Below are positions 1-64,000 of a DNA stretch of 64,000 bases, piece by piece (positions within the stretch are counted from its first letter, which is position 1; each line of letters opens with the position of its first letter). Source of the DNA: Lota lota (taxonomy: Eukaryota; Chordata; Actinopteri; Gadiformes; Lotidae); assembly GCA_026745465.1 (NCBI GenBank), contig JACYXH010000812.1, positions 4,144,454 to 4,208,453 of the forward strand, written 5' to 3'. The position numbers and the translations under genes were made by a program. The notes beneath the pieces were generated by a model, which ran no database searches, had not been told where the DNA came from, and saw nothing but the letters and a program-made list of their open reading frames with translations.

Positions 1-240
1 TGTGTGTTTGTGTGTGTGGGTAGGCGGATTTCAACGACTTGCAGCAGCCTGACCGGGTTCAAACATCCCCGTGGCATCTGAAAAACTCACAACCTGCGGG
101 AGGCGGTGGTGGGGGTCGCGCCAGGGTCAGCGGGAGGAAGGGTTGGAGGTGGGAGAGGGAGTTCAGGTATGACACTGCTTCTGATGTATCTGTCAACACG
201 TACACACGCACACTCACACGGGCGCGCATGCACGCATGTA

Positions 241-273
241 GACACACACACACACATCAGACACACACACATG

Positions 274-318
<45 letters not shown>
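241..318. repeat. (CA)n microsatellite
   Basis: A slightly interrupted CA repeat of about 75 bp, with a CATCAG and an ATGC interruption. It is read as His-Thr or Val-Cys strings in all overlapping frames, which creates false open frames on both strands. Confidence 0.95.
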
Positions 319-1110
319 GGCTTGGCTACAGGAACACTGCACTGGTCACAGGTCCTTGCTGGCTGAGGATTCTTCCACTGTCGCTGGTGAGATGAAAAAA
401 CATGAGACAACGGAGGGGGGGACTGAGGTGAGCACACATTGCCCCCTAGTGGCTGAGAGCTCCGACAGCCCCAGATCTCCCAGGTTGTATGGATGACTTT
501 GAAGCAGTAGCTAACCTGCTGCTAAGTACAAGAAAAGGAAAAACACCAACTGCTAGCTAGCCATTCTAGTGACACTTGCACAGAAGTCATTTGATCATTT
601 GCATATGACTATAATTAAGATTCTCTATTAGCACCAATTATACAGGTATAATTGGTGGTCCACTGTCAGTGCCAAGTGAATATTTTAAGACAAACATAAC
701 AGCTTATAAATTTTTTGTACAAAGGAAACGCAGATCTTTCAACAGGAGGTGAGATGAAAACAAGGCCTGGGCAAGGCAAACTTGGTAGAAACTTAAAAGC
801 AGCTTATACTTCAAAACCAGAGAGAGTGAAACAAAAGAAGAAAAATCAAATAAATAAAGACGCGTTTGGATCGACTAATGGATTTACTCCTTCTGTGCAT
901 GCTGGAGAATGTGCAGCTGTTCAGGTATTCTGCCAACAACATGACGGGATTGAATGGGTTCCAGAAATTTCTCCGCACGAGACGATCACCCAGAGAGAGA
1001 GAGACAAGGATATGTGGATGATGGGTGCGTTGTGCAAGCTTCTGATTATGTTTTTGTTATCTTCCAGTTGCACAAAATTGACCCTGATTATAAAGTTTCC
1101 AGAATTAAAT

Positions 1111-1209
1111 GAAGAAGAAGAAGAAGAAGAAGAAGAAGAAGAAGAAGAAGAAGAAGAAGAAGAAGAAGAAGAAGAAGAAGAAGAAGAAGAAGAAGAAGAA
1201 GAAGAAGAA
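1111..1209. repeat. (GAA)n trinucleotide repeat, about 33 units
   Basis: An uninterrupted GAA run of about 99 bp with all purines on the plus strand. It is a perfect mirror-symmetric polypurine tract, the class able to form triplex (H-DNA). It creates a poly-glutamate reading frame that I do not regard as a gene. Confidence 0.97.
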
Positions 1210-4200
1210 AGACATAACGTTTTAATTGGGGAGATGGTGCTATACGTTACGCATACTGTTATTATTATTGTTTCAGACCTATATTTCCAGTATGCTGTTT
1301 TTTCAAAAGGGTATAGTCAACCATGATGCGATACTGTACTTTAGGAAGTTATTTCAAACAAATAAAGACGGAGCAAATGTAAATTGATAGTTAACAAAAA
1401 ACTTAAAAGCTAAACTAAATCAAAGAATGTGGCAGAGCAATGACCTTTCTTTACTCGAATCAAATGACTAAGATATCCTTTAGATTAAACATGTTATTAC
1501 TACATTATCCTGTACTCCTACATTGTATACATAGCACTTAGCTACTGTGCGCTTATCATGCCTTTTTTAAGGCAACAAAAAATGAAAAGCAATTCAGTTT
1601 TTGCTTGCAAAGTAGCAGCGGCGGCGTAAGTGGAAATTGCTGAATGCTGAACTGCCTGTCACATGTAATTAGAGGGGAGAAAGAAACAGCCTCAATATCA
1701 CCCTCAAAGCCACCTGTTTGGTTCGCCAAGTCACATTCCTGTCCCGCAAAACAACGGCGGAATCGCAAGTGACAATTGCCATGATCCCCTGGAAACTCTC
1801 AGATCAACCGATAATTGGGTGGTTCTTCACCAGCAGCAACAGCCATGGCAACATCACACGTAATTGCTCCGTGTCTCATGCCCAAAGAATCATTAATCAA
1901 TGGCGTCTGGGGCTTGGAATCCCTCCTCTGCTGATGAGTTCCCGCTCTCATCACCAGTTCAAGAGCATTTCCTGTTTCCCAAACTGGAAGTGACAGAAGG
2001 ACAGAGGCAGTGATGGCGGTGGTGGTGGTGGTGGTTGCCATGCGAGGTACACTACACTGCAACAATGTCCATAGTCTCTCCCTTTACTTCCACCGGCCCC
2101 ACCCAGAACCAACTGGTCTTTGGCGAGCAGCAACTTGGTAAATGACGGATAGTAGTCAGCAAAAAAAGAAATAAAAATTGTGAGGTTCTTCATTACAGTG
2201 GGCGCAGTTGAATAAAAATAGGGCTCTTTAGAGGGCCTGTGCTCAACAACTGTTTGTGTAATGTGGCATGAATGATACAAATTGCTGTAGACTCTGCCAC
2301 CGCACTATTATCCTCTCTGTATTCGGGCCTGTGCTCCTCAGTGCAGTTAAAAGTCCTTGAACAGATATTGTCTCGACGGGAGTAAATGCAGGCCTTTCTC
2401 TCTATTCATCCTCGGCAATAGCGACAGTTGGGGTCTCCCTTTAGAGGTTGGCCGTTGATCACCAACCGCAGCCGAAGTGTTTGTTTGGCTTCTCTTTGTG
2501 GTTTTGTTTCCTGCACCCGATAGGTATAGCTGAAGGGAGGGAGGTTGGCTAATTGACAGTGAAAAATCGTTGCTTTGCTCATTCACATGAAAATAAGAGC
2601 AATCTAAGCAGTCAAAGAGTGGTGTGGTTGTGCAAAGAACAGTGAAAAGAAGGGTGATGGAGAGCAATGCTGTAACAGCTGGTAATGGTAGTCACAGTTG
2701 GTCTATAGTATGACATCATCAGCCACAGCACAACTCCAGTCCGTGTTCTCCATGACAACCACTTAGAGCCAGTATCCAAACATGTCGGACATGATAACTT
2801 AGAGCAAACTAGCCTTTAAACCACAACCTATACTATATTGTATCTTGTGTGTTGGCTATATGTCTACAGAATTCCAGACTGTATATTGAATAAAGTATTG
2901 TATTGAATAAAGGAAATTTAACAATCTTACATTAACATTTTATCATAAGACACCAAGTAAACATTTACCATGCAAAGAAACAACTGGGTTCAACGTCCGC
3001 AGATTAACCGGTAGGCACAGAGCCACATGCATCACTCATGTGTCCCAGCAACCGCACTCCAGTACATAGATATTTGTTTTCTTCTTTTTCTTTCCATCCT
3101 GCTATTGGATTTTTTTACTTCTTCTCGTGACACGAAAAACCCCAGCCTTGAACTCCACACACAACCCCAACAGAGCTCTGATCGGACCTCACGTGTTGTT
3201 CCATTGGAGCAGATTATTTCGCCTGTAGTCTCTCCATGAGGGCAACATGTTGGGTGTTGTTGCTTTTTTTAAAGAAGCGATCAAACAGCACATAGGTGGT
3301 GCCTGGATGGATAAAAACACAACTCGCACTGACCAGTCTCTCTGTCAGTCTTCCCCTTCAGCTAGAATTCTCCCACTGCACAGGTATCTCTCCCCTGGAG
3401 GTGCAAACACTGCAGCATACTCGTGTTGTGATACAACGCAGCACAGTACAACCATGAAGGACATTGTGATACATTTGTTTTGGTTGGTTTTTCATTTGTA
3501 TGTTTGAGATAATGGGGGAAGAAGTGGATTGGTGGTTGTCTTTTGTCGCCCTATTAAAACAAAGAATACATGTGTTTTGGGCCATAAGTCAGAGAATAGT
3601 GGTGTTTTGGCGTATGGATAAAGGGGGATAAATGAAAAAGTGCTGACACAGAGATGTTGTTAGAGACTGAGACTAATGCGTTTTAAGGCGAGCCGGTTGT
3701 TTTTCACACGTCCCTCCGAGAGCCTCTTTGGACGTCCATTTTCTGATGAATGTCGAGTTGGGGGGGGGGGTGGGGCATTGTGGAGTGCGTTCTTCTCCAG
3801 TGAACGTTGAGCGAGTGGTGAGCGAAAAAAAGAAAACGGTACAACAGGTCAGCAGCTGGAGCGGAATATGATTCACTGCCCCTCCCCTCCCCTCCCCTTG
3901 TCTGTACTCCCCCACAACACAGGACTGATGGACTGCTGACGAACGAGGAGGGGGAGGATGGAGGGGGAGAGAGAGAGAGAGCGAGAGAGGAACCCACTGA
4001 GGGATCAATACTTCTGTTTTGACCTGTGAAAAACTCCATTATACCTCCATCACATCTCCAGCACGCAAAGCTTTTTCCAACAGGTTTTTCAAACTAGTGC
4101 AGCCAGTCGATAGTGAGTAGCAACAATATCTTTGTTGACTGCAGTGGTGGTTTTCAATACAACAATGGACATGTCCAGGCGTACACTACTCTGACGCAAA

Positions 4201-4765
4201 GGAGGTTTAGAAAGTTTAGAAAGTTTGTAGCAACTAGGCTACTACGACTGTTATATCTTGGTCGATACTTTAATCTGGAAAGCTGTGATGACCTCGAAAG
4301 CCAATCTTGGAAACATTGTGACTCTAAACTGTGGCAGATCTGACCCCCGAAAAAAGAAAAAGACAGAGGGAACCGAGTGATTCAATGTGGTCGTAACAAC
4401 AAGAAAAATTACCTCACCACTTTATTATAGTTATTTCCCAACAAAAAAAAAAAACACAAAAACAACTGCTTTGCATCCATTGCGTAACGCTCTTTTGTTG
4501 AACTGCAATCTATTATTGCTGAAGCTGTTCTGTTCTGCTTTCCGCCATTACTGCCAAACAATTACATGGTGTGATGATATGCACGCTGCCCTAAACACCC
4601 ACTCCCAACCTCTCCCGGATCTCATGAGAGTGTCCAACGCGTTGCATGTGATCCTGCCGGTCCAACCCCATCACTCGATTTGGAAAAGCCAAGAGGGAAA
4701 AAACTGCAGAGAATAACTCAACATACGAACCAGAATAACCAGTTATATAGAGAGGGAGAGGGCAT

Positions 4766-4768
<3 letters not shown>

Positions 4769-4849
<81 letters not shown>
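4769..4849. repeat. (GA)n microsatellite, about 40 units
   Basis: Perfect AG dinucleotide run of about 81 bp in intergenic DNA. Confidence 0.97.
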
Positions 4850-4854
<5 letters not shown>

Positions 4855-5109
4855 GGTGCATACTCTATTTTAATGATTAGTGTGTTATGCTTTCACTTAA
4901 AACATAAGAATTCATAATGGAATGCGACACGGCACCATAATGCCTTTTATTTCGCTAGCTGGTCATGGAAAAGGCATTAAGTATGCGACAAACACCCTGA
5001 AACAGATTATTGCAACAAATGTTGTGTAGCTTGCGAAAGGTACAATCAACCTGCCTACAGAAATCAGAATATTGTTTATGTTTTAATTCCTTTTTTTGTG
5101 GACAAATCA

Positions 5110-5133
5110 GTGTGTGTGTGTGTGTGTGTGTGT
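5110..5133. repeat. (GT)n microsatellite, 12 units
   Basis: Short perfect GT run between two unrelated AT-rich stretches. Confidence 0.9.
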
Positions 5134-8100
5134 CAGGGAATTCATACAGACTTTACATATGTATCCCCAATGGCAGACTATTGCGATCCATCACACAACA
5201 ACAACAACTGTGTCCAAACCTTTTGACTTGGGTAAACAAAACAGCGGAGACAACCCAGGGACCTCTTTAGGAGCCGCCTGCAATGAGAAGACGGTGATTC
5301 ATGGTGTTATATTTGGCTGTAGGAAGATGGGCCTGTGGGCCCGTGTGGTAACGAATGAGCCTTTAAGGGGGCCTTGCCTCCGTCATTAATCTTAGCAGAC
5401 TGGGCCATAGAGGGAACACAAAGTCACTCTATTACTGCAGAAGAAGACATCCATTCGGTTACACTTTGTTAAACTCACCTAAGGACCATTCGCAATGCCG
5501 TGAAGCAATTATACAATTCATGCGCGGGGGGTCATTGCGCGACCAAATGAGGAAACAACGCCTTCCAAAATTTATTTTATATAAATAACATGGCAAATTG
5601 GAGAAGGTGTCAAGGAGAAACGCTTATGTTGATTTTGTAAATAAAAAATAAACATGAACGACAAAGGGAAAAACTAAATAGGAAATATGTGCTAGAGTAT
5701 AGAATATTGGGACTGGATATCTTGGTCTAGCTTACTTTTAGCTTTACTTTTTTTCATGTCAATGTCAGTAGCCCAGTGCGGCTCGTTACACACAGAAGCC
5801 TCCCCTGATGAGACTGCTATCTTGGATAAAGGCGTCATTCCCTCTAAAACTCCATGAGCTTATTTGTGATCAGGGATGCGATGAGGGGAGAAGAGATGAG
5901 AGGAGATTACCATGACGACTGCCCCGGAGAAGAGTACCAATCACATCTAAGCTACTTCGGTCCAGTGTCTTTTTTAGTTTTCTTACTTTCATTTTCATCC
6001 AGGAGAGGAGAAAGGTGAAGAGAAGGCTCCTCTCAGCTGGAGTGTAGGTCTGACTAACTCTAGCTGAATGCTGAGTAACCTTCCCCAGATATGCAGAAGG
6101 CCGAAACACGCGTGATCTAAAGGGAATAACAATTTTAAAAACAGTCAAGACTACTTCAAATCCTCTCAACCATGAAGTTGAGGTTACGTTGTGCGATGTC
6201 AAAGCAAGGGTTGAAACGCTGGTCTAATTGATCATTTTGTAGTGATCAGACCTAATAATATTTGCTGGAATGATCCGGGTGGATCAGAAAGTGATCATAT
6301 GATATGCAAAATAATTGACGGGTAGAAACGTATTCAAAATGGATTAGTTTTACACATGGACCTGGTGTGGTTTTGGAATGACCTGCCATGTCTGTGTTTT
6401 GTGTGGTCCATTCATAAGCAACCCCTTTATTGCGCCGCAATGCACAGACCGTTTACCTGAAAATGAGTGAAAGCTTAATTATTTTTCCATAATCACCATT
6501 TCGCTATGCCAGGTAATTGTTTGAGCATGGCATATTTCCAGGGGTGAATTATTGATGCATTTCCTTTTCACCTTCTCCTCAAGAAATCCGTAGCCGCCCG
6601 GGCTTTGTGTTGCCTATGAGTCCGCTCCATTCCCAACGGGGGGGGCAAACACCTTCAAGTGGGGGAGGGAGATACACTGGCAGTAGTGGAATTTGTACTA
6701 CTGCTACTTTTGTCTCTTTCCCATTGAACACTATGAAACTATGGCTGCCTGGGAAATGAATCATTGCGATGGAGCATCTTACCTGTTTAATAACCTATTT
6801 AATCAGTCCCTCCTACGGTTCAACGCCCCTAAATAGATATGAGCGGTTGATTTTTATTAACACAGTGCTTCCATTAGGAGCCAATTAGAACCCATGAATC
6901 AACCGCTGTGTTGTGTGAGTGTGTGATCCACGAGAATGATGTTGTGCGTGCAACCTGCTTCTGCATTTTTTCCCATTAGTAGACAATTAAAACATAATAG
7001 GCTGTTTTTAAAATACTGCCAAAACGTGACAGAACTATAATCACATCATAATGTAATATTCAACACATCTCGTCGGACGGATGCAATCATGAGCATGCAT
7101 GTCAAACTGGCCTTACCAGTGCTTTGTTGGAGCAGCCAAAGCATTAAGTCATCTCAATGGATTCTCTGGACATTAGGAATCTTCCCACTAAATATCTACA
7201 GCCAAGACTGTACGAGGCTCAAACATTACACACATCCTCCAGCCACTTCCAACTCTTAACATTCGGTCCAGGCACCACAGCCTCACAAAAAAAGAGGAAA
7301 ATCCTCTCTCAAGGTCGATGGCACTCTTACAACAAGACTAATTGAGAATTTGATCTAGTTGCCCAAGGAGGGGTTGGGCAAAGTGCTGTGGTGCATGCTA
7401 AAGATGAGCTATCGGGATTTGATCAGAAGTAATCAAAATGCTGGCCTACTTTTTTGACCAATTCCTTCTTTTTTCCCCCAATGCGCCAGCAGCGCACGCA
7501 GCAGACACGCTCCTCGCCTGTTACATCATTAGCATTCCATGCAAGTGGTGGCTCCTCTAAAGTGCAGTGAATAGCGAGGCCGTTACACTGGAACAAACCA
7601 CAGGGGATTAGCTCTAATGTGAAAGTATACTGTCACATGTCTGGACAAACAAGCCATGGTAACCGTGGAGGATGAAAACACATGGTCTCTTGCCTCCTGG
7701 TAAGGCTTGAGACGTGTGTGTGTGTGTGTGACGGTAATTTGATTTGATTCTTAATCCATATAGAAAAACAACTCAATCACAGCACTGTCATTGTTTTTAA
7801 CAAAATGGATTTAAAGGACAAGGCTGGCATGATGCTTTGATTGTTTCTTATTGGCGACATCCCAGATTACACCACCACCCAACTACAAAGTTATTTACCT
7901 TGGAGGCAGTATGACACTTTTTCAACTCTACTACACCTCCGTTTTTTTCCAAAGCAAAATGGCACCTCGTGCCATTGTTTCGTTAATCTCATCCCTACCA
8001 CATGTTTTGTCATGACTTGTATTTAGGTGTGTCCTGCCTTTTGTTTAGCTGTAGTATAGCCTTGTTTAGGTAGTCCAGCCTCAGTCCCAATTTATCTTTG

Positions 8101-9636
8101 TATGAAAATCTTGATTTTGTTTTAAATATGCTTAACCACCCTTGAATCTTTGGCGTTGTTTTTTACCTGGCAAGGCTGATTTCCATAGGAAGATACACCA
8201 ATACCCATTATTTAGTTCACTGCCTCTCTGTCACCTAAAACAGATTTTAGGAAAAGAATAACAATGGTTTTGCAGACCGATAACCTGCACCGTGACTTGT
8301 ATGAATGTGTTTTGGGACATCAATGAACGTCTGCAACACCGGCGACAGACTGCTGTTGGCCAGACAGACAACAATTTGTGCAGAAAACAAAGTCTTTTTT
8401 TTGTTTTTTGTTACTTGTTTCGTTAGGGATGTCAGCAATAGCAAAAAGAGGTATTGTCCTTTCATAGAAAATAAGAAAATGTCTGTTTTATATGAGCTTG
8501 GATATTCTTTATTGAGGCATAACCAACCAAACCTAAAGAAAAATGAAATGAGATAACTTACCAAATCCCCCATCACCCCACCAACCCTCCTGAAAAGGCC
8601 TATCGTTGTTTTTTCATTTAGAAGTTATGTACAGGTGACACCATCAAATCTAATGCAAAACACCAGGATGGAGGAGGTGGAAAGCCTCCTTGTCGAGCCA
8701 GAATAATCACAGACATATGGGATTTCAAATTTTTTTCCCTTATTAAATGGTAATTCACAAGATGTCAGAAATTGCAGCAGCGCCTTCGTACGGCCATAAA
8801 AACACGGCGCGATGGGTAACAGTCTTTTATAGCCAAATAAACACATCCAGTTCCACACACACCTTAGGTCATGGAGGAAATCGCTTCTGGGCGCCTGATC
8901 CATACACTGTCAATAGCTCTTTATATTATAAGGCAAAGAAAAGAGGCGAGAAAGGCCAGTGTAAAAACCTTACTTGCTTGATTTTACCGTTTTAGTTTTG
9001 AGTTTTGGGTTTGGGTTTTGCATAGTTAGATTTTGTATTTTGCATATATTTTGTCATCGGGACCTTTGACAATCCTTTATAGCACTCCTGTTGGTCCAGC
9101 TCTGATATAAACACTGTGTAGCTCTGCTCTTTAAAACACAACACACAGCTTATATCCAGGGAAACTGAGAAGACCAGAAGAAGTTTTTCCACTATAATAA
9201 CAAAAACGAAAAAAAAACAACGCTGGTGTCCGGTGATTAAATAGCCCGCGTCTGAATCATTTATTGGATGCAACTTTAAATAAACGTGTGAGAAGGTTTG
9301 AGTTGAAAATGAAGAAAAGCAACAAGAAAAATGTGCGGCCCCAACAAGCCACCAGCTTGTCTGGGAGAGAGTTGAAAGTCGTAGCAAAACAACAATCCAA
9401 AAGTTGAGCTCCCCTCCCCTCCCCTCCCCTTCCCTTCCCCCATCTACCCACCCACCCCATCGACTCCCCTCACTCGACACGCCGACAAGCTGCTCGTGAT
9501 TAGCTCTCCACTAGCGTTCTCCCGAAGCGATGGATTATGACAGGGCTCCGCAAAAGAATAAGTATGACACCTCTTACCTGCAGCCCAAACAAATAAGAGC
9601 ACATCACAGAGTTGTGCGGCACCGCTAGCGTCAGCT

Positions 9637-9665
<29 letters not shown>
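9637..9665. repeat. poly-C tract, 29 nt
   Basis: Uninterrupted C homopolymer. It is one of several 15-31 nt C or G runs in the window and is a likely site of assembly length error. Confidence 0.95.
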
Positions 9666-9675
<10 letters not shown>

Positions 9676-12600
9676 ACTTTCTTCTTTGTTTTGCATTATT
9701 TCTGCTGAGGGCTGGAGTGGAAATGTTATTTTTTTTGCTAGTGAAAAAGATTTCCTGCAGGACAACAAATGAACTGAAAATGCCAGAGACTTAGAGGTGA
9801 ATACGCACTTTTACGTTTGTTTGCAGATGCTTGACTACAATGAGAGCCTTTTGAGTGTGAATTGTGCAGCTCAGTATTGCCCTCTTACACAAGGGGTGCT
9901 GAGCAGCTGGAAAGGGGCTGGGGCGGGGGTGGGGGGTAAGGGTTGGGGGGGGGCAACCTGGAATGGAGGAACACTTCAATGTCGCCCTCTTCCTCCTCTC
10001 CTCCACCAGTGATTATACAATTGATTTTTTTCTCTCTCTTGCTTGTGGTTCCTGCTATAGGAACAGTAATAACAATTTATCTTGGCTCCTTGTTCCATTA
10101 CGGCAGAGCTGCTGGGAAACCGGAGGAAAAGTGCAGTGTTTTATGATTTATGGGGGCTATTTGACCTGTGCTTATTAGAGGGATCTGCAGAATATGATTT
10201 GGGCTGTGGAAATAGACTATGACTTGTGCTGCAACGGTTGAGAGTGTGGACATGGCTTCGGGAGAAGATGGAAAGCGTGCTCCGCTGGATTGGAAAACAA
10301 ACCCAGAGTCTCCACCAAGATGTTTAAATGTATCGCTGCCTTGCTGATGCGGCCAGGCTCATTCGCTCAATGCCGGCGCCTGCCTTCCATCTCGTTCAGA
10401 AGTCATGAAGCATGGCGACTGTCATGTGTCAGTATCCTGCCCCCTCAGAGATACTATTTATTACATTTCCTGCCATATGCCATTACCATGACAATTTGCA
10501 GTTCTATACCGTTGATATCCTCCCAATTGAATATTCCACTGTACCAGTCGCTGAGGGCTGAATGCTAGCATGGGTGGTGGGGGCGCGTCTGAACGAGGAG
10601 TCCGATGCTTGTTGTCATGGCTCCTGACCACAGCAGCAGATTCAGTTACGTGTTAGTGCCTGTGCCTGCAGCACACACCGCACACAATCTTTTGGGTTTG
10701 CCTGCTTATTCCTTGCTGATTGGCATTTATAGAGCTTTTATGGAGCCCTTTTAAACATGGCAGCCGAGTCTGTGTCAAACTCCAAGTCCCTTCCCTGTGG
10801 CTCGAGATAATATTTAACTGCTGACCTTATCTTCTCCCCGATCTGTCCCCTCCTCCTTCCATCACTCACCTCTCTCGCAACCAGCGGCGGGCATGTTAAT
10901 GTCTGACACAGCTCCACATGTGCGATGCTAATCCGTGTGGCGGCCCAGCTGATTAAAGATGGCTATCGCCGGGGGAACGTAAACACAGACATGCCCGGGG
11001 AAGCTGGAGATGCACAGGAGCTTGTTAAAACGTTTGCTCGCTGGGCTCAGTGTAATAATACAGATCTGGGAGGCGAGATCTACACATCTACTCTCGTAAG
11101 AAAAGACCAGGAGAAATACAAATATGCGTTTCCCCCTGTATTTTCCCCTTTATGTCTGGGCCCTGCGTTTCCCAGTAGGAAATCACAATGGAGGAGTTTA
11201 TCACCATCCATCGCAAATAATCAAATAATCGAAATGCTTGCTGAAATGCTCAATGATGTTGTCCTAAACATCTTTTTCCCTTTTTCCTGTCTATCGTTCT
11301 TTCTACCCATCTGCATCTTCCTTCAACATTCAAGTCCTGATTCAAATATTAATTGCATAGTTAAAAAGAGCAAAAGGTCGTTTTTCATTAGTGGGAGAAT
11401 GGCCTCACTCGTAAACCCTTGTTTGTTCACTTCCTTGGAAAGATTATTTACAGAACCATTTTCCCTTTGATATTCATTGTCATATGTCAGCTATGGTTAC
11501 TTTTTAAGGTATCACCAAGTTGCAAAAAAAAATAACATATACATTGAATATGTTATGCTACTACAACAGTGACGCTGATTCTGAAGAGATTCTGAAGCGA
11601 TGATGCAGTGACAGAAAAGCTAGTAACCGGTCTACATTTGATCTACGTGAAGAATGCATATCAAATCCTGAACCGTGGCAAAAGTCTTCCTAGGTATTGA
11701 CAATTACATATTTTTGCATCTTCTCCACCAGCGCTTATATGAAAACATTGAGCGCATTTTGTCTCCATAATTATTTTGTTAGTTGTTTCTCTGGTCAGCA
11801 GTGAGCATAATAGGATTTTCCACCTCAATTTGGAATTGAATGGAATTGAATTTAAAACAGAGTGACCTCTGCCAGTGAATTCAATACAGATGAATCACTT
11901 AGCAAACTCAATGACGTCCCATCTTTTATTTGTTTATGTACATAATTGGTCTGCAGTCCCCTTGTCTGAACATTGAATGTGCCCCTATGGAAACGTATTT
12001 TAGTCGAAAGATCATCCGCAAAGTGTCAGCTAAATGGCTAAAAAGTACACAGTAAAATAGCTCTTTAATGATTTACAATTCCAACCTTATTATAAGGAAC
12101 ATATATTGGATTATGCTGCACGTTTTATAACATTCGTTAAGGCTATTAAAATGTCAGCAAATACTTATATTTACTCACATCTATATGACTAGAATCATGT
12201 GTAATTATGGAAACGGCACTGCCAGGAAATGTACTTTTAAATCCTAGGTCTTAAATACATCAAGTAATACAGATTTTCCACTTATATAGGATAAATGTTA
12301 ATAAGTCTATGGCTTAAAAGCACACACAGGGATTAAACTTGACTTTCACCATAATTGGGTTCTTCCCCACAGCTGAGGTGCTATGTCCTTGTCAACTTAA
12401 ACTCAATGTGTTCCGAGAAACCCAGAACTGTCTCGCCATTTTCCCTTAAACTTAAAAATGACATTAAGTTGAATGATTAAAACATAGGATGTAAAAGGCG
12501 GCCTAGTTTTGGAACAAGTCGCGCCATTGTTGAAATGCAGCTTGGTTACCAAAACCTTCCATAAAATTAAAACAAAACCAATAAAAAGGATGGTGTGTGG

Positions 12601-14100
12601 GAAGTCAAGGACTCCAAAGGTGTAGGCTGAGAGATGCTGAAAGTTTACTCCGATATAATAGCCATCAGAAGCAATCATTATCTCCCTAACAGCAGGCAGC
12701 ATTGAACAGCACTCCACAGCCATCATATCAGGTGCAGTTCTCCTTTCAACAGAATCCACAGGGTGGCTGTGACTGGAGCATCACAGTCTTTAACGTCGCT
12801 AGACTATTAATGATTCTGGGGAGTTCTCTGCCTGTACCCATACGACTTGTTCTGGCCCGTACTGTCTCCTTCCTCAGCCAAATGTAATAACTCACCCAGC
12901 AGAAATAAGCAAACCTTGACAAGCCGGTTAGGTTTCCTGGGAAGGGAGCCTCTCAGTGGTCAGGGACAGAGGGATGTGGAGGGATAGAGGGGGGAGGGTT
13001 GGTGAATGATAGGCAGGCGGGAAAATTAACGCTGGGGTGAAAAAGGACGATAATGCTGTAATGTCGGTGTCCTAGAAAAGAAATCCCCCAGCCAGAGGCA
13101 AAGAGGGACTTTAATTGAGATTCAAAGCGGAATACCCAGCTACTACACACAGAGAGGTGATGCTAAAAGCAAATTTAAAGGCAAGGAAGTGCAGGCCTCC
13201 CCCAGGACAGTGTTCACTACGTAGCTCCATTTACTCTTCACTATTCCTGTTGATAATCTGCATGCAGCCATTGTTTTAACTAGCATTTAGGATGTGGCAC
13301 GAGGCATCTCTTGGATAACTTGAGGTGCTGCACTACCAATACCAATTAGCCAGCTGTTGTGTTGGGCACCAAGAGACAATGATCTCTATTGGCTAAAAGG
13401 AGTGTAGCGATAATAAAATACAATAAATTGTAATCGCGTGTCATCCCTATTTCTAGGGTTTAACAGCCTCCTCACACTGAAAGGCTCCGGGTTTCACATT
13501 TGTCTTGGAAATGAGCCCCTTCCACGCTTTAACCGGCACAGATTCTGCCCCCGTTTTCATTTTATGGAAGCGATGGGCTATATCACACATAAAGCACTGC
13601 TGGGGGTTTTCCTCCCTAGGTTTTTGTTCAAATGTCTTCATTGGACGTGCTACACAAAGTCATTAAAAACGGGTATGTCTGCATATTTCTACATTTGCAC
13701 GCTTTTTGGGGTTTTCTGTGTGCTCTTTAGCATTTACATTACACGGGGAAGAGGGAGGCTTGGGGTGTATTGCGCTTCTTAAAGGGGTTAGAGGCCCAGT
13801 GGTTTAGTCAAGGGCACAGTAGGAATAATGGTATTAGTCCCCCATATGTCAAAGTGAGCCATCTCCAGACATCTGATTTACAGGGTTGATCTGTAATCCA
13901 ATCTGCTGTCTCTACCCTGCTGTCCCCCCCTTTAACCCCTAAAGGTTGTTTCATTAAATTCCCTCTTTTGCAATGTCTCAATATGAGCAACTGGATGACA
14001 AAAAAAGACACACAGTGGTCGATTTCCATTTCAAACCCTGAATGGCCAGACTCTTTTCAAAGCCACCAATTACCAACCAACCTTCAGCTTCCGAAGAAGA
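9666..14100. other. intergenic DNA with conserved-element-like stretch
   Basis: No coding exon is recognised. The part from about 10300 to 11100 has few simple repeats, more balanced base composition and a dense mix of homeodomain-like ATTA cores and E-box-like CANNTG words, as seen in conserved non-coding elements. A 181-codon open frame (10925-11470) overlaps it but has no recognisable domain and no usual splice context, so it is not called. Confidence 0.45.
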
Positions 14101-14370
14101 GGAGGGAGGGGGGGGGGGGGGAGAGCCCACGTTAGCATAAATCGGGTTTAGCGAGCATGACTGTCACTTCAAAGATAATCAAACTAATTAGAAAAAAATT
14201 CTTGAAGTGTTTGCAAATGTAGGAATGAGTCAGAGATAATCCACTTGCTTTGCTTCTGCCATTTTTTGTTGTTGCCTGTCGTGCACATTTCATTATGTAA
14301 CTCAGAGGAGTCATGGGTGCAGACAGGCGGCAGGGCAAAAATGAGAAACAAACAAATGTTAACCTCGGGT

Positions 14371-14495
<125 letters not shown>

Positions 14496-16706
14496 AGGAT
14501 GGGCAGGGGAGAAGACAGGCCTATGTCTAGACAAGGTAATGGATACATGGAGAACAGCCAATAATCAATGCTCTAATGGTACCGACACACCTATCACCAT
14601 TAACGTCGCCAGATGGACATAGAGAGGAGAGCCCTGGCCTCCCTGTGGACAACCAACACAGGTCCTCATCCCATTATTCTTTGTAGAATAAATATATGCA
14701 TATGCTGTATTTATCCTCTTCATCATCGTCATCATCGTCATCAACATCATCAACAACTGGTCGGTGAAACTCCTAAAAGGAAATAAAAGCCTACCTCTGG
14801 TGCAGGATGTTCAATGCTTTCAGTTTAATGAGAGCACTGGGTGCCCAGACACATGTTGACATTTTAAAACTTTAAAGAAGAGTGTCAATCCCTTTTGGGC
14901 AGAAGTATGAAGTAGCCTTGAAGATCTCTAGGTTGCCTGGCAACTGTAGGTTGCCTATTCTGTCTCAAACTTGGAGTCTCTGGAAGGGAGAAGTTATTTA
15001 TTTCTCTTTTTCGTCAATAAGATGTTGTGAGTAGCAATAAGTGTGTGTACAAGACACTTAACGCCTAAAAACACTGGCCTTATGTGGGAGCATATGTCAA
15101 TCTAACTCCATGCTCCTTAGAGGTATTCGCTAGCACGAGTGGGTGCCCGTGCACACACAGAGACACACACACAGAGACACACACACACACAAGCACACAT
15201 AGATTCATGTTAAAAACATTTTTTAACGTGTTAAAGAGAGCCAGAACAATTCCCTGCATGCTCTCTCATGTTCCACCATTACTGTAAACTAATGACATCA
15301 TCTGTGGGAGCCAAGGGCCTCATCGAGCAGCCATAAAGTTTAATAAAGCACGATAAAATGTGATTTCCACACGGGGCCTTTCATTTCCATAAGCTCCGAC
15401 TTTACTGTCCTCCCTTGCGTTGCCGCAGCAACACGCCGTGGGGGCCAAAGCAGCCGGAACACTTTATGCGACTCCGTTTTCATTTGATGTCATTAGAAAT
15501 TCAATTCCCAACAAATGACTCTTTTGAATTTTCACGGTGGCCCCTTAACACGCTCGCATAAGCCACTTTTTGTCTTGGTAGCCCAGAGACTCCCTCCTGT
15601 CTCACCGTGGCCCACAATGCACTTGCAGATTTCTTAACTACAGTTCTGTAATTAATTTCTCTTTCGCTATGCTGTGACTGGAATACAGAAAGTGACGGTC
15701 ATTCTGGGAGAAGTTGGAAGTCGTTGACTGTGTGTCTCCGTGGTGACTCTGGGATACCGGAGTCTACCAGCTGACTGCAAATATCATCCAGGATGTGACT
15801 TCCCGGATGTTAATGTAATGCATTAAACATGGTGTATCCTACTCAACATTTTAATATGTTTCATTCAATCTTGAAAAAAGTGTGTAGAATTTGCAATTTA
15901 TTGTTGAAGCTGAGGTTATGCTCTGCATCACAATTTATTTTTTATTTTACTGTGAACCTTTTGGGTAGGCCAAAAGTGTTTGTGCGAAGACATTTCCAAG
16001 GCTGGTTCTTTTTTCTATGCCCATATGTAAGGGACCTTCAGGAGAGAAAAAAATATGGGGGATTTGGCTTTTCTGTTTGACGTTAAGTATGAAGTTGGCT
16101 CGGCTGACACGTGTAACGTTAGCTGTGAAATGAACACACCGACGTTTTCTCTCTGTGCAAACAAGGCTTATTAAATCTTGATGTGCTATGAATCGGCCGC
16201 TCTACCTTTTTCAATTTTCTGCTTCAGTGAGCATCCTATAGCAGCGGAGGACCACCTGTCCCTGAGAAATCCCTCCCCCCCCCCCAAAGTGACATCACAT
16301 GCGCGCGGGGCAAGAATGGCTGCATGTAACGGGTGAACAAATAGTGGGAGGAAAGCAAAGACTTCGGAAAGTGGGAAATAGGGAACTTTGACCAAAGAGA
16401 AATGAAATCACATTGGGAGAAATGTATTTGTTCCGCGCTCTGCGCTAAGAAACACTTGGATGAGGTGAGGGTTAGACAATGGGTTGGGGTGGTGGGGACA
16501 TTGCAATGAATGATGGATTCAGCCACCAGGAGCGGCCTTGTTCAGGTGAACAACTAGGAGCTAATAGAGCTAATAGCTCCTCTGCCCTTGGGCCTATTCT
16601 TCTCGGTACATCCTTGATGAAGAAACCCTGTTGATGTTCAACATCATCGGTTAGGAGTACGCACCGATGGCCCCGGCAGGTGGTCGGCTGTCACTGTTGC
16701 CGGTGA

Positions 16707-16748
16707 CCCCCCCCCCCCCCCCCCCCCCCCAACACACACACACACACA
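16707..16748. repeat. poly-C run joined to a short CA repeat
   Basis: About 24 C residues followed directly by AACACACACACACACA. Another C-rich run lies at 16866-16880. Confidence 0.9.
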
Positions 16749-17164
16749 TCCCCCGACCCGCCGCCGCCCGACCCAGTCAGCCGCGGTGACAGCGCCGACA
16801 TCAGGTGACAGATCCTGCCATCCTGAAAAGGGCATCTGCTCAGCATGTCTATCTTTAACGAGTTCCCCCCCCCCCCCCCCACCCCCCCACCCCACAAACA
16901 TACATTTTTCTTTTGCTGGTTACACACACACAGTAAATGATGTCTTCAAATGTACCCGTGAGGAGGCAAGACAAAGACTTTCTAACTAAAAAGCAAAGGG
17001 GATAAGAGCACCAGATCTCAAATCGTTTTAGCGAGTGAAGAAATTGACTTGCATACTTCGCCACTTCTGTCTCTCCCCTCTGGTCGCCACTCAGAGGCCC
17101 AACGCTACGCCGCTGAAGTGCTGCATTACAGTAACGACGAATTGTGAAACACGTTGAATTTTTC

Positions 17165-17256
17165 ACAGCTCCCCCACCACCCCCACCGCCTCCCCCACAC
17201 ACACCACCACCACCCCCACACACACCACCACCACCCCCACACACACCACCACCACC
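17165..17256. repeat. 21-bp minisatellite, three units
   Basis: A 21-bp unit made of CACACA followed by four CAC-like triplets and a C run occurs about three times in direct order, after a related degenerate start. It is pure pyrimidine plus A on the plus strand, with strongly G-rich triplets on the minus strand. Confidence 0.85.
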
Positions 17257-17397
17257 CCTGACACTACTCGGTGCGCTTGGTTTTAAAAAAAATGGATGAA
17301 ATAGCTGAGGCGCAGAGAACCTCAAAGAGAGAAATCGACCAACGTCTGTGGTGGAAGACGTCCCCGGGATTGATGTCGGAGATAGCCGTAATCATTT

Positions 17398-17419
17398 CCC
17401 CCCCCCCCCCCCCCCCCCC
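17398..17419. repeat. poly-C tract, 22 nt
   Basis: Uninterrupted C homopolymer. A 19-nt G homopolymer follows 270 bp downstream at 17687-17705, so the two runs could pair as a long hairpin stem. Confidence 0.93.
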
Positions 17420-17686
17420 ATCCCCACCTCCCTTTATTCAACTCATCACCACGACACCTCAGAACTGCAGCTAGCGTCTTCGGTGTGCTGCCCAGGGGGA
17501 GGGGGGATCTGACAGACGCCGCTTGTTCTATTGTCTCTACCTTTGCTAATTGAAAAGGAGCGTATTTTCGTTTTGGCCACAGCTGTGCGTTTGAACTATC
17601 TCCACGTACACGGCGGAAGAGATGTGCCACATGTGACTCGCGCCAGTCGCTTCTTCTTCCTCGGTAAGTGACAAATTCAAAAGTGT

Positions 17687-17705
17687 GGGGGGGGGGGGGG
17701 GGGGG
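17687..17705. repeat. poly-G tract, 19 nt
   Basis: Uninterrupted G homopolymer after an AAGTGT flank. Confidence 0.93.
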
Positions 17706-18096
17706 AAACCCTGCTTGACAGCCAATTATCTGAAGAGTATTTCTCAACATCTGGGGCCCCTGCTGTCATTTCTCTGAGGGGACGGCTGCTGAAATTGAAT
17801 GTTGACCAGAAATAGGTTGTATTAGGTGGCCACTAGAGCACAGGAGACATCAGTACATACATATAGTTTCAGAGACAGAATTTTACCTCTGAAATGGCAA
17901 GTGGTTTCTGCCCAACAGTGATGGAAAGAGGAGAGACCCATTGACCATCGGGAAATGTCTCTCTATCCACCCCTAAGTTTTGGATTCTAATAAACCATAA
18001 AGTATTATTTTCTTCATCATAATCTATTGAGTGAAAAGGTGAAAGAACAGATATTAATTAATAACACATGGTGCCCTATATACGCTATGTAAGCTT

Positions 18097-18687
18097 GTGT
18101 GTTATGCACTGTTAATAATAGTTAACTATGTTTGGAGAGCACAAACAACAAATCCATCAAAACAATGTCTGTACAGTTTAATGGAATTATGGGGCACTTG
18201 TGAATGTTTAACGCAAACAAAAAAGCCTTTTCACAAGAAACACAAAAATGTGGTTGTTGTGGATTTACAAGAAATGTACATATTATTTAAAATGAACTTA
18301 AAAAAACGAGTAGATATTTCAGAGGAAAGATCAAAGTGTGTCTTAGGCGAGATTCTTGAGAACATAATACATCACACAGAGTCATTTGAAGAAAAAGTTG
18401 CAGGTAAAGTAAGTAATGGCTTCATAAATCCCTTGAAACAGCACATATACAACCGTAAAGAACAATACATGGCTGCAGAGATAGGGTTCATTTATTTAAA
18501 TAAATTGATGTTGCAGTCTCAGGGCGATGATGTCATCATGGCTATACAATTTGTTCTGGGTTCCGGGAGTAAAACTCAACCTACAAAAATAACTTCTTTA
18601 GTAAGTGTCCATTTAGTATGTATCTCTAAGAGTAATACCCTGAGGCCGGAAATGGATTGTCGTCAGTTCAAACGTTGGTCGAAATAA
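18097..18687 (+). other. unexplained 196-codon open reading frame
   Basis: An open frame of 196 codons in AT-rich, non-repetitive intergenic DNA. The conceptual product is Lys- and Ile-rich with a mixed charged stretch in its middle. I recognise no domain, signal peptide or membrane segment. Given the length of the window and its AT content, an open frame of this size is near the upper end of chance expectation. No promoter or poly(A) signal was linked to it. It is recorded only because it is not explained by a repeat. It could be chance, an eroded transposon piece, or a lineage-specific exon. Confidence 0.15.
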
Positions 18688-19651
18688 TTAGCGTGAGAGT
18701 TTTGAGAAAGTAGTGGTTCTGAGCTTAGCACAACTAAATGAGACATTTAACTATACTCTCAGTTATGTTCTGACTGTAACCATTGCTCTTTTGCTATGGG
18801 CTACTAACACATTAGTAGCCCTACTGTAAATTCTACGAGCTTCCCCAGTTTTAATGCATTTAGTGTTCAGCATGAGTACAACCCATTAAGAATTACTGGC
18901 ATACAACTTTTGTTCTGACTCGCGTCATTCTCCAAATCCCTAAATGGCGGTGACACTGAGTGAGTAGATAGCAGGTCCAGTTCCAAGGCAATATTTAAGC
19001 CTAATTGCTAATGCTAGCTAATCTACATATATTAGTATAATCAAGAAATTGTCATTTTTCATGTAGATTTCCTCACTCTGTATTGCTGAGAATTTAACGC
19101 TTTTCTAAATATAGAATAGTTAGTAGAAAATATTGTCTGTGTATTCATCTTTATTTCTAATAACAAGCTAGCTCCCTCTTCTAGATTTCAAATAAGAAAA
19201 CAGCGCAATTTAACCCTGGGGGGTCCTGCCTGGCAAATAGTAGAAAATCAAGGACATTGTTTTCGGAAAAGAGCCTTAGTGGGAAGTTGATGAAATGGCG
19301 GTATGGGGTCGTGAAACATCACCCATAAATACAGCGAGTGGCATTTCCATATTCCATTTGTAGAGACAAAGCAGATTTAAATGAGCACTGGAATGAAATA
19401 CGTGGGATAACAGACACATTGGAGCTGGAATAACCGTAACTTGGTTGAGAGAGAGGGTGTAGTAGCAATGTAGGGATATTGGCCAGATTTCATCACACGA
19501 CCAGCAAAGGCATATTATTCATTATTCTCTCTGCTGGCGCACATAGAGCATGAATGGCAAGACGAAGGAAAGTCGGGGAAGGTTAAAGTGTGGAAAACGT
19601 TATAAATGATGCATTTGGTTGGAATGCTGAAGGGGGACGTACTGATGTATC

Positions 19652-19776
19652 TGTGTGTGTGGGTGTGTGCGTGTATGTGGGTGTGTGCATGTATGTGTGT
19701 GTGTACATACATATATGTATGTATGTGCGTTGTCTGTGTGTGTGTATGTGTATGTATTTGTGCAGGCGTGTGTGGT

Positions 19777-19811
<35 letters not shown>

Positions 19812-19825
19812 ATTTGTGCAGGCGT

Positions 19826-19922
<97 letters not shown>

Positions 19923-19933
19923 TGTGTGTGTGG
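19652..19933. repeat. compound (GT)n microsatellite with internal duplication
   Basis: About 280 bp of GT-rich DNA. It includes two copies of a segment reading GTATGTATTTGTGCAGGCGT (near 19748 and 19808), each followed by a purer GT block. The layout indicates a duplication of the non-GT interruption inside the microsatellite. Confidence 0.95.
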
Positions 19934-21165
19934 AAAGCAATCAAGAATGCCCTGCCACCTGTCTCTGTGATGGTGTGACGGTGTCACAGATCTACCTCCC
20001 AGGAAAGTCCTGACATACTAACTGACATGTGCCAAACGGCATTGACACATTCTATTGATAATGGTTTGTATGTCAGCCTGGCTTGAGGTTTCGTTGTTAC
20101 TTTCTCTGCTGTTACTTTCCAAAAAGAATTCTCTCTCTCTTTATTGTATATTTGCTGACACGGCAGAGTCATGCTGAAAAGACAAAATCTCTCTTGGGAA
20201 ACCAAATGAGTGTTTGTATGTTTAATCGGTTAATAATAAACCATTTTCTGTTTCATTTTTGGACTCCTGCATGACCTCCCTGTCGAACCACAGAGGGAGA
20301 CGGATGAACAAAGAAGCCACGGCTGGAACAACATAAATCACTTACGCCAAGATTGTTGGAGTTCTGTGTCATTTTCTCTGACAGTTTGACGAGCTACAAG
20401 CGTTACATTTCGCTCTTTTTTCAGATGCAAAATCAAAGAAGCTGTGCACTCATCAGCAAACCGGAGCCTGCTACCGCCTCCCCTCTCGCTCTCTCTCTCT
20501 CTTTCTCTTTCTCTCTCTTGCTCTCTCTCTCCCCCTCTACCCAAACCACCACCCACCACCCTTCCCCCATCTACGGCTCAGATGTCTTGGCAGCTAGCCT
20601 TGATGCTACCGTTGCTTTCCACTAATGAATGCAGACTATAAACTGAAGGAGCCATATGGAAAAGTGGGCACACAAAATGTACTTTCTCAAGATCGACAAT
20701 CCTGAACAGCACAGAGTAGTTGAAGCGACCAATCTGTAGATGACAAGAGTGTGAGATCAAATGCAAATATGTTTTCATGCAAGTCTGTTAATGTGCAAAT
20801 GTGTAGCGGGATTTCTTCGCCTATTACAAATCATCAATGTTTAAGAATGCCAACAGATCCTTCACACCTCACAACAGTTCAAAAAACAATTATTTACAAT
20901 ATAAACTGTTAGTCTATACTGTAACATTTATTGCACTTAAGGTACTTAAGGAGTGTTCAATAGACATGTGTTGAGATGAACCATCTGTTTTTCATATATT
21001 TACAAAGTTTTGAGGAAAAACATTTATTTGTAATCAGTGGGATTTAGAAAATGTACCATTTCCATCACATATGGATTTCTTCTTGATTGTTATTCCTCTA
21101 ATCAAACAGGCTGCTAGGTTGTTTCCACTTGCACACTCTCTAGAATCTTCCTATACTCTTTGCGC

Positions 21166-21483
21166 CAGTGATTCTCAACTGGTGTGTTGGGACCAGCATT
21201 TTGAGTGGGTCGCAGAGCAGATGCCAAACCTCTTTGGCACAATCTTTAGAAAGAAGCCCATGAATTAACTAATGTTTCAATGTTAATTAATGGTTCAATG
21301 GCTTCCTATTTCATTGAGTTAAGCCCCAATTCTTACAGCTTTTTGTTCGCTCAATGTTCTAAACAGTACATGAAGGCATTGTTCATTACTGCAATATTGG
21401 TAAATATTTTATTTATTTTCAGGTCGTGACTTAATGACTAATGACACATGTGGGTCCTGAGGCTGAACCAGTTGAGAGCCGCT
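21166..21483. mobile_element. hAT-like non-autonomous DNA element remnant
   Basis: The left end reads CAGTGATTCTCAACTGG. The right end carries its near-perfect reverse complement, CCAGTTGAGAGCCGCT, giving terminal inverted repeats about 318 bp apart. The CAGNG...TCTCAAC end and a GTGGGTCGC-like word just inside are typical of hAT/Charlie-type MITEs. No transposase coding is present. A clean 8-bp target duplication is not visible, so the element is old or its edges are off by a few bases. Confidence 0.7.
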
Positions 21484-21930
21484 TCTCAACACTATCAAGA
21501 AAATAAGACTTAAACCTCAGATGCATACAAATAACAACCCCAACAAAATCACTAAACATCCAGCCTAAGACAACCAAAATATAAAAACATTCGCGGAAAC
21601 TAATTCCTTTAAAGGGTGGATATTGGGTCTAGTCTGCTTGCCGGGCTGCACATACATCCAAACGTTGACCTGGCGTCCAGCATACTAATGCCCCTGGTTG
21701 CTGGGTCCTTTAAAAGTGTAGCAACAAGCATGTTGTGGTTACACGCGACAAGGCTGGGCTTCCAACACAGTCCAGAGTGTCATCAATCAGACCAGCAGGC
21801 CACTAATAGAGCTTCAGTCGCCATCAGAGAAGGGCAGCACACTGATAGATGAGGGAGCACGGTACGCACACACACACAAACAACCCCCTCGCTTCTCAAC
21901 CACCAACCACAACACGATGTGCACACACAG

Positions 21931-21931
<1 letters not shown>

Positions 21932-21963
<32 letters not shown>

Positions 21964-21979
21964 TAGATAGATAGATAGA
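21932..21979. repeat. compound (TA)n-(GA)n-(GATA)n repeat
   Basis: Three adjoining simple repeats in order: TA, then AG, then GATA units (about four). Confidence 0.93.
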
Positions 21980-24360
21980 ACGTATACATACTTACACACG
22001 CACGTGGACTATAATCGTAATAAAACGCAGAAGTATAGCGATGATACTTTTTTTTCCAGAGGAATCAAGCACGGCTTCAATCCGTTCAGGTGATGGAGGA
22101 GCAATGGCAAATAGTAGAATTATATTGAGCGTTTCGAGGCGTAATGTAAAACAGAAAACATGGTCTGTTGGAAGGAGGGGGGTGTGGGTGTAGATGGAGG
22201 TGCATATTAATTACATTCCCATTAATCTGAGTAATAGGCCATCCATCCTCCCAGGAGTGTAACTGGCCTGCAGCTATTAACCCTCAGGTCCCCCAGGCCT
22301 CTGTCAATGCCCTCTAACTATTAATATATGGACGGACGCTATCACAACCAAACTACTTCGCCTGGTTGGAGCATCCATTAGAGTCTCGACAAGGAGTTGA
22401 TGGCATCCAAAAAGTTTATCCAAAGAAGGTGTTTTGGGTTTGGGTTTAACTTTTTTTAAACTTTAGAAATCCAATTGTCACAATAACACAAGCCTTAGCC
22501 AAGAACACGTATCACTATCTGTTCTTGATTTGTTTGCGGAAACAAAGCCCACTCTTATGAAACTCTGAATTGTCAGGGATTTAACGAAGGCAGTATGTGT
22601 ACCGGTTCGTTTTATTAGATTGTATGCGTGACAAGATCAACTATTCCAATTAGAAGCCAAAACAAACAGTGAGTCAAGCTGTTGTCACGATTGTGCTCGG
22701 GCTAGGCTGTCCAACAAGACATTTGTCATTTTTGTTTTTTTTAACCACACTGTCGCCATGTAAACTTATTTTACCGTCTCAATGGCTGACATTTTGTTTT
22801 AATGTGAATGTGAATGCTGGTAGCTATACTGAGGGTAAAATAAGCATTTACCCAGCCTGCACATTCAGCTGGTGCCCCCCCAAAAACACCCGTACAGCAG
22901 GAAATGGCTGGTGCGCCAGGCCATCTGTCAGGAAGCAGTAGGCAGAACCGGCCCCAAAAGATCAGGCCAACCGGGTCAGCAGTAGGGAGGGCATCTCAAG
23001 CCAGGGATCAGTTGTTGTTATTGACCCGCTAACCAAAGAAGAAGAATATGACACACAGCATATGCACCGGCCGCGCATGAGTGCCAGGAGAGCGCTGGCG
23101 GTGGTATTTTAAAGAAAAACGGTCTGCCGTTCTCAAGTTTGACTCTGAGATACAGCAGCACTGCAGCACATTTAGGAGATCCACGGGGCCGGCCCATCTT
23201 CCTGGCCCCGTGACAGTGGGCATCCTCTCCGGTATTGACAGAGAGAGCCGGTATCCTTGACTACCTCTGTGGGATGCTGGCATTTAGAACATCATGCAGA
23301 GTATTGGGGGACTGGCTTCCCGCCAAAAATGGCGTCGCTGTGGACTGGGGACATGGCAAACCTTTAGGGGCGTGTTTACTAAATTCTATCACTCCAGGGC
23401 TACTTCACTGCAAGGTTTAGCATGTGCAGCTGACAAAACTGCACCTGTTTGTGCATTTTCAATGTTTGCTATTGGATGGCTGGGAAATTTACAGTTTCTC
23501 CGATTCAGTTCTCTCCACCCCACCTATTCCATCCCAATCCACTTCATAATTTTCCTTTGGCTTTTAATTACTTGTGTGAATATTCATGCAGTATCATAGC
23601 AAGAGCAATCTTCTGATATATCCAATGCATTATGAGTCAGATGTTTAGTACCCAGTGACTAAAGGGTACTAAAACAGCTTAATGAAGTGCTCTTGCTACA
23701 GGCTATAATTGTACCCTGTTTATATGTCAGGGTGCTCGCTATCTCTCTCTTTCTTTCTCTCTCTCTCTCACTCTCTCTCTCTCTCTCTTCTCTCTCTCCC
23801 TCCCTCAGGGACCTGTTATCTGGAGTATTTACACCACAGAATCACTAGGAAAATGATTAATTAAAATACTGTCGCTTTTACCCAAAACAACATAGCTCGG
23901 TGTCTAGACAAGCAAGTTTATATTACTTTATGGTGCTCCTCTCATGATGCCAAGCGACGTCTTCTTAATGAATGTTCCCAGAGCAAAGCTATCTCAAGGA
24001 ATTGTACTTGCACCGGATTGAAACATAACATTTAACGACAACATACACAGTCATTATTAGCAACAGCGTTTGTTTGTTTGTTTGTTTGTTTGTTTTGAAA
24101 TATTCTGAATATAGTTCTCATGAATTGTTCCCTAAAAGCGGCACAACTATAACAGCATCACATTTGCACATGTGATGTCTCACTTCCGAGCAGACCTCGT
24201 CCATCTGACGTGAAGAAGGTCTCCACGCTAAAAGGTCCACGCTGTTATGGGGGTCTGTGATCTTCCATAAAAAAAGGTCTCCCTTCACTCTTTGGGGGGC
24301 AAGGCAATGGGTGTGGTCCTTGCTAAAGGTATAAATGTCAGAAATGAAAGAAAAGAAGTG

Positions 24361-24610
24361 CGCAGAGAGAGGGAGTTAGAGAGAGGGAGAGTCAGAGAGA
24401 GAGTTATAGAGAGGTAGAGACAGTCAGAGAGAGTTAGAGGGAGGGAGCAAGTTCGAGAGGGACTGAGTGAGTAAGAGAGTTATAGAGAGCGGGAGAGACA
24501 GTCAGAGAGAGGGAGAGAGTTAGAGAGGAAGAAAGAGTTAGTGGGAGAGAGAAAGTTAAGACAGAGATGGAGAGAGAGAGTTAGAGTTAGAGAGAGGGGA
24601 AGAGAGGGGG
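24361..24610. repeat. degenerate GA-rich minisatellite
   Basis: About 250 bp built from variants of GAGAGAG(G)GAGTTAGAGA and GAGACAGTCAGAGAG, nearly all purine with recurring GTTA or GTCA interruptions. This looks like a higher-order repeat that evolved from a GA microsatellite. Confidence 0.8.
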
Positions 24611-24775
24611 TGGGGGGTGAGAATGATCACAAGGGTGGAGGAGAACATTCCAGCAATGAGTGTGCACCATCTATAGGAATACAAGCTGCGATACGAGGCT
24701 GCACAGAGCATCTCAGCAAAATTCATGCGACACAGGCGGTCCACTGCCTGAAAATTGGAACAGCGTCTTGCTGAA

Positions 24776-24866
24776 TATATATATCTATATATATATATAG
24801 ATATATATATAGATATATCTATATATATATATAGATATATATATATATATAGATCTATATATATAT
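24776..24866. repeat. (TA)n repeat with regularly spaced GATATA/CTATA interruptions
   Basis: About 90 bp of alternating AT broken by paired GATA and CTATA words, making several short perfect palindromes. Confidence 0.9.
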
Positions 24867-25020
24867 ACGTTAAAAAAAGACTAAATAACTTGGTGCAGTA
24901 TAGTCACATTTTTCATTTGCATCGCGAAGAGGAACGAGCATTTGCGACTCGCCCTATAACCAAGAAACCAACAAAATAAATTGAATTTGAATTCACATAA
25001 GTACCCGACCGTCGCTCTTG

Positions 25021-25029
25021 TGTGTATGT

Positions 25030-25093
<64 letters not shown>
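25021..25093. repeat. (GT)n microsatellite, about 36 units
   Basis: GT run with one TATG and one TTTG interruption near its left end. Confidence 0.95.
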
Positions 25094-25096
<3 letters not shown>

Positions 25097-25449
25097 CTTG
25101 CGTGTATGTGTGTGTGTGAGAGATGATAAAGAGCTCATTTCAAGCTGTTTTGCTTTGGAGGAACGGTTTCCCAAAAACTGGGGTAGCCTACGCGTGCCCC
25201 CCCAAGCGTACACAAGGGGGCACGTGTGTAAGTATAGCAAGGGCGAGTAATGTACATGGTTGTCACGGGGGTACGCACACTCAATGGCTTTACATCTCAT
25301 GGGGCATAACACTGAGTCAGAGGGAAATCAAGTCATAAATAAAACATTTTCTTAAACTGACAAACGATGCAAGATGTCATTTAGCACTCGGAATGCACAA
25401 GTTTGAGTCACACACATAAACTAGACATACATCACATTATTCTTTATTT

Positions 25450-25461
25450 AGTTGTTGTTGC

Positions 25462-25501
<40 letters not shown>
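25450..25501. repeat. (GTT)n trinucleotide repeat, about 17 units
   Basis: TTG/GTT repeat with a single GCT interruption. Confidence 0.95.
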
Positions 25502-25689
25502 ATGCGGTAGGCCTACGCGTTGCACACACGTTTGTTTGACTTTGACTGCGGCATTCGCCAAAATATATCAGCATGAGTCATAACCTGCATTGATTGATAC
25601 GAAGTAAACGGTTGTGCATATGATTTATTTACACCTACAAAAAAATTAACAAATATAACATCAGCAGCATGAACAGTCCCGTCCGTCCT

Positions 25690-25718
<29 letters not shown>
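25690..25718. repeat. poly-C tract, 29 nt
   Basis: Uninterrupted C homopolymer. Confidence 0.95.
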
Positions 25719-25719
<1 letters not shown>

Positions 25720-25721
<2 letters not shown>

Positions 25722-27541
25722 CGCCACCCACCCCACTTAGTATGTCAAATGGTACAATGGAGGTCGTATGCATACACACACTAATGCCACAGCCCTGCCA
25801 GAAGATATCAATCTCAGCCGTACGGAGCATTCATAATGGATGATTTTATACATTTCTATTTCTGTCACTTAATTACGCCCTCAGAGTTGTCACAGAGCAA
25901 AATAGGCTGCTATTTACTTGACTCAAGTACTTCCTTTAGTCCACATGAAGTTTCCAATCTTTCTTTTCACCCTTTGACTTATTTGTTTTTGAATAAGTGC
26001 TGTTTGTTTGCTAATAGGTGATTTAATTGCACTGAAGGAACGATATCTTTCCCAAACACATTTCACCACTGCCCAGTGCTTGCATCCTTGAACAATGACA
26101 AGCTTTCACAGAGGATGGAATTAAAATTCAAAGGCGAGGCGGCTCATTTTAGTTCCAGGAACCGCCGTGTGAAAAACACTTGACTGATTTTAATCACATT
26201 CTTATTTATTTCAGCTTAAAGCTGTGCATGACTTTTAAGAAGCCAGTGGAGATAGATTTTTTATTTTTTTAAGGGCTGGACCCCCATGGTGCAACAGCAC
26301 CATCTAGCAGGTGTCACCAGGCAACTGCAACGCCACATCCAAGCAGAGGGATAGTCAATCTGAGATCCCTGTCTGTGCAGTACTGCCAGAGCGAGTCATT
26401 TATTTTCACAACAGTCTATTACTAAGGCTACTTCGTCTCCCCGTCTGTCTGCCCCCAGTCTCCGTTGAGTCAGCGCTATATTGTTTTTGTCTACATGAGC
26501 ATGCCCAATTCAGGTATGGCTGCAAAAATAGGAAACAAAATGTGTTGTGCAGTGTGACTGGCATTTGGCCCACACAGCAGTATGAAACTCTGGGACTCCA
26601 GACTGGCAGTGTTGCAGTGGATAAATAAATAAAGAATTTGACCTAATGTCTACAGTGATTTGTGCATATTTAATCTGTTAAGACTATTTGGTTTCATTAT
26701 GGATTATTAATACAATCATCAAACCAGGAATGAGTCACCACAACAGACATGCAGAATATGTTATTATGTTGTAGGTGTGTAGTTCAAGCATTACAACAGC
26801 TCAATAACTATGATTAAGCATTTGCGGGTTAAATCCACTGATCCTGAACACTGTTTCTTCCATTCATACCAATAGGATTTCCAGAAGCATGTATCTATTA
26901 CCTTCCCAATATATGCAACAAACTCATTAAAAAACGACTTGGGGATTAACAGAGACGATATTTAAACCTAATAGAGTGGCCAATGAATATATGCATAGGC
27001 CATGTCAGGGAATCCATTGTTTACTGTTTGCTTTGTAACATTAATAGTTATGGGCCCTTATGTCTCCCATGTCTCCCTCTCTAATGAAGACATATTTATT
27101 TTATATTAGGGACAAATGTGATCATGCTGCTCTTGCGCTCCTTCTCTTTATCTAGTGCCTCTCAGCTGCTATTCTGTGTGTGTGTGTTTTTTTGTGTGTT
27201 TCTGTGTGTGTGTGTTTCGGAGTGTGTGTGTGTGCATGTGTCTGTGTGTATTTCTGTGTGTGTGTCATTAAAGATGTATACCATCTCTCCCCAAACAGTG
27301 TCCTGACAAGCCACTGGCACTCACTCGATATCGGTCATTAAAATTTAGCGAAGGAGGTCTGGCTATCGGGTTCCTCATTCAGCCGCGCGTATGAATTTTT
27401 CATCATCTCATTACATCTACTGGCACCTGTGCCGAGGTCTGGCGGCTGTGCGGCCCCGGCCATCCTCTGTGTTGTCCTTTTCTCACTGTTGTATGCCATT
27501 GTATCTGAGGCGTGACAAAAGGCAAATCAACAATAACAAGA
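25720..27541. other. upstream flank of cdcp2
   Basis: Non-coding DNA just upstream of the first coding exon of cdcp2. It contains a broken GT repeat at about 27175-27265. The last 200 bp before the start codon have mixed composition and presumably hold the promoter and 5' UTR, but I see no TATA box at a convincing distance. Confidence 0.45.
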
Positions 27542-32459
<4,918 letters not shown>

Positions 32460-32818
32460 AAGAAAGTACCATTCCTCCAAACTGTGAGCAGCATTGAAAA
32501 TAGCTCTCGACAGAGGACACAGACTCAATTCTGGATCTTTTGTATAAAAACATTAATTTGTTGTATGCCCATGATGTTTATGAGGAAGAATATTTCCCCT
32601 TTGATTCCAAAACAGAACAGCACAATCAATAGCATACTTTCACGACAATACTTTACAAGCAACAACTAGTAAAAGGCTCAATGTGTGCCAAAATATGTAT
32701 CTCATGAAAGATTTTCTATAACAAGAAAAAAATATTACAACTCAAAACAGAATCACCACTTCCTTTCATCGAAATCACCCGGGTTCCGTCTCAAGTTCAT
32801 TTACCACAGTCAAGACAG

Positions 32819-34293
32819 TTACTTTTTATAGCTGGAAACCAGCTGGGTTACTGAAATCGTGCTGTCCTTCAGTTGAGATCTGACCTCGGGTTTGTGTTTA
32901 AATGCAAACACCAGTGCTCTGACAGTCCGTCTGTATGAACTGCTGACCAACCGCGAGCTCTGATGGAATACTTCTCTCTCGATGTTGTCGATAAGGCTGC
33001 AATCCATCTGTATAAGACAAATTGAAATACATTGAACTTATTTAACAATGTGGCTACACACAAAATAAAGTAGTTTTCTTGATGCATTTCAATACAAATA
33101 CAGCATATTTTAGATTACAATCGTTTTCTATAAAGCTTTCATATTCTCAGTAAATCTATGGAACACAACCAATTTAATTGTTTTTGCTAGTCAACAGTTA
33201 TAAATAAAATAAGATGCCTTTCTTTTCTTCCCTAAATGTGAATTTTCTGCAATAAATCAATATCAATAGTTATTGATCTGAGTACCCTTTAATCCCATGT
33301 TCTCTATAATTAACTGTATTAAACTTTTTAGTGGCATTTGTTTTATACTAAAGCCATGAGTAGCATTACTATGTGATATGAATGCAATGTTTCTTAAAAT
33401 CAATAATGCTGTGTTCAATTTTCCATGAGTTGGAAAGCAAGGAGTGATATAAATCCAGAAGAGGATTTCTCACCTTCACCTCCAACGCATCAGCCATTAA
33501 TCTTCTAGCATTGTTCCGGAGTGCTTCAGACTGTTTGTCACAATGGACTTCAATAGAGGGCTTGTTGGAATTCTCTTCAATGAAGGTCCTCCACTCTGTA
33601 TAAACCTGTGTTGCCATTGCACTCACCTCTGGGTCGGGGTTCTTTCGCATTTTGTTGACGGTGTGACCTGAGGAGAAGCAGAATTCACGTGTGAATTGGA
33701 TTCCCAGATGTCCTGTCTGAGATAAATAAAATACATCTTATGTTGTTGTATCATTAAGGTGGCTTTGGGTTGTTCTGATATCAGATGGTACCCACCACTT
33801 TAAATTGTGATTTTTGTTATGCATTGATATATTCTAGTTAAAAATGCATTCATAATAATAATGCAACTGTCAGGTTTGTATTTATACTTATACATGATCT
33901 ATACATAATTTTCACCTTTTATTTTCTGCCTACCTATTTTCGTTGACTTCAACACCTCTCTCGATGGCATCTTCTTTTTAAGCTCTGCCAAGGCATGGAG
34001 AAGATTGTCCTTCGTTTGGCCAGGGAATTCCAACATTGATTTGAATCGTATTATGTCCTCAATCACAACTACTCTCTGTAAGACACCAGCATGAACAATG
34101 TCAGTTAAGAAGGAACAATTTAGTAACAACAGCATTATGTTCCTCACTTTAGATTTACTATGTATGCCTTTACTCCGCCGGAAATGTGCCTCACCCGTAG
34201 TGACTCGATTGTCGTTTGCTTATACACCTTCCCCTTGTTCTTTGTTGGCGTTGGTGCTTGTCCTTTAGGTAACCGCACTACAAATTTGTCCAT
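32819..34293 (-). CDS. tceanc2: TFIIS N-terminal and central domain-containing protein 2 (4 exons)
   Basis: Coding exons, in transcript order, are 34293-34195, 34075-33934, 33667-33474 and 33007-32819. All junctions are GT-AG in frame, giving 207 aa (human about 208). The start [11 protein letters not shown] and the segment [13 protein letters not shown] match vertebrate TCEANC2. Residues about 34-85 form a TFIIS N-terminal (LW-type) helical domain, with [17 protein letters not shown]. Residues about 100-200 form a TFIIS central-like domain, with [14 protein letters not shown] near the end. It lacks the C-terminal zinc ribbon of true TFIIS, as expected for the family. A role in RNA polymerase II transcription is inferred from homology only. 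It is head-to-head with tmem59. Confidence 0.94.
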
Positions 34294-34692
34294 TATGAGA
34301 CGCGTGCTGATATAGAGACTGGATAGTTTAATATTGCATTGAGTCTGCTTCCCTTGGTTAATGCGCTTCTATGGCCTATTAGGTTCTTGGCCATCCCACT
34401 CAACGTTAACAAGCATGCTCACTATGCAGAATTATTATTGAACGTCTTTTTTTGTGTGAACAAACCTGCAGGTCTGTTGACGTGATTATGTATTTAGACT
34501 AATTTGATATTAAAATACAATGAAAGTAACCCCAGGGCTGTTTGACCAGCTAGCTCTAGATTGCCTCAAATAAGCTAAAAGGTAAATAAGGAAACGGCGC
34601 GTGCGCATTGTTAATCTAGTGTTGTCGCGACTCCCGAGAGCAGACACGACGAGAAGGAACTCTCGTCTCTTGTTATTATCCGCGTTGACAAA
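34294..34692. promoter_or_regulatory. bidirectional promoter region tceanc2/tmem59
   Basis: Only 399 bp separate the two divergent start codons. The half nearest tmem59 contains GGCGCGTGCGCATT (about 34596-34609), which on the opposite strand reads close to the NRF1 consensus YGCGCAYGCGCR, with one mismatch. There is also a CGCGACTCCCG stretch. No TATA box is seen. The arrangement is typical of housekeeping bidirectional promoters. Confidence 0.6.
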
Positions 34693-38638
<3,946 letters not shown>

Positions 38639-39236
38639 AGAGAAGGAAGGAAGGAAACACCAAAGCAGCTCTAGTGTAGTGATATTGATGTTAATATGAT
38701 TTCCTTAAGTCGATTTCTACTTCCTCTAGCGCAAAAGACCATTGGCTTCTCACTGTCTAAATAGAAATTACCTTGTCCTGCACTTTTTTTCTAAAGGAGT
38801 ATCTCTAATTGTGTCTGTCTTTAAGCTTATAAAGATGCTGTGTTCTATTTTTTGACCCTGTATCGTTTACGCATTATAGATGACGGTAGAAGATGGTACA
38901 GGCAAAGAAAATGGTTTTGGGGGAAATCGTTGGAATTTCCATTATCCCTTTTCTGGTGTTTTGATTTTGTTAATTAAAGCTGTATTAATGAAGTGTTTGT
39001 GACTTGAAATGCTATAGGTTCCACTATGTTAATTAGCCTTTTTGGTAAAAATCAGGGTTTTCTATAGCGAATAACATAAGATTGCTGACTCTTGTTTTTT
39101 CTTGCTGTTAACTGCAGTGCTTTCCAAACATAACCTCCTGTTAAACTCATAACACATAATCCTATTGTATCGCAAAAGACAGCGAGGGTCTTTTCCATTT
39201 TACTGGTGTTTTCTTTTAGAATGACTATGACTTAGA

Positions 39237-39242
39237 AATAAA
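39237..39242 (+). terminator. poly(A) signal, tmem59
   Basis: AATAAA followed by a GTGG/T-rich element 6-30 bp downstream, giving a 3' UTR of about 600 bp. An earlier ATTAAA-like word near 38976 could be used as well. Confidence 0.7.
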
Positions 39243-39259
39243 GAGGGTGGTGTGGATAA

Positions 39260-40028
39260 AGTTTTTCTCTTTTCATTTCACGTCCTCCTATTTGTTGCAT
39301 ATTCTTTCTGTTGGCTGACTCCTCGAGAGCTCCTTGACTAAAGCAGCACCATATATTACAACAGTCGCAATTTAACATTGTTATGCATACAACATAGGGA
39401 GATAACACCGGCCATTATTGTATAACGGTAGTCTTGTCTACTCAGTTAAATCTATGATCAAAATGAATTTCAAGACAATATAAAGTTTCCACTATATTCA
39501 TAAAGCATACTAAACACCGCTGAATATGTGTCCTCCATATCAATAAGTCTAATATATATTTTTGCTTAAGCTGGATCAGCCTAAAAAGCAATTTTCCTTA
39601 AAATATTTCCAAATAAAAAGGATGTATATGCAGAGGTCGCCGTCTAAATCTGACATAAGCCTCAAGTAAATGTGAGCACTTTATGAGTATTTCAACCAAT
39701 TATATAAAATGCTTTAATATCCTAATTGTTTTTATGCTCTTATATTCATCAATTTGGAACTACAACACTTGAGTTCAAGTGTCAAGTTAATGAGTTCCCA
39801 TTATATTAAAATGGCAAGTAGTTCCAGAGGCTTAAGACAATGTCATAACCAACCAAACACTTATGCAGTGTAATTTTACTGCGACAACCAACATACCGAT
39901 ATCAGACCTGTGTGGATATATATATATATGTGAGAATGTGTGTTTGAGTGTGAGAGAGATAATGATCATGATCAGTTCCAGTACTTCGGTCATTGTAAAT
40001 TAAAGTAACAGAGATATAAAGATATTAT
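39260..40028. other. spacer between tmem59 and lrrc42 3' ends
   Basis: AT-rich DNA between the tmem59 poly(A) signal and that of the converging lrrc42. It contains a short TA/GTGT stretch at about 39918-39955. No gene is seen. In human, LDLRAD1 sits in this interval; no LDL-receptor class A cysteine pattern is visible here. Confidence 0.6.
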
Positions 40029-40034
40029 TTTATT
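40029..40034 (-). terminator. poly(A) signal, lrrc42
   Basis: TTTATT on the plus strand, i.e. AATAAA for the minus-strand transcript, about 290 bp after the lrrc42 stop codon. Confidence 0.6.
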
Positions 40035-40323
40035 GGTGTTAAATATCCTTTGTTTGCACCACAACTGACCTAATGTCTCAGTGACATCTTCACTGTGCAA
40101 TGCCCTCTGCCATGCCCCTTCAGTTGAAACAAACATGATTGAAATGCTGTTTTTAATAAACATTAATAGAAGAAAAAGAAACAGGAAAAAACAAAGCAAA
40201 ACAATCATTCCATCCACATTTCAATCCACCTAACAATGGGATTGCCTGAGCTTTATATCCAAGCCAAAAGCCGGGAGAGTAGATAAAACAAGTCTTTGTT
40301 CTCCATTTAATAACAAAGATAGC

Positions 40324-43278
40324 TCAGTAGCTGTCCAACAGGTCTTTGTCTTCGGCTGTAAGCGTAGACGAAGAAAAGCGCTTTCCTGGAGGACTCCGAC
40401 GAGTCTCGCTGCACTCTGTTTGGCGTTGCCTTTTTCTGGCGTTAAGACACGAGGGTTTTAGTGAATCCTCAGCTGTGTCATTAACTTGCACCTCAGGAAT
40501 GCCGTGCTTTGGTGTTGGCTTGTAAAAATGGAGCTTCTCGGTTGCATCCTCGTCTTCATTCTGCCGGACCACGGGCATCGAATTCAGCACATCACTGATA
40601 AACTTTTGTCTGCCAACTGGAGAAGAACAGTGTTAAAAATGGGGGGCCAAGTGTTTATGATAACTGTGGCTTGTCATTTTACCTAAAATAAGTGTTAATG
40701 AAATGGGTACATACAGAAGCGGAGTGCTGATTTTCGTGAATCTTCAATTCTTTTCAGTTTTGGCACTTGAGAGGCAATTGTTTCCCACTGATTGACAACC
40801 TGAAAAAATAATGCTTGTTGTTGGTAAATCTTTTCAATTCAATGTATAAAACAAACAAAACTGCAGAATATATCAATATATATGTACAAACATAACATAA
40901 CTAACATAACTAAACACCTAAAAAAGTGTTTAGATAGCTAGATAAAATAAAAGCCAAATGAAAATTGGAACATACACACACACACACACTTTTTAAATGT
41001 TCTTACATGCTCTGCCCAACCTTCTGTTTTACATCTTGAATGCTCAAATATGTCCAGGGGTTTTTCAGAACAAACAAGTCCTGTCAGGTCATACATGGTC
41101 TTCTTGAGTACTGTGCCAAGCTGGAAATATAGATAACATTTAGCCTAGATGTTGTTGTTTAAGTCCATTTTTTTCTTCCCCATATAAAGGTGCAGTGTGT
41201 AGAATTTAGTGGCATCTAGCGAAAAGGACTTGGAATATGCAGAAATTGAATATAATATTCATAAGCATGGTTTAATTAGTGTATAATCCAATAAAAATAA
41301 GAATTGTTGTGTTTTTGTTAATGAGCCCTTTATATCTACATAGGGAGCAGGTCCTCTTTCATGGGGGCCGCCATGTTGCACTACCATGTGTTTACAGTAG
41401 CCCAGAACAGACAAACGGCTCTAGAGAGAACGTGTTTATTTGTTTTCGGTTTCGTTCTAGGTAGGAGTGTTATCCCCATGGCTACGACCCATTTGTGATT
41501 CTTTTTTAGTACCGTCTATGTGTAGCAGCGTTATGATGAGCGGATGAAATGCACCAAACCCTGTGGCATGATACTATAAGTGTCAATGAAGATTAACCCT
41601 CTCTCAGCTGCACCATCTAGATCAACCGTTGGCAAGACTGAGCTCCACACATCCACACACACCGTGGCGTTATACTATTCTCTGACTAGTGTCAGAGAAG
41701 CTAAATCCTCTCTTGGATGTGCCTCATATAGCCAGTAACGCGAGCATGCTGCATCCTTTCTCCAAAGTCCTATGTATTTAGAGGATTCTGACATCTGCAC
41801 ACCGTCATGTTATCAAAAGAAGTCCTATATTCACGTACTGCAGTGCAAGTTAACATTGGTTTGTAGCGCCTACTGCAATCGAGATGAATGATAAATACAT
41901 ACAACAGGTGGCGATAATTATAAGTCTATGAGTGTAGTTTATCACTCATATTCAGTGAGAAACATAAATAGGCTGTTACGTCCGTGTCCTACACATGTAT
42001 AGTGTCCATGGTGACAAAGATACCCGATTGTGATTGGTTAAACAGATTAAGTCGCAGGATAAAGTGTGTGTGTGGGGGGGGGGGGGGGGGGGGGGGGGGG
42101 CAGATTGTTTGCTATCTGCAACCTAGATGCTGCTACATTTTACACACTGGACCTTTAAAGCAAAACAATTTTAATGAATCAATTTGCGTCACCTTAAAAT
42201 TGGTCCCAGAAACATCAAGATTTTGGAGATTAGAGAGACAAGTAAGATACCTGACAACCCTTTCAGAGATTGGATTGTCTGTATGAAATAGAAAGCACCC
42301 TGTTACAGCTGTATACCAGTGGTTATTACATGTTATACTTTTATTATTATATTGTATGTGGTATGAATATATCTGTTAAAGGCCAATATAAAAGTTTTGA
42401 ACTTCAAGGCAGAAATGATAGGAGACAAATGAACAGTAGCTGACCAGAGAGATCCAGAAGTTGAAGGTTGTCAAGTCCTTTCTTGAACATCCTAATGGGC
42501 GCAGTCAATCTTTGTAGGCCAATATCTGACAGACAGTTGCCTCCAATGAAAAGTTCAACCAGTGATCTGGGGAAACAACATGATAAGTATGTAATGTAAT
42601 GGTTGAACATTTATATTTTATTGTCCATTCCAGGATTAAGGAGTTGTATTACCCAGTCAAGGAGCTGCTGGTCAGATGCTGGAAGATCTCATGACTATCT
42701 CCAAGTCGGCAGCCAAACAAATCAAGAGACTTCAGACTACGAAATGTTTTGATTTCACACATCCTCTCAGACAACAGAGGAAACCTGTAGAGACACGTAT
42801 GATGAAAGTCAGATGAAGCTAGAGGGACAGCAAAATAATAATCACGTGTATGGTATAATCTATGGTAATACCTATTCCGAAGACAAAGAGATGTTAGCAC
42901 CATGTCGCCATATGCATCATTGAATACTTGTAGGGCTTTGGGGCCCGTTTCTTGGTTGTAAAACATACATTTCTCTTCCGTGGCTGCAAAAAGTTTAACT
43001 CCTATTTGTTCAGGGAAGTCTAACAGTGAGTCCACATGGTGTATGTTTTCGGCTATGAATTGAAGAGAAATGTCGAAGAGAGACCTCGGAGAATATTGTA
43101 GATTTCCCTTCGCATTGTAGGTAAAGATGAAGTGTTCTTTTTTCAACAACAACAACGGTTTTGTTCTTCTACAGGAGGACACTGGCTTTGGCTCAGCAAG
43201 CACGATGTCATTCATCCGACGGAGCTGTCCTCCTTCTCGGATATAAAGTGCGCTATTGTCAGGATCAAGACTGCACAT
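40324..43278 (-). CDS. lrrc42: leucine-rich repeat-containing protein 42 (7 coding exons)
   Basis: Exons in transcript order are 43278-42872, 42784-42653, 42566-42445, 42278-42193, 41120-41007, 40799-40715 and 40616-40324. All are GT-AG with closing phases, giving 412 aa (human 428). The N-terminal part holds ALYIREGGQLRRMN, HFIFTYNAKGNLQYS and VDSLLDFPEQIG, and a Leu-Cys-Leu-Arg-Asn-Arg segment precedes the repeats. Leucine-rich repeats lie at about 136-245, with clear units LKSLDLFGCRLGD, LVELFIGGNCLSD, LQLLDLS and LQNLDVSGTNFK. The C-terminus is Lys/Arg-rich, then ends in an acidic EDKDLLDSY, as in LRRC42. The start was chosen because it aligns with the human N-terminus. A plausible acceptor (TTTTGTAG) lies just upstream, so a non-coding 5' exon is likely. 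Molecular function is not established for the family. Confidence 0.94.
41185..42157. mobile_element. TIR-flanked non-autonomous DNA element (MITE) in lrrc42 intron 4
   Basis: The left end is AAAGGTGCAGTGTGTAGAATTT and the right end is ATTTTACACACTGGACCTTT. They are reverse complements with few mismatches, about 970 bp apart. TA-rich bases adjoin both ends. The left-end sequence AGTGTGTAGAATTTAGTGGC is a familiar start of a fish-wide MITE. No transposase is present. The right end lies about 36 bp inside the intron from the exon 4 donor (42192), so the element almost touches the splice site. Confidence 0.85.
42074..42100. repeat. poly-G tract, 27 nt
   Basis: G homopolymer after a short GT run, inside the right part of the MITE. 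On the lrrc42 transcript it is a C run within intron 4. Confidence 0.95.
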
Positions 43279-44216
43279 GTTTGTTAGTTGTTTCTCCTAC
43301 AAAACAGAAATGAAACGTAGCAGTGTTTGCATGACAGGCGAGCAAACTAGAGAAATAATAATAGTCGTTAATAATCAAACTTGCTGCCCGGGTCTGGAAG
43401 TAAAGACATCTACCGCTAGAGAGACGTATATGTAGACATATTATTTATTGCTCACAGTTATATGTTCTTCTCTACTCAACAGAACTCGAATTTGTACTAC
43501 AAGCCTCCACCAATGTAGTTCCGGGGTACGCTTCCGTGTTTTTCCCCCATGTTTAGTTGTTTTTTAATATCAAAATAAAAGTTTGATAGTACATATTCGA
43601 ACTGAATTCGAATGTGTCTATTGTCTGAACAACATAGGGACAAAAAAGAGAGTAACTATTATTAAATGTATTCCTATCTGCTTCAAACGACCTCAATGCA
43701 TTTCGTTTCGCTGTTCAAATTACCCTTTTATTTTACTTTGAAAACGTTTGGAACAGGAACAACGCGTTTAGCAACAACGCCACATAACACATAGACCCGG
43801 GCCAACTGAACTATAGGAAGTGAAAAGACTTCTTAAAGTTAATTCTTGTGCAAATTCAGTTTGATTCTTGGAGTTGGTACATTCTATTGCTGAGGCTCGT
43901 TGACTGCACAATCCGGACTCACAATAGAGCGAAGTGTAGATTGATTACTAATGGTAGGTGACTTGTTTAGCATCTAGTACTGTATGGTATGTAGCAGTAG
44001 TTAGTTGGATCAAACTAAGCTATCAAGCAATATTTAAAAGCAATATTTTAAATATTACAGTGTTTCTTAATGTCCAACAGAAAGCAAATTGCAAAATTCA
44101 TGTGACGATTAAACACATTCTTCTTGACATTCTGTTGGTCATTCCGCAGCTAACTTGGCCAAGTATTGCATACCTTTTACACTTTCCTCTGAGGACATTT
44201 AATACAGTCCAGATCA
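43279..44216. promoter_or_regulatory. head-to-head promoter region lrrc42/yipf1
   Basis: 938 bp between divergent start codons, holding the 5' UTRs of both genes and a probable upstream intron of lrrc42. An AGCAACAACGCC stretch (about 43770) includes an RFX-like half site only. No TATA box is seen. In human the LRRC42-YIPF1 interval contains HSPB11 and DIO1; no exon of either is visible here. Confidence 0.5.
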
Positions 44217-44263
44217 ATGGCGACCACAAAAGATCCTTTTGAGTTTCAAGGTAGGCTATGTTT

Positions 44264-44360
<97 letters not shown>

Positions 44361-45714
44361 CATGTGTGTGTGTGTGTATATATATATGAGAGGTTTAAAA
44401 ACCTCTGTCATGCTCTGTGATATTTATTTATGTTGTCTATGTACAATGCAAATTGTTTTTTCTGTTATGTGGCGTTAGAATTTGAAGAGTCTGAGAGTCT
44501 GTTGGAAGAAAATAGGGATGCCACCACGATCAACATTGACGATGTGAAAGAATCTCAAAAACAGAGGAGACCAGGAATGAATGAAGATGAGGTAGACCTG
44601 CTCACCAATGATGACAAGGCAGAGGTGAAGAGTGGGGTTTGAGAGCAGTGTAAAAGTGTCATAACTTGTTTATGTCTGGCCCAAATATTGTTACACCACA
44701 AATACATAAATGTGGAACCACTCACTTTATCTTCCATATTTCTTCATTGAAGCTTCTCTCCGGACAAAAGAAAAATGCCCCATTTTGGTCATTTGAGTAC
44801 TACCAGAAATTCTTTGATGTTGACACCTACCAGGTAGTCAAAGTTATTTCTTATTACATGTCAGATTCTTCTGTAAAATGTATTTTTTAGAGAACTACTG
44901 CTACACTCATGCGCTACCATCTTGTCTTTCAGGTCAGGAGTAGAATTATTGGTTCAGTACTGCCATGGCGGGGAAAGAACTTCATTGAACTTTACGTCCG
45001 CAGAAATCCTGACCTCTATGGTAAAAACGATAATATATTGACTATATATGTGTATATATATAAAAAAAAATTTTATTAGGTGAACTTGGAATCAGACAAT
45101 TTTTCTCTCTCCTGGTTGGTTGCAACATAAACTTTTTAATGTTTCTTGATGGTTTCAAAATATTCCTAATAAAGTCGAAGGAGAGGGAGTTTGGGAGATG
45201 TGAAGATCACTCATCACTGTAGACAGAAGTAACTGTGGAACAAAGATGTGTGCATTGATGCAGGATGTTTACAGGGCCCTTTTGGATTTGTGCTACTCTC
45301 GTGTTTGCAATTGCCATCTGCGGAAACATATCCAAGTTCTTGATGAACCTGGGCAGTCCCAACTACAAATATACAGCTGAGTTTCGAAAAGGTACGTTCT
45401 GTTTTGATTTCCAACAAGGTCATTGTTATAACACTAAAGCAGTTCTCTAAAAGCAGATGTGCTTAAGAGTTATTTCGTACTCGGATGCCAAGAGTTTTCT
45501 ATAATGTGATGCATGCTGTGTCACTGTGTATGGTACTTGACTATTAGGGGCATGCTAAGCCTCCCTGTGAGGTTTCAGTGTTGGTGTTGGTTACCGTTTG
45601 TTTTCTCTTTTATGGATTGATTTCGGTATTTCACATTGGTGGACCACCACCATTGTAAATTATCAGAATATTTGTTGAAAAAATAAGTGCCAAAGCAAAT
45701 ATGATATGTATGTA

Positions 45715-45787
<73 letters not shown>

Positions 45788-47161
45788 TATGTATAGTGCA
45801 TATGTAATGTACGCACATGCAAAAGGGTGCTATCAATCTTATTTATGTCTCTTTGTTGTGATTCTCAGTGACTATTGCTGCAACAGCGATCTATAGCTAT
45901 GCCTGGCTTGTTCCTCTTGCCCTCTGGGGATTCCTGCTCTGGCGAAACAACAAAGTGATGAACTTGGTTTCCTATTCCTTCATGGAGATAGTCTGTGCCT
46001 ATGGATATTCTCTGGCCATTTACATTCCTGCAGTGGTAAGACGCCATATTGGTAATAATTAGCTTTGATGTTCTTTAATGTGAATTATTGATTTCTTCCC
46101 CCCCTTCCCTTCTAAGCTAGTAAGGCAGGATATTATTGTGTTTCTGTATTTATTTTCAACAAAACAGGATTGATTTACTTTAAAATCACTGTTTTCTGGA
46201 CCAGGTGCTGTGGATTATTCCATCAGAAGGGCTGAGGTGGTGCTCTGTGGTGGTGGCACTGTGTCTTTCTGGGTCCGTTCTGCTGCTGACCTTCTGGCCC
46301 GCTGTCAAGGACGATCACCTCAGAGTTTCCATAGCGTTTATGTCGGCCATCGTGATTCTCAATATTCTGCTGGCCGTCGGTTTTAAGGTAATTAATGTAT
46401 TAGAGCCCATTTTTCACTTATGGTAGTCGTGTCCCTGGAAGGAAGATTTGGGTCGGATTTAACTAAACAAACTTGGGGGTGATATAAGATACTCCGTATC
46501 CGGCATCCTGGCGTGGCAAACCCCATCTCCTTTGACCCAGTTTGGCCAAGGAGCCCGTGCTAGCATGCATCGATAGCTGTAGCGATTGGTTTCTACTTAG
46601 CTGACCTCTGGGACCTCATTGTACTGGCATTGCTTTAACCCCACCGCATGTGTCGGGACATCGGGGTTAATGTTTCACTGCCGTGCGAGAGCGAAAGCCA
46701 CAGAAAATGTATACTTTTGTTGGTAAGCCAGCTGGTTAAATGCTCCACCTCCTCCTGTTCAATGGAAACTTTTAGCGAGCATGAATGACAACAGGCAGTC
46801 TACACACTTCCTTGTGTGAATACAGTCAAGTCCAAGGGCTCATCGGATGACTATGATTATCGGCCGGTAATTAGTCTACATGACTCACTCACTAGTATCT
46901 GAAGAGCTGTCTTAGATTAATAGGAGGGACTGAAAGAGGCTGTTCATTATTATTTGATGTTCTTTTTTTTTTTTACTGCGAATTAAGATGCACCCTTTTT
47001 TATGCAAGAGCATACATATCGTTGGGTTTTTAAAAGTTATTTCTTTGATTATTGTTTTTTCTTTATTTGTCATCCAGGCATACTTCTTCAGTTCAGAGAG
47101 TCCACATCAACGAACCAATTACTCCGCCGTTACGCAAGTCCAATCCAAACCTCTCACATAG
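44217..47161 (+). CDS. yipf1: YIP1 family member 1 (8 coding exons)
   Basis: Exons are 44217-44250, 44479-44624, 44753-44833, 44933-45020, 45275-45391, 45869-46035, 46205-46387 and 47078-47161. All are GT-AG and in frame, giving 299 aa (human about 306). The N-terminal cytosolic part is acidic and begins MATTKDPFEFQ. The conserved FWSFEYYQKFFDVDTYQVRS and DLYGPFW mark the Yip1 domain entry. Five hydrophobic spans follow at about 119-138, 158-180, 186-211, 220-242 and 250-275. The end reads SPHQRTNYSAV... The family localises to the Golgi and takes part in Rab/vesicle traffic and glycan handling; this is family knowledge. The first coding exon is only 34 bp and is followed almost at once by a long CT repeat. 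Confidence 0.95.
44265..44353. repeat. (CT)n microsatellite at start of yipf1 intron 1
   Basis: About 44 CT units starting 14 bp after the exon 1 donor at 44251. It is a polypyrimidine mirror repeat in the sense strand, followed by a short GT/TA run. Confidence 0.97.
45726..45780. repeat. (TA)n repeat in yipf1 intron 5
   Basis: GT run merging into a perfect TA run of about 55 bp, roughly 85 bp upstream of the exon 6 acceptor. Confidence 0.95.
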
Positions 47162-47923
47162 ACCTTTCTGAATACCAACGGGTAAGCAATGTGTGATCAA
47201 TCACAATACTGAAGTGTCTCAATCCGGCATTGTTTTTTTAATTTTTGGCAAGGCCACTAGAACTGTTAGTGGCCTTTCTAGTAGAACACACAATACCCCA
47301 TATCCTGTACATGATTTATCCTCTCCAAAGCAGGCATTATTGTTTTTTTTTTCCAAATTGCAGGCTCTCCTGTTGCTTTATTAGAGAGACTCGGGTTGCC
47401 GTAGTGATGAAGTCATGGGTCGTCTGGATTTCACCTGCATCTGGTCACGCACTATCTTTTGACTGTTAAGGCCCAACATGCACACCTGGTGCCACTGCAG
47501 GGCCTCTGAAAAGGAACATGGGTTGGAAGTGTGTTATTTCTAATGGGATGGGTTCCAAACTTTCTTAAAGATACATTGCAGGTGTAGGATTTTTCACACA
47601 AAAAAAACCCTGAACTTTTTTTCAGTTTGTAGTATTATCATCAGTGCTTTGTACTTCTTGTTTTAGCTTAAAGGTCCTCTTGTATAGGCTTATACGTTCT
47701 TGTATACTATATGATTCTCTTGGTTATGGTTAGTGATCTACTGAATTAGCATCAATAATTTTACAGTTTTATAACATGCAAGAACCCTGTTAATGCCAAA
47801 CATTAATGATAAGCATTGTCATGTGCAATTATCTTTACAAAATGTGTAATAATACATTTGATACAATTTACTCTTTGGTTTCATTGATTTTTTTGTTGTT
47901 AATTTTGGGGGAGAGGGAATTTC

Positions 47924-47929
47924 AATAAA
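47924..47929 (+). terminator. poly(A) signal, yipf1
   Basis: AATAAA after a T-rich and G-rich stretch, giving a 3' UTR of about 770 bp. A second AATAAA lies near 48099. Confidence 0.55.
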
Positions 47930-47949
47930 CTCAAATTATATTAAGAAGC

Positions 47950-48946
47950 TGGTTATCCATTTTCATATAAAATCTATTTATTTATTTTTTAAACACGGAG
48001 GGTAACAAAGATAAGTTACCATAATGGGCAGTTGGAGAATAGTTTAAATTGTTGCCATACTTGAACGTCCATGCATAGTTGAGTAATGCGATACAATCAA
48101 TAAAAATGTTCAAGCTTTTGGCGTCAACTAGCATTTTAACTGAACTGAACATGTTAGAACAATGTTGTTAAATATGAACTACTCTTAGCAGTATTGAGGA
48201 AGCCACTAAATCTGAACAGTTTGGCTCTTTTTTTTTTTCTAATTCATAAAAAATTTAGCAAGGGATTGTAAAGAACTAATAGCTCAGCAGGTAATTGCCC
48301 ATTTAAACACCATCAGGCCTCCAAGTTTGAAATTGGACATTTAGTATCGGGGTTTTGTCTCCAACGCATCAATCTTCGCTGTCTGGCAGGACCGTGCAAA
48401 TGCCCTGATAGCATCTGCGCCGTCTCATTGTCGTGTTGCAGGATCTTTTACCGTGGAAAAAGTTGCATACTTAAAAACTCATCCATTTTTAGGTAGTCAT
48501 CAAAACAAACATTGGCTTATTTGTTGTGCTCTAACTTTATTTCATAATCATTCCTTAGAAGGGATACGTATTTAATTTAATTAACAAAATTGAAACAGAA
48601 GAAAATAAGTGTCACTGGAAACGGTGTCAAAGGGATGGTGGCGCCCTAATTAATGGTCATTCTAACCCACGCTTTGAGTTTCACGGGAGCTTGCTGTCGA
48701 AGAGATAACCCGGCCAAAGCACTGCCAGTCCCCCCAGAGCCTGTAGGTACGAGGGTGACTAGTGTTGTTGTGGAATGGATTTATCAGTGAATAACACGCT
48801 GAGATCTTAGTTCTACTCAGAAGTACTTATGAATAGCATTCACTTTTGGATCACTTTTAATAGTTACTTTCCCCCCCCCAGCATTTAATTATGTTTTTTG
48901 TTATATATGATCTTAGTAGGCCTATTGATTTAGAAACCTGTAAGTA
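47950..48946. other. spacer between yipf1 and the coiled-coil gene
   Basis: AT-rich DNA without a recognised gene. A C-rich stretch ending in AG (48871-48881) could be the 3' splice site of a non-coding upstream exon of the coiled-coil gene. Confidence 0.45.
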
Positions 48947-49699
48947 ATGGCCTCATCCAACGGTAACGGTGACAAGGTGTCCAAATTTGAGACTTTAAAG
49001 CTTTTGGAGAAATGCAGAAAAGAGAGGGATGATGCTTTGCACCGAGAGAGCGTTCTCCGGGAGAAAGTCCGACAGTTTGAGTCCAGGTCGCGTTCAACCG
49101 AGGCGCTGAAACAGAAGATCAAGTCCCTGACGAATGACAACAAGGAGCTGAGGAAACAGACGAAGACTCTTCGGGTGGAAATCGGACTTGAGGCCAGTCC
49201 CAAGTTTAATGGGAAAACTACAAAGGACATCATCAATGACTTCCATGAAAAGGATCGCCAATGCAATTCTCTAATTGAAAAGGCCGGGAAACTCAGTTTA
49301 ACTATAGATGACTTGACATCCGAGTTGGCGAATACAGTAACTTCTAAAACCCTTTTGGAAGATCAAGTACAGTCGTTGCAACAAAACCTCAAGGACATGA
49401 CAAATAATCAGCGACGTTTGCTTAAATTGTGGGAGGACAAAAAACCACAACGAGAGCAGCTGTCACTCCCGGCAATTTCCCAGCGACCCGGGCCAGTGAT
49501 CAATAAAGGCGTTCAAACTGAGATGTCCATTAATCTATCCCAAAAGCTTCCAGTAAATGCATTTGAGACCAAGCCATTTCGCAGAGACAGTGAGAAAAGA
49601 GCAATGTTGGATAAACACAGCTTAGCTACTTTGGCGCATGGGAATCATCACGAAAAAAAGGCGTTTGTGCATGATGAAATGAAAGGGCTTCAGAATTGA
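48947..49699 (+). CDS. single-exon coiled-coil protein, unnamed
   Basis: An uninterrupted 250-codon frame with a good start context (G at -3 and +4), ordinary codon use and a downstream ATTAAA. I do not recognise the family. The product is mostly helical and charged. Two coiled-coil stretches (about 10-72 and 83-160) have regular Leu/Ile heptads and many Glu, Lys and Arg residues. A conserved-looking break reads KFNGKTTKDIINDFHEKD between them. A Pro/Ser-rich, less ordered tail begins at about 165. The tail holds NKGVQTEMS (about 187-195), close to the GVQTE-type dynein light chain LC8-binding motif. There is no signal peptide or membrane span. It lies between yipf1 and ndc1, where human has no gene. 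It may be a retrogene or a fish-retained gene with a non-coding first exon. Its function is unknown; a scaffold or centrosome/spindle role would be guesswork. Confidence 0.8.
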   Translation: MASSNGNGDKVSKFETLKLLEKCRKERDDALHRESVLREKVRQFESRSRSTEALKQKIKSLTNDNKELRKQTKTLRVEIGLEASPKFNGKTTKDIINDFHEKDRQCNSLIEKAGKLSLTIDDLTSELANTVTSKTLLEDQVQSLQQNLKDMTNNQRRLLKLWEDKKPQREQLSLPAISQRPGPVINKGVQTEMSINLSQKLPVNAFETKPFRRDSEKRAMLDKHSLATLAHGNHHEKKAFVHDEMKGLQN

Positions 49700-49776
49700 T
49701 GACACCTGTTTGAGGCATCAGTGACAAAAACAATATTCTAGACAAATTAACACAATACTATTGAAAAGGGTTATAC

Positions 49777-49782
49777 ATTAAA
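49777..49782 (+). terminator. poly(A) signal (ATTAAA), coiled-coil gene
   Basis: ATTAAA 78 bp after the stop codon, followed by a (GTTT)n run at 49812-49837 that could serve as the GU-rich downstream element. Confidence 0.6.
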
Positions 49783-50186
49783 AAGTTTGGACTTTCAATT
49801 TGTTTAAGGGTTTGTTTGTTTGTTTGTTTGTTTGTTTTGTTTCTGTGATAAGTATCCCAGTGTAAATTATTTTGTTGTTTCAACATTATTTTGTAGAAAT
49901 TGTGCTGCATGTAACGAGTAATTGTTTACACCATAAACTGTAAAAAAAAATGTACAATGTTATATTTGAAATAACTTAATTTTGTCCAGTAAATGATGCT
50001 GCATGATATGCTACTCTCCATTGAGAACAGGCAGTGACACAGACAGCTTCTACGCGGGGTCCTACAAAGGTCCTTTGAATGCATGAGGCGCGCGATATGG
50101 GGAGCGTATCTTACTGCAAAGAGACTTGGAAGTAGGAGTGAATCAAAGACACTGCCTTTACGTTTTGGATTTCATTTTCCACCGAC

Positions 50187-53100
50187 ATGTTTTCTGCAGA
50201 GCAAAGCTGTTGGTTTGTACGCAAGGCAAGTATTAACCCTAACCCGATTTCTTTATAAGCCCCCTTACTTGCTAGCCGGATAACCCATCTGTCAACTTAT
50301 GCTAGCCAAGCAGCTAAACGACTTCAGCCCAGCACAATGAATCATTGTTCTAACTTTTCCTGATCCATTCTTTAAAAGCATGATCAGTGCTAGAAAAGAC
50401 GTCCTATCAGCTAGTTCACGTAGAGTTTGTTTGTATCATCATAACGAATTATAAGGCTGTCTGTGTAGGTGGTATGCTGGAGAGCTGCGGCCAGCATCGC
50501 ATGGGCTGTCCTGCTGCTGCCTCCCGTGACAGCCCTGTTCGTAGTTCTCAGCAGAGTCAGCCTCTTTCACCCCATCCAGTGGATCACAGGTCAGCGCTCA
50601 CACAACCCCGGGCTCCAGACGACATTACTTTATCTCCGCCCCCCCCAAATTCATCTGAGTGGAGTTTTCTAAGGCTTTGTGTTTTGTGCTGTCTACAGAA
50701 TGCCTATCCATTTTAACGAGTGCCAGTACCATGTTTTCCTTCGTTCTGTTATGCGGAGTGGTGGTTGTGGTCGGCTACTTCAACCTGGAGTACTACACGG
50801 GTAAGTGAAGGGCATGGTTGTATGGTATGGTAGAAACTTGTAGACGTGGATTTTGTTTTATAAAGCTTTTGTTTTCCACTGGCGTTACTCATCTTAGCGA
50901 CAACATCTTGCAAAAGTATTCGTTCTAAAATGTATAACACTGTTGTATGGTAAACTTTTTTTTTGTTTCTGCCTTTCTCTTCTGAAGTTACCCCGTCCAT
51001 TGCTTGCTCAAAAATCGCTCTCCTGGCTCAGCTTCTCCACCCTCGGCAGTTTGTTCACTCCCTGGTCCACTGCATCATGGGGGTAATAGTGGCCTGGTGT
51101 TGTGCCATCACCATTGGTCCCAGATACCAGAATTTTGCATCCCTATGCACCCTGGCTGATGGGTAAGAAGATCAGTGTTGTTTTTATGCAAGGTGCTATA
51201 CTGGAATGGTACACAATCTTTTGGTCGGTTTCCTAGGGTTTCTTTTGTTGTTGTTTTTAAATGCAGTGATCCTCAGCTGTGCCTGAATGAATACCACCTT
51301 GTCTTGGTCCTGTTCGGAGCTTTTGTTGGCTACAGTCACAGTCTGTTTGGTGTCATGCACAACATGAACTATGTGCCCTTTCATGCAGTTCAGGTATGTG
51401 GTAATAGTGATCTTCCTTTTTGTGACGTGAATTAAGGACTTGCAGGGTAAACACAAGGGCTCAGGATTCGGTTTGTCATTAATCTTTCTCCTTTGCTTCG
51501 TTTCCCACCCTAGCAATACAAATATCTTCGTTTCAAGGGAAATCTCCCGTTGGTGGTGAAATGCAGTGCCATTCAATCCCTCTATTTCACCAGGAACTAC
51601 CTTGGGGTTTACTTCTTTTTGGGTAAGTCCCACCCTATCTGATGCAAACTCATGGACATCAACTTAACTTTAATTGGTCAGATGACCTCACCTCAACAGC
51701 CCTTTCACTGTAATGGGTTGATATTTTGAAGATGTCATGTAGGTTCTTTGCATTGGTGCACCTTTGTCCTGTTACTTGAGGGTAAACAGGGTTGCTGTTT
51801 TTAAGACATGTGCTAATTACTTTTTGATCCCTCAACATCAAAATATTTTAATTTTATTTACAGGATATATTCCTAGATCGTGGCTCTGTAACACACTGAG
51901 TCTTCAGTTAAACAGGTTTGTACCGCTGGTTTTGCCATACCTCTTAATAACACAACATACACTGTAAACAGTATCAGATAAGACCTTCACAATCTTCTCC
52001 TTCCGTTTCCCTGAAAGGGACCCGTACCTAATTTGACATAATATACATGCGCTGTGTTCAATCAATGGTCCTTCCCTCTCTCCGACTCTCTCCCCAGCTC
52101 TCTGAACCCTTTGGATAGTGTAGCGGGGCTGCTGGACCTCTCCATGCTGTACCACCTGTGGATCAGTGGCACCTTCCTTCTCCTCACCTGGTACCTCACC
52201 GTACTGCTCTTCAGGGTGTTTGTCACAGAGGTACGTTCATTGGACCATTTGGTCCTAAGGGTCCAAAACGCCTGTCACCATCCAAGATAGATAGATATGA
52301 CTCTTTGGCAGGTAAAACAATTCAGGGTTACATATTAAAAAATCTTCCACTCCTGCAGGTACAAATACTACATTTAAAAATACAATTTGGAACCGCATTC
52401 TCAACTATAGCATGGATATCCTCACTTTGTTGGTATTTATTATTTAACCCTCGAAAAACCTTCATTGGAAGTTGTAGCCACGAATGCAGCACACGCAATG
52501 AATGCACACACTACATTGCATGTATGTTAAAAGTGTGCCATGGATATCATCTGGTATATTTATTGTCAGGGTGAAACCGAAGCCGCACTTAAGTGGAAGT
52601 GGTAACCACAATCAGACGCGCAGGATGCACTACATGACCTATTCTTAATTATGCTGTGGATATCCTGTTGTTGGGTAGAAACCAAAGCCACACTAATTAG
52701 AAGTACTCCCAAAACATTGGGAGTCTCTTTGTGCGAGTGTCATAGTAACTAGCATGCATACGTTCTGTCTATGAAAATGACCAATTTAATTTACTGATAA
52801 CTTTATTTTGTTTACATTTATTTTGTCATTTGACATGTTATTGTTTATACCACTAGAGTGCAGTGTTTCTCTTAAAATGAGAACAATTATAATCCTATTC
52901 GATTATTGTAGCCTGACATCACCAGACCAATTCGCAAATGCGTATCGGTCTGGAACCTCTGTTCATTTTCGATTTCCAAGGGGTGTCATCAACGGGCACA
53001 GACCAAAATGCCTTTGGACGTAATTGGATAGACCTTCAACCAATCAGCAACGAAACATGTTGACAAATCAGCGGCAGGCATCTTGGTGGTTTTAATGTAA

Positions 53101-56100
53101 ATGCTTTAACTGTGCTCCCATAGGAGCACCGGCCCTCTGTATAGTCATCGTATTAAACCCTCCCCATATTAGATAAACTTGTGAGTGGCCTGACCCGGTC
53201 CATGTCTGCTGAAAATTTGCCTGAAACGGAGGGGGGCAAGATGCATATACAAGAGCAAATAAAACATGAGCTAACAGATTTGTCTGGTTCCTAGACTATG
53301 ATTAAAGGTCTCAGGATCTGCCATCTGCCATCTGTTTAAAAACAACTTCTAGGTGTACAACTTTCCTGTGCAAGCCACGTTTGCTGAGCAAGCCAATCGG
53401 TGTCTTCCCAAAGTCCTCCCTGGCCAGCAGCCAATGATACTGAAGGTAAGCGATGCATGGAGAAATTACAACATTCTTTTCAACATAAATTTGACTGTGA
53501 TCATTTGGATAGACCACCTGTACCATGAGGTTGTGACCTTTTAATTATTTTTTCTCCTTCTCCGCAAAATTAGTTTCTAGCTCTGCAGGACTTGGCTCTG
53601 CTCTCGCAGCATTCCCCCTCACGACGGGTCCAGGTCTTCAGCCTCAGCCAGCCAGGTCTGTCACCCCCCCCCCAAAAAAAAGAAATAAAAACCAAAAATC
53701 GCAGACGTTACAATCCTTCTCACCACGGGTTCAACACAAGTTCTGGTGATGATGGGTCCTTTCTGTCAGGTGAGCTGTCTGTCTGTCTGTCTGTCGTCAG
53801 GTGGTCACCCGCACAACTGGAATGCCATCAGCAGCGAGTGTCTGTCCCTTCTGGCCGACCTCACCCAGAGACTCGTGGCCCACCACGAGACCGTGGCAAT
53901 CAACGGCAGGGCCAAGCTGCATTCGGCTGGCAGCGACAAGAAGTCCATCTCCACTGATAGCTCGGGTACAACGCGCTATATAGTTTGGTGCTTTGTGACT
54001 ATGTGCTGTGTTTCTATAGACTACAGCGGTGTAATGAATGATTCTTCTCTTAATCGTCATGCACTGCTAATGCCATCGGAAATTGTGTTGAGAGACGACG
54101 AAACAAATAGGTGGAAGAAAAACTGTGGGCCGTCATTTCCTGATGTATGAATTTCATCAACTCCATATGTATTTCTTCGAACAGGTCTCTCGATGACACA
54201 GGACATCAGCACCCCCAGGTCCAGTGGGGTCATTCACACCCCTGTGTCGGTCTTCCTGCGCTCCTCCGTGGCCAGCGCTGCCCAGAACCCCCTGACCGCC
54301 CCCTTCACCCCTGACCTGGACAGCCCCTTCTCTTCCCCAGCCCTCAGACGCCTGGCCCCCCACCTGGAGCCCACCTCCCCTTGGAGCGACACTGTCCAGA
54401 GCCCCCATATCATGAGGCGGGGCCCCAAACTCTGGTCCGCCTCCACAGGTAAGCCCTGGGGATGGTGGTGGTGGTGGTGGGTGGTTGCTAAGCGACTAGT
54501 GCAGACTACAATGACACTGTTAGGAAACGCAACGCAATGCATTGAATTGGCCAAAGTGAAGCTGGATATGTCAAGACAGGTCCAGAAAGAAGTGAAGGTA
54601 TTAAAGATGCATTGCGGAAGGCCTAGATGCAAGTGACTACGTGGAGAGTAGGACAGAGTTTTGGTTTCAATGGAATATCCTTTTATATTTGTTGTTAGTT
54701 TTATTAAAAATTTGTTTTGATAGCCAAGCTGTTTTGGCTTTCTTTTTTTTTGGTTATGGAGCACATTCAACACAGGCGGTGAAGGCAATTTGACTTCAAT
54801 CCATTACAATTTGGCATCCCTTAAGTCTTGTTTAATTTGAAATGCCATCTGCTATGTTTTTTTTTTTTTGGGGGGGGAGTATTTGCTGTGGACCACCAAC
54901 ATGGCTGCCATATGCTAAACGACATCACCTTCAAGTCTTTTTATGTATTTTTTTCCCTCTGCAGATTCGCAGACCAGTGGCAGTCTGTCTCCATCCCCTT
55001 CCTCAGCGCTCAGCCCACACCCGGCTGTGTCCAAACCCAGCCCTCTGGCACAGTTCCTCCACAACCGAAAGGAACAGGTTCTGGCACTTAGGAACTTTCA
55101 TCATATGATCTAGTTGAGACTTTTCTTTCCATTTTTCTTTTATATTCATATCATTAAAAAACATTTGGCAAGCTGATTTCAAAAGGAAGGGAACTTTGAT
55201 CAGCGTCTTTCTTCTCCGTTTCAAACTGTCCCATTCAGGTGAAACACTTCCTGGCGAGGCGTGTGCTGATCATGTATTTGTTCAACAAGGTAAGGTTGTG
55301 TGGCACGCCGGAGCGTGCCAGGGAATGAGCGGGTGTTCACTGCACGCTAATCTCTCTCGCTCACTGACAGCCTGATTTATTTATTGCTAACCTATGACTC
55401 CTGTTTGAAAGAAAATCTGATTTGTATTGGATTTTGCTAGATCACCCACCCCACTTCCTATCAATTATTTGCGTGCTCTTCGATGGCACCGGCTGTTTTT
55501 CCATCCTTCTACATGTTACCATTAGTCCTACTGATTACTTAAAGGGCCCCAATCAAGGAGTCATGTAGCACAATGTGTCCTTCCAGTAATATGAGGAGCT
55601 CCATTTTTCAATGGGATTGGGAAGGAAATCCTTCGAATAGGTTGGTTTTCAGGCTGAAACCTTATTGATCCCAGACATGACATACATCTTTGTGTTTTTA
55701 AATATTTCCCAATCTGTTTAAACTAGATCATAGTGTCTATATTTGCTTTCCTCATTCATGATGTAGTGTAGGTTTGGTTCTATTTTAAACCATTGTCTGT
55801 CCATCTAACCACATGGTGTGCTGATGAATCATCAAACATGTAACCAAACAAGCACTGTATGGTATCTGCAGCCTGTTGCTTCTTCAACTTGTTTGTTCAA
55901 ATGCCGGTGCAAGAGAAACGACCCATTTGGCATCGTTGGCCTCCGTACTGCTTGTGTTTGGAGTCCTGGTATATATATACTGGGACACTAGATTATATAA
56001 TGGATATTTAGCAACAAACTTTGAAAGTTATGACTATGTGTAGCCTCTTACAACCAACAGTTTTAATGGCCAATTTAATGAATTACCGTTTGCCTTCAGC

Positions 56101-56965
56101 TCCCAGAAGCCTCCAGTCAAGCCCTCTTTGCAGACAGCCAGTCACACATCTGGGCTTTGGAAGGTGAGATGTTTCTGGGTTATGACAAACTTGTTTCATT
56201 TTCAAATGTCCCTGTACATGCATTAAAACGTATATCCCCTTTGGCCTCTCATCTAGGGCTGTCTCACCTTGTGGCAGCCTCCTTCTCTGAAGACAAGTTT
56301 GGCGTTGTCCAGACTACGTTACCCAGCATACTCTGTATTATGCTAGTCCTACAAGAGGTAAACTGCTATGGCTTATTCACAATGCAAACACATCTCTTTT
56401 AAGTGTCTAAATGATTTCCGTACAAGTCAAGGACTTCATAGGATTATGCCTCTGAATTGTATGAGAAGATAACATTTAATATATCTATGTATATGATGAA
56501 CCTGGAATATTACATTTCAACTAATCTTGCTGCCCCAGTCAAACAAGACTTTCTTTTTCATATCAATATTTTCTGTATTTATTTTTATGTTTGTATTTAG
56601 TGAATGTGTACCGTCTTTCCAACCCCTCCAGGCGGTGGACCGCCACTTCAAGCTGCCCCACGCCTCCAGCAAGCCCCTCCGCTCGGCCTGCAGCATGGGC
56701 GACTGCACTTACAAGACGCTGCGCTTCGCCCTCCGGGCCACGCTCAAGACCGCCATCTACAGGATAACCACCACCTTCGGGCAACACTTGAAGTAAGGCT
56801 GCTGGTTGAGCGACCCCTTTAAAAAAAATTATATATAAAGAATAATTCAAGGAAAGAAAACGTTACATTTTGAATTTCCATTTCCAATCCTGTTCTTCCA
56901 GTGCCATCAAGATGTCCGCTGAACACCGGAAAAGATTGCAGCAGTTTCTGGAGTACAAGGAGTGA
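50187..56965 (+). CDS. ndc1: nucleoporin NDC1, transmembrane (18 coding exons)
   Basis: Exons are 50187-50225, 50469-50589, 50699-50800, 50988-51162, 51267-51393, 51514-51622, 51864-51915, 52098-52230, 53353-53445, 53574-53655, 53801-53965, 54185-54448, 54965-55077, 55239-55289, 56100-56163, 56257-56357, 56632-56792 and 56902-56965. Together they give 671 aa (human 674) with every phase closing. Six membrane spans lie in the first 290 residues. Then come [24 protein letters not shown], a Ser/Pro-rich linker, RRGPKLW, and the conserved C-terminal [23 protein letters not shown]-like and [14 protein letters not shown] segments, ending [11 protein letters not shown]1 anchors the nuclear pore complex in the pore membrane with POM121, ALADIN and NUP53. 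The first coding exon ([13 protein letters not shown]) is inferred. Its donor is AAG|GCAAGT, a GC-AG intron; all other introns are GT-AG. Confidence 0.95.
52389..52710. repeat. diverged tandem repeat (about 120-bp unit) in ndc1 intron 8
   Basis: The phrase (A/G)TGGATATC(C/A)T recurs at 52412, 52540 and 52656, each time followed by an AAACC(G/A)AAGCC(G/A)CACT-like or TTGGAAGTTGTAGCCAC-like part. A partial unit precedes the first. Spacings are 128 and 116 bp. Copies are strongly diverged, so this is an old minisatellite or a repeated element. Confidence 0.6.
52908..53302. mobile_element. probable MITE in ndc1 intron 8
   Basis: The left end TAGCCTGACATCACCAGACC resembles a common fish MITE terminus. 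The right end, AATCTGT...GTCTGGTTCCTAGACTA on the plus strand, is an imperfect inverted copy (TAGTCTAGGAACCAGAC). The interior has no coding capacity. Ends are diverged and the limits are approximate. Confidence 0.5.
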
Positions 56966-57435
56966 CGCCCGGTGGCTTTTGGATGGACTCCAAATGAGAC
57001 TGACTTGGCTCTGTGTGTGTACACATGTGTGGCATGAGATTTGTGATCCTACAATGGTGCCTCTTTTTGATATTTGTGACTGCGCCTCGGCATTTGAATC
57101 CTTTGGCTGTGGGTCGCATCATGTCCAACATGCAATGGGGAGAATGGCACCTCTTAATGCACAGCAACGGTACCGCGATGGTACGTTTTGAAGATCATCC
57201 TGAAAGGGCTTTATGCACAAGAAGACCTGTGAACCAGCCTTGGTGTGTTTCTTTGTTTTCTGGCTTGGATTGGAGTTGCCACACTATCTTCAACAATGAG
57301 CTATGGCATTCAGTCTTTGACTCTGGTGGCATCGCCTTAAGATGAATCATGTACAATTTGTGCTTTAATTTCCTTTTCCACACATGTATTCATCCTTTTA
57401 ATACTTTTGGAACGCAGGCTGGTTTGTTGTCTGCA

Positions 57436-57441
57436 AATAAA
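57436..57441 (+). terminator. poly(A) signal, ndc1
   Basis: AATAAA 470 bp after the ndc1 stop codon. A second AATAAA lies at about 57648. Confidence 0.65.
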
Positions 57442-57659
57442 GTAGAATCCTCTTGTTTTAGTTGTTTAAGCACGGTAAACTGACACCACTAGTTCTGTGT
57501 AATCTTGGGGGTCGTAGTTCTGAGTCCAATTGTATTTTCTCCGTCACAGGACTCATCTCTTTGCTCTCCAAATCAAAAGTTGGCCACTACAGTTTGAAAA
57601 TACTGTTGAATGGCGTTGTTTTTATGCCCACCAAGACACTAGGTAAATAAAAAAATACT

Positions 57660-58190
57660 CCAGATTTCTTGCCTAATCTCTGCATGCCGATCTGTTTCAG
57701 CAATGATACGGCAAGATAAAGCACAAACATTTGTACAAAGACTGCAGCAGTTCATGATGATGCGTTTGTGATTAAACATTTGGGCTCAATGACCCAGTTG
57801 TCATGCTATCTATTCCTGCCTCGAATATTCGAGGTCAATCGACTAACAATTGTCAGCCTCTGGTTTATAAAGGCATTAAATAACCATTGCAGATCCTTGT
57901 AACTTCAAGCCCTATGCACATAAATTAGGTTTCCCACACAGTAAACTAGCAGTCTAACCACAATTTACAATGGCCTCTATAGATTCTTCTGGCCTGCAAA
58001 TCTGACCATTTTCACTGGAATATTTGACATGCTACAAATTCGTTATTTTCATCAATGCAAATGTCAGATATTTGCATTCATTTCATTACTTTTAAAAGTA
58101 AATTCAAGTCACTGAAAAATACTAACATTTAACAGACATAAAACACTGGGAAAGTATAAAAGAAAATACAGACAAGGACCACCGTCTTTT
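57660..58190. other. spacer between converging ndc1 and dcaf8
   Basis: About 0.5 kb of AT-rich DNA between the poly(A) signals of the two converging genes. Nothing else is recognised in it. Confidence 0.6.
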
Positions 58191-58192
58191 TG

Positions 58193-58198
58193 TTTATT
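58193..58198 (-). terminator. poly(A) signal, dcaf8
   Basis: TTTATT on the plus strand, i.e. AATAAA for dcaf8, implying a 3' UTR of about 2.1 kb (60292 to about 58170). Confidence 0.6.
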
Positions 58199-59007
58199 GC
58201 ACAAATCGAACATTTTTTTTTTTTTTCAAAACCCAACTGGCAGAATGCAAGATTAGGCAGTGATGGGAAGAAACTTGTTCATGAGCCTAAATATGTATAC
58301 AAGAACAAAACAAATACAGCCAGCAGGATCATCCGAATATGACTTGTTTTATATACCGCTTAAGATCTAAAAAAGATACATTGGTTCCTAAACAACAAAG
58401 GGAACCAAAACTATTTGGATAGTCAAACTGTCTGCTCCAACTGCCCAATACAGACGAACGTCGTGCTGTAAAGGAAAAAAAAGTCTCATGTTCTGCTTTC
58501 GATTTTCAAAATTACTTTGCTCTCATATAGAATATAAATCTCTGCATTAATACCAATCAAATTTTTTTGACATCTTGTGTTTTTTATTATTATTCTGGAA
58601 GTCCAACTTTTTTTGTATTATTCTTTACAGTTTTATCATATATGTATATATGTACATAGAAATTCAACTATACTAGACTCAGTATAGAAAATGAGAAAAG
58701 CTGGACTTTATCGCTCAAACAAAAAATTACTTGCAAGCATATTGATTCCCAACCCCCCCATCCTTCTTTTCTTTCTCTCTAAACTGGCTTTACCACAACA
58801 CCTACACTATTGGTGGGTTATCCGCCAATCCCGCACCTCAGTCAACTCGTTAAGGAAAATCAATGCTATTATCAAACTGACATGTCAAATCTGCCTTAGT
58901 TGTATAGGAACCGGAGAGATGTGTTACTCAAGGGCAAACAATATATTTTTCCCCGCCCCATAGATCATATGCAGCGACCTAACTACAACCCATCTGTCTG
59001 CCCCAAT

Positions 59008-59109
59008 GAGGGATCGGATCCAGGGCGAAGTGTGGGGATGGGGAGGCAGAGGAAAGGGGAAGGAAGAACTGAGGGATCTGATCCAGGGCAAAGTGTGGGG
59101 ATGGGAAGG
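59008..59109. repeat. 63-bp period duplication in dcaf8 3' UTR
   Basis: A segment of about 39 bp beginning GAGGGATC(G/T)GATCCAGGGC and ending GTGTGGGGATGGG occurs at 59008 and again at 59071 with three substitutions. It is purine-rich on the plus strand. Confidence 0.85.
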
Positions 59110-60119
59110 AAGAGAGTGCTGGTGGAAGCAGAGTTATCAATTTCTCCTCAGGACAAATACATTAAGTGCTAACCTCTCCGCTCACAAAGACCGAAAAAAC
59201 GAAATCCCCCGACGGTAGAAATACATGCTTCAAGCTGAAAAATGTAATACTAATCCTTTACGAAATGAATTCCTGGAGCTTGGGCTTTACGATCGACGGC
59301 ATATTGGTCCTCCTCCAAGGCCCCCCACGCCCGAGTGCCCAAGTGCCCAAGTGCACTGTTTGTTTTGTCTGCGTTTCAATCTATGACATCCCTGATTTCA
59401 AAATGCGCTCGGTGGTGAGGGGGGGGGGGCTACACAACGTGAGAGCGAGCGAGCAACAGTACAGTTTGGCAAGAGAGTGCCGTTAATTGTTTGTGTGTTA
59501 TTCAGGTAGGGGCAGGGGGTAGGAGGGACATTCTGGGCTTTTTCAGAAAGACAATTGTAAAGTAAACGGATTACATCGTTTTTTTTACTTTTGATGTTGT
59601 TTTTTTTAAACAAAGTTTAGAAATAAGAAAATGTGTCACATTACGGGTGTGAGTTCTAAACGACGAGTCTAAGCCCTTCCTTTCTGCCCATGCCTTATAC
59701 TGTACATAATAATCCTCATCAAGGAAGGTGGGGGTTACTAGGACTTAAAGACGGGGAGGGGGGTAGAGGATTGCTGGTGATGTCGCAGCCTACCATAAAG
59801 GTGCCTAAATGGAGGTGTTTGTCTGTTCATACATGCACAGTACATCGTTGTTGGTATTTGGCAGGAGTATAAGAAATATGTATGGACATACAAGGGGGCC
59901 TCCCAAGTATTTTCTTTATAGGGGATCGAATAGGATTCTCGACAAAAACCAAACAAACAGGATTTGTTAATTACATATGCCATCTTTGAAGTCGCCCATT
60001 TTGTACACCCCTAGCAGGAAAACTAACTGTGTGTGTGCATAAAGCGTTTGGTACGTTTTCGTGTGTGCGCCAGTGTGTCGCTAGTGCTTGCCCGTAAGCA
60101 TTGATTTCTAAGGGCAACA

Positions 60120-64000
<3,881 letters not shown>

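Follow-up and report, generated by a model that had tools for sequence, protein, structure and literature searches.

Within the 64,000-nucleotide stretch of Lota lota DNA analysed here (the window), an open frame between yipf1 and ndc1 is a probable unnamed gene with one coding exon, and its product a probable coiled-coil adaptor that LC8 may dimerise. Taken as a whole, the reading of a coding gene with one coding exon for an LC8-dimerised hairpin adaptor has, in our judgement, about an even chance of being correct. Its parts differ in strength. The frame, its coding signals, its heptads and a motif of the LC8 type are present in the DNA or its translation, the hairpin and a disordered tail are predicted, and expression, LC8 binding, a dimer and a site in the cell are inferred.

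Position of the frame and its coding signals

The frame occupies 48947..49699 of the plus strand and comprises 250 uninterrupted codons and a stop, with a predicted product of 28.7 kDa and pI 9.6. Its ATG (48947) lies in the context GTAATGG, with G at both -3 and +4, and is preceded just 5' by an in-frame TAA (48941-48943), while two tandem in-frame stops (TGA, TGA) end the frame. Of the 16 listed stop-to-stop frames with 150 or more codons in the window, none is longer; frames that run off the window ends do not appear in that listing. Exons of yipf1 (44511..46381, plus strand) and ndc1 (50469..56962, plus strand) were located by tblastn with human YIPF1 and NDC1 sequences as queries; the Yip1 domain match of the former is below the cut-off, and from reading the sequence, the first ndc1 exon may lie at about 50188. 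As these hits fall on either side of the frame, the location given in the original prediction, a clean 250-codon frame between the two genes, is correct. In human, no gene is known between YIPF1 and NDC1. The open-licence PMC literature yielded no paper naming both yipf1 and ndc1, and papers on yipf1 with dio1 or tmem48 were, judging by their listings, human studies.

Further upstream, a minus-strand frame of 215 codons at 42649-44511, some 1.2 kb upstream of the most 5' yipf1 exon identified and with no Pfam hit, is presumably lrrc42. In human, DIO1 and HSPB11 lie between LRRC42 and YIPF1; the corresponding interval here leaves little room for them. An exon at 37667-38188 with a BSMAP/TMEM59-type match (PF12280, E 1.8e-09) is, from its sequence, probably tmem59 of the same block, and a CUB-domain exon at 29463-29936 (PF00431, E 4.7e-30) is, judging by its position in the gene order, perhaps cdcp2. 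Simple repeats abound in the window (44 listed, some overlapping), among them a perfect (GT)85 at 60122-60291 and (GAA)33 at 1111-1209. Neither Rfam, at its gathering threshold, nor a tRNA scan gave a match in the 64-kb window; by the Rfam test, the window therefore has no selenocysteine element.

Several signals distinguish the frame from non-coding DNA. Among 64-kb sequences simulated with order-3 and order-5 Markov models, none contained an ATG frame of at least 250 codons (0/60 for each order), the longest being 231 and 232 codons, respectively. The triplet periodicity of the frame (0.0373 bits) was reached by 0/126 local non-coding stretches of equal length, the controls being overlapping stretches (one start per 25 bases) in which the yipf1 and ndc1 exons and the frame are masked and exons of other genes stay in. 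Over the whole window, with stretches having one dominant dinucleotide dropped, 29 of 2,034 same-length stretches matched it. The signal resides in the first 166 codons (matched by 0/198 local and 28/2,039 whole-window stretches) and is weaker in the last 84 (2/296 and 110/1,954). Synonymous codon choice lies closer to that of ndc1 and yipf1 than chance would give: one of 2,000 random choices came as near at local base composition, and 41 of 2,000 when the composition of the frame itself was used. The codon log-odds of the frame is weak (-0.05, with a training set of 714 codons from two membrane proteins); 70 of 1,049 non-coding windows score at least as high, and one antisense frame is slightly above it (-0.03). 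The heptad score of residues 11-170 was reached by 0/150 residue shuffles. Because length, periodicity, synonymous choice and heptad order beat most or all of their controls, the frame very probably codes for protein. All these signals are from a single genome; the conservation of the frame, its start and its stop, named in the original prediction, is putative.

Predicted architecture and a candidate LC8 anchor

Single-sequence AlphaFold2 draws two long helices, and together with the heptad score they bear out the two heptad-rich segments that had been claimed from the sequence. Helix 1 (residues 13-80; 48983..49186, plus strand) is a basic coiled coil of pI 10.1, and helix 2 (residues 92-164; 49220..49438, plus strand) an acidic one of pI 5.0. 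The gap between the helices is a hinge (residues 81-91; 49187..49219, plus strand), and the heptad score drops at about residues 85-99. The predicted helices are most simply read as an antiparallel coiled-coil hairpin, the model being of one chain, which cannot show a dimer. In predicted shape, the model resembles the antiparallel hairpins of p85 iSH2, SMC arms and the Rad50 hook, from which it differs in sequence (identity of about 8-17 percent in structure alignments). The search of PDB sequences gave no match to these hairpin proteins, and the structural Z is in the range usual for long helices.

The tail (residues 165-250; 49439..49696, plus strand) is basic (pI 10.0) and modelled mostly at low confidence, with pLDDT below 50 at residues 171-221 and 223-244 and two short helices drawn at low confidence. 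On this model it is probably disordered, and the low-confidence prediction is what would be expected of the disordered tail originally proposed. Scans of the protein for KEN, D-box, SxIP and NLS patterns, run without a control, returned chance-level matches alone.

Within this tail, residues 185-192 (I-N-K-G-V-Q-T-E; 49499..49522, plus strand) form, by pattern match, a candidate LC8/DYNLL anchor. The pattern K-x-[TVI]-Q-[TV]-[DE] is present at K187-E192, where pLDDT is below 50 in the single-sequence model. Compared with the LC8 motif given as [D/S]-K-X-[T/V/I]-Q-[T/V]-[D/E] (PMC3078936), the anchor departs at -4 alone, with N instead of D/S. LC8 partners are reported to prefer a polar residue at -4 and to have a slight positive bias at -5 (PMC6607443); the N at -4 agrees with this and the Ile at -5 does not fit. 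The peptide table of that study includes, as binders, ZFPM1 (K-G-V-Q-T) and MAST1 (V-Q-T-E). The pattern arose in 0.49 percent of whole-protein shuffles and 0.15 percent of tail shuffles (20,000 each), rates that are to be read with the pattern having been picked after the sequence was seen. Since just 7 of the 19 matrix-predicted sequences in PMC6607443 bound, the anchor is a lead, though a good one, to a possible docking site, and not a result. Like coiled-coil LC8/DYNLL clients such as EML3 (PMC3078936), the protein would carry its anchor close to a coil, in a region that is probably disordered; it differs from them in having a single motif with N at -4, and no sequence kinship to them is shown.

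Taken together, these features suggest a mechanism. The gene between yipf1 and ndc1 would have one coding exon, an ATTAAA end signal of its own and, probably, a short intron in the 5'UTR. In its product, the basic and acidic helices would fold back on each other as an antiparallel coiled-coil hairpin, and a single LC8 anchor would sit in the tail, which is basic and probably disordered. Because LC8 is itself a dimer, it could hold two copies side by side as a two-armed coiled-coil scaffold, perhaps located at microtubule, centrosome or midbody structures.

Searches for a family and the comparison with CEP55

Neither Pfam nor PDB sequences gave the protein a family, in keeping with the earlier view that it could not be named. 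The whole protein drew 21 Pfam families with E no higher than 1, the best at 0.0022; none reached its cut-off, and the set is typical of coiled-coil noise. With a 93-residue segment, DASH_Hsk3 came to E 9.7e-05 and 23.1 bits, short of its cut-off of 24, the best stretch being 18 residues. Among PDB sequences, the whole protein had no match at E 10 or lower, and its middle 170 residues matched three CodY chains (E 0.71-0.76). From prokaryote and virus contig collections, 117 and 13 pattern matches, respectively, were obtained and 0 confirmed; these collections hold few or no vertebrate genomes, and absence there says little. There is no sign of a viral origin (best BFVD E 0.013 against a threshold of 0.001, and no confirmed viral contig match). 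No second copy was found within the 64-kb window, where the other matches had E 3.0 and 5.8. By title and abstract, the open-licence PMC literature held no fitting fish-specific intronless coiled-coil gene, and its listings on CEP55 relatives and on retrogene introns held nothing decisive.

Pairwise comparison was made with a panel of 14 human coiled-coil proteins. CCDC89, KNSTRN, TANK, AZI2 and SYCE1 scored at shuffle level (their scores being reached by 46 to 148 of 300 shuffles), as did CCDC69, MTUS1, TPM1, VIM, IKBKG and LMNA (92 to 348 of 500). At usual gap costs, CEP55 stood out most among the 14 and, to a lesser degree, OPTN (z 2.0 and 3.35; 17/500 and 2/500 shuffles as high) and NDEL1 (z 2.1 and 2.4; 15/500 and 14/500).

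At gap cost 11/1, human CEP55 (query sequence verified at 158-217) reached a score of 101, the shuffles averaging 59-65, and successive runs gave 0/300, 0/600, 1/600, 1/500, 1/1,000 and 1/1,000 shuffles as high. The corresponding counts at 13/2 were 5/600, 4/600, 2/500, 8/1,000 and 1/1,000, and at 20/3 they were 155/1,000 and 122/1,000 (z 1.0-1.2). Mouse CEP55 scored 86 at 11/1 (z 2.2-2.5; 18/1,000 and 34/1,000 shuffles as high), with z 3.4-3.5 at 13/2 and 1.9-2.1 at 20/3. The similarity thus spans z of about 1 to 5, varying with gap cost, shuffle and the human or mouse sequence. Reversing the frame protein lowered its score against human CEP55 from 101 to 67 and that against mouse CEP55 from 86 to 75, and hhalign gave P 0.0025 with a probability of 12 percent. 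The best-matching stretch aligns residues 12-112 with human CEP55 93-180, crossing the low-heptad hinge with gaps.

CEP55 is a multi-exon gene, the protein of which ends in a zinc-finger-like part. The frame protein is like CEP55 in its coil, break and second helix and in this weak similarity, and differs in length (250 versus 464 residues) and in the missing EABR contact residues. Those residues (N181, W184, Y187, Q190 and E192) are described as mostly conserved in vertebrates (PMC9012919). By eye, in an ungapped extension of the aligned E-K, none of these five residues, which contact ALIX/TSG101 of the ESCRT machinery, is kept, and the protein is therefore not filed as a CEP55 member. The EABR family PF12180, which human CEP55 hits at 1.9e-18, is absent from the 21 whole-protein Pfam hits (E to 1) and from the 10 hits of the segment 49163-49442 (E to 10), negatives to be read with HMMER filters dropping most weak matches. 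With 14 candidates tried, the CEP55 link is a weak one that, on the sequence comparison, would neither name the gene nor remove its novelty. Zebrafish Cep55l is used as a midbody marker (PMC10323243), which has no evidential weight here.

Origin and competing explanations

Upstream of the ATG, a candidate 5'UTR intron spans 48747..48881 (plus strand; donor TAG/GTACGA, acceptor after nine C). By consensus scores alone, its donor ranks among the best 2.7 percent of the window's GT sites and its acceptor among the best 0.6 percent of the AG sites. The description of the gene as intronless thus holds for the coding part, and a 5'UTR intron is possible. Downstream, a candidate polyadenylation signal ATTAAA lies at 49777..49782 (plus strand), followed by a (GTTT)n run at 49810-49842. 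A donor-like CT/GTAAGT (48938-48945; top 2 percent of window GT sites) directly before the ATG would, if spliced as a donor, take the frame out of that transcript. At 48302-48337, two TT[TC][GA]AA sites and an ATTGG fall within about 35 bases in a scan without control; pairs of this type occur in cell-cycle promoters.

The readings of origin and of mechanism are not mutually exclusive, and their probabilities do not sum to one. That the frame is a chance opening in non-coding DNA, with no gene, is extremely improbable: the weak codon log-odds would fit it, as would the lack of a homologue in collections with few or no vertebrate genomes among them, but length, periodicity, synonymous choice and heptads all speak against it. 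It is unlikely that the frame derives from a multi-exon gene as a processed retrocopy that has stayed open and may be expressed. The coding part is free of introns, as such an origin would have it, and among the single-exon genes of the European sea bass, 312 of 1,585 are reported to have a multi-exon paralogue (PMC8207432). However, the flanks 48300-48946 and 49700-50060 share no exact word of 9-14 bases that could be a target-site repeat, and no A-run follows the frame directly, the nearest of at least seven being an A9 at 49942, 243 bases past the stop. These two absences and the candidate 5'UTR intron leave a recent retrocopy unsupported, and the earlier suggestion of a possible retrocopy keeps the missing coding intron on its side. 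Old retrocopies lose both target-site repeat and A-tail, and an old copy would be compatible with these absences.

An alternative possibility, somewhat unlikely, is a real coiled-coil scaffold gene, the product of which forms a parallel dimer or trimer through its helices without LC8, with K-G-V-Q-T-E occurring by chance. Heptads fit parallel coils as well as hairpins, a single-chain model cannot reveal a dimer, and LC8 motif predictions often fail, as the binding counts above illustrate, whereas the rarity of the motif in shuffles, its place in the low-confidence tail and the opposite charges of the helices flanking a short hinge favour the LC8-dimerised hairpin. Quite improbable is a divergent relative of the CEP55/optineurin group in which the first coil and the hinge persist, ESCRT binding is lost and the present function is that of a coiled-coil partner. 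The human CEP55 scores above nearly all shuffles at 11/1 and 13/2, the OPTN z values, the lower score of the reversed protein, the continuation of the match through the low-heptad hinge and the hhalign P value are consistent with this, but the alignment there is gapped, the hhalign probability is low, the human score sinks towards shuffle level at 20/3, the mouse score is not far above its reversed control, and the query being verified at 158-217, the number of proteins tried, the lost EABR residues and the absent EABR match weigh on the same side. Still less probable is a mammal-absent vertebrate family in which an LC8-dimerised hairpin adaptor split from that group, lost ESCRT binding and took up a role in fish cell division or intercellular bridges.

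In the preferred reading, an unnamed gene for an LC8-dimerised hairpin adaptor, the finding is a modest addition and no surprise, since fish commonly have single-exon genes; in European sea bass, 1,585 are reported, or 8.3 percent of genes (PMC8207432). Its location is fixed within a gene order shared with human, which makes orthologues easy to seek. If fishes keep the gene and mammals lack it, it would provide an example, open to testing, of a coiled-coil adaptor that was lost.
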